From assembly GCF_022812285.1 (NCBI RefSeq), contig NZ_CP093300.1, positions 992,001 to 1,056,000 on the forward strand: 64,000 bases of DNA, given 5' to 3'. The notes beneath the pieces are model-generated. The model was not told the DNA's origin. It made no database searches and saw nothing but the letters and a program-made list of their open reading frames with translations. A program made the translations under genes and the position numbers. The DNA comes from Alkalihalobacillus sp. LMS39 (GTDB lineage Bacteria; Bacillota; Bacilli; Bacillales; Bacillaceae_F). Positions 1 through 64,000 of this stretch are shown piece after piece (the first letter of the stretch is position 1; each line of letters begins with the position of its first letter).

Positions 1-294
1 TTGTATCCAATAGGAGAACTCGCCAAAGATATTAATGAACATCACCCTCCGACAATATCAAAAGGATTTCAAGGCATAACATTAGCTTATAATGCAAAAT
101 CACAGGCCGAAGTTGATGAAGTGTTAAAAAAGGCTAAACTGGCTGGAGCGACAATTCAAAAAGAAGCTCAAAAGACGGACTGGGGTGGCTACGGAGGATA
201 TTTTACTGACCTTGATGGCTATTACTGGGAGGTCGCGTATGGAGAGATGTGGGAGTTTGATGAGTCGAATATGTTAATTATTCACGATGAGTAA
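1..294 (+). CDS. VOC (glyoxalase-like) family protein, 5'-truncated by window edge
   Basis: This is the C-terminal part of a vicinal-oxygen-chelate fold protein. The last third carries the typical closing strand GYFTDLDGYYWEVAYG, in which the glutamate is the usual metal ligand of the second beta-alpha-beta-beta-beta module. The reading frame is open to the first base, and the TTG at position 1 has no visible ribosome site, so the real start lies upstream. Substrate cannot be predicted, because VOC proteins include glyoxalases, dioxygenases and antibiotic-binding proteins. The family call is firm; the function is unknown. Confidence 0.75.
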   Translation: MYPIGELAKDINEHHPPTISKGFQGITLAYNAKSQAEVDEVLKKAKLAGATIQKEAQKTDWGGYGGYFTDLDGYYWEVAYGEMWEFDESNMLIIHDE

Positions 295-351
295 AACTTA
301 CCAAGAAATGTTATACGAAAGTAAATAAAAAGAAAAATAAGAGGTGGCACC

Positions 352-588
352 ATGTTTTTACGAATTGTAAATATTATTTTAGCATCAGCGTTTCTTTTAA
401 CTATTGCCTATAGATTTATTGTTGATAACACGTTTGAGCCTTTTCAAAACTTTTTCTTATACTTTGTTCCACTTTTATTTTTAATGGTCGGAATCGAGTA
501 TGCTAAAGAAAAACGAAAGCTAGGATTCTTCTATATATTTGTAGCTCTTTTTGGTTTTTTTGGAATCTTAATGGGGGCATTACAATAG
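352..588 (+). CDS. Small membrane protein, DUF3953/YczI-like
   Basis: A 78-residue protein with three hydrophobic segments (about residues 3-22, 30-47 and 55-76) separated by a short basic loop (AKEKRKLG). The start is supported by a GAGGTGG ribosome site seven bases upstream. Length and layout resemble the DUF3953 (YczI) family of Bacillus, whose function is unknown. A second protein of the same type lies at 25832-26053. It probably sits in the cytoplasmic membrane; no partner is evident. Confidence 0.6.
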   Translation: MFLRIVNIILASAFLLTIAYRFIVDNTFEPFQNFFLYFVPLLFLMVGIEYAKEKRKLGFFYIFVALFGFFGILMGALQ

Positions 589-618
589 TAGCTTAAAAGA
601 TGTAAAGGAGGAGATTTT

Positions 619-1380
619 TTGACGGATATTCAGTTGATTCAAACAGACAAACGAATGCTCGAAGGGATTGGGAGTTTTTGTCTTCGTAGCAAGAAGAAAT
701 CTCCTGGCTACATAAATAAAAATAAATGGCTTCATGACCGATTTGAGGAAGGGTTACGTTATATTCAGTTGATTGATAATAAAAAACAAGTGGGATTTAT
801 TGAGTATACAGATGCTGAGTATTCTTCAAGAGTCGTCCATGCTGACAATTATAGTGTCATTCATTGTTTGTGGGTTAGTGAAACAGGGAAAGGCTATGGT
901 TCAGAACTCATTAACAAATGTTTGCAAGATGCAAAACAACAAGGAAAACATGGGGTAGTTGTCGTAACAAACCCTAGTACTTCATGGACTCCAAGTAAAG
1001 AGATTTTTCTTAACAATGGCTTTACATTAATTGAGGAAGCGCCATACCAATTTGAATTACTTGTTTATCCGTTTGAAAAATCGCCCGTCCTCCCATATTT
1101 CCCGACAAATTGGGAGGAGAGGCTAAAGAAATATAATAACTTAACAGTACTTCGTTCCTTCCAATGCCCATTTGTAGACGTTGCGACTGAAAATATAAAA
1201 GAAGGAGCAAAAAAACTAGGACTTGAAGTAACGATAATAAACATAAAGAGCAGAGAAGAGTTAATGGAACTATCCCCTACTCCATATGGTATCTTTTCCG
1301 TTATATATAAGGGAAAACTCATTTCATTTCATCGATTGACTGTCCATTCGGTGACCAAAAGGATAAAGGAACTATTGTAG
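619..1380 (+). CDS. GNAT acetyltransferase with YoaP-type C-terminal domain
   Basis: The 253-residue protein has an N-terminal GNAT fold (about residues 1-150), with the acetyl-CoA-binding stretch around SETGKGYGSELINKC near residue 90. A C-terminal extension contains a thioredoxin-like stretch with one cysteine (SFQCPFVDV). This two-part layout is that of B. subtilis YoaP, an uncharacterised acetyltransferase-like protein. The start is TTG, chosen because AAAGGAGGAG lies just upstream. The gene stands alone and converges with the maltose acetyltransferase gene eight bases away. Substrate is unknown. Confidence 0.7.
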   Translation: MTDIQLIQTDKRMLEGIGSFCLRSKKKSPGYINKNKWLHDRFEEGLRYIQLIDNKKQVGFIEYTDAEYSSRVVHADNYSVIHCLWVSETGKGYGSELINKCLQDAKQQGKHGVVVVTNPSTSWTPSKEIFLNNGFTLIEEAPYQFELLVYPFEKSPVLPYFPTNWEERLKKYNNLTVLRSFQCPFVDVATENIKEGAKKLGLEVTIINIKSREELMELSPTPYGIFSVIYKGKLISFHRLTVHSVTKRIKELL

Positions 1381-1387
1381 GGTTTGT

Positions 1388-1954
1388 TTACTCTTCTATT
1401 TCAATATGTTTAATGATTTTTGCAGGGTTGCCGCCGACAACGACATTATCAGGTACATCTTTTGTCACGACTGCTCCTGAAGCAATGACGACATTGTCGC
1501 CGACGGTAACACCTGGATTAATAACGGCACTACCACCGATCCATACATTGTTCCCAAACGATATCGGTTTCGCATATTCTCTCCCTGAATTCCGTTCTAT
1601 TGGATGGAGTGGATGTGTGGCTGTATAGATTTGCACGTTTGGTGCAAGCATACAATTATCACCAAATCGGACTTCACAAACATCTAATATGATACAGTCA
1701 AAGTTAGCAAAGAAGTTTTCTCCTACATGAGTGTTATAACCATAATCAAACCGGATATTTGGCTCCATATAAACGTGTTCACCAGTGGAACCAAGCAAGT
1801 CTTTTAATAGTTGTACACGCTTTTCCCCTTCACTTTCTAATGTTTGATTATAAATCCTCACTTTTCGTCTTGCTTCTTCACGATCCTTAAGTAAAACTGG
1901 GTCAGCAGGATTGTACATTTCACCAGCCAACATTTTCTCTTTTTCCGTCTTCAT
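1388..1954 (-). CDS. maa: Maltose O-acetyltransferase-like sugar acetyltransferase
   Basis: A 188-residue left-handed beta-helix (hexapeptide repeat) acetyltransferase. The N-terminal cap begins [19 protein letters not shown], which is typical of Maa/LacA/NodL enzymes. The hexapeptide region from about residue 70 includes the catalytic-histidine motif ATHPLHP and the closing [12 protein letters not shown]. Family members acetylate the 6-hydroxyl of maltose, glucose or related sugars with acetyl-CoA. The length equals that of the B. subtilis enzyme. An AGAAGG ribosome site precedes the ATG. The exact sugar substrate is inferred from the family only. Confidence 0.85.
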
Positions 1955-2142
1955 TTTTTTTACCTTCTTTCCGAAAGAAATCTTTCCATCTACTTGTTTA
2001 TTTTAAATGGATTGAACATGAAAAGCGACTGATAACCAAATCCGAAGTGTTATGTTGTTCCATTGTTTGCAAAAACGATATATTTGCTGATGCGTAGTAT
2101 TGATATAATAGTAATATCAAGGAAAAGTTAGGTGTGGTTTTC

Positions 2143-2952
2143 ATGACTGTAATTACGCGAATTGTCGTTCAAAAAAACAATAAACAGCGCTATTCTATTT
2201 TTATTAATCGAGGACAAGGGGAAGAATACGGATTTAGTGTAGAAGAAGATGTTCTTATTTCTCAAGGCTTACAAAAAGGCCTAGAAATTGATGAGGATAA
2301 ATTGCAACAAGTATTGTATGAAGACCAAATCCGAAAAGCATACAACATGGCGATTCAATATTTATCTTACCGCTTGCGGACAGTTAAAGAATTAACCGGC
2401 TATTTACATAAAAAAGAGTATGAAGCAGACATTATTACTAATGTTGTCGAACGGATAAAACAACATGGTTATGTTAACGATTTAGAGTTTGCTGAAATGT
2501 TTGTTCGAACAAGAATGTCAACGAGTGATAAAGGACCTATCGTCATTCGCCAAGAGCTTCTCCAAAAAGGAGTAGCAGAAGAATGGATTGAACAAAGTTT
2601 ACAACAGTATTCCTTTTTAGACCAAGTCGAAAAAGTGCTGACCATCATACGAAAAAAAGAAAAGCAAACGAGTAAAGAATCAAAACAGCAACAAAAACAA
2701 AAAATATTTACTTATATTATTGCAAAAGGATTTTCAAGAGACAGTATAGAAACTGCTTGGAAACAACTAGAACCAGACGAAGAGGAAAAACAGAAAGAAA
2801 AAGAAGCGCTACAGTTTCAAGGTGAAAAAGCACTACGCAAATATAAACAATATCAAGGCAGAGAAAAAAATATGAAGATTAAACAATGGTTATATCGAAA
2901 AGGATTTTCGGTATATGACATTGACTTGTTTTTAGAAGAAAACAACGAGTAA
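2143..2952 (+). CDS. recX: Recombination regulator RecX
   Basis: RecX binds RecA filaments and modulates recombinase activity. The protein has the three-helix repeat organisation of the family, with the diagnostic first-repeat stretch [19 protein letters not shown] and a central [15 protein letters not shown]. The C-terminal half is lysine/glutamine-rich, as in Bacillus. I place the start at ATG 2143 rather than GTG 2134: the N-terminus [13 protein letters not shown] then matches Bacillus RecX, and TAGGTG lies about eight bases upstream. In B. subtilis recX (yfhG) sits next to yfhH, and here only the lactate permease gene separates the two. Confidence 0.9.
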
Positions 2953-2972
2953 AGAAATGTGGGGAGATTAAA

Positions 2973-4643
2973 ATGAGCACATTAGTCGCATTAACTCCAA
3001 TTATCGCTGTGTTATTATTTTTAGTCGTGCTACGCATGCCTGCAATCAAAGCGATGCCGATTAGTTTATTAGCTACGGCAGTATTAGCGTATCTTTATTG
3101 GAATGTCCCGTTCATTCAAATCATTGCTGCTTCATTAGAAGGAATCATTATTGGTGTATCGATTTTATATATTGTGTTTGGTGCAATTTTATTATTAAAC
3201 ACATTACAGCTAAGCGGAGCCATTGACACGATTCGAAACAGCTTTATGGGAATCAGCCCTGACCGTCGTGTGCAATTACTGTTAATCGCTTGGCTGTTTG
3301 GTGCGTTTATTGAAGGGGCAGCTGGTTTTGGAACGCCAGCTGCGATTGCCGCACCATTGCTTGTTGCCTTAGGATTTCCGCCGTTAGCTGCTGTTGTGCT
3401 TGCCTTAGTTGCTGATAGTAGCCCGGTATCGTTTGGAGCGGTTGGAACACCGATAAATGTCGGGGTTGCCCAAGGGTTACAAGAAGGAAGTGCATTAGCT
3501 CCTGTTGTTAGTTCTTATGTGGAAGATGGAAATATGTTAGCTTATATTCAAGCGATTGGAGCACAAGTGATGAGTATTGATGTTTTTGTTGGAACATTGA
3601 TGCCACTCGTTCTCGTTTTACTATTAACAAAATGCTTTGGTGAAAACCGTTCTTTTAAAGAAGGCTTAGAGATTTGGAAATTTGCTTTGTTTGCTGGTCT
3701 GTCTTTTACATTGCCCGCGCTTGTCGTAGCTCTCTTTTTAGGGCCTGAATTTCCTTCTATTTTCGGGGGATTATTCGGTTTAGTTGTCGTGACATTTGCA
3801 GCAAAAAAAAGGTTTCTTTTACCGAAGACAACTTGGGATTTCCCTGCGAGAGAAAAATGGGAAAAGGATTGGGTCGGTATGATCCGTCCTGGAGGAGAAG
3901 GAAAACAGCTAAAGAAAAAACTTCCTTTAATGGTTGCTTGGATTCCGTATTTACTTGTAGGGCTATTCCTTGTTTTAACAAGAATTGAAGTGTTACCACT
4001 TAAAGCATGGTTACAATCGGTTCAACTGTCATGGAATGAAATTTTAGGAACGCCAATAAGCACAAGCTTGCAACCATTATATTTACCAGGGATGATTTTT
4101 ATCGTTGTTTCCATCCTCACGATTTTTGTTCATAAAATGGCTGTGAAAGACTTTTTTGAATCAGTGAAAATCTCAACGTCAACGATTGTAGGAACGGCAA
4201 TCACATTGTTTACCGCAGTTCCGATGGTACGAATTTTTATTAATTCAGGAGTGAATGATGCAGGCTTAGCAAGCATGCCGATGGAATTAGCAAAAACAGC
4301 CGCAGATGTTTTCGGTGGTGCTTGGCCACTTGTTGCTCCTTTTATTGGTGCATTAGGCTCGTTTATATCAGGTAGTGCGACATTTAGTAATATGATGTTT
4401 TCATTATTCCAATTTAGTGTCGCTGACCAAACAGGCTTAAACCCTACAATGGTCGTAAGTTTACAAGTATTAGGATCAAATGCAGGCAATATGATTTGTG
4501 TTTTAAATGTTGTGGCCGCCGCTTCTGTTGTGGGACTACTCGGAAAAGAAGGGGCGATTATTCGCTTAACTTTATTGCCAATGCTGTATTATGCTTTATT
4601 TTCAGGAATCATTGGCATGGTGATGATTTTATTGTCATCGTAG
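2973..4643 (+). CDS. lctP: L-lactate permease, LctP family
   Basis: A 556-residue polytopic membrane protein with about 12-14 hydrophobic segments. Family-typical motifs include [17 protein letters not shown] and [13 protein letters not shown] in the N-terminal half, and [19 protein letters not shown] and [17 protein letters not shown] near the end. LctP proteins import L-lactate (also glycolate) with protons. The gene starts 21 bases after recX with a GGGGAG ribosome site. No lactate utilisation genes (lutABC or lldD) are adjacent, so its physiological partner is elsewhere. Assignment to the family is firm. Confidence 0.9.
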
Positions 4644-4702
4644 TTCCTTTTTGTCTATAATAGAAAAAAGAGAATTGATTGCCCCATGGAGGCGAAGCAC
4701 TA

Positions 4703-5011
4703 GTGGAAAAGCGTTACAGTGAAATGACCGAACATGAACTTAAAGAGGAAATAAGTCGACTTAACGAAAAAGCGAAAAAAGCCGAACAAATGGGAATGGT
4801 TTCTGAATTTGCTGTTTATGAAAGAAGAATGGTTATGGCGAAAGCGTATTTACTAAATCCCGATGATTATAAGCCAGGTACCACATACGATTTTATTGAT
4901 GAAAGTGATACATTCACAATTGAATATATGAATGGTACGTTTGCTTGGGGATATCGTTCAAACAGTAAAGAAATTGAAGGTGTACCTATTTCACTTTTAA
5001 AAAATAAGTAA
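4703..5011 (+). CDS. yfhH: YfhH family protein (DUF1811)
   Basis: A 102-residue protein closely resembling B. subtilis YfhH: N-terminal EKRYSEMTEHELKEEI, the helical AEQMGMVSEFAVYERR, and the C-terminal FAWGYRSNSKE. The GTG start at 4703 is chosen because GGAGG at 4688-4692 is ten bases upstream and the protein then begins as in relatives. The YfhH fold contains an SH3-like C-terminal part; its role is unknown. Its place between recX and sspK follows the B. subtilis order. Confidence 0.85.
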   Translation: MEKRYSEMTEHELKEEISRLNEKAKKAEQMGMVSEFAVYERRMVMAKAYLLNPDDYKPGTTYDFIDESDTFTIEYMNGTFAWGYRSNSKEIEGVPISLLKNK

Positions 5012-5016
5012 TCATT

Positions 5017-5060
5017 AGGATGTTCCAAGCGGTTATCATTCACAACCGTTAGAACATCCT
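5017..5060. terminator. Bidirectional terminator between yfhH and sspK
   Basis: Outer arms AGGATGTTC and GAACATCCT, plus an inner pair CGGTT/AACCG, form a long hairpin. It lies between the convergent yfhH and sspK genes and has a T-rich stretch on the right side for the yfhH transcript. Confidence 0.75.
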
Positions 5061-5077
5061 TTCTTCATAACTTGAGG

Positions 5078-5233
5078 TTATCTGTTTCTTCTGTCCTCTG
5101 TAGATTGTCGCATACGTTCTTGGGGATGGTCGCGAGTAGAACCATCAGGGCGTTTTGAAGAATATTCTTCTTTGGCAAATGGTTCACCATTAAATGACAT
5201 TCGATTCGGAAAGCCTTTTGCTTTATTTCGCAT
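5078..5233 (-). CDS. sspK: Small acid-soluble spore protein K
   Basis: A 51-residue basic protein beginning [18 protein letters not shown] and ending in an arginine-rich tail after [11 protein letters not shown]. The core pattern (RNK.KGFP, GEP.AK..Y.SKR.DGS, HPQERMR) is that of SspK, a minor spore-core protein made in the forespore. GGAGG lies six bases before the ATG. It is divergent from yfhJ, as in B. subtilis. Expression under forespore sigma-G is expected from the family, but I did not identify a convincing promoter. Confidence 0.85.
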
Positions 5234-5322
5234 GAAAACCCCTCCTTCATTAATCGGTACATGATTAGTATTTGAAGGATTACTTTTGTTTATCATTGAA
5301 ATTATTGTTAGGAGTGGAGAGA

Positions 5323-5589
5323 ATGAATGAACGCTTTGAAAAATTGGCAAATCAATTATTAGAAAAAAATGATCAATTATCATACGGACAAGCGCGCGCC
5401 TGGGTAGAAGGAATGTGGGAAGACTTCGAAGCAACCTATGCAAAAGCAGGACGTTCCTACAAAGGACAAGAAGTAACAGAACAAATCGTTCAAAATTGGA
5501 TTCAACAATACGGCCCAACCTTACACGAATTCGCATCCAAAAACGAAAAATTCGCCCACCTCCTAAAAGACGACCACTTAAAACACTGA
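5323..5589 (+). CDS. yfhJ: YfhJ family WVELL-type protein
   Basis: An 88-residue soluble protein with the family signature [20 protein letters not shown] followed by [21 protein letters not shown], equivalent to B. subtilis YfhJ (the WVELL family). Here the WVELL motif reads WVEGM. The ATG at 5323 follows GGAGTGGAGAG, whereas upstream in-frame codons have no ribosome site. The stop codon merges directly into a strong hairpin (5588-5621). Function is unknown. Confidence 0.8.
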
Positions 5590-5727
5590 AAACAAAAGGG
5601 CGCACTTTCCCTTTTGTTTTCAGGAACGGGAGTGGAAGCCACTGCATCTTTTAAGCAGCCGAAGTGTTCTTCTTCGGAAGCGAGCAGTGGAGGGAACGAC
5701 CAGCAAAAGGGCGCACTTTCCCTTTTG
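5588..5727. repeat. Structured intergenic element: two terminator-like hairpins flanking a nested hairpin
   Basis: The first hairpin has perfect 13-bp arms (GAAAACAAAAGGG and CCCTTTTGTTTTC, 5588-5600/5609-5621) around the loop CGCACTTT. A second copy with 8-bp arms and the identical loop sits at 5704-5727. Between them CCACTGC pairs with GCAGTGG and encloses CCGAAG/CTTCGG. It lies between convergent yfhJ and yfhP and probably terminates both. The same architecture recurs at 13566-13734. Confidence 0.7.
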
Positions 5728-5758
5728 TTTTCAGGTAAAAAGGAAGCTACCCTTTTTA

Positions 5759-6745
5759 TTACTGGGTAGCTAAACTTAATTTTTGCTGAAGTTTTTCTTC
5801 ACTAAAGACCCAGCCTGTGTACGAGCTCATCACTTGGAGATCTTCGTTTAATTGGACAATAGCAACAAAAGGGTAGTGGCCTTTGCTTCGATAACGTAAA
5901 TCGATAAAGCGAACTTCAAGGTTGCCATTCTCCAATGTTTCCTTTTCCCATCGATAGGCCGGAGAAAACGATAAAAATGCAGATAAGTTTTTGTCAACAC
6001 GAGCAGCTGTAATTACAGGGTCATCTGGAATTGGTTCAAAAGGATACGTTTCAAAAAAGTGAATTTCATGGTTTTTAGATTGAGCGACTTGCATCTTTTC
6101 AGGAGTCCGAATAACTAAGTGCCATTTATTATAGTTCATTGTCGGCGAAACAAACACATGAGTTGCATTTGGCATTAATGATTTAGCATGGTGGACGACT
6201 TTTCGTTTAGCTGAAATACGCCACACATAATAAAAAGCAAGAATGAAATACAATATGAGAAACGTAATTCCTGGCTCAGCCATGCCGTAACCCCAAATAA
6301 AAATGGCGACTACATGACTTAAAAAGATAAAAGGGTCAAAAATATTGATGACACCAAGAGCAACCCATCGATGTGAAAAAGGACGGAGCGCTTGTGTGCC
6401 ATAGGCATTAAATATATCAACAAACACATGTAAAAATACCGCTAAAAATGTCCAAAGCCATAAATGTAAATAGTTCACTTCCGGTGTTAGCATCGCAATC
6501 CCACCGACAATAATAAACGGCCATATAAGGAGAGCAGGGATGGAATGTGTAATGCCACGATGGTTTCTTATATAAGTTGCATTGTTTCGTAATTTCAGTA
6601 CAGTGTCAAAGTCTGGTGCTTGAGAGCCAATGATGGCTGCGACCATAACAGACTGCTTCATAACAGGGTCATTTGCAATAACAGGGTCAAGTGTTGCTAG
6701 TCCACCAATTGCAATGCCCATGACGACGTGTGTACCTGTATCCAT
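5759..6745 (-). CDS. yfhP: YfhP-type membrane-bound metal-dependent hydrolase (DUF457/YdjM family)
   Basis: A 328-residue protein whose N-terminal half has about five membrane segments and the family's histidine/aspartate signature: THVVMGIAIGG at the start, GSQAPDFDTVL near residue 60 and RNHRGITHSIPALL near residue 80. The C-terminal third is soluble. The family is annotated as membrane-bound metal-dependent hydrolase by motif, and B. subtilis YfhP has the same length and position. GGAGG lies nine bases before the ATG. In B. subtilis YfhP has been described as a repressor of toxin-immunity genes; whether that applies here is unknown. Confidence 0.85.
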   Translation of the reverse strand: MDTGTHVVMGIAIGGLATLDPVIANDPVMKQSVMVAAIIGSQAPDFDTVLKLRNNATYIRNHRGITHSIPALLIWPFIIVGGIAMLTPEVNYLHLWLWTFLAVFLHVFVDIFNAYGTQALRPFSHRWVALGVINIFDPFIFLSHVVAIFIWGYGMAEPGITFLILYFILAFYYVWRISAKRKVVHHAKSLMPNATHVFVSPTMNYNKWHLVIRTPEKMQVAQSKNHEIHFFETYPFEPIPDDPVITAARVDKNLSAFLSFSPAYRWEKETLENGNLEVRFIDLRYRSKGHYPFVAIVQLNEDLQVMSSYTGWVFSEEKLQQKLSLATQ

Positions 6746-6870
6746 CTTTCAGTTGCCTCCTTCTAAGACGTCAGATTATATGTATGCTTTTTATTTTTCC
6801 TTGTTGTAGGCAAAACCATACTTTAGTTATACCCGATTTTTTAAACTTTAAAAAGGGGGAAATAAAGAAA

Positions 6871-7179
6871 ATGACAGAATCTTTACAAATTTTCATGGAA
6901 TACAAAGTTTTATCACAAAAAATTGAGGAATATGAACAAGCCATGAAGAATATACTGGAGCTTTTACCTGAGTACGAGGCAACTGATATCGAGTGGTATG
7001 TTGCAGCAGACCAAGGAGCACTTTATGTTGAGATGTTTACGTTGCCAACGAAATCACATTACCATGTATTGAAAAAATTACGGCGGTCGGATGAACATCC
7101 CGTGTTCAGTCAAATCGCGCCATGTATTGATGGAGGAACCGAAAAAATTCATTGCTGGGCCTTTTATAAAAAAGTTTAA
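6871..7179 (+). CDS. Conserved hypothetical protein upstream of mutY
   Basis: A 102-residue soluble protein. I do not recognise a named family. It has an N-terminal helical region (residues 1-35) and a beta-rich remainder (DIEWYVAADQGALYVEMFTLP; KIHCWAFYKKV), which could be a small ferredoxin-like alpha/beta fold. The ATG at 6871 follows AAAGGGGGAAA; an upstream in-frame extension to 6730 overlaps the yfhP promoter region and lacks a ribosome site. It lies 24 bases before mutY on the same strand, so the two are probably co-transcribed. Confidence 0.7.
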   Translation: MTESLQIFMEYKVLSQKIEEYEQAMKNILELLPEYEATDIEWYVAADQGALYVEMFTLPTKSHYHVLKKLRRSDEHPVFSQIAPCIDGGTEKIHCWAFYKKV

Positions 7180-7203
7180 ATAAAGAAAGCGGAGGTCATG
7201 ACG

Positions 7204-8283
7204 TTGATTGAGGAGATAATGAGAGAGTTTGACAGCAAGAGCTTTACAGATCAACTAATCGCATGGTATGAAGGGGAAAAGCGTGACTTACCATGGCGGG
7301 AAAATGGAGATCCTTATCGCGTTTGGGTTTCTGAAATTATGCTACAACAAACAAGAGTAGAAACAGTCATCCCTTATTTTAATAACTTTATTCACCAGTT
7401 TCCAACGATTGAAGCATTGGCATCAGCTGACGAAGAAAAGGTATTAAAAGCATGGGAAGGGCTTGGCTATTATTCGCGAGTAAGAAATTTACAATCAGCC
7501 GTACGTGAAGTAGCAGCATCGTACGGAGGAAAAGTTCCGAATACGAAAGAAGAAATTTCAAAATTAAAAGGGGTAGGTCCGTATACTGCAGGAGCGATAT
7601 TAAGTATTGCTTATAATGTGCCCGAGCCTGCTGTCGATGGAAATGTGATGAGAGTGTTGTCACGTGTCCTATTAGTTAAAGAAGATATAGCAAAAGTAAA
7701 AACGCGTAAATTGTTCGAGGATGCGGTTAGAGAACTGATTTCAAAAGAAAAACCGTCCGAGTTTAATCAAGGAATTATGGAGTTAGGGGCTTTAATTTGC
7801 ACGCCGAAATCACCTGGATGTTTACTTTGTCCTGTTCGGGATGTTTGCCGTGCGTATGCCCAAGGAGTTCAAAAAGAACTGCCAATCAAACAAAAGAAAA
7901 AGCAACCACGCCATGTTGAAATCGCAGCGGCTGTCATTCGAAATGAAGATGGACAAGTCCTAATTCATCGGCGCGGTGAAGATGGGTTATTGGCTAAGCT
8001 ATGGGAATTTCCAAATCATGAAACTTTGAATGTGGAAACTCAAACAGAAGAATTACAAGTTTTTTTAAAAGAACAATATAAGATTGATGTTAAAATAAAT
8101 AAGAATCCGGTACAAACCGTTGTACACACGTTTTCTCATTTAGTTTGGAATATCACCGTGTATGAAGCTACATTACAAAATGATGCGAGAGAACAGGCCG
8201 ATGTCAAATTTGTTTCGAAAAAAACAATTGAAGCATATCCTTTCCCTGTTTCTCATCAAAAAATAATTGAAGCAAATGTATAA
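7204..8283 (+). CDS. mutY: A/G-specific adenine DNA glycosylase MutY
   Basis: MutY removes adenine mispaired with 8-oxoguanine. The catalytic glutamate is visible in [13 protein letters not shown] (about residue 44), the helix-hairpin-helix in [11 protein letters not shown], the catalytic aspartate in [10 protein letters not shown], and the 4Fe-4S ligands as C-x6-C-x2-C-x5-C in [17 protein letters not shown]. The C-terminal third (from about residue 235) is the NUDIX-like 8-oxoG recognition domain. Two starts are possible: ATG 7198 lies only two bases after GGAGG, whereas TTG 7204 has ideal spacing, so I prefer 7204. The position after yfhP is conserved with B. subtilis (yfhQ). Confidence 0.93.
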
Positions 8284-8295
8284 GGAAGTGATGAA

Positions 8296-9054
8296 GTGGA
8301 TTTAGGATTAAGAGGAAAAGTTGTAGTCGTAACAGGAGGCTCAAAAGGAATAGGCAAAGGAATCGCTGCTTCATTTTTACAAGAAGGTGCAAAAGTAGCG
8401 ATAATTGCTCGGAATCAAGCTAGCTTAGAGGAAGCAAAAGCTGAGCTTGGTTCAGTTTCTTTATATCAAGCAGATGTAACAAATCAAGACCAGCGAAAAA
8501 AAGTGTTTGATGCGATTATAAAAGATTTTAAACAAATTGATATTCTTATAAATAATGCTGGCGGAAGCAATGGGAGTACAATTGCTGAAACGGATTTGGC
8601 TTTATTTGAAGAAGCAATGCAGCTTAATTTCTTTTCCGCTGTTGAATGTAGTAAGCTCGTATTGCCGATAATGAAGGAAAAAAAGTCAGGAGTTATTATT
8701 AATATTTCCTCTGTATTTGGACGTGAATCTGGAGGGAAACCTACATACAATAGTGCCAAAGCTGCGATGATTAGTTTCACAAAATCGATGGCAGATGAAG
8801 TCATAAAGGATGGCATCCGAGTAAACGGGGTAGCGCCAGGATCAATTTTACATCCAACTGGAAACTGGCAAAGAAGATTAGAAGAAAACCCAGAAAAAAT
8901 CGAAAAATTTATCAAAGATGAAATTCCTGCCGGGCGATTTGGAACAGTAGAAGAAATCGCAAATGTCGTGTTATTTTTAGCAAGTGAAAAAGCATCATGG
9001 GTTGTAGGAGCAACAGTAAATGTCGATGGTGGCCAGTCAAAAGCAAATTTTTAA
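8296..9054 (+). CDS. SDR family oxidoreductase
   Basis: A 252-residue classical short-chain dehydrogenase/reductase. It has the cofactor loop TGGSKGIGKG, the NNAG motif (ILINNAGGSNG), a catalytic serine in NISSVFG, the YxxxK pair in TYNSAKAA and a C-terminal GATVNVDGGQ. The start is GTG with AAGGAAG seven bases upstream, 12 bases after mutY, suggesting one operon. It resembles beta-ketoacyl reductase-like SDRs, but the substrate cannot be read from sequence. It is not FabL, which is at 17893-18642. Confidence 0.85.
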   Translation: MDLGLRGKVVVVTGGSKGIGKGIAASFLQEGAKVAIIARNQASLEEAKAELGSVSLYQADVTNQDQRKKVFDAIIKDFKQIDILINNAGGSNGSTIAETDLALFEEAMQLNFFSAVECSKLVLPIMKEKKSGVIINISSVFGRESGGKPTYNSAKAAMISFTKSMADEVIKDGIRVNGVAPGSILHPTGNWQRRLEENPEKIEKFIKDEIPAGRFGTVEEIANVVLFLASEKASWVVGATVNVDGGQSKANF

Positions 9055-9066
9055 CTAGAGAAAAGT

Positions 9067-9528
9067 GTGGTGTCGAAAGTGAAGTTAGATGAGACAGACC
9101 GCAAGATTTTAGAACTCCTGACAGAGGACGGGAGAATGTCTTATGTTGATATTGGAAAAGCATTAGGGTTATCACGTGTATCAGTACGAGACAGAGTTGA
9201 ACAAATGAAAAAAAGTGGGATTATCGAGAAATTTAGTGTTGTCATTAACTCGGATATGGCTGGGAAACAAGTGTCGGCTTTTTTCGAAGTCGATTGCAAA
9301 CCATCGTCATTAGTGGAAGTCGCCCAAGCCTTAGCAGATAACCCTAACGTCGCGAGCTGTTACCAAATGACAGGTCCGAGTACATTACATATGCACGTAT
9401 TAGTGGAAGATTTCAAAAGTCTAGAAAAATTTATTAATCACGAATTGTACGATTTGGATGGCATTACGAGGGTGGAAAGTCATATTCTATTACGAAGATT
9501 TAAAAGCCGAACAGGGTTAAAGCTATAG
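9067..9528 (+). CDS. Lrp/AsnC family transcriptional regulator (YwrC-like by context)
   Basis: About 153 residues with an N-terminal helix-turn-helix (KLDETDRKILELL then YVDIGKALGLSRVSVRDRVEQM) and a C-terminal RAM-type ligand domain (VASCYQMTGPSTLHMHVLVED). GTG 9067 is used here, but GTG 9079, giving MKLDETDRK, is also possible because the ribosome site is weak. In B. subtilis the Lrp-type regulator YwrC sits with chromate transporter genes ywrB/ywrA and the gamma-glutamyltransferase-like ywrD. Members of that set follow here, so regulation of the transporters is a reasonable inference. Confidence 0.85.
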   Translation: MVSKVKLDETDRKILELLTEDGRMSYVDIGKALGLSRVSVRDRVEQMKKSGIIEKFSVVINSDMAGKQVSAFFEVDCKPSSLVEVAQALADNPNVASCYQMTGPSTLHMHVLVEDFKSLEKFINHELYDLDGITRVESHILLRRFKSRTGLKL

Positions 9529-9546
9529 TAAAGGAGTTTAGCAGCA

Positions 9547-10293
9547 ATGATAATGTTAAAAAGCAAACGAGAAATTGGATTAATGCATGATGCAGGAAAA
9601 CTCCTTGCAGAATGCCACCGGGAAATAAAAGAAAAAATACGCCCAGGGATTACGACGTTAGAAATTGATGAATTTGTAGAGGACTTTTTAAAAAAGCACG
9701 GCGCCACACCTGAACAAAAGGGGTATAAAGGATATGAGTTTGCAACATGCGCATCTTTAAACGATGAAATTTGCCACGGTTTCCCACGAAAAAAACCACT
9801 TGAAGAAGGCGATATTGTTACAATTGATATGGTCGTTAATTTAAAAGGTGGATTAGCCGATTCGGCATGGACTTATGGAGTTGGCGAGCTATCAGACAAA
9901 GCATCTCGCCTGCTCGATATTACAAAAACGGCGTTATATAAATCAATCGAACAAGCGGTTGTCGGAAATCGTTTAGGTGACATTGGCCATGCAATTCAAT
10001 CGTATGTGGAAGGAGAAGGTCATTCGGTCGTTCGTGATTTCACCGGACATGGGATTGGAAAAACGATTCATGAAGACCCTGCGATCTTTCATTTTGGATT
10101 GCCAGGCAAAGGGCTTCGCCTAAAAGAAGGTATGGTGGTCACAATTGAACCAATGGTTAACATTGGAACATGGCAATGCAAAATGGATGATAACGGCTGG
10201 ACAGCAAGAACACGGGACGGCGAACTATCAGCACAATATGAACATACGATTGCCATTACTGCAGATGGACCGTTGATTTTAACTGAACAATAG
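9547..10293 (+). CDS. map: Type I methionine aminopeptidase
   Basis: A 248-residue class I methionine aminopeptidase without zinc-finger or SEC-C extensions. The five metal ligands are all present: two aspartates in VTIDMVVNLKGGLADSAW, a histidine in GHGIGKTIHEDP, and glutamates in TIEPMVNIG and YEHTIAIT. AAGGAG lies ten bases before the ATG. Closer in type to the secondary Bacillus enzyme (MapB/YflG) than to the ribosomal-operon copy, judged from context only. It follows the Lrp regulator by 18 bases; a hairpin terminator follows at 10351. Confidence 0.9.
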   Translation: MIMLKSKREIGLMHDAGKLLAECHREIKEKIRPGITTLEIDEFVEDFLKKHGATPEQKGYKGYEFATCASLNDEICHGFPRKKPLEEGDIVTIDMVVNLKGGLADSAWTYGVGELSDKASRLLDITKTALYKSIEQAVVGNRLGDIGHAIQSYVEGEGHSVVRDFTGHGIGKTIHEDPAIFHFGLPGKGLRLKEGMVVTIEPMVNIGTWQCKMDDNGWTARTRDGELSAQYEHTIAITADGPLILTEQ

Positions 10294-10350
10294 GGAGAAA
10301 ATGTGTTTTAAGATGAACTTCACGATTCATACAATTAAATACCACCAGGA

Positions 10351-10392
10351 ACGCATAGAAATTTTCACACACATGAAATTCTATGCGTTTTT
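10351..10392 (+). terminator. Rho-independent terminator after map
   Basis: ACGCATAGAA...TTCTATGCGT arms around a roughly ten-base loop are followed by TTTTTATTATT. It closes the mutY-SDR-Lrp-map transcription unit. Confidence 0.8.
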
Positions 10393-10420
10393 ATTATTGA
10401 TTAAAAGGGAGTGATGTTAC

Positions 10421-10510
10421 ATGAAGAACGTATTGATTACTTTAGTAGTAATTTTTGTGGTCATCATATTATTTACACTATTTAATTGGATTTTTATGAC
10501 ACAGGGTTGA
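10421..10510 (+). CDS. 29-residue single-pass membrane peptide
   Basis: A short frame reading MKNVLITLVVIFVVIILF then TLFNWIFMTQG is preceded by AAAAGGGAGTG at good spacing. It lies just after a terminator, so it would need its own promoter. Almost the whole peptide is one hydrophobic segment. Small Bacillus membrane peptides of this size include stress proteins, sporulation proteins and subunits of larger complexes; no specific family is recognised. The good ribosome site is the main argument that it is real. Confidence 0.45.
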   Translation: MKNVLITLVVIFVVIILFTLFNWIFMTQG

Positions 10511-10861
10511 GCCATTTAAAATAAGGAAGATTGGAGAAGTTTTACCCAGTTGAAAGTGCCCAATAGAAGAGTGCTATTGGACACTTTGAGTGAATACTGA
10601 GTGAGTTTTGTCCAATAGAAGAATTGCACTTGTCATTAGTTAGAACCGGACCAATTTTTGTTTTCTAACGGATTAGATGTCGGAACAGAAAGAAAATCAT
10701 ATTTTAAACTTCTAACGTAAACAATAGAAATAAACAGTAGTTTACTATATAATGATACATATTCATAGGATTACCCTACGTTTGTTAAGGGTATTAAGAA
10801 AAATAAAAACAAAAAGACGGACAAAAACAGATTCAGATGAACAAAAGAAGGAGGAAGTAAG
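10511..10861. other. Intergenic region before the ywrD-like gene, with one hairpin
   Basis: No gene is seen. A near-perfect inverted repeat (AAAGTGCCCAATAG at 10553-10566 against CTATTGGACACTTT at 10574-10587) could be a terminator or operator. TATAAT at 10748-10753 may be the -10 box for the downstream gene, but no good -35 box is seen. A 15-base stretch at 10669-10683 resembles a reverse box of the dispersed repeat at 12 of 15 positions without the expected partners. Confidence 0.4.
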
Positions 10862-12475
10862 ATGGTACAATATAATGCTCACGAATATCCATATGCATCA
10901 CAACGCATGGTTACATACGGTCAAAAAGGGATGGTGGCCACCTCACAACCATTGGCAGCACAAGCAGGGTTAGACATTATGAAAAAAGGAGGAAATGCAA
11001 TCGATGCTGCGATTGCTACAGCCGCATGTTTAACTGTCGTTGAGCCGACTTCAAATGGGATTGGTGGAGATGCCTTTGCGCTCGTTTGGACAAAAGGAAA
11101 ATTATACGGCTTAAATGCAAGCGGACCTTCACCTGCGGGAATTTCCATTGAGGCGTTAAAACAACGGGGAATTGAAGAAATACCGAAATTCGGATTTACC
11201 CCTGTAACCGTTCCAGGAGCACCGGCGGCTTGGGTTGAGCTTTCGAAAACATATGGAAAACTTCCTCTTAAAGAGGTACTTGAACCAGCTATTCGATATG
11301 CGGAAGAAGGTTATCCGCTATCACCGGTATTAGCTCATTTCTGGAAAGGTGCTTATAAAGCATATAAACAACATTTATCGGGAGACGAGTTTGCGCATTG
11401 GTTTGAAACATTTGCACCGGACGGAAGAGCACCAGAAGTCGGAGAAGTCTGGCGCTCACAAGGGCATGCCGATACTTTACGAGCGATTGCTAAAACAGAT
11501 GGCAAAGCGTTTTATGAAGGTGAAATTGCAGAAAAAATTGATGCTTTTTCAAAAAAATATGATGGATTTATTCGAAAAGAAGATCTTGAAACTTTCAAGC
11601 CGGAATGGGTAGACCCGATTTCAGTCAATTATCGTGGGTATGATGTATGGGAAATCCCTCCTAATGGTCAAGGTCTAATCGCATTACTTGGACTTAATAT
11701 TGCAAAAGGATATGAGTTTTCCAATCGTGATACGGTAAAAGAACTTCATCTTCAAATTGAAGCAATGAAATTAGCGTTTTCTGATGGCTTGGCTTATATT
11801 ACAGAACAAAGTGCAATGAATGTGTCGGTTGATCAGTTATTATCAGAAGAATATGCTGCTAAACGAAGAGAGAGCATCGGAGAAGAAGCAATCATGCCTA
11901 CTGTCGGTGAACCTTCACGCGGAGGAACCGTTTATTTAGCAACTGCTGATAGTGATGGTAATATGGTATCGTTTATTCAAAGTAATTACATGGGCTTTGG
12001 TTCAGGGCTTGTTGTTCCGGGTACTGGCATTGCATTACAAAATCGAGGACATAACTTTACGTTAGACCCGAAGCATCCGAATTGCTTGGCGCCAAACAAA
12101 AAAACATTCCACACGATTATCCCAGGATTTTTAACAAAAGGAGAAGAAGCAGTAGGTCCATTTGGTGTAATGGGTGGGTTTATGCAGCCACAAGGGCATA
12201 TGCAAGTCGTCATGAATACGATCGATTATCACTTAAACCCACAATCGGCGCTTGATGCTCCGCGTTGGCAGTGGATGAAAGACAAAACGATCCTTGTAGA
12301 ACAAACGATGCCACAACATCTTGTTCAAGGATTATTAGCAAAAGGACACCAAATCGAAGTCGCGAATCATCCAGGAGCTTTCGGAAGAGGACAAATTATT
12401 TGGCGTAATCCGAAAACAGGTATTTTAGCTGGAGGAACGGAATCAAGAACAGATGGGGCAATTGCGGTCTGGTAG
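10862..12475 (+). CDS. ywrD: Gamma-glutamyltransferase family protein, YwrD-like
   Basis: A 537-residue Ntn-hydrolase of the gamma-glutamyltransferase family. These are made as a precursor that self-cleaves before a threonine; here that is about Thr356 in SRGGTVYLATADSDG. Other family motifs are KGGNAIDAAIATAAC near residue 45 and ESRTDGAIAVW at the end. There is no signal peptide, unlike secreted Ggt, and the length is close to cytoplasmic B. subtilis YwrD. Oxamate amidohydrolase-like enzymes share this form, so the substrate is open. GGAGG lies before the ATG. Two chromate transporter genes follow directly, as part of a ywr-type cluster. Confidence 0.85.
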   Translation: MVQYNAHEYPYASQRMVTYGQKGMVATSQPLAAQAGLDIMKKGGNAIDAAIATAACLTVVEPTSNGIGGDAFALVWTKGKLYGLNASGPSPAGISIEALKQRGIEEIPKFGFTPVTVPGAPAAWVELSKTYGKLPLKEVLEPAIRYAEEGYPLSPVLAHFWKGAYKAYKQHLSGDEFAHWFETFAPDGRAPEVGEVWRSQGHADTLRAIAKTDGKAFYEGEIAEKIDAFSKKYDGFIRKEDLETFKPEWVDPISVNYRGYDVWEIPPNGQGLIALLGLNIAKGYEFSNRDTVKELHLQIEAMKLAFSDGLAYITEQSAMNVSVDQLLSEEYAAKRRESIGEEAIMPTVGEPSRGGTVYLATADSDGNMVSFIQSNYMGFGSGLVVPGTGIALQNRGHNFTLDPKHPNCLAPNKKTFHTIIPGFLTKGEEAVGPFGVMGGFMQPQGHMQVVMNTIDYHLNPQSALDAPRWQWMKDKTILVEQTMPQHLVQGLLAKGHQIEVANHPGAFGRGQIIWRNPKTGILAGGTESRTDGAIAVW

Positions 12476-12487
12476 AAGGGGATTATT

Positions 12488-13042
12488 ATGAAACAATGGC
12501 ATATCTTTTTAGCATTTTTTCGCTCGGGCATTTTAGCATATGGGGGCGGTCCTGCCTCCATTCCTTTAATGCAAAAAGAAGTAGTTGAAACGTATAAGTG
12601 GATGGATGATGATGAATTTGCGGAAGTACTTGCTATCGGAAATACACTTCCAGGACCAATTAATACGAAAATGTCCGGTTATATCGGCTACCGCGTTGGT
12701 GGTGTGATTGGATTATTAAATGCGATAGTAGCATCAATTTTACCTACGATTCTGTTAATGATTGTTTTTTTAACATCTCTATCAGCCTATAAGGATCAAG
12801 AATGGGTCCAAGGCATGACAAGAGCGGTTATTCCTGTTGTCGGAGTGTTGATGGTCCAGTTAACATGGCAATTTTTAACGAAGTCCAAGCAAGGATTAGG
12901 ATGGAAATTAAGTATATTTTTAGTCATTATTAGTTTAATTATTATTGAATTTTTCCATATTCATCCTGGTATTGTCATTGCCGTCTTATTGGCATACGCC
13001 CTAACAAAAAGAGGAAAACAAAAGGAGGCGGCTAAAGAATGA
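12488..13042 (+). CDS. ywrB: Chromate transporter, half-size (YwrB-like)
   Basis: A 184-residue membrane protein of the short-chain CHR family. The family signature appears near the N-terminus as FFRSGILAYGGGPASIPLMQ, followed by EVLAIGNTLPGPINTKMSGY. Five to six hydrophobic segments follow. Short-chain CHR proteins work as pairs of homologous halves, and the second half is encoded next with an ATGA overlap at 13039-13042. Substrates in the family are chromate or related oxyanions. Gene names follow B. subtilis order by analogy. Confidence 0.88.
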   Translation: MKQWHIFLAFFRSGILAYGGGPASIPLMQKEVVETYKWMDDDEFAEVLAIGNTLPGPINTKMSGYIGYRVGGVIGLLNAIVASILPTILLMIVFLTSLSAYKDQEWVQGMTRAVIPVVGVLMVQLTWQFLTKSKQGLGWKLSIFLVIISLIIIEFFHIHPGIVIAVLLAYALTKRGKQKEAAKE

Positions 13043-13566
13043 TTTATGTAGAAATTTTTATTGCCTTCTTTATTCCTGGAATTATTGGATATGGTGGTGG
13101 ACCATCGTCGATTCCATTAATCGAGCATGAAGTCGTTCATCGTTATGAATGGATGACCGTAGACCAATTTGCGGAAGTACTAGCATTAGGGAATGCCTTA
13201 CCAGGCCCAATTGCTACGAAAATGGCAGGATACATCGGCTATGAAGTCGGCGGAGTCTTAGGCGCAACCGTTGGTGTTTTTGCTACCGTCGCACCTTCAC
13301 TTATTTTAATGATTGTACTTTTAAGCATTTTAATGAAATTCAGAGATTCACCAAAAGTAAAAGCAATGAGCAATCTTGTTCGCCCAACGATCGCTGTCCT
13401 ATTAGGAGCCCTCGCATTCCGCTTTTTCCAAACATCCTACATCGAATCAGGATGGATACAAACAGCGGCAATCGTCGGAATCACATTTTTACTCCTAGAA
13501 AAATTCAAAGTCCACCCCGCCCTCATCATCGCCGGAGCCCTAGTCTACGGAGCATTTTTTGGATAG
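13039..13566 (+). CDS. ywrA: Chromate transporter, half-size (YwrA-like)
   Basis: A 175-residue paralogue of the preceding protein with the same signature (IPGIIGYGGGPSSIPLIE, EVLALGNALPGPIATKMAGY). The start overlaps the upstream stop by four bases, implying translational coupling and a heteromeric transporter of two opposed halves. The stop codon is followed immediately by an 18-bp-stem hairpin (13566-13608), which would end the transcript. Confidence 0.88.
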   Translation: MIYVEIFIAFFIPGIIGYGGGPSSIPLIEHEVVHRYEWMTVDQFAEVLALGNALPGPIATKMAGYIGYEVGGVLGATVGVFATVAPSLILMIVLLSILMKFRDSPKVKAMSNLVRPTIAVLLGALAFRFFQTSYIESGWIQTAAIVGITFLLLEKFKVHPALIIAGALVYGAFFG

Positions 13567-13734
13567 CAGAAAGCCCAAAAGGCGTACTTTGCCTTTTGGG
13601 CTTTCTGCGTCAGCGAAGGGAAGCCGGGGCTGGTACTTGAAGCCAATCGGTGCTTTTCCGATTGGCGAGCCCCGAGCGCCCCGAAGCCCTCCAAAAGGCG
13701 TACTTTGCCTTTTGGGCTTTCTGCGTCAGCGAAG
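13566..13734. repeat. Structured intergenic element with duplicated 44-bp hairpin unit
   Basis: A perfect 18-bp stem (GCAGAAAGCCCAAAAGGC and its complement, 13566-13583/13591-13608) encloses the loop GTACTTT. A 44-bp stretch of it, 13575-13618, is repeated identically at 13691-13734. Between the copies GGGGCT pairs with AGCCCC and encloses CCAATCGG/CCGATTGG. The layout matches 5588-5727, with a related loop. It likely terminates the chromate transporter operon. Confidence 0.75.
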
Positions 13735-13905
13735 TCGGGGCCTGCCAATACTTTTCAAATACTCCTTTCGAAAGAGTTCGTATCAAAGGTTAGGAGAGTT
13801 AGGAATCGAAGATGAAACAAAAAATGAGACTTAGAAACCATTCAGTTAGATATAATTGTTATAATTTGAGTAAGTAAACTCAATATGGTAAGTGAGGGGA
13901 AATCA

Positions 13906-14364
13906 GTGATAAGCTGGGAAGAGGTAAGTGGTACAAATTTCGAATTATTCATGTTTCATACGTTAGGAAGAAATAATTTCAAAAACAGGGAATGGCATGG
14001 AGAACATGGGAGTGATAAAGGGAGAGATGTTGTTGCATTTACATATGAAGAGCTACCATTTAAATTAGGATATGAAAGAAAATGGGTATTCCAGTGTAAG
14101 AAAAGAAAAAAAATGCCCCCTTTAACAGAAGTAACGAATGATATGATTAAAGCGGGTGTTCATAGTCCAGATTTTTGGGTACTTGTGTTGTCTTTTAATC
14201 CCACTTCGAATCAATTAGACACAATTTATGAAAATGCTCGTAAGTATCTTACTGGAGTGAAATGCCGTATACTTACTTTAACGGAAGTCGAAGAAATTTG
14301 TAACGAAAGCCCAGATTTAATTGATATACTGTATTATGGCAAATTTAAAAAGGAGGAGATTTAA
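13906..14364 (+). CDS. Mrr-like PD-(D/E)xK restriction endonuclease-fold protein
   Basis: About 152 residues. The opening WEEVSGTNFELFMFHTLG resembles the N-terminal helix of Mrr_cat domains (usually FE.....L...G). It is followed by GSDKGRDVVAF, supplying the catalytic aspartate, and KWVFQCKKRK, supplying the QxK motif. Together these make a type IV restriction endonuclease-like core without a DNA-recognition domain. I prefer GTG 13906, because GAGGGGA lies five bases upstream, over ATG 13885, which has none. The next gene begins at the base after its stop. It may be a defence nuclease or a repair-associated nuclease. Confidence 0.65.
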   Translation: MISWEEVSGTNFELFMFHTLGRNNFKNREWHGEHGSDKGRDVVAFTYEELPFKLGYERKWVFQCKKRKKMPPLTEVTNDMIKAGVHSPDFWVLVLSFNPTSNQLDTIYENARKYLTGVKCRILTLTEVEEICNESPDLIDILYYGKFKKEEI

Positions 14365-14871
14365 ATGTTTAATATTCAATTCAATTCCAAAATGGAAACA
14401 ATTGAATTGGTGTATCCTAACGGAAAAACAGAAGTTCTTACTGAAGATTCTCCTTCAGAACCAGAAGTATCAGAAGACGGAAAAAAAGCAGTATATATTT
14501 CTCCATTTGAATGGGAAGAAAGAGGAGATTTATATATTGTGGACTTGCAAACTGGAGATCAAGAGATATTAGTTCCAGCTGAAGGTGATGATATCCCTAA
14601 AAATGTGATATGGCATGATAATAGTCGTGTCCTTGTTATTATAGGGTATGGACTTGGAACGGTTGCTGTTGGAGGAAACATATATAGTGTAAACATAGAA
14701 ACAAAAGAGAAAGTGAAAATAACTAATTATGATGAGAATGTGCAATTATTAGACTTCAAAATTGAAGATGGAATGTTATATTATACGGGAATTAAGTACA
14801 AAGATAGACAAATGAATGCTACTGAAGTATATTCGAACCACGTATTGTTGGATTCTTTAATGAGCTATTGA
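14365..14871 (+). CDS. DUF4652-like beta-propeller protein
   Basis: A 168-residue protein rich in short beta strands, with WD/YVTN-like phrases (PEVSEDGKKAVYISPFEWEE, GDLYIVDLQTGDQEIL, IIGYGLGTVAVGGNIYSV). The GYG.GTV..GGN stretch resembles DUF4652 proteins of Bacillus. There is no signal peptide. AAGGAGGAG precedes the ATG. It directly abuts the Mrr-like gene, so the two are co-transcribed; whether they act together is unknown. Confidence 0.6.
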   Translation: MFNIQFNSKMETIELVYPNGKTEVLTEDSPSEPEVSEDGKKAVYISPFEWEERGDLYIVDLQTGDQEILVPAEGDDIPKNVIWHDNSRVLVIIGYGLGTVAVGGNIYSVNIETKEKVKITNYDENVQLLDFKIEDGMLYYTGIKYKDRQMNATEVYSNHVLLDSLMSY

Positions 14872-14889
14872 TTCGTTCAATAGCCTTTT
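14864..14889 (+). terminator. Terminator after the DUF4652-like gene
   Basis: GCTATTG and CAATAGC arms, the first overlapping the end of the gene, are followed by CTTTTTG. Confidence 0.7.
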
Positions 14890-14906
14890 TGTTGTCTAAA
14901 TGAAAA

Positions 14907-14925
14907 CCCTAGGACTTTCCTAGGG
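14907..14925 (-). terminator. Terminator for the leftward 14961-17472 genes
   Basis: Perfect 8-bp arms CCCTAGGA/TCCTAGGG around a three-base loop are followed on the minus strand by TTTTCATTT. Confidence 0.6.
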
Positions 14926-14960
14926 CTCCAAAAACGTATAATGCGGTATTAAAAAATTGG

Positions 14961-15287
14961 TTATAAATTTAACCCAAGAGACTCAATTTGGCGTTTTGTC
15001 TCAGGTGTTCCTAGCTTATAAATCATACGGTATACATCTTCTAGGCCGCGTTGAAATTCATTTCGGTCACGGTCGATCTCCTTATCGTTATAATGCTTAA
15101 ATGTAAACAAATCGCCTAATTCCATATCATGTGCTTGTACTTCAAGTAATAAATTTTGCAAATCCTTATATTCAGCCTCAGTTGCTTCAATTTCATATTC
15201 GATTAATTCTCCATCATCCACTTTTGTTGGGCTGATGTCTTCCATACTCGTTGGGTTAACGTTCACATAATATGTTTGTCTTTCCAT
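14961..15287 (-). CDS. Conserved hypothetical protein
   Basis: A 108-residue acidic, probably mostly helical protein starting MERQTYYVNVNPTSMEDISP. I do not recognise a named family. The middle (YEIEATEAEYKDLQNLLLEV) looks like a long helix, and the C-terminus (YRMIYKLGTPETKRQIESLG) like a short helical hairpin. ATG 15287 is chosen because GGGGGA lies upstream; the longer in-frame start at 15344 lacks a ribosome site. It follows the quinone reductase gene on the same strand. Confidence 0.6.
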   Translation of the reverse strand: MERQTYYVNVNPTSMEDISPTKVDDGELIEYEIEATEAEYKDLQNLLLEVQAHDMELGDLFTFKHYNDKEIDRDRNEFQRGLEDVYRMIYKLGTPETKRQIESLGLNL

Positions 15288-15351
15288 GAAAAAATCCCCC
15301 TTTGCATTTTGTATTAGCTTTTGCAAAGAGGGACAATTGTACACAAAAAAA

Positions 15352-16308
15352 TTAAGGTGTTAGCACGATTGTACCATTATATATTTTTTGTTCTAATGCT
15401 TCATGCGCCTTCGTGGCTTCCGTAAAAGAGAAAGCTTTTGCGAGGTGAGCGGTAAGCTTTTTTTGTTGAAATAAAGTTGAGATCGCTGTACCCGCTTCTT
15501 TCAATTCAGATGGTTTAGCCGTGAATAAAAGCACACCGTGAAGCGAAACATTTTTCATATTTAATTTTCGCCACGGAAGAGAGGGTGTATTGTTTTTCGG
15601 TGACCCGACTGTGACAATCCTTCCACCATTTTCAATGAAATCTAAGTTCGACTCTAAATTTTCACTAACCGAAACATCTAAAATTAAGGTGACAGTTGCC
15701 TTCAGTGACTCAATGGCATCTGTGACATTTGTTTGTTTATATAAAATAACTTCATCGGCACCAGCTTCCTTTGCTAATTGTGCCTTAGTTTCATCTCCAG
15801 CTGTTGTAATAACAAAAGCCCCTGTCTGTTTTGCCAGCTGTATAGCCGCATGACCAACAGCTCCAGCACCACCGTATATAAGAACGGTATCTTCTTTTTG
15901 TAGTTGACCTCGGGCAAACAATGATAAATGAGCGGTCATAAATGCCATTGCTAAAGCGGCCCCTTCTTCATAAGTTAGGTGATCGGCTAATGGGAATACT
16001 TTAGATTGAGGACATGCAACATATTCAGCAGCTGTACCTGAAATATTTGTACCCCAGACACGGTCCCCGACAGAAACGTTAGTTACATTTTTTCCAGCTT
16101 CAACAACAGTGCCAGCTAAATCGAAATGCGGGATATGTGGAAACGATGGAACTTCTCGAATACCAGCGCGGAAATATGTATCCACCGGATTAATGCCTGA
16201 TGCCCCAACTTTGACTAACACATCATCTTCCCCGACGATCGGTTTTTCTACATGTGCGACAGTTAATACTTCAGGTCCTCCATAAGTTTCATAAACGACA
16301 GCTTTCAC
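15352..16308 (-). CDS. NADPH:quinone reductase-like zinc-less alcohol dehydrogenase
   Basis: A 318-residue medium-chain dehydrogenase/reductase. The N-terminal GroES-like domain has the phrase ASGINPVDTYFRAG, and the Rossmann domain has YGGAGAVGHAAIQLAKQ near residue 145. Zinc-ligand cysteines are absent, placing it with quinone oxidoreductases. The GTG start overlaps the TGA stop of the upstream aminotransferase frame (GTGA), so the two form one operon. Electron acceptor and substrate are unknown. Confidence 0.85.
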   Translation of the reverse strand: MKAVVYETYGGPEVLTVAHVEKPIVGEDDVLVKVGASGINPVDTYFRAGIREVPSFPHIPHFDLAGTVVEAGKNVTNVSVGDRVWGTNISGTAAEYVACPQSKVFPLADHLTYEEGAALAMAFMTAHLSLFARGQLQKEDTVLIYGGAGAVGHAAIQLAKQTGAFVITTAGDETKAQLAKEAGADEVILYKQTNVTDAIESLKATVTLILDVSVSENLESNLDFIENGGRIVTVGSPKNNTPSLPWRKLNMKNVSLHGVLLFTAKPSELKEAGTAISTLFQQKKLTAHLAKAFSFTEATKAHEALEQKIYNGTIVLTP

Positions 16309-17472
16309 TCTACATTCCCCCTTAATAATGGTTGTAGTAATGTAACGGCTTTTTGTAAAATTTCTTCTTCTTGTACTAGCGCAATTCTAACATATCCTTC
16401 TCCTTCAGAACCAAACGCGTGGCCTGGCGTAACAACGACACCATGGTCAATCGCCGCTTTTGTAAAGTGAGAAGATGTGAAACCAGGAGGGATTTTTGCC
16501 CAAACAAACATACCTCCATCTGGTTTTCTCAAGTGCCATCCTACTTCATTCAATTTCTTCATAAATGTATTTCTTCTATTTTCATAAATAGCACGATGTT
16601 GTTGTAAAAAAGATCCATCACTAGTTAATGCAGCAATCGCCGCTTTTTGGATAGGAAGAAACATACCGTAATCAACATGCGATTTAACAATCGCTAATGG
16701 CTTTAATATTTCTGGGTCTCCTAGTAAATAGCCAACTCTTGCACCGGCCATATTAAAGCTTTTTGAAAGAGAATTAAATTCGATTGCCGTTTTTTTTTGC
16801 GTTTGGCAAAGAGAAAATGCTCAGTGGTTTTTGATTATCAAAAATTAACTCAGAATAAGCAAAATCATGCATGATCATAATCTCATGTTGTAGTCCAAAC
16901 GAAATCACTTGTTCAAAATAAGCTTCTGTTGCTAGAGCGGACGCCGGATTTCCAGGGTAATTAAGAATCATAAGTTTGGCTTTTTCCCGAATTTCTTTTG
17001 GAATCGTTGATAAATCAGGCATGAAATTATTTTCTTCATTAACAGGAAGCAAGTATAACTCAGCACCAGCAAGATTAGCAGCAGCAGAATAGATGGGATA
17101 TCCAGGGTTTGGGACGATCATCACATCACCTTTTTCTAAATAGGCTAATGCAATATGGGCTAATCCATCTTGTGACCCTAAAAGCTGTAACACTTCATTT
17201 TCGTTTACATCAACATGATAGCGTTGGTTATAAAATCGGCAAACCGCATCATCAAACTGTTGTAAGCTTTGAATGGCATATCCATAAGATGACGGGTTTA
17301 GTGATTCTTCAGCTAGAACTTCACGGACGAATAAAGGGGGTGGCAAATCAGGACTTCCAATACTCAAGTCGATTAATTCTTTTCCTTCTTGAAGCTTGTG
17401 TCGCTTTTGTATAGCTAAATCACTAAAAACACTCGTAGCTAATTGATTTAATTTTGAAGCTGGTTGGATCAT
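16305..17472 (-). pseudogene. PLP-dependent class I/II aminotransferase, frameshifted in a nine-A tract
   Basis: Two adjacent frames together make one fold-type I aminotransferase of about 388 residues. The N-terminal part (17472 down to about 16790) includes IDLSIGSPDLPPP and LNYPGNPASALAT. The C-terminal part (from 16751) starts MAGARVGYLLGDPE. At 16790-16798 the coding strand has nine A residues. Removing one gives a continuous AKKTAIEFNSLSKSFNMAG, restoring the PLP-lysine motif SLSKSF. As written, the frame ends shortly after the tract. It could be a real mutation, a sequencing error, or slippage-tolerant expression. ATG 17472 is eight bases from AGGAG. It resembles LL-diaminopimelate-type aminotransferases. 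Confidence 0.85.
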
Positions 17473-17539
17473 CACGTTCACTCCTAGTCAGACTCGTTCT
17501 TCTTATTGTAAAACAAAAACAGGGTGAACAACATAAAAA

Positions 17540-17561
17540 AACACTTGGAAGCCCAAGTGTT
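17540..17561 (-). terminator. Terminator overlapping the yfhS stop
   Basis: AACACTTGG/CCAAGTGTT arms are followed on the minus strand by TTTTTTATG. Confidence 0.75.
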
Positions 17562-17782
17562 TAATCATAATGAATTTGCGATCCGTGCTCATAACTAGCT
17601 TCTGATTTAAATCCACCACGATTTTCAATTTCTAAAATAATTTCGCGGTGAATCGTTACTCCTTCAGAATTTAAGTACGGTGCGATTTGTTGCAAGTTTT
17701 TATGGAAATACGCGAGTTCTTTATCGGTCCAATCTGCTTTGGACATCATGGATAACTCGGTCATGTCACGTCCAACATACAT
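17561..17782 (-). CDS. yfhS: YfhS-like small protein
   Basis: A 73-residue protein beginning MYVGRDMTELSMMSKADW with the central phrase ELAYFHKNLQQIAPYLNSEG and the end SYEHGSQIHYD. I judge this equivalent to B. subtilis YfhS, which lies between mutY and fabL as here; the match rests on memory of the family and on position. GGGGGAG lies five bases before the ATG. YfhS has been linked to sporulation; its biochemical role is unknown. Confidence 0.65.
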   Translation of the reverse strand: MYVGRDMTELSMMSKADWTDKELAYFHKNLQQIAPYLNSEGVTIHREIILEIENRGGFKSEASYEHGSQIHYD

Positions 17783-17787
17783 AGTAG

Positions 17788-18642
<855 letters not shown>

Positions 18643-18704
18643 AAAAAATGTTTGGATAAAATGAAAACCTCCGGGAGACATTATAGTTGTGGAGGTGATA
18701 TCAA

Positions 18705-18866
18705 ATGGCTAAACGTTCTAAAACAAACGCTCAACAAGTGCGTCAACAAAACGCTGCTTCTGCACAAGGTCAAAGCACAGAATTTGCTAGCGAAACTGAT
18801 GCTCAACAAGTGCGTCAACAAAACCAGCAATCTGAATCTAAAAAGCAACAAAACTCAAGCAAGTAA
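18705..18866 (+). CDS. sspE: Gamma-type small acid-soluble spore protein
   Basis: A 53-residue protein, MAKRSKTNAQQVRQQNAAS at the start, glutamine/serine-rich, with a near-duplicate block (NAQQVRQQNAAS and DAQQVRQQNQQS) and one germination-protease-like site TEFASETDAQ. Gamma SASPs are the forespore amino-acid store degraded by Gpr at germination. It is shorter than B. subtilis SspE (84 residues), having one protease site instead of several. TGGAGGTG lies at good spacing before the ATG. Position after fabL matches B. subtilis. Confidence 0.9.
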   Translation: MAKRSKTNAQQVRQQNAASAQGQSTEFASETDAQQVRQQNQQSESKKQQNSSK

Positions 18867-18872
18867 TCAATC

Positions 18873-18907
18873 AAAGCACTTTCTGACCAACGGACAGAAA
18901 GTGCTTT
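18873..18907 (+). terminator. Terminator after sspE
   Basis: Perfect arms AAAGCACTTTCTG/CAGAAAGTGCTTT around a nine-base loop are followed by TTAAAAA. Confidence 0.85.
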
Positions 18908-18933
18908 TTAAAAAAAGATGTGGAGCTTCTTTT

Positions 18934-19112
18934 CGGACATAGGATCCGTTATTTTCACATTTTCAGCCAATATTGAAGTTGTTTCGGACATGTGTTCCGT
19001 TATTTCATAAAACCGAGTAAGGAAACTCAGTGAACTGCTAAGATAATGGAACAGATGTCCGCAAGAGTTTGAAAACAAGCAACAACAGCAAAAATAACGG
19101 AACAGATGTCCG
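18934..19112. repeat. 179-bp four-box dispersed element, copy 1
   Basis: Boxes are at 18934-18948 (forward), 18985-18999 (forward), 19047-19061 (reverse) and 19098-19112 (reverse). The consensus forward box is CGGACATCTGTTCCG. The first box carries a divergent centre (ATAGGAT). Start-to-start spacings are 51, 62 and 51. The copy lies in the 416-base gap after sspE, beyond its terminator. No gene is seen in the gap. Confidence 0.85.
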
Positions 19113-19282
19113 TAACCGTGCTGAATAAAAACAATTATTCGGTTTTTTTGTTGTTCTTCGTATTATTAGCACATATTAAGTAGGATTGATTTCAAAATGA
19201 ACTGGAAGAATGTATAATAAAAAGGATAGTAATGTGGTTTTTTCTAAAAGTTAGCAGACGGAATGTTTGAAAGGAGTATTGG

Positions 19283-19723
19283 ATGAAGTTTTGGAGTAAA
19301 AAAAAGAAGGAGGCTGAACCGTTACCAAAGATTCAATTGTCCATTGACGACGTGAGACAATTAATAACAGACGCTTCTAGAGACTTACCGCTTCATATCT
19401 CATTACGTGCGTTAGTAAAAGATGATTATTCCATTGATTTTACGTTATTGCAAAGTAAGCTTAAAGGAATTCCAACTAACGATTTCTTTATGTCAAAAGA
19501 AACGTTTGAGGTGTTTGAAACACCAGAAATGGCAAGACTAATAGATGAGGTACAACGTGCGATTGACCAATATGGCAAAGAGAACGGAAAATTACCAGTC
19601 ATTCCAGGAAGTAATCAAATTAGTTATTTTTTAATTCGAGATTATTTACGGGACGAGCCAACGGTTCCATTGTATGTAACCAAAGGCGATAATTTGGTAA
19701 CTCATCGGCGTCCAACCCAATAG
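19283..19723 (+). CDS. Conserved hypothetical protein upstream of ygaC
   Basis: A 146-residue soluble protein with a basic N-terminus ([12 protein letters not shown]) and an alpha/beta middle containing [20 protein letters not shown] and [21 protein letters not shown] do not assign a named family with confidence; it may belong to one of the DUF families restricted to Bacillaceae. GAAAGGAG lies at good spacing before the ATG. It is 14 bases upstream of the ygaC homologue, so the two are probably co-transcribed. Confidence 0.65.
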
Positions 19724-19737
19724 GAAAGGAGAATCAC

Positions 19738-20268
19738 ATGAGTTTCCCCAAGACAGGCAGTATGATTGAAGTCCATAGTTATAAACACAATGGATTGATT
19801 CATCGAGTTTGGGAAGAAACGATTGTCTTAAAGGGGACGTCAAAAGTTGTGATCGGTGGAAATGACCGCATTCTTGTAAAAGAATCGGACGGCAGGCAAT
19901 GGAGAACAAGAGAGCCAGCAATTTGTTATTTTGACTCTGAGCATTGGTTTAACATGATCGGTATGATCCGAGCAGATGGAATATACTATTACTGTAACTT
20001 GGGCTCTCCCTTTACATGGGATGAAGAAGCGTTAAAATACATTGATTACGATTTAGACATTAAAGTGTTCCCTGATATGACATTTAAGTTATTAGATGAA
20101 GATGAGTATGAGCTTCATCGAAAACAAATGAACTATCCCAAACCAATTGATGATATATTACAACACAGTGTTAATGAATTAATTTCATGGATACATCAAC
20201 GTAAAGGTCCGTTTGCACCACAATTTATTGAAATGTGGTATGAACGATTTTTACAATATCGATTATAA
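19738..20268 (+). CDS. ygaC: Nucleoside tri-/diphosphate phosphatase (YgaC, DUF402)
   Basis: A 176-residue DUF402 protein nearly collinear with B. subtilis Yga[28 protein letters not shown]-like [26 protein letters not shown] and the strongly conserved [20 protein letters not shown], ending in [17 protein letters not shown]. Homologues (Ntdp) hydrolyse nucleoside tri- and diphosphates with a divalent metal; the aspartate cluster in DYDLDI is part of the metal site. AAAGGAG lies before the ATG. The gene precedes the YgaD-type ABC transporter as in B. subtilis. Confidence 0.9.
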
Positions 20269-20290
20269 AGCCTGTCCTTAACAGGCTTTA
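20268..20290 (+). terminator. Hairpin after ygaC
   Basis: AAAGCCTGT and ACAGGCTTT arms around a five-base loop; the T tract is weak (TATTGTG), so read-through into ygaD is possible. Confidence 0.55.
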
Positions 20291-20328
20291 TTGTGTTTTT
20301 ACAGTATATATAAAAAAGGAGAGGTTTG

Positions 20329-22071
20329 ATGGGGAGTATAAAAAGATACTTACAATTTGTCAAACCGTATTGGAAAGTCATTATTTTTACCGTGGGAATT
20401 GGAATTATGAAATTTGGGATTCCGTTATTAACCCCACTTGCTCTTATGTATATTATTGATGATATTATTTTAAATGACTCACTTATTTATGAAGATAAAG
20501 TCGAACAATTGTTTTGGATTATGGGTGCGATGTTTATTATATTCGTCGTCATTCGTCCACCAATTGAATACTATCGCCAGTATTTGGCACAGTGGACGGC
20601 AAGCAGAGTGTTATATGACTTACGGGATCAATTATTTACTCATATCCAAAAATTAAGTTTACGCTTTTATTCGAATCGAAAAGTAGGAGAAATCATCTCA
20701 AGGGTCATTCATGATGTTGAACAAACAAAAACATTTGTTATTACAGGCCTAATGAATATATGGCTTGATACATTAACGATTATTTTCGCGATTATTATTA
20801 TGTGGAATATGAATGCCTGGCTCACATTAGTCGCGATTTCGATGTTTCCGATTTACGCGTTTTCAATTAAATACTTTTATGGTCGGCTTCGCAAACTGAC
20901 AAAAGTACGCTCGCAAGCTTTGGCAGAAGTACAAGGTCATTTACATGAACGGGTCCAAGGTATGAATGTCATTCGTAGCTTTGCTCTTGAAGATTATGAA
21001 CAAGACCAATTTCGCAAGCGCAATTTGAATTTTCTCGATAAAGCGATTGACCAAACACGCTGGAACGCAAAAACATTTGCGGTGGTGAATACGGTCACAG
21101 ATATTGCACCATTGCTTGTTATTTTAGTGGCAGGCTATTTTGTCTTAAATGGCAATTTACTGCTTGGACAAATGTCGGCTTTCGCTCTTTATATGGACCG
21201 TTTGTATAATCCATTACGCCGGTTAATTAATTCATCAACGACATTAACACAATCAATAGCTTCTATGGACCGAGTATTTGAATTTGTGGACGAAAAATAT
21301 GATATCCAAGATAAACGAAATGCAATACCGTTAAAACAAGCAAAAGGACATATTCAGTTTGACGATGTCACGTTTCATTATGACGAAGAAGAATCACCTG
21401 TCATTGAAAATTTTTCTTTAGATGTGAAGCAAGGAGAAACCATTGCGTTTGTTGGGATGAGCGGAGGCGGAAAAAGTACAGTTATTAGTTTAATTCCGCG
21501 ATTTTACGATGTGACTAACGGTCGTATTTTATTAGATGGCACAGATATTCGTGAATATGAAGTGAGAACATTACGTGACCAAATCGGGATGGTACTCCAA
21601 GATAATATATTATTTAGCGATTCGGTAAAAACAAATATCCTGATGGGGAAACCAGAAGCAACAGACGAAGAAGTCATCTTAGCTGCAAAAGCCGCGAATG
21701 CACATGAGTTTATTTTAAACTTACCCGACGGCTATGAAACAGAAGTCGGTGAACGCGGAGTGAAATTGTCAGGAGGCCAAAAACAACGGATTGCGATTGC
21801 CCGTGTGTTTTTAAAAAATCCAGCTATTCTCATTTTCGATGAAGCAACATCAGCTCTTGATTTAGAAAGTGAGCATTATATCCAAGAAGCGTTAGACATT
21901 CTCGCAAAAGACCGAACGACGTTTATTGTCGCTCACCGCTTATCGACCATTACCCATGCAGACCGAATTGTTGTCATTGAAAATGGAAGAATCTCAGAAA
22001 TCGGAACACATGATGAATTGATGGAGAAGCGGGGCAGTTATTTTCAATTGTATGAAGTGCAACATATTTAA
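20329..22071 (+). CDS. ygaD: ABC transporter, fused permease and ATPase (YgaD-like)
   Basis: A 580-residue half-size exporter. Six membrane segments span about residues 15-310. The nucleotide-binding domain from about residue 340 has Walker [10 protein letters not shown], signature [13 protein letters not shown], Walker [12 protein letters not shown] and the switch histidine in VAHRLSTI. This is the lipid A/multidrug exporter class, expected to act as a homodimer or as half of a heterodimer. No second half is adjacent. ATG 20329 follows AAGGAGAGG. Position after ygaC is conserved; substrate unknown. Confidence 0.88.
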
Positions 22072-22076
22072 AGAAG

Positions 22077-22117
22077 AATCACCGGTGAAACATTTGTCTC
22101 GCTGGTGATTTTTTTTG
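22077..22117 (+). terminator. Terminator after ygaD
   Basis: AATCACC/GGTGATT arms are followed by a run of seven T. Confidence 0.75.
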
Positions 22118-22287
22118 TTTAGGAAATTTTAAAATAGTCGACTTGTGTAAAACCATTACTCTAATACATTCTTAAAATGAATAGGGACTTGGAGTACTAT
22201 GGGACAAGCAAGGAAAGACCCAAGTGAATTATTCAACACTGGGGTCGGGTTTACGCGTTAGCGATTTTGTTGTTTATCGTAAGTAAG

Positions 22288-22466
22288 CGGCCATGTAAAC
22301 CGTTATCTGTGAACATGGCTAGCGTTTTGGAACGTTGGCGGACACAGGAGCCGTTAATCATAATATATCGCTAGGAATAGAGTGGCTTTTGCGTGAATAA
22401 GCGCTCCTGTGGCCGCTAAAAAACGGAAACCCGTATAAAGTTCACAAATAACGGCTGCTCTGACCG
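22288..22466. repeat. 179-bp four-box dispersed element, copy 2 (variant box class)
   Basis: Boxes are at 22288-22302 (CGGCCATGTAAACCG), 22339-22353 (CGGACACAGGAGCCG), 22401-22415 (GCGCTCCTGTGGCCG) and 22452-22466 (CGGCTGCTCTGACCG). Spacings 51, 62 and 51 are identical to the main class although the box centres differ. The second and third boxes share the complementary centre ACAGGAG. The copy fills most of the 518-base gap between the convergent ygaD and HAAS-FtsW genes. Confidence 0.75.
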
Positions 22467-22495
22467 CAAAAATGAGACAAATGAGGATGAATAAT

Positions 22496-22553
22496 AATTT
22501 TGGTTTAGCAGTGGTGTTATTAAAGCTTATTCTAGAAGAGCGAAGGCTGCGCA
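22496..22553. repeat. Dispersed AGCTTATTCTAGAAGAG repeat, copy A
   Basis: Reads AATTTTGGTTTAGCAGTG, then AAAGCTTATTCTAGAAGAG and CGAAGGCTGCGCAC. Two further copies are at 52122-52163 and 63927-64000. It lies between copy 2 of the four-box element and the end of the FtsW-like gene. Confidence 0.6.
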
Positions 22554-22589
22554 CTTCCCTTGAAACGAAAAGACGTTCCCGCGTTTTTC

Positions 22590-23942
22590 TTATCCACGTG
22601 CGACAATAGTCGGTGCCACGATGTCTTTTCTTCGATATACACTTAAAATGAGTCCTAAAATCGTGGAATATGTAATGATAACGCTCCCTCCATAACTAAT
22701 AAAAGGTAGATAAACACCAACAATTGGAAGGAAACCAAGTGACATTAAAATGTTCCAATATGTTGGAATAATAAACAATGAAGCCCCGCCAACAACGAGC
22801 AGTCTTCCATAAAGGTCGTTTGTTTTAAAGGCATGAAAGCAAATGCGTAATATAAAAAACAATAAAAGCAAACATAAGAAAATCCCGAAGGCCCACCCAA
22901 ATGTGTAAACAAGATATGGAAACACAAAATCAGTATGTGATTCTGGTAGGAGAAGAAAGTTGTCACTATAGCCATTACCAAACCAGCCTGCTTGGGATAG
23001 AAATTCTCTTGTAATGATATAAAGATAATCTGGTGATCCAGGCGAAGCATCTGGATTTAAATAAGTGAAAATCGCAAGGAATCGATTAACAAAGAACATG
23101 CCTCCACGTGAAGTATCGAAATTTGCATATCCAAAAATATAAACAAAAATTAAAATGAACATTGTTCCAGTCGCTAGGCCTAATCGCCAAATTATTTTTT
23201 TGTTTAGCTGGGCAAAAGCGAATAGAGAAGCGACACAAAAAAAATAAATGACTGTTGCAAAAAAATCAGGTAACATGAAGTATAAAAAAATGGGAAAGCA
23301 TATCAGTCCAAAATAGGACATTTGCTTCTTCCAACTTGTTATGTCATTGACTTTATAACAAAGCCCAGAAAATGCTAAGAAAAATAAAAAGAATGAAATA
23401 GGCGTTATTGAAATCTTGAAGCCTCCTATTGTAAGCCACTTTAATGCTCCCATTGTAGTGCTACCAAAGACTAAAGTGACTAAAAGTAAAACGATTCCAC
23501 TTGTATAAAATAACCCCCACCATTTTTGTAGCCTTCGATAATCGAAAAATAGAAACATTACGATAATTAAAAGACCGATAGTAAACAAACTGAGCTGTTT
23601 GATGATTAACGTAGAGGTGGATAATATTATAGTCTCCTCATCAAGATTCAATATTGGGAGAAAACTGATGACAGCGATTATTGTATATAAAAGAATGAGA
23701 ACCCAATCCATTTTTGGCCGATGTAATTGATTTAAATTATCTCCTATCGTAAATGGATTTCCCATTTCCTCTAGCGCTTTTTCGTCTGCTTCCTCTTTTG
23801 TCATGTCCAGCTTTTGAAAAGACTGGCTTAGTTGTACGAGATGAGAAGTGAGTTCTTTTTTTATCATGCCGTGAGCTTCTGACGCTTTCACTCGGGACGT
23901 TACATTATTAAGAAACTCTTCGTACGGAGAGGAAGATTTCAT
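22590..23942 (-). CDS. FtsW/RodA/SpoVE family protein with N-terminal HAAS-like domain
   Basis: A 450-residue protein. Residues 1-75 form a charged helical domain (ELTSHLVQLSQSFQKLDMTK, ADEKALEEMGNPFTIG) of the HAAS type found in sigma/PadR-linked membrane proteins. The rest has about ten membrane segments ending in VGVYLPFISYGGSVIITYS, the conserved C-terminal SEDS motif. SEDS proteins are peptidoglycan glycosyltransferases or lipid II-handling proteins. It overlaps the PadR gene by four bases (ATGA) and is third in an ECF sigma-PadR-SEDS operon. The HAAS part suggests a regulatory link rather than a core division role. Confidence 0.8.
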   Translation of the reverse strand: MKSSSPYEEFLNNVTSRVKASEAHGMIKKELTSHLVQLSQSFQKLDMTKEEADEKALEEMGNPFTIGDNLNQLHRPKMDWVLILLYTIIAVISFLPILNLDEETIILSTSTLIIKQLSLFTIGLLIIVMFLFFDYRRLQKWWGLFYTSGIVLLLVTLVFGSTTMGALKWLTIGGFKISITPISFFLFFLAFSGLCYKVNDITSWKKQMSYFGLICFPIFLYFMLPDFFATVIYFFCVASLFAFAQLNKKIIWRLGLATGTMFILIFVYIFGYANFDTSRGGMFFVNRFLAIFTYLNPDASPGSPDYLYIITREFLSQAGWFGNGYSDNFLLLPESHTDFVFPYLVYTFGWAFGIFLCLLLLFFILRICFHAFKTNDLYGRLLVVGGASLFIIPTYWNILMSLGFLPIVGVYLPFISYGGSVIITYSTILGLILSVYRRKDIVAPTIVARG

Positions 23943-24373
23943 CTAGATGATGCCTCCTCTAGTAAATGTGAAAGAGAGACTTGGCTAACAGAGGAATGTT
24001 CTTTATACGTAGCTAATAGTTTTTTTCCTTTTTTCGTTAACGCATAATATTTCTTTTCTTCCGTCCATTTTGACGTTAACACTCCTTTATTTTCAAGTAG
24101 ATGAAGAAGGGTATAAAGCTGACCTTCTCTTTTTTGAAAGCTGAGCTCATTTCTTGAAATAAGATAAGTAGAAATATCATAACCATCCTTTTCATGATGC
24201 TGAAGAGAATCTAACAGAGCTACTAGTGTCTCTTCTTTCCAAGATGAAAGCTTTTGTAGCTGTTTGGATCGAATCATTTCTTTTACGGCAGCTTTTCGTT
24301 CTTCAGGAAAAGACATGTTGTTAAAAACCGATTGTTTCATCGATTGTTTCAAGTCACGAAATGGATCGCTCAT
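23939..24373 (-). CDS. PadR family transcriptional regulator
   Basis: A 144-residue protein with a PadR winged helix in the middle: EETLVALLDSLQHHEKDGYD (helix 1), REGQLYTLLHLLENKGVLTS (recognition region) and KYYALTKKGKKLLATYKE (wing). An N-terminal extension of about 45 residues precedes it. The start overlaps the sigma factor stop (TAATG) and the end overlaps the FtsW-like start (ATGA), so all three are translationally coupled. It probably represses this operon or co-regulates its targets. Confidence 0.85.
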   Translation of the reverse strand: MSDPFRDLKQSMKQSVFNNMSFPEERKAAVKEMIRSKQLQKLSSWKEETLVALLDSLQHHEKDGYDISTYLISRNELSFQKREGQLYTLLHLLENKGVLTSKWTEEKKYYALTKKGKKLLATYKEHSSVSQVSLSHLLEEASSR

Positions 24374-24921
24374 TAGTATGCCTCCTTTTTCATCTCGTTT
24401 TTTAATAATTCTTTGGCTCGCTTTAATCGCGTTTTTATTGTATTTAAGTTAACTCCTGACACGTTGCTAATCTCTACTAATGATAGTTCTTCATAATAAT
24501 GGAGAAAAACGATTTCCCTATATTTGATAGGTAGCCGCATTACCGCCTTTGTTACGTTATCCTCTTCACTTTTTGCAATAACTTCTTCCTCGATATTTTT
24601 CGATTTAGAAGGAAGAGCATGAATGATTTTTTCGTTAAGCGTAATTTTTCGATAATGCCAGCTTTTCACATAGTCCTTACAATGATTAATTGCAATACGA
24701 TATGCCCATGTTTTGAGGGAAGAGTGTTGATGAAACTGATGAGATTTTTCATAACATTTCAGAATGATCTCTTGTGTCAAATCTTCAGCTGTTGTACGAT
24801 TTTTTACATATGTATATACGAGGTGTAAAAGCCCATCACTATATTCGTTTATGAGGTGGTCTATCATTACTTCTTTATCTATACTTTCCGTCGTTACTGC
24901 TACTTGTTCTAGTTCATTCAT
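24373..24921 (-). CDS. ECF-type RNA polymerase sigma factor
   Basis: A 182-residue sigma-70 family protein with only regions 2 and 4. Region 2 reads YSDGLLHLVYTYVKNRTTAE and AEDLTQEIILKCYEKSHQF; region 4 is MRLPIKYREIVFLHYYEELS with the helix-turn-helix VEISNVSGVNLNTIKTRLKRA. No conventional anti-sigma gene follows; PadR and HAAS-SEDS genes take that place. An ECF-like promoter lies 26 bases upstream of the ATG (24947-24975), suggesting autoregulation. Confidence 0.9.
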   Translation of the reverse strand: MNELEQVAVTTESIDKEVMIDHLINEYSDGLLHLVYTYVKNRTTAEDLTQEIILKCYEKSHQFHQHSSLKTWAYRIAINHCKDYVKSWHYRKITLNEKIIHALPSKSKNIEEEVIAKSEEDNVTKAVMRLPIKYREIVFLHYYEELSLVEISNVSGVNLNTIKTRLKRAKELLKNEMKKEAY

Positions 24922-24946
24922 CTATAGATCACCCCTTTCATAATAT

Positions 24947-24975
24947 TAGACGAAGCAAAGGTCATTTCGGTTTTA
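24947..24975 (-). promoter_or_regulatory. Candidate ECF-type promoter of the sigma-PadR-FtsW operon
   Basis: On the minus strand TAAAAC (24975-24970) is followed after 17 bases by CGTCTA (24952-24947). Bacillus ECF promoters have TGAAAC and CGTC/CGTATA elements with 16-17 bases between, so this is a fair match. Confidence 0.5.
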
Positions 24976-25005
24976 ATAAATTTATTTACGGAAGGAAGGA
25001 TGGTC

Positions 25006-25716
25006 ATGAGAAAAGGTCAAATTATTGCATTTGGAGGTGGTGGATTTTCGATGGAGCCTGAAAATCCATTACTTGACGAGTATATTTTAAGGCAATCGAA
25101 CGTTGATAACCCGAAAATATGTTTTTTACCAACAGCAAGTGGAGATTCGAAAGATTATATTTCAAGATTTTATTCGTTTTTTGAAAAGCAACCATGTCAA
25201 CCTTCACACTTATCATTGTTTAACCCGCCAACAAGAGATATAGAGAAGTTCCTCTTAGACAAGGATATCATTTATGTAGGAGGTGGAAATACGAAAAATC
25301 TACTAGCACTTTGGAAAGAATGGAGCATAGATTCGATCTTAAAGAAAGTATGGGAAGAAGGAGGGGTACTAGCGGGTATTAGTGCGGGTTCGATTTGTTG
25401 GTTTGAAGAAGGAGTAACAGACTCTTTTGGGGACGGACTAGAACCGATGAAATGTTTAGGGTTCTTAAAAGGCAGTAATTGTCCTCATTACGATGGTGAG
25501 CTGGAAAGAAGGCAGGCATTTCAGAGTTTTGTTCTATCGAGAAAAATGAAAGCAGGAATTGCAACAGATGATGGTGTAGCAGTTCATTTTATAGGAGAAG
25601 AAATGAAGAAGATTGTCAGTTCAAGACCTCATGCGAAGGCGTATTGGGTAGAAAACGACAGTAACAAGATAGAAACGATACTTGTGCCGGTGTTTTTAGG
25701 AGATAAAGACATATGA
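25006..25716 (+). CDS. Peptidase S51 (peptidase E-like) family protein
   Basis: A 236-residue class I glutamine amidotransferase-like protein of the peptidase S51 group. The nucleophile elbow GISAGSICWFEEGVTDS supplies the catalytic serine, with IIYVGGGNTKNLLALW before it and CPHYDGELERR and GIATDDGVAVHF after it. Peptidase E cleaves N-terminal Asp-Xaa dipeptides; other members act on cyanophycin. The second ATG (25006) is chosen because GAAGGAAGG directly abuts the first (25000). It stands alone, divergent from the sigma operon. Confidence 0.8.
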   Translation: MRKGQIIAFGGGGFSMEPENPLLDEYILRQSNVDNPKICFLPTASGDSKDYISRFYSFFEKQPCQPSHLSLFNPPTRDIEKFLLDKDIIYVGGGNTKNLLALWKEWSIDSILKKVWEEGGVLAGISAGSICWFEEGVTDSFGDGLEPMKCLGFLKGSNCPHYDGELERRQAFQSFVLSRKMKAGIATDDGVAVHFIGEEMKKIVSSRPHAKAYWVENDSNKIETILVPVFLGDKDI

Positions 25717-25831
25717 CTGTACCGATTGTTTGTTAGCTGAGTAGTTTGTTATACATATTTGTCATTCTTTTCAATAATCTATATCATAAATAGTATAATT
25801 CGATGAATGGACAAACAATTCGGGAGGCGTT

Positions 25832-26053
25832 ATGTGGATTAAAATTATGGCAACTATTTTTGGTGTTTTAACGATTCTTGCTGCTGGGATAGGTTTATTA
25901 GGTTCCACAGATAAATACATGAGTCACATGATGTTTTTTCTGGGAGCATCGATTTTATCGTTGGGGTTAGATGAAGCTTTTAACGAAAAAAAATCTTTAA
26001 ATGGTGTAGTCTATGGTGTTTTTTCGATTATGATTTTTATAGTTCTAATTTAA
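25832..26053 (+). CDS. Small membrane protein, DUF3953-like
   Basis: A 73-residue protein with three hydrophobic segments (about 5-23, 32-47, 56-73) and the loop GLDEAFNEKKSLNG. It has the same size and layout as the protein at 352-588 and probably belongs to the same family of unknown function. GGGAGGCG lies at good spacing before the ATG. Confidence 0.6.
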   Translation: MWIKIMATIFGVLTILAAGIGLLGSTDKYMSHMMFFLGASILSLGLDEAFNEKKSLNGVVYGVFSIMIFIVLI

Positions 26054-26085
26054 AGAAACGGTGTAGAAATCCCTAGCTTGTATGG

Positions 26086-26679
26086 CTAGGGATTTACATT
26101 TGTTCTTGGACGTGTATTTTGCATTTTTAAAAAGACATTAGTAATAAGTTTCGAAAATATTAAGATGACACAATATAAAAGAAAAATATAAACATAATTC
26201 ATTCCTTTATGTAAAATAAAAAAGCCAAAATGTACGAGTAACGGTTTAAATATAAAGGACAATACAATAGACAGAGCAATCGAATAAACATAATAATTTT
26301 TCTTGTGGTTAATCGTCCACTGATATACGAGCATAAATAAAACTGGAATAAGTGTCGCATCTAAAGCTAGGTTTCCAGGAATAAACGGAATTAACTCAAA
26401 GGGATAACTAAAAAATCCTTGTCTTACACCACTTACATTTATATAACTAAACCATACATGAATGTTCATACCATAAAAACCAAGGAGCAACATATTTTTT
26501 CGATCGATTAAAAAATATAACGCAATGAGAGGGATAATAAACATTAATAAGACAACTTTAAATCCCCATGTGTTCATATGAGAATAAAGCGTCCAGTATT
26601 CAACTTGAGATTGAGTCAGTTTCTCTGTCAGTGTCGTTAATTTTTCTAAAGCTTCTACTTGCTTTTCTGATGAGAACAT
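26086..26679 (-). CDS. CBO0543-like multi-pass membrane protein
   Basis: A 197-residue protein with a helical soluble N-terminus (EKQVEALEKLTTLTEKLTQ) and five or six membrane segments. The stretch PFELIPFIPGNLALDATLIP matches the second protein of this type at 30219-30779 (LPWLPAYLPWDWALLPVV), as does the overall layout. Members of this family are common in Bacillaceae and Clostridia and have no known function. It is followed by no recognised partner. Confidence 0.65.
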   Translation of the reverse strand: MFSSEKQVEALEKLTTLTEKLTQSQVEYWTLYSHMNTWGFKVVLLMFIIPLIALYFLIDRKNMLLLGFYGMNIHVWFSYINVSGVRQGFFSYPFELIPFIPGNLALDATLIPVLFMLVYQWTINHKKNYYVYSIALSIVLSFIFKPLLVHFGFFILHKGMNYVYIFLLYCVILIFSKLITNVFLKMQNTRPRTNVNP

Positions 26680-26799
26680 CGATTCGTCCTGCCTTTTTTA
26701 TTTTTTGTATGAAGGGAACCTCGAAGTTAATATGTGCATAGAAATTCAAAATAATGACAGTTTTCTGTAGGTGTGGGACAGGGAATTTGTGGAAGGGGA

Positions 26800-26828
26800 A
26801 AGTGCTACCATTATGGTGGCTTTTTTTC
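26800..26828 (+). terminator. Stem-loop with T tract upstream of the MarR gene
   Basis: GCTACCA and TGGTGGC arms (one mismatch) are followed by seven T. It may shield the MarR operon from upstream transcription. Confidence 0.45.
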
Positions 26829-26840
26829 TTTACAAAATAA

Positions 26841-26861
26841 TATATCGTAGTATACGATATA
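26841..26861. promoter_or_regulatory. Palindromic operator before the MarR gene
   Basis: A perfect 9-bp inverted repeat, TATATCGTA and TACGATATA, with a three-base centre lies directly before the ribosome site of the MarR gene. Size, AT-rich character and position fit an autoregulatory MarR operator. Confidence 0.65.
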
Positions 26862-26876
26862 ATTAGGAGGGTTGAT

Positions 26877-27302
26877 GTGAGTGTGAAAGATTCAATTTAT
26901 CATATAAATGACAATTGGACAGATATTTATCACCTACTTCATTATGTTCACGAAGAAAACCTATCGCACCAAGCGGTAAGGTTAATGCAAAACATAGACA
27001 AAAGACAAGAAACAACGGTAGGAGATTTAGCTACATATTTAGGTGTTACTCCTAATACGGCATCTGAACATGTAAAAAGGTTGATAAATAAGGGATTCGT
27101 TTCAAAAGTAAGGAGTACAGAAGATGAACGGAAGGTTTATGTCGTATTGACAAAAGTCGGAAGCGAAATGTTGAGAAGACACACGATGTTAGATGAGCAA
27201 AAGTTAGGAAAAGTGTTAGAAAACCTAACTGCATCGGATATCGAGATGATAAATAAAGCATTCTCACTTTTAAGTAAGGAGGCGAAGAAGTGTTTTTTCT
27301 AA
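26877..27302 (+). CDS. MarR family transcriptional regulator
   Basis: A 141-residue winged-helix protein: VGDLATYLGVTPNTASEHVKRL is the recognition helix region and RSTEDERKVYVVLTKVGSEM the wing with its Asp-Arg-Arg-like DERKV. The start is GTG with AGGAGG six bases upstream. The end overlaps the DUF3147 gene by 13 bases, so the pair is an operon controlled by the palindrome at 26841-26861. The ligand is unknown. Confidence 0.88.
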   Translation: MSVKDSIYHINDNWTDIYHLLHYVHEENLSHQAVRLMQNIDKRQETTVGDLATYLGVTPNTASEHVKRLINKGFVSKVRSTEDERKVYVVLTKVGSEMLRRHTMLDEQKLGKVLENLTASDIEMINKAFSLLSKEAKKCFF

Positions 27303-27637
27303 CAAAAGTACTAGTTTCGGCAATTATAATCGGGGTTGTTACTGAAGTTGCTAGGATTTTTCCAAAGTATGGAGGAATTATCGCTGCATTACCGTTAGTC
27401 AGTCTACTAAGTTTAGTGTGGCTTCATGTCCAAGGGGAACAAGCAAGCAATATGAGTACATTTGCATTCGGGGTTTTATGGGGATTCCCAGCGACAGCAT
27501 TGTTACTAACGATTGTTGTCATTTGCTTGAAAGCTTCGTTATCCTTATATGTATCCATTGGGTTAGGTGTTGGCGGCTGGTTGATTTGTTTAACAGTGCA
27601 AAATTTTTTCGTTAAAAAAATATTAGTTTTGTTTTGA
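27290..27637 (+). CDS. DUF3147 family membrane protein
   Basis: A 115-residue protein with four hydrophobic segments. The family phrase RIFPKYGGIIAALPLVSLLS near residue 25 and FGVLWGFPATALLLT near residue 65 point to DUF3147, small membrane proteins of unknown function. GTG start with AAGGAGG seven bases upstream, inside the end of the MarR gene. Probably the target of that MarR regulator. Confidence 0.75.
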   Translation: MFFLTKVLVSAIIIGVVTEVARIFPKYGGIIAALPLVSLLSLVWLHVQGEQASNMSTFAFGVLWGFPATALLLTIVVICLKASLSLYVSIGLGVGGWLICLTVQNFFVKKILVLF

Positions 27638-27694
27638 AATGAGCGGTTCTATTATTGAAGCGCTTTTTTGTTTGGAAAATAAGGGGATTATTCA

Positions 27695-27753
27695 TTGATA
27701 TATAAAGTTAGACTGTATAATATAACATTAAAGTTGAACTATATAGTTTAACT
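27695..27753 (+). promoter_or_regulatory. Promoter and dyad operator of the PadR-DUF2812 operon
   Basis: TTGATA at 27695-27700 and TATAAT at 27716-27721 (15-base spacing) are followed by AGTTGAACT-ATAT-AGTTTAACT (27732-27753), an inverted repeat with one mismatch. The dyad sits between the -10 box and the ribosome site, a usual place for an autoregulatory PadR operator. Confidence 0.5.
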
Positions 27754-27776
27754 GTATAAAAGTAACGGAGGATGTT

Positions 27777-28097
27777 ATGAATCGAAATAAAAACCTACCA
27801 TTAACGGAAACGACTTATTATATTCTGTTAGCGTTATTACAGCCTGCTCACGGCTATATTATCATGCAAAAAGTAGAAGAATTAAGTAAAAATCAAGTGA
27901 AAATTGCAGCGGGGACTCTTTATGGTGCTATTGAAAATTTGCTGAAGCAGCAACTTATACAATCGGTAAAAAGTGAGGATAAGCGCCGAAAAACATACGT
28001 CATTACTGACAAAGGCAAAGAAGTTTTGCAATATGACTGTACTAGAATGGAGCATCTGATTTTCATCACGAAGCAGCTATTAAAAGAGGAGGAGTGA
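27777..28097 (+). CDS. PadR family transcriptional regulator
   Basis: A 106-residue compact PadR protein: LTETTYYILLALLQPAHGY, IAAGTLYGAIENLLKQQLI and RKTYVITDKGKEVL. GGAGG lies before the ATG. This size class commonly sits with DUF2812 genes in Firmicutes, as here, where the next ATG is three bases after the stop. It probably represses the pair through the dyad at 27732-27753. Confidence 0.88.
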   Translation: MNRNKNLPLTETTYYILLALLQPAHGYIIMQKVEELSKNQVKIAAGTLYGAIENLLKQQLIQSVKSEDKRRKTYVITDKGKEVLQYDCTRMEHLIFITKQLLKEEE

Positions 28098-28099
28098 TC

Positions 28100-28708
28100 A
28101 TGAGAAAATTTAAGTTTTTCTTAAACTTAGAGAAGGAAGAACAGTGGCTAAGTGATATGGAAAAAAAAGGGTATCGAATAGTGGATACTTCTTTCGGATA
28201 TAAGTTCCGATCTACTGATCCAGAAGAGGTAACAATTAAAAGTGATTATCGAAAGTTTAAGTCGCAAGAAGATTTCATTGATTATTGTACACTATTTGAA
28301 GATAGTGGTTGGAAGCATATAGCGGGGAAGAAGAACTCGGGCCATCAATACTTTAAAAAAGTAGGCGAGAGTCATGATGACATTTTCTCTGACGGTTTAT
28401 CAAAAGCAGGAAAATTTAAACGGATGTCTAATGATTTTCTTCATCTGTCCATAGGGTATTTACCCATACTCCTTGTATTATTGATGACGGGTATAATTGA
28501 TATAAGAGCATTTGTGAATCCTAAACATTTATATTTAACCCCTAGCTTATGGGAAATGACGGGATCTTCATTTTGGTTTGCTTTTCTATTTGAAACACCT
28601 TTTGCATTTTTGAGAGCTGTTCTTTGGTCGTTTTTACCAATTTTAATTATCGGGGCACTAATTTATGCGTTCCGGGCACAGCTTCAATATAAAAAAAGCA
28701 TGAGCTAA
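28100..28708 (+). CDS. DUF2812 domain membrane protein
   Basis: A 202-residue protein with a soluble N-terminal DUF2812 domain (KFFLNLEKEEQWLSDMEKKG at the start, SGHQYFKKV near residue 90) and two or three C-terminal membrane segments. ATG 28100 is chosen over GTG 28094 because GAGGAGG gives seven-base spacing to it. DUF2812 proteins always seem to accompany PadR regulators; function unknown. Confidence 0.8.
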   Translation: MRKFKFFLNLEKEEQWLSDMEKKGYRIVDTSFGYKFRSTDPEEVTIKSDYRKFKSQEDFIDYCTLFEDSGWKHIAGKKNSGHQYFKKVGESHDDIFSDGLSKAGKFKRMSNDFLHLSIGYLPILLVLLMTGIIDIRAFVNPKHLYLTPSLWEMTGSSFWFAFLFETPFAFLRAVLWSFLPILIIGALIYAFRAQLQYKKSMS

Positions 28709-28716
28709 AACCGTAA

Positions 28717-28895
28717 CGGACATCTGTTCCGTTATTCCGCTAAAAAACATAGATTTAAGAATGCTATCGGTCATGTGTTCCGCTATTTACCTAAAAAGCA
28801 CCGATCCTCAGTGCTGAAAGGGAATATAGCGGAACGTATGTCCGATAAGTTTTATAAAAGGTGGTTTTTTCAATGAATAACGGAACAGATGTCCG
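28717..28895. repeat. 179-bp four-box dispersed element, copy 3
   Basis: Boxes are at 28717-28731 and 28768-28782 (forward), 28830-28844 and 28881-28895 (reverse), with spacings 51, 62 and 51. It lies between the convergent DUF2812 and ygaE genes. The second box runs into TTCCGCTATTTAC (28778-28790), the exact 13-nt sequence specified by the candidate guide RNA of the IS at 33038-34777; this copy is unoccupied. Confidence 0.9.
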
Positions 28896-28935
28896 TTAGC
28901 TTCAAAGACAACACCACCAACACCACACAACCCGA

Positions 28936-30018
28936 CTATTCTTCGGGTTCTTTAATCGTCACTTGGTTTTCTTTTTGGTGATAGGTAAAGAAAGTGTCAA
29001 CGAGATGGTCGAGGTGTTGAAGTTTTTCCTCATACTCAATAATGTGAGTTAAAATTGGGAGAATATGAAGCCATTGTGCACGGTCGACTTCTTTATATTC
29101 ATATAATTCAAGAAAGTATTCGGTTAGTTCTTCTTTTCCTTCTTGGATTTCCGTTAGCATTTCATCGTTTGCTTGATGTGTCACTTTGCCTGAGTAGCGC
29201 AGCAAAATCCGGTCATGATAGGCTGTTAACCGTTCTAATTGCAAGCGAATGAGCGTAGGAAGTTTTTCAGGCATTTGATAAAGTTCATATTCTCGACGTT
29301 CTAAATTTTTTAATAAAAACAATGCCTTTTTCGTTGTCGCAATCATTTGACGGAACAAGACAACTTTACGGGCTTTACTATAGCGGTTTTTCATAAAGTA
29401 ATTGCGTTCTTCTTTATAAAGCAAGTATAAGTTTTCAAGTTTCACCATGGATTCATTAATGGCGGTGATTTCTTTTTTTAAGGCACTATGGTTTGCATCT
29501 TTTCGCATAAACAATGTAATCCACTGATTAATATGTTCACTTTTGTTGACGATTTTTAAATATAACTTTGTTTCATATCGTGGTGGCAAAAAGAACAAAT
29601 TCACAAGAAACGCCGATAAAACACCAATAATAATTAAGACGAAGCGAAGCGCGGCGAACTCAATAAAGTTTTCCGATGGACTTTCCATAATGACGATGAT
29701 GGTGACAATGGCAAGTGGGATTGTCGAAGGCTCTAATTTAAGCCGCATAATAATCGCAATCGCAATCACGACAACAACACCGACGACAAATGGCTCGTGA
29801 CCAAATGTCAGGACAAAAATAACAGCTAATACAGCACCGAGTACATTGGCTTGAACTTGTTCCAAAATGGTTTGCACACTGCGATAAATCGATGGCTGAA
29901 TCGCAAACATGGCAGCTAATGCCGCAAACATCGGTGGTTCTAAGCCAGCCAAAATTGCAACATATAAGGCAACCATAATGGCAATCCCCGTTTTGAAAAT
30001 TCGAGCACCAAGTTTCAT
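28936..30018 (-). CDS. ygaE: Aromatic acid exporter-like membrane protein (FUSC/DUF939), YgaE-like
   Basis: A 360-residue protein. The first 150 residues hold about five or six membrane segments (GARIFKTGIAIMVALYVAI; LGAVLAVIFVLTFGHEPFV). The remaining 200 residues are soluble, charged and helical, probably coiled coil. This is the layout of the DUF939/ArAE_1 group related to fusaric-acid-type exporters. In B. subtilis ygaE follows ygaD and precedes gsaB, which supports the name; here about 28 kb separates it from gsaB. Substrate unknown. Confidence 0.75.
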   Translation of the reverse strand: MKLGARIFKTGIAIMVALYVAILAGLEPPMFAALAAMFAIQPSIYRSVQTILEQVQANVLGAVLAVIFVLTFGHEPFVVGVVVVIAIAIIMRLKLEPSTIPLAIVTIIVIMESPSENFIEFAALRFVLIIIGVLSAFLVNLFFLPPRYETKLYLKIVNKSEHINQWITLFMRKDANHSALKKEITAINESMVKLENLYLLYKEERNYFMKNRYSKARKVVLFRQMIATTKKALFLLKNLERREYELYQMPEKLPTLIRLQLERLTAYHDRILLRYSGKVTHQANDEMLTEIQEGKEELTEYFLELYEYKEVDRAQWLHILPILTHIIEYEEKLQHLDHLVDTFFTYHQKENQVTIKEPEE

Positions 30019-30192
30019 GAATAAAAATTCCTTTCAATCTGTAGTGGAGGATAGTATACCAACGTCGTAATATACACCTTAATACCCTTTTATGCAAGAG
30101 GTAAAAGCAATAAAAGTAAAAAGATGATAAGACAAACCATTATATGTATCGACGACTTTAAAGATGACAGCATCTTCTCATTTATTGTATCA

Positions 30193-30218
30193 AAAAAGAG
30201 CGTTGAAATAACGCCCTA
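30193..30218 (-). terminator. Terminator of the CBO0543-like gene
   Basis: On the minus strand GGGCGTT and AACGCTC arms are followed by TTTTTTG. Confidence 0.6.
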
Positions 30219-30779
30219 TCAAGCTCCATACATGTCAAAAAATGTACGTTTGCTTAACCAATAGCAAAAAAGAAAGATGACAATATAAATAGGAAATGAA
30301 TAAAAAGATCTCCAATGTATTGGTTCATATAACCCAATGAATTCGAAAAACGGTTCTCCGACAAAAGAACTCAAGGCAGCAAATAAAAATGCTTTTATAA
30401 AAGGTGAATATTCAGGTTTAAATTCAAGGAGTCCGATAATAACAACAGGTAGAAGTGCCCAGTCCCAAGGTAAATAGGCAGGGAGCCAAGGAAGAACTTC
30501 ATAATAATATATCCATAGGCCGAATTGTGTCCCGATTGTATCTAAAAAGGAAGCTAGAATGGTGATGAAAAACGCGACAAACAACATCCGGTGTCTACTG
30601 TTTTTATTATGAAATAAAATCCAAACAATCCATGGAATGATCGATAACGTGACTCCGAACCACCACTCTGTTGTAAAAACAACATGTTCTACCCAAGCCT
30701 CCATCTTTAATGAATGGATGTCATGTAAAGATTCATAAATGTGATGATTGATTTCTCTATATTTTTCGTAAGTAGTCAT
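30219..30779 (-). CDS. CBO0543-like multi-pass membrane protein, second copy
   Basis: A 186-residue protein with five or six membrane segments and the tryptophan-rich phrase WLPAYLPWDWALLPVV, corresponding to the related protein at 26086-26679. The N-terminal 40 residues are soluble and helical. Function unknown. The ribosome site is weak (AGG about ten bases upstream). Confidence 0.65.
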   Translation of the reverse strand: MTTYEKYREINHHIYESLHDIHSLKMEAWVEHVVFTTEWWFGVTLSIIPWIVWILFHNKNSRHRMLFVAFFITILASFLDTIGTQFGLWIYYYEVLPWLPAYLPWDWALLPVVIIGLLEFKPEYSPFIKAFLFAALSSFVGEPFFEFIGLYEPIHWRSFYSFPIYIVIFLFCYWLSKRTFFDMYGA

Positions 30780-31123
30780 GTGTTGGTGTCCTATCTATTT
30801 GGAGTAAATATTTATATGGTTTCCCATTTGGAAAAAAGTATGAAATGAAGGATTGTGTTATGGGACGTAAACAGTTAAAATTTAACATGATGGAGATAGA
30901 GTGAAAGGGGAAAATGGTTGAAAATGTGGATGAACTTGTAATGATTAGAAATTGGATAAGTTTTTTTAAACTCTCGTTTGCGAGGGTTATTTGACTATCA
31001 ATTATCATTCAAGGACTGCATGACTAGGCTAAAAAAACCTGTCACTTCGTAAAGAATTGTGCATAGGAATTGTATATCTCCTTTTACCCAAACTTGTGCG
31101 TCCTCAATTTGGAGGAATGTTTA
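30780..31123. other. Intergenic region between divergent genes
   Basis: No gene, tRNA or repeat copy is seen. A small stem AACTCTCG/CGAGGGTT lies near 30970-30989. The stretch must hold the promoters of the two divergent flanking genes, but none is convincing by eye. Confidence 0.4.
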
Positions 31124-31897
31124 ATGAACCACATAAAAGACAAAGTGGCGATAATTACTGGAGTAAGCCGTCAAAAAGGGATAGGTGCAGCGATTGCGAA
31201 ACAATTAGCTAGTTGCGGCTATCATATTTTTTTCACTTATTGGACGGATTATGATAAAGAAATGCCTTGGAGTATTGATGTAAACGAACCAGTACAAATA
31301 AAAGAAGAGTTGTTACAACATGGTGTGAATGTTGGATGTATGGAATTGGATTTAACAGAACTTGATGCACCATGCCAGTTGCTGAAAAATGTAACAGAAC
31401 AATTCGGGGAGCCTGACATATTAATTAATAATGCCGCGTACTCTACGAATAATGATTATTCTTTTATTACTGCTGAAGAATTAGACAAACATTACGTTGT
31501 CAATATACGTGCGACAACGATGCTAAGCAGTTTATTTGCTAGAGGATTTACAAAAAAATCAGGTGGAAGAATTGTGAATCTTACTTCAGGACAATTTCAA
31601 AGACCGATGCCTGGAGAATTAGCCTATGCGACAACAAAAGGGGCTATCGATGCTCTGACGATGACATTAGCTGCAGAAGTTGCTCCATTAGGGATCACTG
31701 TTAATGCAATAAATCCTGGTCCAACCGATACCGGATGGATGACAGAGGAAATCAAACAGCACTTAACACCGATGTTTCCATTTGGGCGAATCGGTGAACC
31801 GAGTGATGTGGCAAAATTAATAAAATTTTTGGTCAGTGACGAAGCCGCGTGGATTACAGGACAAATTATCCATTCTGAAGGTGGATTTCAGCGATAA
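31124..31897 (+). CDS. SDR family oxidoreductase
   Basis: A 257-residue short-chain dehydrogenase with an extended cofactor loop (TGVSRQKGIGAAIA), the NNA motif (ILINNAAYSTN), YATTKGA as the YxxxK pair and INPGPTDTGWM after it. An acidic insert follows the second strand (YWTDYDKEMPWSIDVNEP), so the nucleotide-binding pocket differs from that of FabG-type enzymes. ATG 31124 has GGAGG eight bases upstream. It stands alone with its own terminator; substrate unknown. Confidence 0.85.
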   Translation: MNHIKDKVAIITGVSRQKGIGAAIAKQLASCGYHIFFTYWTDYDKEMPWSIDVNEPVQIKEELLQHGVNVGCMELDLTELDAPCQLLKNVTEQFGEPDILINNAAYSTNNDYSFITAEELDKHYVVNIRATTMLSSLFARGFTKKSGGRIVNLTSGQFQRPMPGELAYATTKGAIDALTMTLAAEVAPLGITVNAINPGPTDTGWMTEEIKQHLTPMFPFGRIGEPSDVAKLIKFLVSDEAAWITGQIIHSEGGFQR

Positions 31898-31902
31898 TAT
31901 AG

Positions 31903-31935
31903 GAAAAAGGCTCTTTTGCTAGAGCCTTTTTTTTT
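31903..31935 (+). terminator. Terminator after the SDR gene
   Basis: AAGGCTCT/AGAGCCTT arms are followed by nine T. Confidence 0.85.
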
Positions 31936-32019
31936 GCGCTAAACAATCCGAACGTTCAAATAGTATTAAACTCAACGTTCGGGTCATTTCCAATTTGTTA
32001 TACGGTTTTTGAATTCTAA

Positions 32020-32343
32020 TTAATCTTTTTTACCAATGGTTGTAGCCAAAGCTAAAAATATATATGGGTATGTTAACAAGTTTAATTCAAGGAAGCCATA
32101 ATTAGAAAATATTAACTGGTCAGTTGAGTGACCATCTTGAAAATATCCCCCTCCAACCATATATATACCAACAAGTAAATAAACGATAATTGATATACAT
32201 TGTAAACCAATCCCTATTATACTTAACTTCACTTTAAAAAAACTTATGGCTAATATGGGTATATATATAAGTCCTAAAAATAACAATAAGATGAAAATGT
32301 ATATTGGTTCGTAAAAATATATGCTAGAACTACCTAAATCCAA
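32020..32343 (-). CDS. Hypothetical membrane protein
   Basis: About 107 residues with three or four hydrophobic segments (IYIFILLLFLGLIYIPILA; IGLQCISIIVYLLVGIYMV; LLTYPYIFLALATTIG). No family recognised. A TTG at 32343 is chosen because AAAGGAGG lies nine bases upstream; an earlier TTG at 32352 abuts the ribosome site. Its AT content is high even for the neighbourhood. Confidence 0.5.
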   Translation of the reverse strand: MDLGSSSIYFYEPIYIFILLLFLGLIYIPILAISFFKVKLSIIGIGLQCISIIVYLLVGIYMVGGGYFQDGHSTDQLIFSNYGFLELNLLTYPYIFLALATTIGKKD

Positions 32344-32594
32344 ATTAATCAACCTCCTTTAGGTCTATTCAATGGTCATCTAGTCCCATTCCAACCACTC
32401 TATTAAATTATTCGTAATATACCATTTGTTTTAATTTTATACAATATTTTTCTAATGCATAAGAGTAATAGAATAATGAATCTCATAGTTATCTATTTTG
32501 TAAACGAATTTATTTATTTTTGGTTGTATACAGATAGTAGAGAAATTTTTAATTGGAAAAACAGTCCCCAAGTTGTGAGGGCTGTTATTTATAT

Positions 32595-32747
32595 TTATGC
32601 AAACAGTTTGCGGACAAAGATATCATCCACAGTGATGTTACGCCTTTGCTGTAACTCCCGCGCTGCTCGAGCCGTAAGAGGTCCAAGTAGACCGTCGACA
32701 GCAACGTCTAAAGAACGATGTACAGCTTTTACATCATCCCCGCTTTT
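32595..32747 (-). pseudogene. Remnant of a peptidoglycan-binding domain
   Basis: On the minus strand a 50-codon frame ending in TAA reads VKAVHRSLDVAVDGLLGPLT and then ARAARELQQRRNITVDDIF. This follows the PG_binding_1 pattern (VkavQrsLgv.vDGifGp.T...v..fQ....l.vDG). There is a stop directly upstream and no start codon or catalytic domain, so this is a C-terminal leftover of a cell-wall hydrolase or similar protein. It lies in an otherwise gene-poor stretch (32344-32846). Confidence 0.6.
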
Positions 32748-32846
32748 TTATTTGAATTAGGAGCATCGTTGTGTTCATTTTTTTATGGTAAATTTGTATA
32801 GTAGAGGGAGGAAGATTTTTCTATTTGAAAATATTGGAGGTAAGAC

Positions 32847-33008
32847 ATGAATGATTGGTTCATTTTGCTTTTGCTTTTCGTATGTGGCGGACTAGCTCAA
32901 CTAATTTCTGCAAAAGTTATTCAGAATCGAAAGAAACAAGCGTATGTATCTGTCGTAATTTGGCTTGCGATCACGCTTAGTTGCGTTATCTTGTGGACAG
33001 TTCGATAA
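32847..33008 (+). CDS. 53-residue membrane protein
   Basis: A short frame starting MNDWFILLLLFVCGGLAQL, followed by a basic loop (KVIQNRKKQAY) and a second hydrophobic segment (VSVVIWLAITLSCVILW). TTGGAGG lies five bases before the ATG. The two-segment hairpin layout with a positively charged turn is typical of genuine small membrane proteins. No family recognised. It directly precedes the interrupted four-box element. Confidence 0.6.
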   Translation: MNDWFILLLLFVCGGLAQLISAKVIQNRKKQAYVSVVIWLAITLSCVILWTVR

Positions 33009-33042
33009 AATGAAATTCCGTTCGGACATCTATTCCGCTGAT

Positions 33043-33055
33043 ATGAACAAAACTG
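33043..33055. repeat. IS sub-terminal inverted repeat, left
   Basis: ATGAACAAAACTG, exact reverse complement of 34760-34772; three bases (GAT) separate it from the CT core. Confidence 0.85.
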
Positions 33056-33172
33056 TCAAGTTCCCCCCACTTTTTTACGTTTTTGGGCAACTTTAATAAA
33101 AGAACCTTGTTGCTTCTTTTTTTAGATTAACCAATCTGGTTAGACTATTTCCTTCGACCTTAACAACTCCCA

Positions 33173-33229
33173 CTCAATTGGACGATAGGTTGTCAAGCGC
33201 TTTCCTTGACGAGCTATCGTCCAATTGAG
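33173..33229. repeat. Long perfect hairpin in the IS non-coding end
   Basis: Arms CTCAATTGGACGATAG (33173-33188) and CTATCGTCCAATTGAG (33214-33229) are perfectly complementary over 16 bp. Inside, GTCAAG (33192-33197) pairs with CTTGAC (33205-33210). It lies between the candidate guide RNA and the left IS end and may end or protect the RNA, or act at the DNA level. Confidence 0.8.
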
Positions 33230-33284
33230 ATGCTGTAAAGAAGAGAAGGAAGGGTAAGCACACGGCACGAAGGCAAAATATTTT

Positions 33285-33467
33285 TAACACCGGTTGGCAT
33301 TCTGATATACGTGGATTCACACAATTTATAATCCGTCTAGAGGCCTTTCACTAACTATTTACGTGCATTCACCTTGTAGAAGGCTAGCACAAGCGGAACT
33401 CGTGAATTATCCTCAACGGTTTTTTACTTTGCCTTCGAGCCCTACTCTTATCCTTATTGGGCAAGTT
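33285..33467 (-). ncRNA. Candidate bridge RNA / seekRNA of the IS110-family element
   Basis: Read on the minus strand 5'->3': a stem-loop (33466-33426, ACTTGCC/GGCAAAGT with inner CCC/GGG); then a loop closed by TTCAC/GTGAA (33406-33402/33351-33347) with an apical stem GTGC/GCAC and inner CCTT/AAGG. The 5' side of this loop reads TTCCGCT (33398-33392) and the 3' side GTAAATAG (33362-33355). These match the left and right halves of the occupied target around the CT core (7/7 and 7/8). Next comes a loop whose 3' side (33310-33302, GTATATCAG) and 5' side (33332-33324, ATTATAAAT) match the two IS ends (7/9 each). Order and length fit known IS110-family guide RNAs. The 5' and 3' limits are estimates. 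Confidence 0.6.
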
Positions 33468-33533
33468 ACTTACTATTAGTTTTTATATTTATGAAATCCT
33501 AATGTCAATGGGTTCTAACAATGAAAAACCTAG

Positions 33534-34661
33534 TTACCTCCGGCAACTTATTTTAGGTGTATCTTCTATCTCTTGTGCAATAGCCCAAATAAATCCTGCT
33601 AATTCTCTGGCAACAGCTGCGATGGCTGTTTTGCTTGATTTCCCACGTGACAATAAACGGAAGAATTTTTTGTGTAACCTTTGTTGAGCTTTCCAGGATA
33701 TCGATTGAACAGACCCTGGTTGTCCATCTTGTCTTTTTTTTAATCGATCTCTAACTGCTGGTTGATATCGATAACTCCATGCGGACTCTACTAGTAATCG
33801 ACGAACATGAGCATTTCCTGTTTTTGTGAGACTTCCTTGCTTGCGAATTCCACCACTAGAGCTTTCACTTGGAATGAGCCCAGTATAGGCCATGAGTTGT
33901 TTTGGACTCCTAAAACGTTTGAATGATCCGATTTCTGCCACTAAACTTGTTGCTGTAATTGTCGCTACCCCACGCAAGCATTGAAGCGCTTGAATCATTG
34001 GGGCGTGAACGCCTTCTGTTGCCTGTACTTCTATTTCAGCTTCTAATCGTTTTAGTCGCTGTTCTACTTCCTGTAGGTTCTGTAGATATTCTTGAAAAGC
34101 TATTCGTAGAGTAGAATATTCGAATTTTAGTGTATGAATCCATTCCCGATATTTAGAAGACCAATTTCTCCCCACTCCTTCCGGAGGGCGAATGTTATAG
34201 CGAAGAAGGAGTTTGGTAATGCGATGCTTGACTCGTAATTCATCTTCTTTCGCATCTTCTCGTGCTCGCACTAAATCACGTAAAGCTTCATCTTCTTTAG
34301 TCGGTATATAAATAGATGTCAACTCTCCTGCTCGAAATAGCTGTGCCAAACGAATGGCGTCTCTCTTGTCCGTTTTAACACGGTCTCCTGGTCTCTGAGG
34401 GATAAGGCCTGGCGCAATCACTTCGCACTCAATTCCTAAGGTTAACAAGAAGCGATAGATTGGATAGCCCGTAGGACCAGCTTCATAACAGACTTTTAAG
34501 TCTTCAGGATTTCCTAACGTTTTCATTAATTTTCGAATAGCCTCTGGAGTATTTGGAATCTCCCCACGATACCATGGCTTTTCTCTACCTGGGTATGCAA
34601 TTGCAACTGCAATATTTTCCTTAGACACGTCTAAACCTACATATTTTGTGTTATCATTCAT
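33534..34661 (-). CDS. IS110 family DEDD transposase
   Basis: A 375-residue recombinase. The N-terminal RuvC-like DEDD domain has Asp11 (YVGLDVSKE), Glu60 (VCYEAGPTGY), Asp98 and Asp101 (TDKRDAIRLA). The C-terminal Tnp20 domain begins near residue 225 (LQCLRGVATITATSLVAEIG), with the catalytic serine in the cluster 265-269 (GLIPSESSSGGIRKQG). AAGGAGC lies eight bases before the ATG. The frame is intact, so the element may be active. The enzyme is expected to form a complex with the RNA described at 33285-33467 and to recombine at CT. Confidence 0.93.
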   Translation of the reverse strand: MNDNTKYVGLDVSKENIAVAIAYPGREKPWYRGEIPNTPEAIRKLMKTLGNPEDLKVCYEAGPTGYPIYRFLLTLGIECEVIAPGLIPQRPGDRVKTDKRDAIRLAQLFRAGELTSIYIPTKEDEALRDLVRAREDAKEDELRVKHRITKLLLRYNIRPPEGVGRNWSSKYREWIHTLKFEYSTLRIAFQEYLQNLQEVEQRLKRLEAEIEVQATEGVHAPMIQALQCLRGVATITATSLVAEIGSFKRFRSPKQLMAYTGLIPSESSSGGIRKQGSLTKTGNAHVRRLLVESAWSYRYQPAVRDRLKKRQDGQPGSVQSISWKAQQRLHKKFFRLLSRGKSSKTAIAAVARELAGFIWAIAQEIEDTPKISCRR

Positions 34662-34759
34662 AGTAATGGCTCCTTTTCGTAATGTAGCTCTGATTTTGGT
34701 TTTTTACTTTTCCAGTAAACATTCTAACCAAATTAATCTACGATTTACGAGTAAGGGGC

Positions 34760-34772
34760 CAGTTTTGTTCAT
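34760..34772. repeat. IS sub-terminal inverted repeat, right
   Basis: CAGTTTTGTTCAT, reverse complement of 33043-33055; five bases (GATAA) separate it from the CT core. Confidence 0.85.
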
Positions 34773-34968
34773 GATAACTATTTTCATAAAAACATAAGGT
34801 TTTCAATTTCTATCGGACATCTGTTCCGTTAATTCAGCAAAATTCACTACAAATACTGCTGATAAGGCTAAATAGCGGAACAGATGTCCGTACGGTTTTC
34901 AAAAAAGGCGATTTTAGTGAATATAACGGAACAAATGTCCGAACAGGAGTAAGAGGAGGGAAGAGAAC

Positions 34969-36036
34969 ATGTTGAAAACAGAACAAAAGAATAAAATCAC
35001 CGCGATAATTGAAAAATCATTTCGAACCGAAGTACAAAAAAATGAAAACATTAAAAGTGCTTGTTTGCTCGTTCATTCAGACACACATAACATCCACCTC
35101 AATGTAAATGAAGGTTTAGAAGGAAACGACCAACCGGTATACATGGCTAGTGTAGGCAAGATCTTCACTTCTGTTATCACAAGTATATTATTTGAAAAAG
35201 AACAATTATCCTTTGAGGATCCATTGACCGATTATATTGATGATGCTGTTGTTCACGACCTCCATCTCTACAAAGGCACAAACTACACAAACCAAAACAA
35301 AATTAAACATCTACTAAATCACACATCTGGATTGTCTGATAATTTTTGGCCATTGCTAGAAAATTTATTAGAAGACCCCACCTTCAAAATGAGTCCAGAA
35401 GACGCGATTACTTGGACAAAACAACATACAACACCACAAGCTCCACCTGGAACGACATTTCACTATACCGATACGAACTACCATCTCTTAGGACTCGTGA
35501 TTGAAAAGATAACGAAGCTTCCTTTTCACGAAGTACTCAATCAATATATTTTTAAGCCTCTTTCTATGCAAAAGTCCTTCATGCTCCACTACTCTCAACC
35601 GTTAGATGAAAACACAAAAAAAGTCGCACCATTTTATTATAAAAACATAAATCTTGCCAATTACGAAGGTTATGGTGGTATCGATTATGCAGGAGGCGGT
35701 GTTGTCTCGACTGGTGAAGACTTGTTAATCTTTATGAAAGCTTTAACTTCTCATCAGTTACTAAAAAAAGAAACATTAGAAACAATGATGAATGATAAAG
35801 TCAAATATGGGTTTGGCATTGATTATGGGTATGGCATCATGCAATTTAAACCCGTGCCACTCCTTATGCCGAAAAAGTTTTCAGTATGGGGTCATGCTGG
35901 TGCAACGGGAGCTTATATGTTTTATCATCCTCAGATGAATGCGTATGTAATCGGTACATTTAATGACTTTTCTTATGAGAGAAAAGGAGTTAGATTTATG
36001 TTGATGAAAGTTATAAACGAATTAGCGAAAGCATGA
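34969..36036 (+). CDS. Serine hydrolase, class C beta-lactamase-related
   Basis: A 355-residue penicillin-binding-protein fold enzyme. Ser61-x-x-Lys64 appears in YMASVGKIFTS, the tyrosine motif in HYTDTNYHLLG, and the third motif as HAG in WGHAGATGAY. There is no signal peptide, so it is cytoplasmic unless exported by another route. Family members are D-aminopeptidases, esterases or decaying lactamases; the substrate is not predictable. GAGGAGGGAAGAG lies before the ATG. A small membrane protein gene follows 15 bases later. Confidence 0.82.
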   Translation: MLKTEQKNKITAIIEKSFRTEVQKNENIKSACLLVHSDTHNIHLNVNEGLEGNDQPVYMASVGKIFTSVITSILFEKEQLSFEDPLTDYIDDAVVHDLHLYKGTNYTNQNKIKHLLNHTSGLSDNFWPLLENLLEDPTFKMSPEDAITWTKQHTTPQAPPGTTFHYTDTNYHLLGLVIEKITKLPFHEVLNQYIFKPLSMQKSFMLHYSQPLDENTKKVAPFYYKNINLANYEGYGGIDYAGGGVVSTGEDLLIFMKALTSHQLLKKETLETMMNDKVKYGFGIDYGYGIMQFKPVPLLMPKKFSVWGHAGATGAYMFYHPQMNAYVIGTFNDFSYERKGVRFMLMKVINELAKA

Positions 36037-36051
36037 AATGGAGATGAGTAA

Positions 36052-36303
36052 ATGGACAGTAGTTCTTTTGTGTTTTTCGGTTATATTCTAGTGACAGTAT
36101 CCCTTTGTACAGCAGCTTTTGGTTTAGCAAAGCGCTCATGGATATTGATGCTAGTGAGCTCGGTCACTTCGCTTCCGGCTGTTTTCTATTTTTTAGGCTA
36201 TAATCGTGAATGGATGAAGTTGGTTTGGTTCATTCCGTTCGTATTACTTTTGGTCAGTTTTATATTTTGGAGACGTTCAACGAAAAAAAGTGCAATCCTG
36301 TAA
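36052..36303 (+). CDS. Small membrane protein following the serine hydrolase
   Basis: An 83-residue protein with three hydrophobic segments (about 5-25, 27-47, 55-74) and a basic C-terminus (WRRSTKKSAIL). No family recognised beyond small membrane proteins of Bacillaceae. GGAGATGAG lies before the ATG. Probably co-transcribed with the hydrolase and closed by the terminator at 36288. Confidence 0.6.
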   Translation: MDSSSFVFFGYILVTVSLCTAAFGLAKRSWILMLVSSVTSLPAVFYFLGYNREWMKLVWFIPFVLLLVSFIFWRRSTKKSAIL

Positions 36304-36324
36304 TGGAGGATTGTGCTTTTTTTC
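36288..36324 (+). terminator. Terminator after the serine hydrolase operon
   Basis: AGTGCAATCCT and AGGATTGTGCT arms are followed by seven T; the left arm overlaps the end of the gene. Confidence 0.8.
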
Positions 36325-36470
36325 TAGTCTTAAAGGCTACAGTAATTTTGAAATAGGAAGGCAAAAGAAGCTAAAATAAAAGAAGATTAAATAATCTCTA
36401 ATAAACTTCAAAAGAATTTCACATTCTCAAGGTAAAATCAATGGAATTCGTCCGAGAAAAGGAGAAAAAA

Positions 36471-37442
36471 ATGAAACGATGTTGCTTACAAGCATTTTTG
36501 ATAGGGATCATTTTATTTTTGGTTGGATGTCATACAGCCAATTTTGAAACCCCAGATACAAACCAATCACTCGTTATCGTTTCTCACGTTAAAGAAGAAA
36601 CAATGACATTTCTAGATCCGGAACAAGGTAAAGTTCAGCTAGCAGAAAATAGTCATTTTCCAATAACAGAAATGCATGATATTGGTAACGAGAGGATTGT
36701 TGCAACTAGCCAAAGTGAAAGCTCGCTTTTGCTTTATGATATCGGAAAAGGAAAAGTCACTCCATTTTTAAAAATGAATAAAGGTCTAACAGCACTTGAA
36801 TATGATTTTCTAACTAACTCGTTGTATGTAACTGACATCTTAAACAATCAAGTTCATCTTATAGATATGAATAATGAGAAGCTTGTTCAAAGTATTGAGG
36901 TTGCAACTTTTCCAACTGATTTGGAGTTTGGTGACGAGAAGTTATTTGTCCTTAGTGCAGAAGAAAATTCTGTTACTGTTACGGATTTACAGCTACAGTC
37001 GGTGTTGAACACATTTCCCGTTTTAGAACGGCCTTCTGGAATGTATTATGATGGGAAAGTGATTTGGGTAGGGGGACATGGTTCTTTTGGACAGTTGAAC
37101 AAAAAAATATATGGATATGACCCGAAAACAGGGGATGTTGTCGAGGAAATTGAGGTTGGTTTAATGCCGATTGACTTCTTTGGGTTCGGACACGATCCTT
37201 ATTTTTATGTATTATGTCACGGGAATCACCATGCTTATAAAGTGAATAAAAAAACAAGAGAAGTGCATGCGTCACTTGAGGTTGGACTTAACCCTAACTT
37301 TATTACAGGAAATAAAGAAACATTGTTTGTGTCAAATCTTGACGGGGATACGATTTCAATTATCAATAAAGAAGCATTTGAACGGGTAGAGGATGTTCCA
37401 GTTTCAGCTGGACCATATGCTATCTTGCTGTTGGAGGAATAA
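36471..37442 (+). CDS. YncE/YVTN-like beta-propeller lipoprotein
   Basis: A 323-residue protein with a lipoprotein signal (IGIILFLVGC at about residue 20) and seven-bladed-propeller-like repeats (NSLYVTDILNNQVHLIDMNN, ETLFVSNLDGDTISIINKEA). Such propellers bind metals, cofactors or partner proteins outside the membrane. ATG 36471 has AAAAGGAG six bases upstream; a longer in-frame start at 36441 lacks one. It heads an apparent operon with a two-component system, a PepSY protein and a YtkA-like lipoprotein. Confidence 0.8.
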   Translation: MKRCCLQAFLIGIILFLVGCHTANFETPDTNQSLVIVSHVKEETMTFLDPEQGKVQLAENSHFPITEMHDIGNERIVATSQSESSLLLYDIGKGKVTPFLKMNKGLTALEYDFLTNSLYVTDILNNQVHLIDMNNEKLVQSIEVATFPTDLEFGDEKLFVLSAEENSVTVTDLQLQSVLNTFPVLERPSGMYYDGKVIWVGGHGSFGQLNKKIYGYDPKTGDVVEEIEVGLMPIDFFGFGHDPYFYVLCHGNHHAYKVNKKTREVHASLEVGLNPNFITGNKETLFVSNLDGDTISIINKEAFERVEDVPVSAGPYAILLLEE

Positions 37443-37445
37443 AGA

Positions 37446-38129
37446 ATGAACAAAACGAAACGCATTTTAGTTGTAGATGATGAAGTCGAATTACTAGAGT
37501 TAGTCACTTCTTTTTTAGAAAAGGAATATTACGTTGTCACAACCCAAAGTGGTGATGATGCGATTAAGATTGTAGAATCTCTGATCGTCGATGTTGTCGT
37601 GTTAGATGTCATGATGGAGATGATGGATGGGTTTGCCGTTTGTGAAAAAATAAGAGAGATTTCGCAAGTACCAATTGTGATGCTTACAGCAAGAAGCGGG
37701 GAAGAAGATAAAATAAGAGGGTTAAAGCTTGGTGCAGATGATTATATAGTAAAACCATTTAGTCCGAGGGAGTTATTAGCTCGAATTGAAGCTGTATTGC
37801 GACGAGCTCAAGGCATTCAAACGACAAAAAATATAGTGAGATTTCACGAGTTGGAAATCGATAAAAGTGGCAGAATCATTTATGTTCAAAGAGAACCGAT
37901 TAATGTAACAAGAAAAGAGTATGATTTATTATTATTCTTACTTGAACACCATGGACAAGTGTTTTCAAGAGACCATTTACATGATCGAATATGGGGGATG
38001 GATGCTCATATGGGAACATTGCGGACTGTTGATACTCACATCAAAACATTACGGCTAAAACTTCAATCCGCGGAACGCTTTATAAAAACAGTGTGGGGTG
38101 TAGGTTATAAATTTGAGGTTGATTCATGA
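37446..38129 (+). CDS. OmpR/PhoB-family response regulator
   Basis: A 227-residue two-domain regulator. The receiver has the acidic pair in ILVVDDEVEL, the phosphoacceptor aspartate in VVVLDVMME, threonine in VMLTARSG and lysine in YIVKPFSPRE. The C-terminal winged helix has RTVDTHIKTLRLKL. Starts three bases after the lipoprotein gene and overlaps the histidine kinase gene by four bases (ATGA). Confidence 0.93.
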   Translation: MNKTKRILVVDDEVELLELVTSFLEKEYYVVTTQSGDDAIKIVESLIVDVVVLDVMMEMMDGFAVCEKIREISQVPIVMLTARSGEEDKIRGLKLGADDYIVKPFSPRELLARIEAVLRRAQGIQTTKNIVRFHELEIDKSGRIIYVQREPINVTRKEYDLLLFLLEHHGQVFSRDHLHDRIWGMDAHMGTLRTVDTHIKTLRLKLQSAERFIKTVWGVGYKFEVDS

Positions 38130-39541
38130 AGCATTGGTCAATCAAGAAAAAAGTCTGGATTGCACTTTCTGGCGTAATCGTGACCGTTGCATTAGGAGCT
38201 ATTTTTCTTATTTACTTTTTATATGATGCGCTATATGTTGAGAAACAAAAAGAGCTGCTTTTGACAGAAGGAGAAAGCCTAGTTGAATCTTACGAGGAAT
38301 ATGGTGTGGACTCATTATTTTTTACTCGCTTACAATGGACAGAGCAAAACAAAGCGATTCATGTTCTTTTTTCTGATGATCCGATGCAACTTGGAAGTGG
38401 TGTACCATTTGAACCTTTTTCAGAAGAAAATATAATTACTTTTGATGAAAGACAATTGTTATTAGAAGGAGAGACCGTTGTCATGGTCCGTTCCCATCCT
38501 TTATTTCAACAAGACATTCTTGGTGTAGCGATTCCATTATTTCAAAATGAACAATTATCTGGAGCCATTTTACTTTCTATGCCTTTAGAAGATGTTTATG
38601 AACCGTTTGCGGAAATACAGGTTATGTTACTAGTTGTACTAGCTCTGATTTTAGTCATTATCTTTTTTCTAGGAAATAAAATCGTTAATGATGTCGTTAA
38701 TCCTCTATTGAATATGAAAGAAATATCGACGTATATGTCCGATGGGGATTTCTCAAAACGAATGATTATGGAGCGAAGAGATGAATTAGGACAGTTGGCT
38801 CAGTCATTTAACACCTTATCGATGTCACTCGAAAAGGTGGAGGACAATCGTCGGGAGTTTCTCGCCAATGTCTCTCATGAATTGCGCACACCGTTAAGTT
38901 ATATGAAAGGGTATGCTGAAGCAATGGAAGAAGGAATGATAGACTCGAAGAAAGGACTGGCAATTATTCAAAAAGAATCAAATCGGCTTGAGCGATTAGT
39001 TAATGATCTTCTCGATTTAGCTCAATTAGAAGGAGATTCATATCCATTACGGTGTGAGCCGATTGTATTATCTCAAGTTGTGAACGATGTGTTAGAATCG
39101 TTTGAGATCGTTGCTACTCAAAAAAATATTCAAATGGTCCAAAAGGTTGATGAGGAGACAATTGTTTATGGTGACAGTGATCGCTTAGAGCAAGCGATGC
39201 GAAATATATTGGATAATGCCATTCGCTATAGTCCCCCTCATACAGAAATTAAAATAGAATTGACGAGAAAAAACGGCTGGAGTGAACTTCTTATTGTTGA
39301 CCATGGGATAGGAATTCCGAGCAATGACTTATTAGCCGTGAAGGAACGGTTTTACCGGGTGAATAAAGCAAGAACACGTAATGCAGGAGGCACAGGTTTA
39401 GGGTTAGCAATTGTAACAGAGATTATAAAAAAACACGAAGGCGAATTTGAGCTTTTCTCTGAAGTTGGTAAAGGGACAACGGCGAAAATTAAAATGAGAA
39501 CAATTGAATCAGATAGAGAAAATATTGGATTTCAAGATTGA
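38126..39541 (+). CDS. Membrane sensor histidine kinase
   Basis: A 471-residue kinase. Two membrane segments (about 9-32 and 170-190) bracket an extracytoplasmic sensor domain of about 135 residues; a HAMP linker follows, then HisKA with the phospho-histidine in LANVSHELRTPLSY and a HATPase with RNILDNAIRYSPP (N box), DHGIGIP (G1) and GGTGLGLAIV (G2). It is the cognate partner of the preceding regulator. The signal is unknown; neighbouring genes suggest an envelope or metal-related one. Confidence 0.93.
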   Translation: MKHWSIKKKVWIALSGVIVTVALGAIFLIYFLYDALYVEKQKELLLTEGESLVESYEEYGVDSLFFTRLQWTEQNKAIHVLFSDDPMQLGSGVPFEPFSEENIITFDERQLLLEGETVVMVRSHPLFQQDILGVAIPLFQNEQLSGAILLSMPLEDVYEPFAEIQVMLLVVLALILVIIFFLGNKIVNDVVNPLLNMKEISTYMSDGDFSKRMIMERRDELGQLAQSFNTLSMSLEKVEDNRREFLANVSHELRTPLSYMKGYAEAMEEGMIDSKKGLAIIQKESNRLERLVNDLLDLAQLEGDSYPLRCEPIVLSQVVNDVLESFEIVATQKNIQMVQKVDEETIVYGDSDRLEQAMRNILDNAIRYSPPHTEIKIELTRKNGWSELLIVDHGIGIPSNDLLAVKERFYRVNKARTRNAGGTGLGLAIVTEIIKKHEGEFELFSEVGKGTTAKIKMRTIESDRENIGFQD

Positions 39542-39657
39542 AGGAGTAATAGCCTTTAATCTTTTTTTTCTTTCTAAAGAGTTCACCATCATTTCACAAT
39601 CTCTTTTTATACTTAGAAAAGTAATTTTCATTTACGTTAAGAAAAGGAGAAAATACG

Positions 39658-41046
39658 ATGGAATTGTCGAAAATGCAACAGCCAGATAAAACTACGAAAC
39701 AACAGAACAAAAAAGACATGTCTCTGTACCGAGCGGTTTGGAGATGGCATTTTTACGCTGGTATTATTTTTGCCCCATTTCTCATCATTTTAGCGATTAG
39801 TGGAGGGGTATACCTTTTTAAACCACAAATTGAAAATATGCTTTACCAAGATTTATTTTACGTAACAGAAGCAGAAACAACAGCATCTCCTTCTCATCAA
39901 TTGCAAAATATGAAACGGGAATATCCTGAATCCATCATCCGGTCGATTCGGTATTATGAACAACCACGAACGACAGAGTTTTCTATCATAAATCATGGAG
40001 AAGCAATGTCTGTTTATGTAAATCCTTACACGGGAGAAATAACGGGAAGCCTCATGACAGAAAAAAAGTTCACCGAAATCTTTAAGAAGATTCATAGTGA
40101 ACTTTTCATTGGGGGGACATGGGCGAACCGTGTCGTAGAGTTAGCAGCATGCTGGGCGATTATTCTTTTAGTGACCGGACTTTATATTTGGTGGCCAAGA
40201 GAAAAGAAATCAATATGGGGAACGATTTTACCGCGATTAAATAAAAGAGGGCGTACATTATGGCGTGACCTACACGTCGTTCCTGCATTTTGGCTTTCAG
40301 CTTTTATTTTAATCTTAATTCTTACTGGGCTCCCGTGGTCAGGGGTCATGGGCGAACAAATTAATAAGGTGGCAACTGCTACAAATACAGGTTATCCTCC
40401 TTTTGCCTTAAGCTTTCGAGAGAAACCTGAATCTGTTGTTAAAACAAAAGACGTAGCGGATGATGTGCCATGGGCAACAGAAAACTTAGCAGTGCCTGTA
40501 TCTACTTCTGGCACATATGTTTCATTGTCATTGGAAGATGTGAATTATATTGCAAAAACACAAAACGTACAAAAACCTTATACGATTTCACTACCACAAG
40601 GAGAAACAGGAGTCTACACAATCGCAACATCCCACTCAAGACCTGGAGATAATGCGACATTGCATGTCGACCAATATAGTGGAGCTGTAATAACAGATGT
40701 GCGTTTTCAAGATTATGGCATTATGGCTAAAGCGATTACGTTGGGAATTGCGTTACATGAAGGAAGATTATTTGGCTTACCGAATCAAATTCTAGGCTTA
40801 ATTACGTGTATAGGATTAGTAGGATTGATTGTTAGTTCATTTGTGATGTGGAGAAATCGCAAGCCAAGCGGGAAACTAGGCGCGCCTCCTAAACCGAAAT
40901 CTAAAAAGCAATCAAGAGTCGTTCTTGTTATCATGATAGGATTTGGGCTACTCATGCCTTTAGTCGGAATTTCAATTATCGTTGTTCTTATTCTTGACCG
41001 CTTCCTATTTTCAAAAATAAATCGGTTAAGAGAATGGTATGAATAA
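39658..41046 (+). CDS. PepSY-associated membrane protein (PepSY_TM)
   Basis: A 462-residue protein with four to five membrane segments. The family layout is clear: WRWHFYAGIIFAPFLIILA near residue 30, VNPYTGEITG in the PepSY part, FKKIHSELFIG, TLWRDLHVVPAFW and LHEGRLFGLPNQ. PepSY_TM proteins are often linked to siderophore or iron uptake or act as ferric-reductase-like membrane proteins; conserved histidines in the membrane segments could bind haem. AAAGGAG lies before the ATG. It belongs to the cluster from 36471 to 41538. Confidence 0.85.
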   Translation: MELSKMQQPDKTTKQQNKKDMSLYRAVWRWHFYAGIIFAPFLIILAISGGVYLFKPQIENMLYQDLFYVTEAETTASPSHQLQNMKREYPESIIRSIRYYEQPRTTEFSIINHGEAMSVYVNPYTGEITGSLMTEKKFTEIFKKIHSELFIGGTWANRVVELAACWAIILLVTGLYIWWPREKKSIWGTILPRLNKRGRTLWRDLHVVPAFWLSAFILILILTGLPWSGVMGEQINKVATATNTGYPPFALSFREKPESVVKTKDVADDVPWATENLAVPVSTSGTYVSLSLEDVNYIAKTQNVQKPYTISLPQGETGVYTIATSHSRPGDNATLHVDQYSGAVITDVRFQDYGIMAKAITLGIALHEGRLFGLPNQILGLITCIGLVGLIVSSFVMWRNRKPSGKLGAPPKPKSKKQSRVVLVIMIGFGLLMPLVGISIIVVLILDRFLFSKINRLREWYE

Positions 41047-41070
41047 GTGAAAAGAAAAGGAGAGAAAAAC

Positions 41071-41538
41071 ATGAGACAGAAGCAAATCATAGCTGCAATA
41101 CTAGGGATGTTGTTACTAGCCGGATGTGCGATGAATGAGGGGGAGCCAAAAGCACATGATGTACTAGAAGTCGTTAATGTCGATATTCTTACTCATGAAG
41201 AAATCGCAGTAAATGAAGAAGCTATCCTACAAGTAAGAGTCACCCAAGGCGAAGAATATGTGGAGGATGCACAAGAAGTAGAATTTGAAATTTGGAAACA
41301 CCAGCACCGTGACGAAGGAGAAATGATAACAGGGATTCATCAAGGAGAGGGAATATATCAAATATCCCATCTCTTTGCACATGACGGAATTTACTTTGTT
41401 CAAACTCATGTCACCGCCCGGGGTATGCATGTGATGCCTACTAAACAACTTCTTATTGGTGAAGTATACGAAGAAGAATTAGCATCATTGGAAGAAGATA
41501 ATGGCGAAATAGAATCAAGTAGTAACGGACACCATTAA
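41071..41538 (+). CDS. YtkA/FixH-like lipoprotein
   Basis: A 155-residue protein with a lipoprotein signal (GMLLLAGC, cysteine at about residue 19), a YtkA-like beta-sandwich (VEFEIWKHQHRDEGEMITG; GIYQISHLFAHDGIYFVQTH) and an acidic tail. Several histidines and methionines (KHQHRD, HVTARGMHVMPT) could bind copper or another metal. AAAAGGAGAG lies before ATG 41071. YtkA-like proteins frequently accompany metal handling or respiratory assembly genes. Last gene of the cluster. Confidence 0.75.
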   Translation: MRQKQIIAAILGMLLLAGCAMNEGEPKAHDVLEVVNVDILTHEEIAVNEEAILQVRVTQGEEYVEDAQEVEFEIWKHQHRDEGEMITGIHQGEGIYQISHLFAHDGIYFVQTHVTARGMHVMPTKQLLIGEVYEEELASLEEDNGEIESSSNGHH

Positions 41539-41580
41539 AAGGAGTAGATAACACCAAAAGAATTGTAATATAAACCGTAA

Positions 41581-41759
41581 CGGACATACGTTCCGCTACT
41601 TATACAAAAAACTATGTTTTTCCAATGCTAACGGACGTCTATTCCGCTACTGGCCAAATTCTAGCTTTAGAACTAGCTGAAAAGGCGAAATAGCGGAATA
41701 GATGTCCGAAAAAATTGAAATCGGGGTGTTTTTTGCGGGAATAACGGAACAGATGTCCG
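41581..41759. repeat. 179-bp four-box dispersed element, copy 5
   Basis: Boxes are at 41581-41595 and 41632-41646 (forward), 41694-41708 and 41745-41759 (reverse), with spacings 51, 62 and 51. The second and third boxes share the variant ATTCCG/CGGAAT instead of GTTCCG/CGGAAC, so the change is matched on both arms. It lies between convergent genes. Confidence 0.9.
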
Positions 41760-41767
41760 AACGGATT

Positions 41768-42160
41768 TTAATGTCTGTCGATAAAAATCAAATCTTCATT
41801 CGGGGTGATGTATTCTTTTTCTCCTAGTGAAAAGCTATTTTGTTGACGATTGATTTCAACATAATGAACAACGTTATTTTCATGCAGAAACACTAATAAA
41901 TAAATATCTTCTCTCATTTCAATATTACTAGGATCTTTAAAATCAACCCCTAATGTTTTAATTATGACATCATTTGATGTATAAGGTTCAAACAAAAAAG
42001 CCTTGTCCCATTCAAAATCAGTAAGTGATTGAACCTGGATTTCCTCATTATTTTGATCTTCCACAATGGAATAAATCGAATTTTCCAAAGCTTTATTCTG
42101 TTGGCTACACCCTGTAATTACCAACAAGATTAAAAACATGAACAAATAAAATTTCTTCAA
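41768..42160 (-). CDS. Hypothetical lipoprotein
   Basis: About 130 residues with a lipoprotein signal (FLILLVITGCSQQ, cysteine near residue 18) and a small soluble domain containing FEWDKAFLFEPYTSND and YVEINRQQNSFSLG. TTG 42160 is chosen because GGGGGAG lies six bases upstream; a GTG at 42175 is in frame but precedes that site. The DKAFLFEPYT phrase is seen in small Bacillus lipoproteins of unknown function. Confidence 0.6.
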   Translation of the reverse strand: MKKFYLFMFLILLVITGCSQQNKALENSIYSIVEDQNNEEIQVQSLTDFEWDKAFLFEPYTSNDVIIKTLGVDFKDPSNIEMREDIYLLVFLHENNVVHYVEINRQQNSFSLGEKEYITPNEDLIFIDRH

Positions 42161-42488
42161 GTAAGTCTCCCCCACTACCCTTATAAAAGGAATATTTTCA
42201 CAAATACTTTAACACTAATTTCCAAATAAAAAAAGATAAATCAAGCACATTCACTCAATTTATCTTATAAGGTTTTAGTTTTTTTATTTTTCAGCGATAC
42301 TCTTTGCTGCTCGTCTTCTTGGTAAAGATTCCTTTCTCTTTCCTTTCGTATATTAGTTTAGTAAAATGAGTATAAAACATCATTATTTATTAATGTATTA
42401 ATAAAAATATTAACTAATGAAACGAAAAAAGGAAAACACTGTAAGAGTGTCAACAAGTTTGAACATACCCAAGAGCGAAGGAGTCTTT
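42161..42488. other. AT-rich intergenic region between divergent genes
   Basis: No gene is convincing: a frame open from 42417 extends the MATE gene but has no ribosome site. A stem of 9 bp (AAGATAAAT at 42233-42241, ATTTATCTT at 42258-42266) is present, and the stretch before 42420 is very AT-rich, as expected for a promoter. Confidence 0.4.
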
Positions 42489-43859
42489 ATGTCAACATCA
42501 CAAGTAAAAAAACTATCGCTTATTGCCGTGACATGGCCGATTTTTATTGAATCGCTGTTGCATATGTCGTTAAGAACGGCAGATACGTTTATGTTAAGTC
42601 AAGTTTCAGATGAAGCGGTGGCCTCCGTCGGTGTCGCAAACCAAGTCATTATGTTCATGTTTTTTTTATTCCAATTTGTAGCTACAGGTACATCTGTTAT
42701 TGTGGCTCAATATTTAGGGGCGAAGAAATATGATGAGATTAATAAATATGTTGGAAACGGCATTTTACTTAATTTCTTTTTTGGTTTATTTGTTGCGACG
42801 ATATTAATTGTATTTAGCAAACAGTTTTTAAGTATATTTCAATTAGAACCACACCTTTTAGCAGAGGCACGAATCTTTCTCATTATTGTTGGGGGAGCTT
42901 TAGTTTTTCAAGCAATGAGCATTACAATGTCTGTTATTATCCAGACGTACGGGTTTACGAAGGAAACGATGTTTGTTAGTGGTGGGATGAACATTATTAA
43001 CATTATCGGTAATTACCTTTTTATCTATGGTGCACTTGGATTCCCACAATGGGGAGTGACAGGTGTAGCGATTTCCACAGCAGTTAGTCAAGGGATCGCG
43101 TTTATTACGTTTGCATTAGTGCTTTACTACCGAGTGAAATTAAAAATTACTTGGAATGACATGATTGAAATTCAAAAAGAACGTTTGAAAAAAGTACTAG
43201 GCATTGGCATCCCATCATCGATGACAATTATCTCGTATTCTTTAAGTCAAATTGTTACAACTTCATTTATTACTTTATTAGGAACGCAAATGTTAGCGAC
43301 TAGAATCTATACGTTAAACCTACTCTTCTTTATTATGATCCTAGGTATCTCGCTAGGAAGAGGTTCACAAATTATTACCGGGCATTTAATTGGGGCCGGC
43401 AAGATGGACGAAGCGTTCAAAGTCGGCAGGCGCAATGTTCGTTTGAGTATCGTCTTAGCGTTACTGATGACTCTAGTCATTGTCTTGATAAGAGAGCCAT
43501 TGCTCGGTATCTTCACAGATGATCCAGCCATTATTCAAATGGGGGCCATCCTTTTAATCTTAGGGTTTCTATTAGAACCTGGAAGATGTTTAAATCTCGT
43601 ATACGGAGCAACATTGCAGGCCGCTGGTGATGCCCGCTTTATGATGATGGTTTCTGTTCTCGTCATTTGGCTCTTTAGTGTTCCATTATATTATTTATTA
43701 GGGATTCATTTTGGCTGGGGTCTAATAGGAATATGGGCCGCTTTTATTGCAGATGAATGGGTTCGTGGTATTTTGTTATGGGCTAGATGGAGAGGAAGGA
43801 AATGGGAGGAGAAAGCTCTCGTGAAGCAGAAAAAGCCGAATGAAGAAGCGACGGCGTAA
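42489..43859 (+). CDS. MATE family efflux transporter
   Basis: A 456-residue protein with 12 membrane segments in two homologous halves. MATE hallmarks include WPIFIESLLHMSLRTADTFM near the start, GTSVIVAQYLGAKKYDEINK in the first half and GSQIITGHLIGAGKMDEAFK in the second. These export drugs or metabolites using sodium or proton gradients. ATG 42489 has AAGGAG five bases upstream and gives the usual N-terminus. Monocistronic, closed by the terminator at 43868. Confidence 0.9.
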   Translation: MSTSQVKKLSLIAVTWPIFIESLLHMSLRTADTFMLSQVSDEAVASVGVANQVIMFMFFLFQFVATGTSVIVAQYLGAKKYDEINKYVGNGILLNFFFGLFVATILIVFSKQFLSIFQLEPHLLAEARIFLIIVGGALVFQAMSITMSVIIQTYGFTKETMFVSGGMNIINIIGNYLFIYGALGFPQWGVTGVAISTAVSQGIAFITFALVLYYRVKLKITWNDMIEIQKERLKKVLGIGIPSSMTIISYSLSQIVTTSFITLLGTQMLATRIYTLNLLFFIMILGISLGRGSQIITGHLIGAGKMDEAFKVGRRNVRLSIVLALLMTLVIVLIREPLLGIFTDDPAIIQMGAILLILGFLLEPGRCLNLVYGATLQAAGDARFMMMVSVLVIWLFSVPLYYLLGIHFGWGLIGIWAAFIADEWVRGILLWARWRGRKWEEKALVKQKKPNEEATA

Positions 43860-43867
43860 CTACGCAA

Positions 43868-43897
43868 AACCCCTTTGTTCATATGAACAAAGGGGTT
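43868..43897 (+). terminator. Terminator after the MATE gene
   Basis: Perfect 13-bp arms AACCCCTTTGTTC/GAACAAAGGGGTT around ATAT, followed by ATTACTATC. Confidence 0.75.
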
Positions 43898-43941
43898 ATT
43901 ACTATCTAGTAGAGAGTCTTTGGAATTGTAGCTACGTAACG

Positions 43942-44433
43942 TTAATAAGATGTAAGCTTCACAGGGAAATGCAACAAAAAATCTGCCACTCTTCGTTCTA
44001 AAGGAGAGTGTATTTTTGAATACAATTCAAACCCATAAGTCCCTACCTGTTCATATTCTGATTCATGAATCCATTTATATAATTCATCATAAGCTTCACC
44101 AGCTTTATCGATGTCTCCTTGATATTCTAAAACAGCATAAGTTGCTTTAGGGAGATCATATGAAATCATACCGGCTGGTGGTTCAACATCAGTACTAGTT
44201 TCTACACCAGCGATCCATATAAATGGGTCTGTGTCAGGGTTGTAGTTGGGAGGGTCAATGAAAATGCCATAAGTGATAGGAAGGCCAATTGCACCATGAA
44301 CCTCATTTACTCTTTTATTAAAGGATTGTTGGAGTTGTGGAATAATCTGTTGTTCTCTCGTATCTTGTAATAAAGTTTCTAGCTGCATTCCTATGATATG
44401 CGAAGCTTCTCTTTCAATGATTTTAATCGTCAT
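43942..44433 (-). CDS. GyrI-like effector-binding domain protein
   Basis: A 163-residue stand-alone GyrI/AraC effector-binding domain: IKIIEREASHIIGMQLET at the start, GLPITYGIFIDPPNYNPD, IAGVETSTDVEPPAGMISYD and LPKATYAVLEYQGDIDKAG. Such proteins bind small hydrophobic or cationic molecules and some hydrolyse toxic esters. ATG 44433 is chosen because AGGAG lies nine bases upstream; it directly abuts the first ATG (44442). Converges with the MATE gene. Confidence 0.8.
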   Translation of the reverse strand: MTIKIIEREASHIIGMQLETLLQDTREQQIIPQLQQSFNKRVNEVHGAIGLPITYGIFIDPPNYNPDTDPFIWIAGVETSTDVEPPAGMISYDLPKATYAVLEYQGDIDKAGEAYDELYKWIHESEYEQVGTYGFELYSKIHSPLERRVADFLLHFPVKLTSY

Positions 44434-44631
44434 TACTTTCATCTCCTATTCACACTTTTTATTGGGTTGCTAGAAATGTAATATAAATAAGTGGTCAAGT
44501 TGGATAAATTATTTAATGTATTGTAGGTTGTTACCATATTTTTCATATGCGAATTTTTCGATTCATAAGCATTATAACAGAATGTAAATAAAACCAAATC
44601 TAACATTCTACCTAGAAGATTTTAAAGAATA

Positions 44632-44640
44632 TGCTATAAT
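44632..44640 (+). promoter_or_regulatory. Extended -10 box before the helicase gene
   Basis: TGCTATAAT is an extended -10 element 37 bases before the GTG start; no clear -35 box is seen. Confidence 0.4.
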
Positions 44641-44677
44641 TTCTATTGGATAAAAAAACAGTTAAGGTCGGATTTTA

Positions 44678-47600
44678 GTGGATGGACATATGAAAATTCA
44701 AAATAGAACGCCATTTCGTTTTCCAGTCACTTTAACGAATAAGGCGAAAGACAAGATGCGGGAGCTCCGTCTTGATGAGCGCTCGCTTTTTTCGTTGCAA
44801 AAATCATTTTATATATATATCGAGAAATATCCTCAAGAAGCAGAGCGTCTGCCTTCGATTGCTTTATACTTAGATGGCGAGAAGAATAAGAAATTTGCTG
44901 AGGTGTACAAAGACATTGTCGTTGTTTTGCACTGTTTAGTGGAAAAAGACAAGTTCCTAGTCGTAAATGTAACGACTAGGTCAGCTCAAACACCCGTGGC
45001 GACAAATTGGCGTCGGGCGGCAAATCTCACATTTCAATTACATGATAATAGCGGTGAGCGGATTTCTTATGATTTGCTAGACTTAATTCATACCATGCCA
45101 GTAGCCCAGGAAAGTTCAATGTATGTGAAAAAGCGCATCACCAGCTGGGAAGGCTATTTGAGAATTCAAGAGCGGTCTGCAGATATTCCAGACATGACGA
45201 CCCGCTATTCAAAGCTTGTTTTTAATGGGAATTTTAGTCGCGTGAAGATAACAGGGATAGAGCTAGGAACAAAAGAGTGGAAATCTCTTAAAGATTTAAG
45301 TGTGAAGCTGAAAGGGATCGACCAAGATATCGGAAAAGTAATTAAGGCGAATCGATCTGAGAAGACAGTTGAAGTGGAATTACACGGATATATGGAAGAG
45401 CGGGCCCGAAAACAACAGCTACATGTTCATCCAAAAGAAGTCGTCTTTAGTAATTTTGCGACACTAAGTCAAGTGAAGCGACTACGCCAAGGCTTTAAGC
45501 ATTTAGAAAGCGGGCGAGCAGTGAATCCGAATCTTGAGCGCCTGTTGTTTGAAAACAAGCCACCAGTTGAACCGATAAAGAAACAGGTACAAGTTAAATT
45601 CCATAATCGCCTGAACGAATTTCAACAAAAAGCAGTGATAGGCGCGATGTCGGCAAAAGACTTATACGTCATTCAAGGCCCACCTGGAACAGGAAAAACA
45701 ACGGTGATTTCCGAAATATGCTTGCAAAATGCGAGAGCAGGACTTAAGACATTAGTAGCATCACAATCGAATTTAGCTGTCGATAATGCGCTTGGTCGAT
45801 TACTTGCCAATAAAGACATTCGCATTCTTCGTGTTGGACGGACTGAAAGTATTGAAGAAGAAGGGCAGAAGTTTATTGAAGAAAACGTTGGCCAGTATTG
45901 GAAAGACCATACGCTCCATGAAGTTTCCTCTCAATATCAAGTACGTGAAAAACGAGAATCCGTTATTGAAACAGAACTTGTTAACATAACGGAAGAACAA
46001 AGCAAGCTTGAAATCGAAAGAGAAAAAGTTGAAGCAGAGATAAAAGCAAAACAGGATGCAAAAGCCAAATGGAGCGAAATCCAAGCTGTAATCGATGAAC
46101 TGAAACAACAAGTTCATGTTATAAAAAAGGAAGAAGAATCCTCGAAGAAACAACTAATAGAGCATAGACAACAATTACAGCGATTAAATGTTGAGATTGA
46201 AGAAGACACTGCTTTTCTTAAAAATCAGCCAGACGAAGAGGCACTAGAACAAAAAGTGGATACAAACATGCAATTGCTAGAACAATTGCGACAGAGTATG
46301 GCTTGTAATCAACTTGAATTTGAACTAGAAGAAAAAAACAAAGAAATCAAAACAACAACAGCTGAGTGTGAAAACTGGTTAAGAGAGCTTGATACTATCA
46401 ATGCTTTAACGGCGAAAGTTAAGGACATAAAGCAAGTCGATGGATTGAAATGGATGCTGCTTGAACAAGGGTTCACCCAATCGGAAAAGATAGAAGAGTT
46501 ACTCGAAAAAATAGAGGACATTCGCTACAACATGCAACAACTTGAAAAATTACGCTCGTATTATGAAAAGCTAAACCGAGCCATTGCATATATGGAAGAA
46601 CGAGCGAAACAAAAGGGAGTCGCTTTAAAAGAACTTCACCGACAGGCGACGATGAAACAAGCGCAATATACAGCGACTGATATTGATGACTTTTTAGAGC
46701 GTTTGCGCGATAAAATTAGAAATCAAGAAAATCTGTACAGAACCGATCTAGAAGGGCTTTATAGCAGAAGTGATTTTATTAAACAAAAAGCTAAACGATT
46801 TCAGCGAAAAGAAACTTATGTACACCAAGCACAACAAGCTTTTCGCTTGCTAAAGCAAGAAATTATAGAAGAGTTTGAGCGAAAACAGCTTGAAGCAAAA
46901 CCGATAATTGAAAAGTCAAAACAAATGATAGAGACAGTGAAAAGCGAGAGAATGGCACTTCAAGAGAAACTAAAGCAAAGGAAGGCTTCAATAGAAGTAA
47001 TACCAAATGCGAATGAACTTCTCCCACAAAAAGAAGCACAAGCGCTTGAACTAAAAGAACAATTACAACAAATTATCACTGTTCGAAACCGTTTGAAAGA
47101 AAATGAAACAAAGCGCACAAGCGATGCTGCGATTATTCTTGAAGAGAAACAAACACTTACACAAATCGAGACTCGATTACGTGAGCAAGCTATCTTAATC
47201 GCTGAAAAAGAACAAGAGCAGGAAACATTCAATGCATTGCTATCAACAGAACCAGAACAAAAACATGAACATGTGTTAACACAAGTGGCGAGCTTGTCTT
47301 TGAAACAAACATCATTAGAAGAGGAAAAACGCAGACTCCCACTTTTTCAGTCTGTTCAAGGAAAATGGTTAGCCTTGTTAAAAGAAGCAAATGAACATGA
47401 CTTGGATGAAATCCGTAAGCTTTATGTGAAGCATGCGAATGTCATTGGAACCACTTGTGTGGCTTCAGCAAGGAAAGATTTTATTGACACATATCCAGCA
47501 TTTGATGTTGTTATCATTGATGAAGTATCGAAAGCAACTCCACCAGAGCTACTATTGCCGATGCTAAAAGGGAAAAAAATCATCCTAGTCGGTGATCATC

Positions 47601-48463
47601 ATCAGCTACCTCCTTTACTTGGAGATGATACGCTTGAAGAAACTCTTCAAGAAATGGCAGATGGAAATGGCGACTTTGAAGGAAAAGAAGAATTAAACAA
47701 GCTCCTTAAAGAATCGTTATTCGAACGGTTATTTAAAAACTTGCCGAAAAGCCATAAAACGATGCTTGCGATTCAGTATCGCATGCACGAAAATATTATG
47801 GAAACGATCGCACCATTTTATGAGCAAGAAAACGAGCGACTTCAATGTGGCTTAACTGATTCTAATTTTGATCGTGACCATAAGCTAGAATCAATTCACA
47901 TCAAGCGTGACAATCACTTAATTTGGATGGACATGCCGAATGAATCTGCTTTTTTCGAAGAACGAATGAAAGGTGGAAAAAGCTTATATAATCCGGCGGA
48001 ATTAAGCAAAATCGCCGACATGTTAAAAGAAATTGATGAAGCTGTCTTTGAAGCGAAACAGGCTGGAAGAATGAAGGAAGATGAACAAAAAAGCGTCGGT
48101 GTTATTAGCTTTTATGGAGAACAAGTAAAACGAATTGACCGCCTCCTCCAGCAAGAGCTCCGCTTACAACATGTCACACTCCGAACAGGAACCGTTGACC
48201 GCTTTCAAGGGATGGAGATGGATGTCATTATCGTAAGTATGGTCCGAAATCACGAGAACAAACATGATGATATCGGCTTTGCTAAAGACTATCGCCGTTT
48301 GAATGTCGCGTTATCAAGAGCAAGAGAATTACTTGTCCTCATTGGAAGTACAACGATGTTTACCGAGCGACCGAAACAGGCAACAACAAGAAACATGTAT
48401 AAGCATGTATTCGACGTGGCCAAACAGCAAAACGGATTGCGCTTACTAGAAGAGGTGAAGTAG
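44678..48463 (+). CDS. Large SF1 (Upf1/RecD2-like) helicase with long internal coiled coil
   Basis: A 1261-residue protein. An N-terminal domain of about 310 residues is of no recognised family. The first RecA-like core has Walker A IQGPPGTGKTTVISEI near residue 333. A coiled-coil insertion of roughly 550 residues (about 390-935, dense in E, K and Q) separates it from Walker B VVIIDEVSKATPPE near 942 and GDHHQLPPLL near 972. The second core has TVDRFQGMEMDVIIVSMVRN near 1171 and RRLNVALSRARELLVL near 1207. This is the Upf1-like SF1B pattern. GTG 44678 has AAGG ten bases upstream. No nuclease motif is seen. It probably forms an operon with 48464-49225. Confidence 0.82.
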   Translation: MDGHMKIQNRTPFRFPVTLTNKAKDKMRELRLDERSLFSLQKSFYIYIEKYPQEAERLPSIALYLDGEKNKKFAEVYKDIVVVLHCLVEKDKFLVVNVTTRSAQTPVATNWRRAANLTFQLHDNSGERISYDLLDLIHTMPVAQESSMYVKKRITSWEGYLRIQERSADIPDMTTRYSKLVFNGNFSRVKITGIELGTKEWKSLKDLSVKLKGIDQDIGKVIKANRSEKTVEVELHGYMEERARKQQLHVHPKEVVFSNFATLSQVKRLRQGFKHLESGRAVNPNLERLLFENKPPVEPIKKQVQVKFHNRLNEFQQKAVIGAMSAKDLYVIQGPPGTGKTTVISEICLQNARAGLKTLVASQSNLAVDNALGRLLANKDIRILRVGRTESIEEEGQKFIEENVGQYWKDHTLHEVSSQYQVREKRESVIETELVNITEEQSKLEIEREKVEAEIKAKQDAKAKWSEIQAVIDELKQQVHVIKKEEESSKKQLIEHRQQLQRLNVEIEEDTAFLKNQPDEEALEQKVDTNMQLLEQLRQSMACNQLEFELEEKNKEIKTTTAECENWLRELDTINALTAKVKDIKQVDGLKWMLLEQGFTQSEKIEELLEKIEDIRYNMQQLEKLRSYYEKLNRAIAYMEERAKQKGVALKELHRQATMKQAQYTATDIDDFLERLRDKIRNQENLYRTDLEGLYSRSDFIKQKAKRFQRKETYVHQAQQAFRLLKQEIIEEFERKQLEAKPIIEKSKQMIETVKSERMALQEKLKQRKASIEVIPNANELLPQKEAQALELKEQLQQIITVRNRLKENETKRTSDAAIILEEKQTLTQIETRLREQAILIAEKEQEQETFNALLSTEPEQKHEHVLTQVASLSLKQTSLEEEKRRLPLFQSVQGKWLALLKEANEHDLDEIRKLYVKHANVIGTTCVASARKDFIDTYPAFDVVIIDEVSKATPPELLLPMLKGKKIILVGDHHQLPPLLGDDTLEETLQEMADGNGDFEGKEELNKLLKESLFERLFKNLPKSHKTMLAIQYRMHENIMETIAPFYEQENERLQCGLTDSNFDRDHKLESIHIKRDNHLIWMDMPNESAFFEERMKGGKSLYNPAELSKIADMLKEIDEAVFEAKQAGRMKEDEQKSVGVISFYGEQVKRIDRLLQQELRLQHVTLRTGTVDRFQGMEMDVIIVSMVRNHENKHDDIGFAKDYRRLNVALSRARELLVLIGSTTMFTERPKQATTRNMYKHVFDVAKQQNGLRLLEEVK

Positions 48464-49225
48464 TTGGATAAATTAATGAAACGGCTAAGGACAAGTGTAC
48501 TTGAACAATCATCTGTTGAAATCAAAAATGAGGCGGTTTGGTATTTGCCAGTTACAACATATGAAATCCAATTCCAAAAAGTGAAACGCACAAAAATGGA
48601 CATTTTGATTAAAATGATGCTGCTTACATTCGAGGAAACGGATATCCGTCGCGCCGCAAATCTATCAGAACTACTGTTAGTCGAGGAATTGTTCATTGAC
48701 GATCTGATTGAAAAGTTACAACGAACCGGCTTAATTCGAGTCGAGAAAGGCGTATACAAGCTAACAGTGAAAGGACATAACCAGCTAAGAAACGGCATTG
48801 TCGAGGAAGAACTAGATGACGAGTGGACAGAACTTATTTATAGTACAAATCATCTTGAATGTTGGCCAGAGACAGTGGAGGTTGTCACAAGTATTGAGGA
48901 AAAATTATCGCTATATCGTTATGCGAAGGAAGACGATGAAGCTACACTTAAAGCCGATGACATTCTCCCTGTCTTAGCCGAGCGAGAAAATGGCTTTGAT
49001 GAAGAAGGATTACAATTAGTTGTATCTGAAATTAAAAGCATCGACAAGCAACAAGTAGAGCTCATTCCATGTATTGAGTTTCAACTTTACAACGGTGAAC
49101 AAGACATTTATTTTGCGCGAGTTTGGAATTTAGCGCTAGAGAGTTGGGATGACACGCTTGAGAAACAAATCGAAGAGAACGAGCTAGGAAAGTGGCGGGA
49201 GCAGTGGGGGACAGGCTTGCGATAA
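48464..49225 (+). CDS. Hypothetical partner of the helicase with a winged-helix-like segment
   Basis: A 253-residue acidic protein starting at TTG directly after the helicase stop, with GAGGTG six bases upstream. Residues about 62-115 (TDIRRAANLSELLLVEELFI, IEKLQRTGLIRVEKGVYKLT, VKGHNQLRNGI) look like a winged helix with its wing. The rest is acidic with short beta strands (IPCIEFQLYNGEQDIYFARV). I do not recognise a family. The tight coupling implies that it works with the helicase, perhaps as a nucleic-acid-binding or loading subunit. Confidence 0.65.
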   Translation: MDKLMKRLRTSVLEQSSVEIKNEAVWYLPVTTYEIQFQKVKRTKMDILIKMMLLTFEETDIRRAANLSELLLVEELFIDDLIEKLQRTGLIRVEKGVYKLTVKGHNQLRNGIVEEELDDEWTELIYSTNHLECWPETVEVVTSIEEKLSLYRYAKEDDEATLKADDILPVLAERENGFDEEGLQLVVSEIKSIDKQQVELIPCIEFQLYNGEQDIYFARVWNLALESWDDTLEKQIEENELGKWREQWGTGLR

Positions 49226-49273
49226 CGACGATTTTGTTGTGAGTACGTTGTTCAGGTGGGTATGTGATTCTAT

Positions 49274-49402
49274 CGGACATTTGTTCCGTTATATGTTGAA
49301 AAGAAGAGGTATTGACCACCGATCTTTAATAACTAACGGAACAGATGTCCGTTAGTAATTGAAAAAGGCTTGTTTTGGATGAAATAGCGGAATAAATGTC
49401 CG
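49274..49402. repeat. Four-box dispersed element, copy 6 (first box missing)
   Basis: Boxes are at 49274-49288 (forward), 49337-49351 and 49388-49402 (reverse), with spacings 63 and 51. The place where the first box would start (49223) is the stop codon of the preceding gene, so this copy is truncated against the gene end. Confidence 0.85.
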
Positions 49403-49488
49403 AACGAGCCATACATAACAGGACGTTTTTTTCTATTGTGAAAAACAAGAATCTTTTATAAACTCATTTGTAATAAGGGGGGATGTAT

Positions 49489-50019
49489 ATGATTTTTGAT
49501 TTAAAGGGAGAACCAACGATGTCACCAATAGTCGGGATGTTATTTTCAGCGGTAAAAGAAAATAACGAACGTCTCCAATTAATCACGAGTGGGATGTCGC
49601 AAGAGGAAGTTGATTATCAAGGTCCACAGCAGAACGATAATAGTACGGCTCAGCTAATCAGACATTTAACATATGTTGATTTAAATTGGCTTTATCGAAT
49701 CAAAGGAGAAACACTTCCAATCTCGTTAATAGAAAAATATGGACCGATGATTGATGCAAATAATAAGCTTCCGCTGGTGAAAGGAAAATCGCAAAATACA
49801 CTTATAGCAGACTATGAAATGGTAATGAAAAAGTTAGAAGAAACATGTACACAGCTAACGGATGCTGATTTAAATCGAGTCGTTTTATTTGGGCATGAAA
49901 ATGAAAAGCAAGCGACGATCCGCTGGGGATTATGGCATATTGCCGACCATAGTCGTTATCATCAAGCCCATATTAATCAGCTTCGTAAATGGTATAATGA
50001 ACATTCAGTAAATCGATAG
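49489..50019 (+). CDS. DinB family protein
   Basis: A 176-residue four-helix-bundle protein of the DinB/YfiT type. The metal-binding histidines are in LIRHLTYVDLNW (about residue 57) and in WHIADHSRYHQAHINQLRKW near the C-terminus. DinB-like proteins include bacillithiol transferases; the substrate here is unknown. ATG 49489 has AGGGGG seven bases upstream, while the earlier ATG (49483) abuts that site. The next gene starts 18 bases later. Confidence 0.8.
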   Translation: MIFDLKGEPTMSPIVGMLFSAVKENNERLQLITSGMSQEEVDYQGPQQNDNSTAQLIRHLTYVDLNWLYRIKGETLPISLIEKYGPMIDANNKLPLVKGKSQNTLIADYEMVMKKLEETCTQLTDADLNRVVLFGHENEKQATIRWGLWHIADHSRYHQAHINQLRKWYNEHSVNR

Positions 50020-50037
50020 AAAGTGGAGAAACTTATA

Positions 50038-50682
50038 TTGGAATTAAAGGACTATTTACATAAAACATTCCCAGGGCTTAGCTTGAAACCAAGCTTGTAT
50101 GTGCAATGGGACACCGGAGTTCATATTGAATTTGCAAAAGGGTTATATCAGTTAAATATTGATGACAAGCTTAATCCTATTTATTTTGAAAAAGTGTACA
50201 ATCAGGCACTGTCATTGTTTCATCTTTTATTTGGAGAAGAGGATGAGATATTTCTTGTCACTAACGTATACCATCATAAGGACTGGAAATGGAAACAAAG
50301 TAAGGTCTATCGTAGGTATGTAAAAAACAAACACTTAACATATGATGTTAAGAAACAGATGTTACCGTATCTTTTTATTGATGAGGATGAAGGAGACGGG
50401 TATGTTACTTCTCAATTCAACGTACGATGTAGAAAATCAGATATAAACTATTCCTTACTCCTGAAAGCGACATGCCACGAAGACTTTCCGATACAACCAA
50501 AGCTTGGGAAAGCAAAGGACACATATTATCCAGATGTTTTCTTCGTAAACGCTACACAGGACCTCATCTTTTTTATTTATGATGATAGGGGTTGTGAAGT
50601 GGTTGCCAGTCACAAAGACACGCTTCAGTCCATTACTAAGTGGGGTGCTGAGGAAGGAATTGAGGTTGACTATAAGGAATAA
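50038..50682 (+). CDS. DUF3885 domain protein
   Basis: A 214-residue soluble protein with phrases typical of DUF3885: FEKVYNQALSLFHLLFGEED, EIFLVTNVYHHKDWKWKQS, FFIYDDRGCEVVASHKDTL. Function unknown. TTG 50038 is chosen because GGAG lies nine bases upstream; an in-frame GTG at 50023 overlaps that site. Probably co-transcribed with the DinB gene. Confidence 0.7.
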   Translation: MELKDYLHKTFPGLSLKPSLYVQWDTGVHIEFAKGLYQLNIDDKLNPIYFEKVYNQALSLFHLLFGEEDEIFLVTNVYHHKDWKWKQSKVYRRYVKNKHLTYDVKKQMLPYLFIDEDEGDGYVTSQFNVRCRKSDINYSLLLKATCHEDFPIQPKLGKAKDTYYPDVFFVNATQDLIFFIYDDRGCEVVASHKDTLQSITKWGAEEGIEVDYKE

Positions 50683-50880
50683 ATGGAGGATAGAAATGAT
50701 GTGTTTGATTCGATTTTAGTTAGTCGTAATTGCAATTCTCTCCTTTATTTTTGGGGAAAAGAAGACAGTTGAACAATGAAATGAAACCACTCCGCAAGTA
50801 AAATCGTAGAGTAATCATATTGAGTGTTTTTAAGTATACAAATAGTAATAATGAATTTATTCGTTTATGGAGGTTTTTTT

Positions 50881-51363
50881 ATGAATTTTGTTGATACGTT
50901 GTGGGCTTATGTCCTTGTGTTTTTATTAGCAGCTGCTCCTTTTTTTGAAGCATATGGAGTTATTCCGCTTGCGCTTATTGCCGGTTTATCGCCAATACCC
51001 GTTATTATACTTGGGCTTGCTGGAAACATCTTTACCGTCTATCTCGTCATTCTTTTTATTAATAAAATTAAAGAATGGCGGAAAAAGAAGAAAGGCGATG
51101 ATGAAGAGAAGGCACCAACAAAACGAACAATCCGAGCACAAAAGCTATGGAACAAATATGGCTTACCTGGGTTGGCCATGATTGGCCCGTTAGTCGTTGG
51201 TAGTCACCTTACTGCTTTCATGAGCCTGACATTTGGAGGGACAAAAAGAAAAACGGCATATTGGATGACCGCGAGCATCGTCATTTGGAGTATAACATTT
51301 GCGATACTCATTCACTTTGGAATCGACTTATTGGGCTTTGAAAATCGAAATTATTTTGATTGA
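50881..51363 (+). CDS. Small multidrug export protein-like membrane protein
   Basis: A 160-residue protein with four membrane segments. The N-terminal AAAPFFEAYGVIPLALIAGL and central KYGLPGLAMIGPLVVGSHLTAF match the PF06695 (Sm_multidrug_ex) family. A strongly charged loop (KEWRKKKKGDDEEKAPTKR) separates two halves. ATG 50881 has GGAGG eight bases upstream. The drug-export label is historical; transport function has not been established for most members. Confidence 0.78.
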   Translation: MNFVDTLWAYVLVFLLAAAPFFEAYGVIPLALIAGLSPIPVIILGLAGNIFTVYLVILFINKIKEWRKKKKGDDEEKAPTKRTIRAQKLWNKYGLPGLAMIGPLVVGSHLTAFMSLTFGGTKRKTAYWMTASIVIWSITFAILIHFGIDLLGFENRNYFD

Positions 51364-51404
51364 TTGGAAGGGGATAGTGTAAGCTATCTCCTTTTCTTTC
51401 AGAG

Positions 51405-51584
51405 CGGACATATATTCCGCTATTTTAGTAAAAATGCTTGTTTTTCAAATGCTATCGGACATCTGTTCCGTTAATTCGTTAAAACAAGCAAAGATTACTA
51501 GTGAAATTGGGAAAATAGCGGAACGGATGTCCGTAATGTTTTCAAAATCGGTTGTTTTGGTGTAAATAGCGGAATAGATGTCCG
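51405..51584. repeat. Four-box dispersed element, copy 7
   Basis: Boxes are at 51405-51419 and 51456-51470 (forward), 51519-51533 and 51570-51584 (reverse), with spacings 51, 63 and 51. The outer pair shares ATTCCG/CGGAAT and the inner pair GTTCCG/CGGAAC, so variants match between first and fourth, and second and third boxes. Confidence 0.9.
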
Positions 51585-51629
51585 AACCGTTAGTTAAATA
51601 AATTAGCGAATTTCAAAGGAGACAACGAA

Positions 51630-52079
51630 ATGGCCCTTCATATTACAAGAGAGTTTACGAAAGAGGATAAACAATATATTGATGACGAATTGTACTTTTA
51701 TAATGTAAAACACTTCCCAAAAAATCTTGGTGGGAGATATGAAGAAATCGGCTTATTCGTAAAAGATGATAACGGAAGCGTTCGTGGCGGTATGTTAAGT
51801 GCAGTGTGCTGGAATTGGATGGAGATTTATTCTCTTATCATTGATGAAGATATTCGAAACGCTGGCTATGGTACGAAACTGTTAAAAGAAACGGAGAAAA
51901 TAGCAATAGAAAAACAATGTGACTTTATCAAAGTAGATACGTTAAGTTTTCAAGCATTAGAGTTTTATGAAAAAAATGGATATCAAGTATTTGGCATGAT
52001 TGATAAAGTCGGGAGAGAGTTTAAACATTATTATTTAAAAAAGGATTTACAAAAAGCTGAAAATAGCAAGGTCTTGTAA
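51630..52079 (+). CDS. GNAT family N-acetyltransferase
   Basis: A 149-residue acetyltransferase. The acetyl-CoA loop is IDEDIRNAGYGTKLLKETEK near residue 72, and the C-terminal LEFYEKNGYQVFGMIDKVG is the usual closing motif. AAAGGAG lies before the ATG. Substrate unknown; this size class includes protein, polyamine and antibiotic acetyltransferases. Confidence 0.85.
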   Translation: MALHITREFTKEDKQYIDDELYFYNVKHFPKNLGGRYEEIGLFVKDDNGSVRGGMLSAVCWNWMEIYSLIIDEDIRNAGYGTKLLKETEKIAIEKQCDFIKVDTLSFQALEFYEKNGYQVFGMIDKVGREFKHYYLKKDLQKAENSKVL

Positions 52080-52121
52080 ACTTTTTGGAACGGTAAGGAA
52101 AACAAGAACATAAGAAAGCAT

Positions 52122-52163
52122 AATTTTGGTCTAGCAGTGAAGCTTTGAAAGCTTATTCTAGAA
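52122..52163. repeat. Dispersed AGCTTATTCTAGAAGAG repeat, copy B
   Basis: Reads AATTTTGGTCTAGCAGTG, then AAGCTTTGAAAGCTT (a perfect palindrome) and ATTCTAGAA. It matches copies at 22496-22553 and 63927-64000 but ends before the AGAGCGAAGGCTGCG part. Confidence 0.6.
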
Positions 52164-52272
52164 TGAAAAAAGGAAAAATATCACTTTTTGTAGAATGCTT
52201 ATGATAATCGTTATGTCGTCCAAATAAAAAGCCCTCCTAAAGTAATTTAATAATGTAGAATGGGGTGTTGAA

Positions 52273-52575
52273 ATGGTAAAGTGTACTAAATGTCATCATT
52301 CATTACGATGGATTGATGTTTTTAAGGCAAATTGGTTTTATAGTGGAGTCGAATGCGAAAAATGCGGAACAAAATCTAAGATAACTAATTTATCGAGGTT
52401 AACTGTAGTCGCTTTAACTGTAGTGCCGCTTTTAGTATTTGGCTTGTTTTTATCCCCATTCGAAAATGTTTTTGTTACCATGATTGTGGCTGTCTTCATT
52501 GCACTGGCAGGCTCTTTGTTAACACCTTATTTGGTAAAATATAAGCCCGTCGAAAAAAGCACTTCAGTGCGCTAA
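52273..52575 (+). CDS. Putative zinc-finger membrane protein, TIGR04104-like
   Basis: A 100-residue protein with an N-terminal zinc-ribbon-like region (VKCTKCHHSL and VECEKCGTKS, two CxxC pairs 24 residues apart) followed by two membrane segments (VVALTVVPLLVFGLFLS; VTMIVAVFIALAGSLLT). This matches the TIGR04104 family of small Bacillus proteins. Function unknown. GGGGTG precedes the ATG. Confidence 0.75.
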   Translation: MVKCTKCHHSLRWIDVFKANWFYSGVECEKCGTKSKITNLSRLTVVALTVVPLLVFGLFLSPFENVFVTMIVAVFIALAGSLLTPYLVKYKPVEKSTSVR

Positions 52576-52591
52576 TTCAATAAAACAAAAC

Positions 52592-52621
52592 AAAGTCATA
52601 TTGAATTGATATGGCTTTTTT
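52592..52621 (+). terminator. Terminator after the zinc-finger protein gene
   Basis: AGTCATAT and ATATGGCT arms are followed by TTTTTTTG. Confidence 0.7.
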
Positions 52622-52786
52622 TGTTCCTACTAAACCACATGTATGTAAAGAGAGGACTTTTGTAGCTAAATTACAATTTCATTTCAACAGAGTAAAAATG
52701 CATTTGTGACTCCTAAATTGGAATAATACTAAATATAACCAATAAAAAACATTGATGAACGTACAAATGTAGGAGGAGTTTTCATT

Positions 52787-53434
52787 TTGAACGAAATTGT
52801 AATTACACTACTACGAACATTTATCGTGTTTCTAGTGCTGTTAACGATGTTTCGTTTTATGGGGAAGAAAGAGTTAGGTGAAATTAGTTTACTTGATGTC
52901 GTTGTCTCCTTAATGATTGCAGAGTTAGCCGTCATATCGATTGAAGACCATAATATATCATTGATTCGTGGGCTTGCCCCGATTTTCTTATTGATTTTGC
53001 TCCAAGTCATTCTTGGCTCGATTGGAATGAGAAATCAATCGTTCCGCAAGCTTGTAGAAGGAAGTCCGGTCATGATAATTGAAGATGGCAAGCTCATTCA
53101 AGAAAATCTTCAAAAGCATCGCTACACATTAGACGATATCTTGTTTCAACTTAGACAAGCAAAAATCGCGGATATAAGAGAAGTCGAATATGCTGTGTTA
53201 GAACGATCTGGTACATTATCGATTTTTAGAAAAGGAGAAGAGAACAGTCAATTCACATTACCTTTAGTTTTGGATGGTGTCATTCAAGAAAACAATCTGC
53301 GCATCATCAAAAGAACGAAAGACTGGTTGCTCACTGAATTGGAAAAAGAGGGCTACTACACCGTTGACCATATTTTTTATTGTAGCTATATGGATGATTC
53401 GTTTTTTATTGAAATGAAAGACCATGGAGCATAA
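52787..53434 (+). CDS. DUF421 (YetF-like) membrane protein
   Basis: A 215-residue protein with three N-terminal membrane segments and a cytoplasmic C-terminal domain. Family motifs are FRFMGKKELGEISLLDVVVS near residue 25, KLVEGSPVMIIEDGKLIQ near residue 90 and FQLRQAKIADIREVEYAVLE near residue 120. B. subtilis has several DUF421 paralogues (YetF, YrbG, YkjA and others), of which YetF has spore germination relevance in some strains. The start is TTG, with AGGAGGAG nine bases upstream. Confidence 0.88.
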   Translation: MNEIVITLLRTFIVFLVLLTMFRFMGKKELGEISLLDVVVSLMIAELAVISIEDHNISLIRGLAPIFLLILLQVILGSIGMRNQSFRKLVEGSPVMIIEDGKLIQENLQKHRYTLDDILFQLRQAKIADIREVEYAVLERSGTLSIFRKGEENSQFTLPLVLDGVIQENNLRIIKRTKDWLLTELEKEGYYTVDHIFYCSYMDDSFFIEMKDHGA

Positions 53435-53469
53435 TAGGTGGCTGGATTTTATGCCTGGTAAAATCGTAA

Positions 53470-53648
53470 CGGACACCTGTTCCGCTATTCACAAGAAAAC
53501 ATCGATTTTTAAAATGCTATCGGACATCTGTTCCGTTACTCTCTTAAAAAGAGGCACGAAACTAAGCAGAAAGTAGAAATAGCGGAACAAATGTCCGATA
53601 GCTTTGGAAAATCGCCCAATTTGCTAAATATAACGGAACAGATGTCCG
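53470..53648. repeat. 179-bp four-box dispersed element, copy 8
   Basis: Boxes are at 53470-53484 and 53521-53535 (forward), 53583-53597 and 53634-53648 (reverse), with spacings 51, 62 and 51. The 36-base spacer between the first two boxes ends CGATTTTTAAAATGCTAT, and that between the last two begins ATAGCTTTGGAAAATCG, so the arms pair beyond the boxes. It lies between convergent DUF421 and glutamate synthase genes. Confidence 0.9.
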
Positions 53649-53699
53649 ATAGGCCGAGGCAACCGGCAATCAACGCCACTATCCCCATACTAACAAAAA

Positions 53700-53730
53700 A
53701 AGCGCTTGGATTCCTAAAATCCAAGCGCTT
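53700..53730 (-). terminator. Terminator of the glutamate synthase gene
   Basis: Perfect 13-bp arms AAGCGCTTGGATT/AATCCAAGCGCTT around a five-base loop, followed on the minus strand by TTTTTTGTTAG. Confidence 0.85.
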
Positions 53731-53738
53731 CTTCTATA

Positions 53739-56700
53739 TTATTCTGTAGATACAGACGGATCAGCTTGTTGTTTAACTGGGATGACTTGAAGGAAGTTGT
53801 CTTCGACGTTTTCAAGTAATCCAGCAATGACTGAAGCTTCTTCTGTGTGACCGAACGCCGTTAAACGCTCTTGATATGCTGTCAGCAATTCAGTGACATC
53901 GGCAATGCCTTTATCAGAAAGGGATTCAATTTCTACTTTTGCCCCTTTCGCAATTCGGGCTTGAATTGCTTCTTCTGTTAAGCCCATTTCTGGCTGGTGA
54001 CGGAGGTAGACAACTCCACCTGTCATTCCTGCACAAATCCATGGACCTGGGTCACCGAGGACAAGGCCGCGGCCGTTTGTCATATATTCAAAGGCAAAGC
54101 CTTTAATATTGGCATCAACACCGAGGTTTGCTCCGCTCGTTTTAACAGGTTTTGTGAGCCGACCACCGAAAATCATATCGGCACCAGATAAACGGATTCC
54201 AGCACGTACGTCAGCATTTCCTTGAATCATAAAGATTCCTTGCTGTGCACCGTATCCAGTTCCTTTTCCGACAGAACCGTTATAATACTGGCCGTCTTTG
54301 CCTTTTGCTTTGAAAATCATAAATGAGCCGCCAAAGGCTGTTTTTCCGACACCGTCTTGTGCTCCTCCATCAACATGAATCGCGATACCGTCACTGTTAT
54401 AAGCACCGAGACCATTACCAGGAATCGAACCATCTTTAAAGCTTAAGCTAATTTCTGGTAAGTCACGGTATGAACCGTCAAGTTTTCCACGAACACGGTG
54501 ACAAGACACACGGCTTCCTAAAATACGTTGTTCTGCTGTGACATTAGAGAATTCACGTGATTTCCCTAAATCTTCAACACGATAGTCTAAATATTCAGCG
54601 CCAGCAGCAACCGCAAGTTTTTGCTCTTCAGAAGAAGCTGCTGTTTCAAACTGTGGCAATACAGCAACATCTTGGGCAGAGAGAACATCAAGCATGTTTT
54701 GTAAGTCCATTGCTTCTGTTCCGCGTGCTTGCACAAGAAGGTCAGAGCGACCAACTAAGTCTTGTACGCGAGCAACACCAAGTGATGCCGCTAATGCTTG
54801 AACTTCTTTTCCGAATGCATTAAACATATTCATTAAGCCTTCAACAGCTAAGTCAAATTGACGAGGAACGAAACGGCGTAAGCCATGTTCTTTCGCTTGT
54901 GCTTCTGACTCAATTTGTGTCGCGATTCCAACGTGACACGTATCAAGGTGACAACCACGGCATGTTGTACAACCGACAGCGATCATCGAAAGTGTTCCAA
55001 ATCCAATCCGGTTGGCGCCAAGAAGCATTACTTTGACAACATCAAGTGCACTCTTAATTCCGCCGTCAGCCCAAAGCTCGACTTTATGACGTAATCCTGA
55101 CTCGATTAAGGCATTATGAGCGGCTTTAACACCAATTTCAACTGGTAATCCAACGTGTTGAAGAGCATGAACACGAGCTGCCCCTGTTCCGCCGTCAAAA
55201 CCACTTAATGTAATATAATCAGCACCTGCTTTTGCAACACCGACTGCAATGGTTCCGATGTTTGGAACGATTGGTACTTTCACACACACTTTTGCTTGGT
55301 CATTGGCTGTTTTAATTTCCGTAACCATTTGCGCTAAGTCTTCAATCGAATAAATATCATGGTTATTAGAAGGAGAAATTAAGTCAGAACCAGTTGTCGC
55401 ATTACGAGCAGCGGCAACTTTATCTGTCACTTTTGAGCCTGGAAGATGACCACCTTCACCTGGCTTTGCTCCTTGACCAATTTTAATTTCAATTAAATTT
55501 GTTGAATTAATGAGCTCGGCATTCACACCAAAACGTCCGGACGCCACTTGCTGTCCACGAGTATTTGGATATTTGCCAAGCATATCTTTAATTTCTCCAC
55601 CTTCACCGTTGAAGCTAATCATATTTAAACGATCAGCGGCTTCGGCATACGCGCGGAACGCAATTTCATTTTGCGAACCAAACGACATCGAGCTAATAAT
55701 GAATGGCAAGCTATGGTTTTGAACAGCAAGGTCAACAGATTCCGGATTAACTGAAGAAGAGACTTCTTTTAAATCAGTTAAATGACGAATGGAAATCGGA
55801 TTGTTTTCTTCTTGTTCTTTTAATTTATCTGCATAAGCGCTATATTCACCATTACCAGAGGCGATGTCACCGATCGCTTTCCAAATGCGAGGGAAGAAGT
55901 GGAACGTTTTTCCTGGTCTCGCTTTTTCATCAGAAAAGTCTTCACGACGGCCAACGGCATCAGCTTTCATTTTATCAAAATTAAAGCTTAATGAATCAGA
56001 GCCTAAGAAGTTAACGATGTTTAATACATCTGACACTTCATTGTTTAACCCGATAGCTGAGAACAATCGTCCATATCCACGAAGTTCATGAATTCCAATT
56101 GTGGAAATGACTTTTTCAAGGCCTTTATTTAATGCTTCAAATAATTTCACACCTGGTGCTGCATCTTCACCTGTTACAGTCGCAAACATTAAATATGGAC
56201 TGACAATGTCTGCACCTAAACCGAAAATAACAGCGATGTCATGAAGCGAACGAATAGAACCTGAACGGATTGCAATCGAACAGTCACGACGGATTTGTTT
56301 TTCTGTTAACCCTTGGTCAATAGCAGAAACAACAAGATGTGGGTCAAGCCATAAATGATTGTCACTATGTGCTTGTTCATCATCTAATACGATTAATTGT
56401 GCACCGTTTGCAATCGCTTCAGCGGCATCGTCAACAAGACGTTGTAAAGCTTCAGCGACCGTTTCATTTTCACCAAATGTTGCAGATAAAATATGAGAAG
56501 CTTGTAGCTCTTTATAATACGAAACAACTTGGTTATAAGACGGCTGTTCACCAGCTTCTGCTAGTTTTGCGCCGGTTGCTCCTTCAAGTACGATTGGAGA
56601 CACTAATTCTAAGTTTGTATGGTCCGTTTCATGATCAAATAATGATGGACGCTTACCTAAAATGACACGAGTGGAAAAATGCTCCATTTCACGGTCACGG

Positions 56701-58235
56701 TCGATCGCCGGGTTAGTAACAACAGCAACACTTTCTTTAATAAAATCTGCAATGTTTTTGCGACCTTGGTGAAGAGTAGCGAGTGGTGCATCGTGTCCTA
56801 GGGAACGAATCGGCTCTACGCCTTTATCTGCCATTTGCTCAACCATTTGAATATGCTCACGATCCCAGCCAAAAGCAGAATAATGACCATTCGTTATTTT
56901 TAATGGTAACGAAGTAACGGTATTTTTTTCGTCTTTCATTTGTGGTGTACTTAAACGCTTACGACTTCCTTCGACATTCACACGCTCACTCATGCGATTA
57001 AACACAAGCTCTTGGTAGTCGTCATGGAAAATAACTTGTAAATTATCTTCTTTCCATTGCAAACCGACTTTTTCTCCTGGTGCAAGCGGTTTTGGCTCAG
57101 CAACAAACTCGCTAGACGATACAATTCCTTGCTCAGATGCAAAGTAAAATGAAGATTCTGTTTCTGTCATCCACACAGGACGTAAACCTAATGCGTCAAC
57201 ACTAAAGGCTGCTTCATCTCCGAAACGAGAAATGATTCCAGCAGGTCCTTGGGCAAAATGCCCCCAAGCTTCACGTACATATGCATATAAATCTTGAAGA
57301 TGATCTGGCATTCCCTTAATTTCGTTCACGATAGGAGGGAAAAGAACATCTAACGCTTCGAATAAGCTGAAATTGTGACGGTATATTAATGTTTCAATAA
57401 CACGGTTTAAATCTTGAGAGTCACTCGCGCCATCTACAAGTGGAATATCTAGCATTCTTGCTTCATCACGTAATTTTGCAATCGTATTAATTTCCCCGTT
57501 ATGTCCGATGATGCTAAACGGTTGCACGCGGAAGAAATTTGATAATGTGTTTGTAGAATAACGATTATGACCAAGTGTCATTGTTGATGCGACAAGTGGG
57601 TTCGCTAAATCATGGTAATAGCGAGGTAACACATCGCCTGCACCCATTACTTTATAAATTGCATAGTAATTGCTTAATGAAGCAACATGAACTAATTTAT
57701 TTTCTTCAATGTCAATAACAAGTTTAAAGAGTGTTTCATTTAATTGAGAAAGTTCAAAGGCTGGCAATAGTGCCACTTGCCAGAAAACAGGCTCTTCTTT
57801 TCTTCCTAATGGACCAAGTGCATCGGTATTTGTTACGTTATCTGTTTCATACACAAGGTCGAATCCACAGGACACCATTTTTGCTTTTATTTCTGTTTTT
57901 GTCGCTTGAGCATTGGCTGTTTGGTCAATAAAGAAATGACCAACGACAAAATCAGAACGGTCAGCAATGGAAGCATCTTGATTTGCTTCTGTTAATTTTT
58001 CTTTCCACACTGCTTTTGGAATATCAATGTGAATACCAACACCGTCGCCTTCTTCATTAATAAAACCAGCGCGGTGATTCATCGTAATTAAGGCGTTAAT
58101 ACAGTCATCGATGTTTTTCTTTGTTGGGATCCGTTTTTTCTCCATGACGGAGACAATACCACAGCTATCATGTTCAACATGCTTTTGAAAATCTCTAAAT
58201 GTACTTGGACTCCAGTTTCTCATCTGTTTGGTCAT
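53739..58235 (-). CDS. gltA: Glutamate synthase large subunit
   Basis: A 1498-residue protein that converts glutamine and 2-oxoglutarate to two glutamates. The N-terminal nucleophile is Cys25 in VEHDSCGIVSV, exposed after removal of a 24-residue propeptide. The FMN domain is marked by GEGGHLPGSKVTDKVAAARN and SGFDGGTGAARV, the 3Fe-4S cluster by CTTCRGCHLDTC, and the C-terminal beta-helix by GSVGKGTGYGAQ. The ATG giving MTKQMRNWSP is chosen; a GGGAGGTG site lies 11 bases upstream. No small subunit gene (gltB type) or regulator gltC is adjacent, so the electron-donating partner is elsewhere or is ferredoxin. Confidence 0.93.
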   Translation of the reverse strand: MTKQMRNWSPSTFRDFQKHVEHDSCGIVSVMEKKRIPTKKNIDDCINALITMNHRAGFINEEGDGVGIHIDIPKAVWKEKLTEANQDASIADRSDFVVGHFFIDQTANAQATKTEIKAKMVSCGFDLVYETDNVTNTDALGPLGRKEEPVFWQVALLPAFELSQLNETLFKLVIDIEENKLVHVASLSNYYAIYKVMGAGDVLPRYYHDLANPLVASTMTLGHNRYSTNTLSNFFRVQPFSIIGHNGEINTIAKLRDEARMLDIPLVDGASDSQDLNRVIETLIYRHNFSLFEALDVLFPPIVNEIKGMPDHLQDLYAYVREAWGHFAQGPAGIISRFGDEAAFSVDALGLRPVWMTETESSFYFASEQGIVSSSEFVAEPKPLAPGEKVGLQWKEDNLQVIFHDDYQELVFNRMSERVNVEGSRKRLSTPQMKDEKNTVTSLPLKITNGHYSAFGWDREHIQMVEQMADKGVEPIRSLGHDAPLATLHQGRKNIADFIKESVAVVTNPAIDRDREMEHFSTRVILGKRPSLFDHETDHTNLELVSPIVLEGATGAKLAEAGEQPSYNQVVSYYKELQASHILSATFGENETVAEALQRLVDDAAEAIANGAQLIVLDDEQAHSDNHLWLDPHLVVSAIDQGLTEKQIRRDCSIAIRSGSIRSLHDIAVIFGLGADIVSPYLMFATVTGEDAAPGVKLFEALNKGLEKVISTIGIHELRGYGRLFSAIGLNNEVSDVLNIVNFLGSDSLSFNFDKMKADAVGRREDFSDEKARPGKTFHFFPRIWKAIGDIASGNGEYSAYADKLKEQEENNPISIRHLTDLKEVSSSVNPESVDLAVQNHSLPFIISSMSFGSQNEIAFRAYAEAADRLNMISFNGEGGEIKDMLGKYPNTRGQQVASGRFGVNAELINSTNLIEIKIGQGAKPGEGGHLPGSKVTDKVAAARNATTGSDLISPSNNHDIYSIEDLAQMVTEIKTANDQAKVCVKVPIVPNIGTIAVGVAKAGADYITLSGFDGGTGAARVHALQHVGLPVEIGVKAAHNALIESGLRHKVELWADGGIKSALDVVKVMLLGANRIGFGTLSMIAVGCTTCRGCHLDTCHVGIATQIESEAQAKEHGLRRFVPRQFDLAVEGLMNMFNAFGKEVQALAASLGVARVQDLVGRSDLLVQARGTEAMDLQNMLDVLSAQDVAVLPQFETAASSEEQKLAVAAGAEYLDYRVEDLGKSREFSNVTAEQRILGSRVSCHRVRGKLDGSYRDLPEISLSFKDGSIPGNGLGAYNSDGIAIHVDGGAQDGVGKTAFGGSFMIFKAKGKDGQYYNGSVGKGTGYGAQQGIFMIQGNADVRAGIRLSGADMIFGGRLTKPVKTSGANLGVDANIKGFAFEYMTNGRGLVLGDPGPWICAGMTGGVVYLRHQPEMGLTEEAIQARIAKGAKVEIESLSDKGIADVTELLTAYQERLTAFGHTEEASVIAGLLENVEDNFLQVIPVKQQADPSVSTE

Positions 58236-58269
58236 TGGTATGACCGTCACCTCCCGATTAATAAAAGTC

Positions 58270-58377
58270 TGTTCGAAAAGTCGGCAAAGCAGAATCATTG
58301 TGAAAAAATCTGACACTATTAAGCTGCAAATAGCCAGGGTCGCTCTAGGTTACGTCTGTTTGTTAACTTTTCGAACA
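58270..58377 (-). promoter_or_regulatory. Long-range inverted repeat in the glutamate synthase leader
   Basis: TGTTCGAAAAGT (58270-58281) and ACTTTTCGAACA (58366-58377) are perfectly complementary over 12 bp and enclose about 84 bases directly upstream of the ribosome site. This would close a structured 5' leader. AATCTGACACTATT (58307-58320) recurs as AATCTGACAACTATT at 58416-58430. I do not recognise a known riboswitch. Confidence 0.5.
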
Positions 58378-58417
58378 CCCTTTGTTAGTAACGCAGCGTA
58401 TGCATAGATAAAAAGAA

Positions 58418-58443
58418 TCTGACAACTATTTGAAATTGTCAGA
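58418..58443. promoter_or_regulatory. Inverted repeat upstream of glutamate synthase
   Basis: TCTGACAA and TTGTCAGA form perfect 8-bp arms around ten bases; position upstream of the leader fits an operator. The rest of the 58236-58648 gap holds no gene I can support. Confidence 0.45.
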
Positions 58444-58600
58444 ACTTTATAACATAATAACATGTTCACTGAATAAAATCAATTATTTTTATTCACATGA
58501 ATGGATGAATCATCCAGATTTTACGGGGGAAATATAATGGAGAAAGACTATGGTAATGCAGATATTGTAAGCGTTTTCATATTGAGCGAACAAAAAAAGC

Positions 58601-58624
58601 GCAAGAAAGTCATTTCTTTCTTGC
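58601..58624 (-). terminator. Terminator of gsaB
   Basis: GCAAGAAAG and CTTTCTTGC arms are followed on the minus strand by GCTTTTTTTG. Confidence 0.75.
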
Positions 58625-58648
58625 ACTAAAATCATGCATAAATATACA

Positions 58649-59938
58649 TTATTTTAATTGGTTAAAGGCATGTTTAACAGCTTGTAATGCTTCTTCAATA
58701 TCTTGTTCTGTATGTGCGATCGTAATAAACCACGCTTCATATTTAGATGGTGCTAAGTTAATGCCTTGAGCAAGCATAAGTTTAAAAAAGCGAGCAAACA
58801 TCTCGCTATCACTATTTTCTGCTTGTTCATAGTTCGTTACTTTTTCAGTATGAAAATAAATCGTTAACGCACCCTTAAGTCGATTAACTGTAATCGGAAC
58901 ATCATATGCTTTTGCATGAGCAAGTATGCCTTGTTCAAGTTGAGCGCCGAGTTTGTCTAATTTTTCATAGACACCAGGCTCTTGCAGTACTTCTAAGCAA
59001 GCAATCCCCGCGCTAATCGATGCAGGATTTCCCGCCATTGTGCCTGCTTGATAAGCAGGGCCAAGCGGAGCGACTTGTTCCATAATCGCTTGTTTCCCAC
59101 CGTAAGCTCCAATCGGTAATCCGCCCCCGATAATTTTTCCCAATGCTGTTAAGTCAGGTTCCACTTGAAGGTAATTTTGGGCACCACCATACATAAAGCG
59201 GAAAGCTGTAATCACTTCATCATAAATGACAAGTGCCCCTGCTTGATGGGTTACTTCATTCACTTCTTCAAGAAAGCCTGGGAACGGCTCTACAATCCCG
59301 AAGTTTCCAACAATCGGTTCAACTAACACCGCAGCAATTTCTTCTCCCCATTTTTCCATCGCTTCTTTAAAAGCAGCAATATCATTAAAAGGAACGGTAA
59401 TCACTTCTTTTGCAATGTTTTGCGTTACCCCAGCAGAGTCCGGCGTCCCAAGCGTAGATGGACCAGACCCAGCCGCAACTAATACAAGATCAGAATGACC
59501 ATGATAACACCCAGCAAACTTAATGATTTTATCACGTTTCGTATAAGCACGAGCAACGCGTATAGTCGTCATAACCGCTTCAGTCCCAGAATTGACAAAG
59601 CGGACTTTTTCTAATGAAGGAATTGCTTGCTTTAACATTTTTGCAAACTGATTTTCAAGTCTTGTTGGTGTACCGTATAATGTTCCGTTTTCCGCAGCTT
59701 TCGTAATGGCTTTTGTAATATGTGGGTGAGCATGTCCGGTAATAATCGGTCCATATGCCGCTAGAAAGTCAATATAACGATTGCCATCTACATCCCAAAA
59801 GTACGCCCCATTTGCTTTTTCCATAAAAATTGGTGCCCCACCACCAACTGCTTTAAACGAGCGTGACGGACTGTTGACCCCACCAAGAATGTGCTCGGTC
59901 GCTTCTTCGTATAATAATTCAGATTGTTTTACATTCAT
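58649..59938 (-). CDS. gsaB: Glutamate-1-semialdehyde 2,1-aminomutase
   Basis: A 429-residue class III aminotransferase-fold enzyme making 5-aminolevulinate for haem and corrinoid synthesis. It opens with [20 protein letters not shown], the family signature, and carries the PLP lysine near residue 267 in [19 protein letters not shown], plus [16 protein letters not shown]. In B. subtilis the paralogue gsaB follows ygaE, whereas hemL is in the main hem operon. The equivalent position here favours the name gsaB, but hemL is possible. Confidence 0.9.
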
Positions 59939-60086
59939 TCGTTTTGAAGGCCTCCCTTTTATGTACCCTGTTTCTTCCTATTTATTTTAGCATGTCATTC
60001 CAATTAGGAAAAATCGGAGGCGTTCGTCTTGTAGAAATCGTGTTTTTCCGATAAACTATCAAAGTCAAAATACCGAGGTGACGAGA

Positions 60087-61097
60087 ATGAATATGATAGA
60101 AGTAAAAACATTACGAAAAGAATTTAAACAATACTCAAGCCGGTCTGGATTATCAGGGGCGTTTCGTGATTTATTTACACGAAATTATAAAATTTTTTCT
60201 GCCGTCAACGATATTTCGTTTTCTATTCCAAAAGGGGAAATGGTCGGCTATATCGGGGAAAATGGGGCAGGAAAATCAACAACCATTAAAATGCTAACAG
60301 GCATTTTAACACCGACATCAGGAGAAGTTATTGTAAATGGAATGAACCCACATAAACAACGAGAGCAATTCGTGCGTACGATAGGTGTTGTGTTCGGACA
60401 ACGTTCCCAGCTATGGTGGGATATTGCCGTGCAAGAATCATTCCGTCTCTTAAAAAAAGTTTACAATGTACCTGATGAACAGTATGAAAGCCATGTAAAA
60501 GAAATCATTGAAACATTAGAGTTAGGACCGCTTCTAGATAAACCGGTCCGCAAACTGTCACTAGGACAACGAATGCGATGTGAACTAGCCGCAGCTCTCA
60601 TTCACAATCCACCATTATTGTTTTTAGATGAGCCAACGATTGGGTTAGACGTATTAGTCAAACTGAAAATCCGTGAATTTTTAAAAGAAATCAATCGAAA
60701 ATATCAAACTACAATTCTATTAACAACACATGATTTAGCTGATATCGAAGCATTATGTGAACGCGTCATTATGTTAGACGAAGGAAAAATCATTTATGAC
60801 GGTGGCTTAAAACAGCTTCAGCAAAATTGGGGTGCAGGAAAAGAAATTCAATTTAATTTTCAAGCTGAAATTTCAAAAGAAACTTTAGAACAACAATCAA
60901 CAGGACTCACAGTTGAGTGGAAAAAAGGCGAAAATAGCAATCAGTGGATTGCGGTTACAGAAAATGACAAAGATGTCTCCCTTATCATTAGTCGAATCGC
61001 AGCCGAGTGGACGATTCTCGACATGAAAATCGACCAAGTCTCAACAGAGGAAATCATTCGTAACATATATGAAGAAGGTGTCTTTCATGTCAGGTAA
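60087..61097 (+). CDS. ABC-2 transporter ATP-binding protein
   Basis: A 336-residue ATPase. Walker A is GYIGENGAGKSTTIKML, the signature is KLSLGQRMRCELAAALI, Walker B is LLFLDEPTIGLD and the switch histidine is in LLTTHDLADIEALC. A C-terminal extension of about 90 residues follows. ATG 60087 has GAGGTG six bases upstream. It is the first gene of a three-gene exporter with two DUF990-type permeases. Substrate unknown; such trios export lipids, peptides or drugs. Confidence 0.88.
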   Translation: MNMIEVKTLRKEFKQYSSRSGLSGAFRDLFTRNYKIFSAVNDISFSIPKGEMVGYIGENGAGKSTTIKMLTGILTPTSGEVIVNGMNPHKQREQFVRTIGVVFGQRSQLWWDIAVQESFRLLKKVYNVPDEQYESHVKEIIETLELGPLLDKPVRKLSLGQRMRCELAAALIHNPPLLFLDEPTIGLDVLVKLKIREFLKEINRKYQTTILLTTHDLADIEALCERVIMLDEGKIIYDGGLKQLQQNWGAGKEIQFNFQAEISKETLEQQSTGLTVEWKKGENSNQWIAVTENDKDVSLIISRIAAEWTILDMKIDQVSTEEIIRNIYEEGVFHVR

Positions 61098-61881
61098 ATA
61101 CCTTGAAATGATTCGGATTCGCTTCTTAATGATGTTAGCGTATCGAACAAATTATTACAGCGGAATATTGATTTATTCGATTAATATCGCAGCGTATTAT
61201 TTCCTTTGGACCGCCATTTACGGAAGCCAAGAAGAAATTCAAGGATTATCGGTCGTGCAAATGACGACTTATGTCGCTGTCGCATGGATGGCGCGGGCGT
61301 TTTATTTTAACAATATCGACAGAGAAATTGCCCAAGAAATAACCGAAGGAAAAGTGGCAATCGAAATGATCCGCCCGTATAGCTACTTAGGCATGAAAAC
61401 GATGCAAGGGCTTGGGGAAGGTATTTTTCGACTGTTGTTTTTCTCAGCTCCGGGATTATTCATCGTATGGCTCATTTTCCCAATCGAATTTTCAGCAAGT
61501 TTGTCGGTGTGGGGTTTGTTTTTCGTGTCGATTTTATTTAGTTTTATGATTAACACACAAATCAACTTAATTACCGGAATCCTTACGTTTTTCTTATTTA
61601 ATAATAATGGCTTAATTCGCGGGAAACGTGTTGTCATTGACTTGTTCTCAGGGTTATTGTTACCAATTAGCTTTTACCCGTTATGGGCCCAAAACGTCAT
61701 GACGTTCTTACCGTTCCAGGCGATTAGCTATATTCCAAGTATGATTTTCACTGAAGGCTTTGTCGGAGCCGAAGTATGGCAGGCATTAGCGACTCAACTC
61801 GTGTGGACGCTCATTTTATTTATTCCGATTCAAATCTTATGGATAGTTGCGAAAAAGCAACTTATCGTGCAAGGAGGCTGA
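61087..61881 (+). CDS. ABC-2 transporter permease (DUF990-like), first
   Basis: A 264-residue protein with six membrane segments, starting MSGKYLEMIRIRFLMMLAYR. The start overlaps the end of the ATPase gene by 11 bases, and GAAGGTG is the ribosome site. The phrase EITEGKVAIEMIRPYSYLG near residue 90 is the coupling-helix region seen in this permease family. Functions with the next gene as the membrane part of the exporter. Confidence 0.8.
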   Translation: MSGKYLEMIRIRFLMMLAYRTNYYSGILIYSINIAAYYFLWTAIYGSQEEIQGLSVVQMTTYVAVAWMARAFYFNNIDREIAQEITEGKVAIEMIRPYSYLGMKTMQGLGEGIFRLLFFSAPGLFIVWLIFPIEFSASLSVWGLFFVSILFSFMINTQINLITGILTFFLFNNNGLIRGKRVVIDLFSGLLLPISFYPLWAQNVMTFLPFQAISYIPSMIFTEGFVGAEVWQALATQLVWTLILFIPIQILWIVAKKQLIVQGG

Positions 61882-61885
61882 GCAC

Positions 61886-62671
61886 ATGTATTATTTTTCA
61901 CTGTTCTTTCAATACGCCTCACAATATTTAAAAACGAGATTAACGTATCGCGTTGATGCTGTTGTTGAAATTTTATCCGACTTATTATTTCAAGCCGTGA
62001 ACCTCGTCTTTATTCTTGTCGTTTTCGGCCATACCCAATTTTTAAGCGGCTGGAACCGCGAGGAAATCATTTTTATTTACGGATTCTTTTTAGTTCCATT
62101 TGCGATTTTTCAAGCGTTTTTTAATATATGGGACTTTAACGAACGGTATATCGTAAAAGGGGAAATGGACCGAATATTAACACGACCGATTCACAGTTTG
62201 TTTCAAATTATACTAGAACGAATGGAGCTTGAATCATTATTCGGTGTCATTACTGGTATCGCAATTATGGTGTACGCCGCTATGCATTTAGATTTAACCT
62301 TCACATGGTATGACCCGTTTGTTTTTATCGTCTTTGTATTAGGCGGAGCATTTATTTACGCAAGTATTTTCATCATGATTGCAAGCATCTCCTTTTGGTC
62401 AGATAGCCGTACTGACATCATGCCGATGATGTACAATATCGGAAACTACGGCCGATATCCGGTTGATATTTACAATCAAGTCATCCGCTTTGTTCTCACA
62501 TGGATATTGCCGTTCGCCTTTGTTGGTGTGTATCCTGCTGCTTACTTTCTAGGGCGAGAAGAATGGTATGTATTTGCCTTCTTAACGCCAGTTGTAGCCG
62601 TTGTGTTTTTCCTTCTATCGATTATGTTGTGGAATAAAGGCGTGACAAAATATCGCGGCGCAGGGAATTAG
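61886..62671 (+). CDS. ABC-2 transporter permease (DUF990-like), second
   Basis: A 261-residue paralogue of the preceding permease with six membrane segments and the corresponding RYIVKGEMDRILTRPIHSLF near residue 90. AAGGAGG lies eight bases before ATG 61886, inside the end of the upstream gene. Heterodimer with 61087-61881 expected. A terminator follows at once. Confidence 0.82.
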   Translation: MYYFSLFFQYASQYLKTRLTYRVDAVVEILSDLLFQAVNLVFILVVFGHTQFLSGWNREEIIFIYGFFLVPFAIFQAFFNIWDFNERYIVKGEMDRILTRPIHSLFQIILERMELESLFGVITGIAIMVYAAMHLDLTFTWYDPFVFIVFVLGGAFIYASIFIMIASISFWSDSRTDIMPMMYNIGNYGRYPVDIYNQVIRFVLTWILPFAFVGVYPAAYFLGREEWYVFAFLTPVVAVVFFLLSIMLWNKGVTKYRGAGN

Positions 62672-62678
62672 AGGAGAA

Positions 62679-62710
62679 AGCTGAACCTTAAAGGTTCGGC
62701 TTTTTTTTTC
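62679..62710 (+). terminator. Terminator after the ABC-2 operon
   Basis: AGCTGAACC and GGTTCGGCT arms are followed by nine T. Confidence 0.85.
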
Positions 62711-62711
62711 G

Positions 62712-62777
62712 AGGTCACAGAAGCCGTTATTTGTGAACTTTACTAGCGATTCAGAAAATAAGCGGCCACCAGCGCTG
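62712..62777. repeat. Half copy of the four-box element, copy 9 (variant class)
   Basis: AGGTCACAGAAGCCG (62712-62726), followed by TTATTTGTGAAC as in copy 2, and CGGCCACCAGCGCTG (62763-62777) start exactly 51 bases apart. No reverse boxes follow, so this is a truncated or decayed copy. Confidence 0.5.
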
Positions 62778-62933
62778 TAATTTAATAAAAGTTTCCTCCT
62801 GGCAAAAATATAGTCTATGTTCAGGTTAGTTTACCCTCGTTATATTAGTTGTTTTCGCTTAAAAACGTTGCTCTAGACCCACACGATAGTCATTTGCTAG
62901 GATTAAAAAGCAGAATACTTATTGGTGGTGTCG

Positions 62934-63857
62934 ATGATGGAAAACAATCGTTTCAAGCAAGCGGAGACAGCAACTTGGATCGGAATTATAGCAAATGGAA
63001 TGTTAGCGATTATGAAAGGAATCATTGGATGGATAGCAGGAAGTCGAGCATTAATAGCCGATGCTGCTCATTCGGCGTCCGATGTAGCCGGTTCATTTGC
63101 CGTTTTAGCTGGGTTGAAAACCGCGAAAAAGCCACCGGATAAAGACCATCCATATGGTCATGGCAAAGCCGAAAATATAGCGACGATCGTTGTGGCGATT
63201 TTATTAATTGTTGTTGGGCTGGAAATTGCGTTATCTTCACTTAAACTATTTTTCGAAGATGCACCCGTGGCTCCAAAAGGCATTGCCTTACTTGCCATTC
63301 TCATATCGATTCTCGTAAAAGAAATCTTGTTTCAATATAAATATCGGTTAGCGAAAAAAATCAACAGCCAGGCTTTACTAGCTGAAGCATGGCATCATCG
63401 TTCAGATGTCCTTTCTTCTGTTGCAGCTTTTGTTGGAGTGTTTGGAGCGATGCTCGGTCAGCAATATCAAATCCCAGTTCTCTTATATTTTGACCCTCTT
63501 GCTGGACTAATTGTAGCTGTCATCGTCATCAAAATTGGCTTTTCTCTAGCCAAGCAATCAAGCTCAGTAATGATGGAACAAGTGTTAGAACAAGAGGAAG
63601 TCCAACCGTTTTACGAAACTGTCTCAATGATAGAAGGCGTCAAAAACATAGATGAGATTTTAGCAAGAACACACGGGCATTACGTCGTTGTTGATATTAA
63701 AGTCGCTGTTGATGCAAACTTAAGTGTTGCAGAAGGCCATATGATTTCAAAGCAAGTCAAAGAGAAGCTACTAACCGATCATGATAAAATTAAGAAAGTG
63801 TTTGTTCATATTAACCCGTATCAAAGCGATTATGATAAAAGTAAAGTTGTGTTGTAG
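62934..63857 (+). CDS. Cation diffusion facilitator family transporter
   Basis: A 307-residue CDF protein with six membrane segments. Metal-site motifs are LIADAAHSASDVAGSF in segment 2, HPYGHGKAENIATI in the loop after it and AEAWHHRSDVLSSVA in segment 5. A cytoplasmic C-terminal domain follows. CDF proteins export zinc, iron, manganese or cobalt against protons. ATG 62934 or 62937 can be the start (GGTGGTG five to eight bases upstream). Single gene with its own terminator. Confidence 0.9.
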   Translation: MMENNRFKQAETATWIGIIANGMLAIMKGIIGWIAGSRALIADAAHSASDVAGSFAVLAGLKTAKKPPDKDHPYGHGKAENIATIVVAILLIVVGLEIALSSLKLFFEDAPVAPKGIALLAILISILVKEILFQYKYRLAKKINSQALLAEAWHHRSDVLSSVAAFVGVFGAMLGQQYQIPVLLYFDPLAGLIVAVIVIKIGFSLAKQSSSVMMEQVLEQEEVQPFYETVSMIEGVKNIDEILARTHGHYVVVDIKVAVDANLSVAEGHMISKQVKEKLLTDHDKIKKVFVHINPYQSDYDKSKVVL

Positions 63858-63870
63858 TGTCGATGAAGAA

Positions 63871-63910
63871 AGAGTCCGAATCGTGTGAAGTGATTCGGGC
63901 TCTCTTTTTT
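63871..63910 (+). terminator. Terminator after the CDF gene
   Basis: AGAGTCCGAATC and GATTCGGGCTCT arms are followed by CTTTTTTG. Confidence 0.85.
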
Positions 63911-63926
63911 GTTTAAACGATATGAA

Positions 63927-64000
63927 AAATTTAGGTGTAGCAGTGAAGTTTTGAAAGCTTATTCTAGAAGAGCGAAGGCTGCGAACATGCTCGTTTCACC
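63927..64000. repeat. Dispersed AGCTTATTCTAGAAGAG repeat, copy C, cut by window end
   Basis: Reads AAATTTAGGTGTAGCAGTG, then AAAGCTTATTCTAGAAGAG and CGAAGGCTGCGAAC, matching copies at 22496 and 52122. It continues to or past the window end. Confidence 0.6.

What the first reader, a model, noticed from the sequence alone, without database searches (positions are those of the whole stretch)
33285..33467. Candidate bridge RNA/seekRNA whose guides match the occupied target
Seen: downstream of the IS110-type transposase, on its strand, an internal loop is closed by TTCAC/GTGAA and carries an apical GTGC/GCAC stem. One side reads TTCCGCT, the other GTAAATAG. The target rebuilt from the flanks is TTCCG-CT-ATTTTC: the first guide matches 7 of 7 and the complement of the second matches 7 of 8. 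Known: IS110-family recombinases use a structured RNA with a target loop of two guides flanking an apical stem, and in IS1111 types it lies downstream of the transposase gene. Inference: this is the functional guide RNA.
Basis: partly seen in the sequence, partly recalled or inferred. Interest (0 to 1): 0.9.

Follow-up and report, generated by a model that had tools for sequence, protein, structure and literature searches.

The report
Guide RNA of a jumping gene
A small mobile DNA element in this bacterium carries a folded RNA whose two short guide segments spell out the very site it sits in, a repeat scattered across the host genome; this is a clear new example of a recently discovered kind of RNA-guided jumping gene rather than a new kind.

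Summary
On the minus strand, downstream of an IS110-family transposase (33534-34661), 184 nt (33442-33259) fold into a closing stem, a target loop between UUCAC/GUGAA and an apical GUGC/GCAC stem, and a donor multiloop (z -4.33). The stems hold across 37 related RNAs. In 34 distinct RNAs the guides match their own insertion sites far better than each other's (left 6.50 of 7 against 4.64 shuffled; right 3.65 of 5 against 1.47; 0 of 20,000 shuffles), also with one element per left target (26). Donor guides follow the element's ends in relatives. Joining the flanks restores the 51/61/51 spacing of a palindromic host repeat whose TTCCGCTATTT occurs 274 times in the genome against 10 for the control. 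Five junctions of a near-identical element in A. bogoriensis lie at the same target. So: an IS1111-type element with a seekRNA/bridge RNA aimed at a REP-like repeat. It is a known kind; expression and activity are untested. One correction: the second guide's '7 of 8' includes three family-invariant letters, and its mismatch falls where relatives match only at chance level (7 of 34).

The parts
33040..34779 (-). whole insertion sequence, 1,740 bp, with the CT core counted at its right (+ strand) end
   Evidence: flank and repeat geometry; sTIRs
33534..34661 (-). IS110-family DEDD transposase, 375 aa; D11, E60, D98, D101; GLIPSESSSG motif at 261
   Evidence: PF01548 1.7e-21 and PF02371 2e-21; NF033542 1.4e-78, above cut-off; IS621 and ISCro4 structures 8wt6 and 9t56; residue positions, catalytic roles by analogy (recalled)
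33259..33442 (-). seekRNA/bridge RNA, as far as it is conserved and folds; true transcript ends unknown
   Evidence: fold z -4.33; alignment of 37; pair counts
33425..33441 (-). 5' arm of the closing stem P1 (pairs with about 33264-33280)
   Evidence: helix 1, 94.6% of cells paired, 7 of 16 pairs with changes on both sides
33402..33406 (-). UUCAC, 5' arm of the stem closing the target loop (partner 33347-33351)
   Evidence: helix 4: 84.9% of cells paired, 4 of 5 pairs with changes on both sides
33392..33398 (-). left target guide TTCCGCT
   Evidence: 7 of 7 to the flank at 33033-33039
33363..33390 (-). apical hairpin (GUGC...GCAC) between the two target guides
   Evidence: helix 5: 98.9% of cells paired, 3 of 5 pairs with changes on both sides
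33355..33362 (-). right target guide GTAAATAG (informative part AAAT plus core AG)
   Evidence: 7 of 8 to the flank at 34778-34785
33324..33331 (-). left donor guide region (window TTATAAAT; GATAAAAT in many relatives)
   Evidence: resembles the element end GATAACT and changes with it in relatives; weak in the window itself, ATAA plus scattered letters
33302..33308 (-). right donor guide ATATCAG
   Evidence: 7 of 7 to the element's tnp-distal end; ATAGCAG in both places in L064, L065, L066, L072
33043..33055 (+). subterminal inverted repeat ATGAACAAAACTG, 3 bp from the end
34760..34772 (+). subterminal inverted repeat CAGTTTTGTTCAT, 7 bp (with the core) from the end
33054..33059 (-). TTGACA, -35-like half of a promoter that would form only in the circle
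   Evidence: TTGACA-17-TATCAT across the joined ends; 1 of 5,000 shuffles of that junction scores as high
34771..34776 (-). TATCAT, -10-like half of the circle-junction promoter
33024..33039 (+). left part of the interrupted host repeat unit (GGACATCTATTCCGCT)
34780..34940 (+). rest of the interrupted host repeat, units at 34815, 34876 and 34927

Best explanation
This is an IS110-family insertion sequence of IS1111-type layout. Its 3' non-coding region encodes a bridge RNA (seekRNA). The target loop carries two guides: TTCCGCT pairs with one strand of the left half-site and (GT)AAATAG with the other strand of the right half-site, sharing the CT core. The donor multiloop carries two guides for the element's own two ends. 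The DEDD transposase with this RNA would excise the element as a circle, whose joined ends build a promoter, and insert it at TTCCG-CT-ATTT, a site supplied hundreds of times by a palindromic host repeat. Shown: anatomy, conserved fold, own-guide/own-target matching across relatives, exact site in the repeat, same target for near-identical copies in another species. Inferred from published work on ISEc11, ISPa11, ISKpn4 and IS621: transcription, binding to the transposase, circle formation and RNA-directed insertion.
For: Transposase family. 13-bp sTIRs 3 and 7 bp from the ends, and 494 bp of non-coding DNA downstream against 118 bp upstream. RNA fold z -4.33. 37 RNAs: 83.9% of cells paired, 27 of 49 pairs with two-sided changes, 0 of 500 shuffles as good on four of five measures; target-loop and apical stems both compensated. 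Guides against own targets in 34 distinct RNAs, 0 of 20,000 shuffles; with one element per left target, 26 elements, left 6.35 against 4.53 and right 3.77 against 1.62, again 0 of 20,000. Donor guides follow the ends: right ATATCAG/ATAGCAG, left GATAA/ATGA/CATAA. A. bogoriensis, 99% identical over the 310-343 bp held at each end: 3 of 3 3'-junctions read AGCGGAACANNTGTCCG and 2 of 2 5'-junctions end AATAG. Rebuilt site restores the 51/61/51 repeat. Target 274 against 10 in the own genome and 218 against 9 in A. bogoriensis, but 14 against 11, 12 against 9 and 10 against 10 in three hosts of more distant relatives. Circle-junction promoter: 35 of 36 joined ends score at least 10 of 12 hexamer letters with a 17- or 18-base spacer; the window's, 11 of 12, is reached by 1 of 5,000 shuffles of it. 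Published model: PMC11187229 (abstract and sections 6, 8, 9, 13 read), PMC11208160 (passages read).
Against: No expression, binding or transposition data. Rfam has no model for it. In one search, 5 of 34 elements match poorly on the left (5 of 7 or less: L012, L040, L042, L059, L064); for 8 of 34 (L008, L032, L034, L036, L040, L054, L059, L064) at least one foreign target scores higher than their own. The two G690 copies, with the same guide letters, sit at partly different left sites (4 and 6 of 7). The shuffles do not keep relatedness. The window's left donor guide is weaker than its relatives'. Only one copy exists in a genome with 274 core sites. The guides of the A. bogoriensis copies are cut off by contig ends, and its five junctions may belong to as few as three insertions.
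Confidence: 0.95

Rival explanations
1. The element is dead: the RNA and guides are a fossil of a once active IS1111-type element.
For: Single copy despite 274 core sites; weaker left donor guide than in relatives.
Against: Intact 375-aa frame with both domains and the motif; perfect sTIRs; intact RNA fold; near-identical copies at several sites in another species point to recent spread.
Confidence: 0.2
2. The guides resemble the flanks only because the element and the host share a repeat: the element picked up a piece of the repeat, and insertion is guided by protein or DNA structure.
For: The target is a palindromic host repeat of very high copy number.
Against: The matches lie on the two sides of one loop, in the order of known seekRNAs, and in relatives the same loop positions match quite different sites. 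The closing and apical stems are kept by compensatory changes.
Confidence: 0.02
3. The structure is a cis-acting regulatory or terminator element of the transposase mRNA, not a trans-acting guide.
For: It lies just downstream of the gene, and a terminator-like site and a long hairpin lie nearby.
Against: A regulatory hairpin has no reason to follow the flanking DNA of each element or the element's ends.
Confidence: 0.02

Closest known systems
seekRNAs of IS1111-family elements ISEc11, ISPa11, ISKpn4, ISPst6 (PMC11187229; abstract and sections 6, 8, 9, 13 read)
   Same: Downstream non-coding region, sTIRs, GL-P----SG motif, two short guides for the two target strands with the top-strand match first, promoter across the joined ends; ISPa11 likewise targets a REP.
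   Different: Different sequence, host and target (TTCCG-CT-ATTT); transposase 375 aa rather than the 330-350 aa described for the group; not tested in the laboratory.
IS621 bridge RNA (PMC11208160, passages read; structures 8wt6 and others)
   Same: Target loop with left and right guides, donor guides, REP-like target; CT core (recalled).
   Different: The IS110 group, with IS621, has the RNA upstream of the gene and only 2-3 bp sTIRs; here the RNA is downstream, the sTIRs are 13 bp, and the donor guides lie in a multiloop, as that paper reports for many IS1111 orthologues.
The near-identical element in Alkalihalobacillus bogoriensis ATCC BAA-922 (L020, L021, L077-L081)
   Same: 99% identical over the 310-343 bp held at each end; same target, next to units of the same repeat, at all five junctions.
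   Different: At least three insertions rather than one; its guide letters are missing at contig ends.

Membership tests
IS110 family (broad) | DEDD_Tnp_IS110 and Transposase_20 domains | tested here: met
   PF01548 and PF02371 above cut-off; NF033542 above cut-off
IS1111 group | subterminal inverted repeats of 7-17 bp | tested here: met
   13 bp perfect, 3 and 7 bp from the ends
IS1111 group | longer non-coding region downstream of tnp | tested here: met
   494 bp downstream, 118 bp upstream
IS1111 group | GL-P----S(T)G motif in the C-terminal domain | tested here: met
   GLIPSESSSG at residue 261
IS1111 group | transposase length 330-350 aa (a described spread, not a definition; PMC11187229 section 6) | tested here: not met
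   375 aa
IS1111 group | position with IS1111 members in a transposase tree | not tested
   no ISfinder reference set on hand; placement rests on anatomy only
seekRNA / bridge RNA | structured RNA with a target loop of two guides around an apical stem | tested here: met
seekRNA / bridge RNA | guides complementary to opposite strands of the own target, top-strand match first (IS1111 order) | tested here: met
seekRNA / bridge RNA | donor guides matching the element's ends | tested here: met
   right donor guide 7 of 7; left donor guide clear in many relatives, weak in the window copy
seekRNA / bridge RNA | RNA is made, binds the transposase and is needed for transposition | not testable with these tools
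   needs RNA sequencing and transposition assays
Rfam families | match to a curated covariance model | tested here: not met
   0 matches at gathering score in the window; three microRNA-family hits at E 0.33-0.53, far below gathering scores, near the element

The most novel reading that the evidence does not exclude
The guide is under selection to follow the host's own dispersed repeat, so that each lineage's element is tuned to a safe intergenic niche, and the left and right core letters of the guide can change separately. In L009, L062 and L073 the left guide and left junction read TT while the right guide and junction keep CT, which would mean recombination across unlike target and donor cores.
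Probability: 0.25. Interest if true: 0.5.

Novelty: new member of a known kind. Interest (0 to 1): 0.35.

Why it matters
Bridge RNA/seekRNA systems are studied as programmable recombinases. This family supplies 34 distinct natural RNAs with their occupied targets, with a conserved scaffold and freely varying guides. It shows which guide positions carry information (in the right guide four letters plus the core; the outermost letter does not) and gives a case, together with A. bogoriensis, in which the target is a host repeat present in hundreds of copies. It does not change the known picture of how these elements work.

Tried and rejected
Rfam by gathering score and by E-value gave no usable family. 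Plasmid DNA search found 3 records with weak matches, the best 44% cover at 66% identity; phage records gave 15 distant transposases, all under 60% identity. The own genome has no second copy; six other matches are distant IS110 proteins at 24-28% identity. None of the 2 other same-genus genomes (E up to 1e-60) and none of the 6 other same-family genomes (E up to 1e-100) held the element, so there is no true empty site in a close relative: the orthologous neighbour gene in G002 starts 376 bases from a contig start, behind other sequence. The empty site therefore rests on the repeat geometry. A promoter inside the inserted copy was looked for and not found above chance (3 against a mean of 4.3 in shuffles). 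A first script searched unoriented loci and was redone; an alignment of whole downstream regions was of no use. Of the five genomes examined, only the two hosts of the near-identical element have the target in excess. That hosts' repeats and guides evolve together is only hinted at (L009 host: TTCCGTTATTT 34 against 15 control, TTCCGCTATTT 12 against 9).

Rows dropped: of the 76 loci, I took 64 into the guide analysis; L002-L007 (other IS110 proteins) and the partial matches L019, L022, L023, L044, L049, L053 were left out. One search read 45 of the 64; 19 failed (RNA pattern not found, or flank or RNA cut by a contig end; at least L013 has an RNA that my pattern missed). Four of the 45 were left out for the 5' flank (L029 has an N; L050, L065, L068 lack it), leaving 41, of which 34 had distinct RNAs; the first copy of each was scored, and the 41 copies (means 6.59 and 3.59). 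The left match is the best over a 32-base stretch, for own and foreign targets alike. The structure was taken from the window's fold, with one hairpin replaced by the alignment's consensus, so it leans towards the window. Papers other than PMC11187229 and PMC11208160 were seen only in search listings; I did not search the literature for this host repeat's sequence or for this element by name. No ISfinder comparison was possible.

Full report
What was checked. The open frame 33534-34661 (-) encodes a 375-aa protein with the two domains of IS110-family transposases, above the NCBIfam cut-off for 'IS110 family RNA-guided transposase', and related to the solved IS621 and ISCro4 recombinases over its C-terminal part.

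Element and ends. A 13-bp perfect inverted repeat (ATGAACAAAACTG) lies 3 bp from one end and 7 bp from the other, counting the core. The element is 33040-34779, 1,740 bp, with 494 bp of non-coding DNA downstream of the gene and 118 bp upstream. Taking it out joins TTCCGCT to ATTTTC. Support for these ends, independent of the guides, comes from the host: GGACATNTNTTCCG occurs 26 times in the window with up to one mismatch (0.27 expected). Four other places show four such units, two forward and two reversed, spaced 51, 61 (or 62) and 51; two more places show three units with the matching 61 or 62 and 51. After joining the flanks, the interrupted set shows exactly 51, 61 and 51. So the element sits inside the first unit of such a repeat.

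RNA. The 184 nt at 33442-33259 (-) fold at -58.2 kcal/mol, z -4.33, no shuffle as low. With the window's structure, 83.9% of cells pair (77.3% in shuffles; 37-48% when slid), 27 of 49 pairs show two-sided changes, and the covariation score is 0.258 against 0.148 (0 of 500 shuffles); one of five measures, further pair types, is not above shuffles (155 of 500). These shuffles do not keep relatedness. The stem closing the target loop (A-U 21, U-A 12, G-C 4 at one pair) and the apical stem (G-C 24, A-U 12 at one pair) are kept by compensation. RNAalifold finds 29 pairs, 15 with two-sided changes. The 3'-most hairpin of the window's fold (helix 8) is poorly kept, 57.7%.

Guides against targets. From 64 loci, 45 gave an RNA loop by pattern, 41 had usable flanks on both sides, and 34 of these had distinct RNAs. 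The left guide matches its own flank in 6.50 of 7 letters on average (24 of 34 perfect), against 4.64 with targets dealt out at random; the right guide, core left out, in 3.65 of 5 against 1.47; 0 of 20,000 shuffles reach either value. Keeping only one element per left target (26) gives 6.35 against 4.53 and 3.77 against 1.62, again 0 of 20,000. For the window the own target scores highest, with no tie. Results the other way: 5 of 34 have a left match of 5 or fewer, and for 8 of 34 some other target scores higher. In the right guide the outermost of seven letters matches in 7 of 34, the next four in 25, 28, 30 and 34, and the two core letters in 34 (the core is also part of the pattern used to find the end).

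Copies at several sites. In six genomes two or more copies with the same target guides could be read. Five keep one left target: G316 (3 copies read of 4 found), G191 (3 of 3), G660 (3 of 3), G009 (3 of 4) and G252 (2 of 2); their right flanks vary more, for instance 3, 2 and 2 of 5 in G660. In G690 two copies with the same guides sit at left sites matching 4 and 6 of 7, the exception. In G747 two copies differ in guides and in targets; G697 and G737 could not be read with my pattern. In A. bogoriensis a near-identical element (99% over the 310-343 bp held at each end) shows three 3' junctions reading AGCGGAACANNTGTCCG and two 5' junctions ending AATAG, on five contigs, that is at least three insertions: all five carry the window's target next to units of the same repeat. 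TTCCGCTATTT occurs 274 times in the own genome (10 for the reversed control) and 218 times in A. bogoriensis (9), but at control level in three hosts of more distant relatives (14 against 11, 12 against 9, 10 against 10).

Donor guides and promoter. ATATCAG at 33308-33302 equals the element's end next to the 3' flank, and in L064, L065, L066 and L072 both the end and the RNA read ATAGCAG. The left donor guide reads GATAA, ATGA or CATAA in step with the 5' end (GATAACT, TATGACT, CATAACT) in many relatives (read by eye, not scored); in the window it is ATAA only, a weaker fit. Joined ends give TTGACA-17-TATCAT; of 36 elements, 35 score 10 or more of 12 with a spacer of 17 or 18. For the window's junction 1 of 5,000 shuffles scores as high, and no promoter above chance is found inside the inserted copy. 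This agrees with the circle-junction promoter described for ISEc11 (PMC11187229, section 8).

Reading. The anatomy and the order of guides are those published for IS1111-type elements (PMC11187229: abstract, sections 6, 8, 9 and 13 read) and the donor multiloop is as reported for many IS1111 orthologues (PMC11208160, passages read). A REP target is known for ISPa11 (PMC11187229, section 8). The element is therefore a new member of a known kind. Shown here: structure, covariation, target identity. Inferred: transcription, transposase binding, circle, RNA-directed insertion. The subgroup label rests on anatomy; the transposase is longer (375 aa) than the described IS1111 spread and no tree with references was built.

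What may be new. The TT/CT difference between the two junctions of L009, L062 and L073, mirrored in the left guide only, and the possibility that guides track each host's repeat are leads, not results.

Noticed in passing
window 28718-28894, 41582-41758, 51406-51583, 53471-53647 (four units); 18986-19111, 49275-49401 (three units matched); 33024-33039 with 34815-34940 (interrupted): A REP-like palindromic repeat of GGACATNTNTTCCG units, two forward and two reversed, spaced about 51/61/51; 26 unit matches in the window against 0.27 expected, 274 exact TTCCGCTATTT in the genome. Its own function or carrier was not studied.
   Followed up: partly
L009, L062, L073; also L060, L063, L070, L071, L074, L076: The core next to the 3' flank reads TT (in guide sense) while the core at the other end is CT; in L009, L062 and L073 the left guide reads TT as well.
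   Followed up: partly
L027, L029, L032, L034, L036, L037, L045, L047, L050, L052: Several relatives share another left target, GCCTCCT (GAGGCT... in the flank), mostly with CGAG on the other side, inside what looks like another dispersed repeat (CCCCGCAGGC...GAGGCTC), with guides to match.
   Followed up: partly
window 33173-33229: A strong inverted repeat (25-nt arms, 92% complementary, 7-nt loop) between the RNA and the element's end; a similar hairpin with other letters is in L009 and a shortened one in L008 (by eye). Function unknown, perhaps a terminator or a guard of the RNA's 3' end.
   Followed up: partly
window 33040-34779; whole genome: Only one copy of the element although the genome offers 274 core sites.
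   Followed up: no
L002-L007: The same genome holds what look like two other IS110 families, three matches each, distant from this one (24-28% identity).
   Followed up: no
L086 1-375: In a same-genus genome the orthologous neighbour gene has a lone repeat unit upstream and, before it, other sequence that may belong to another mobile element at the contig end.
   Followed up: no
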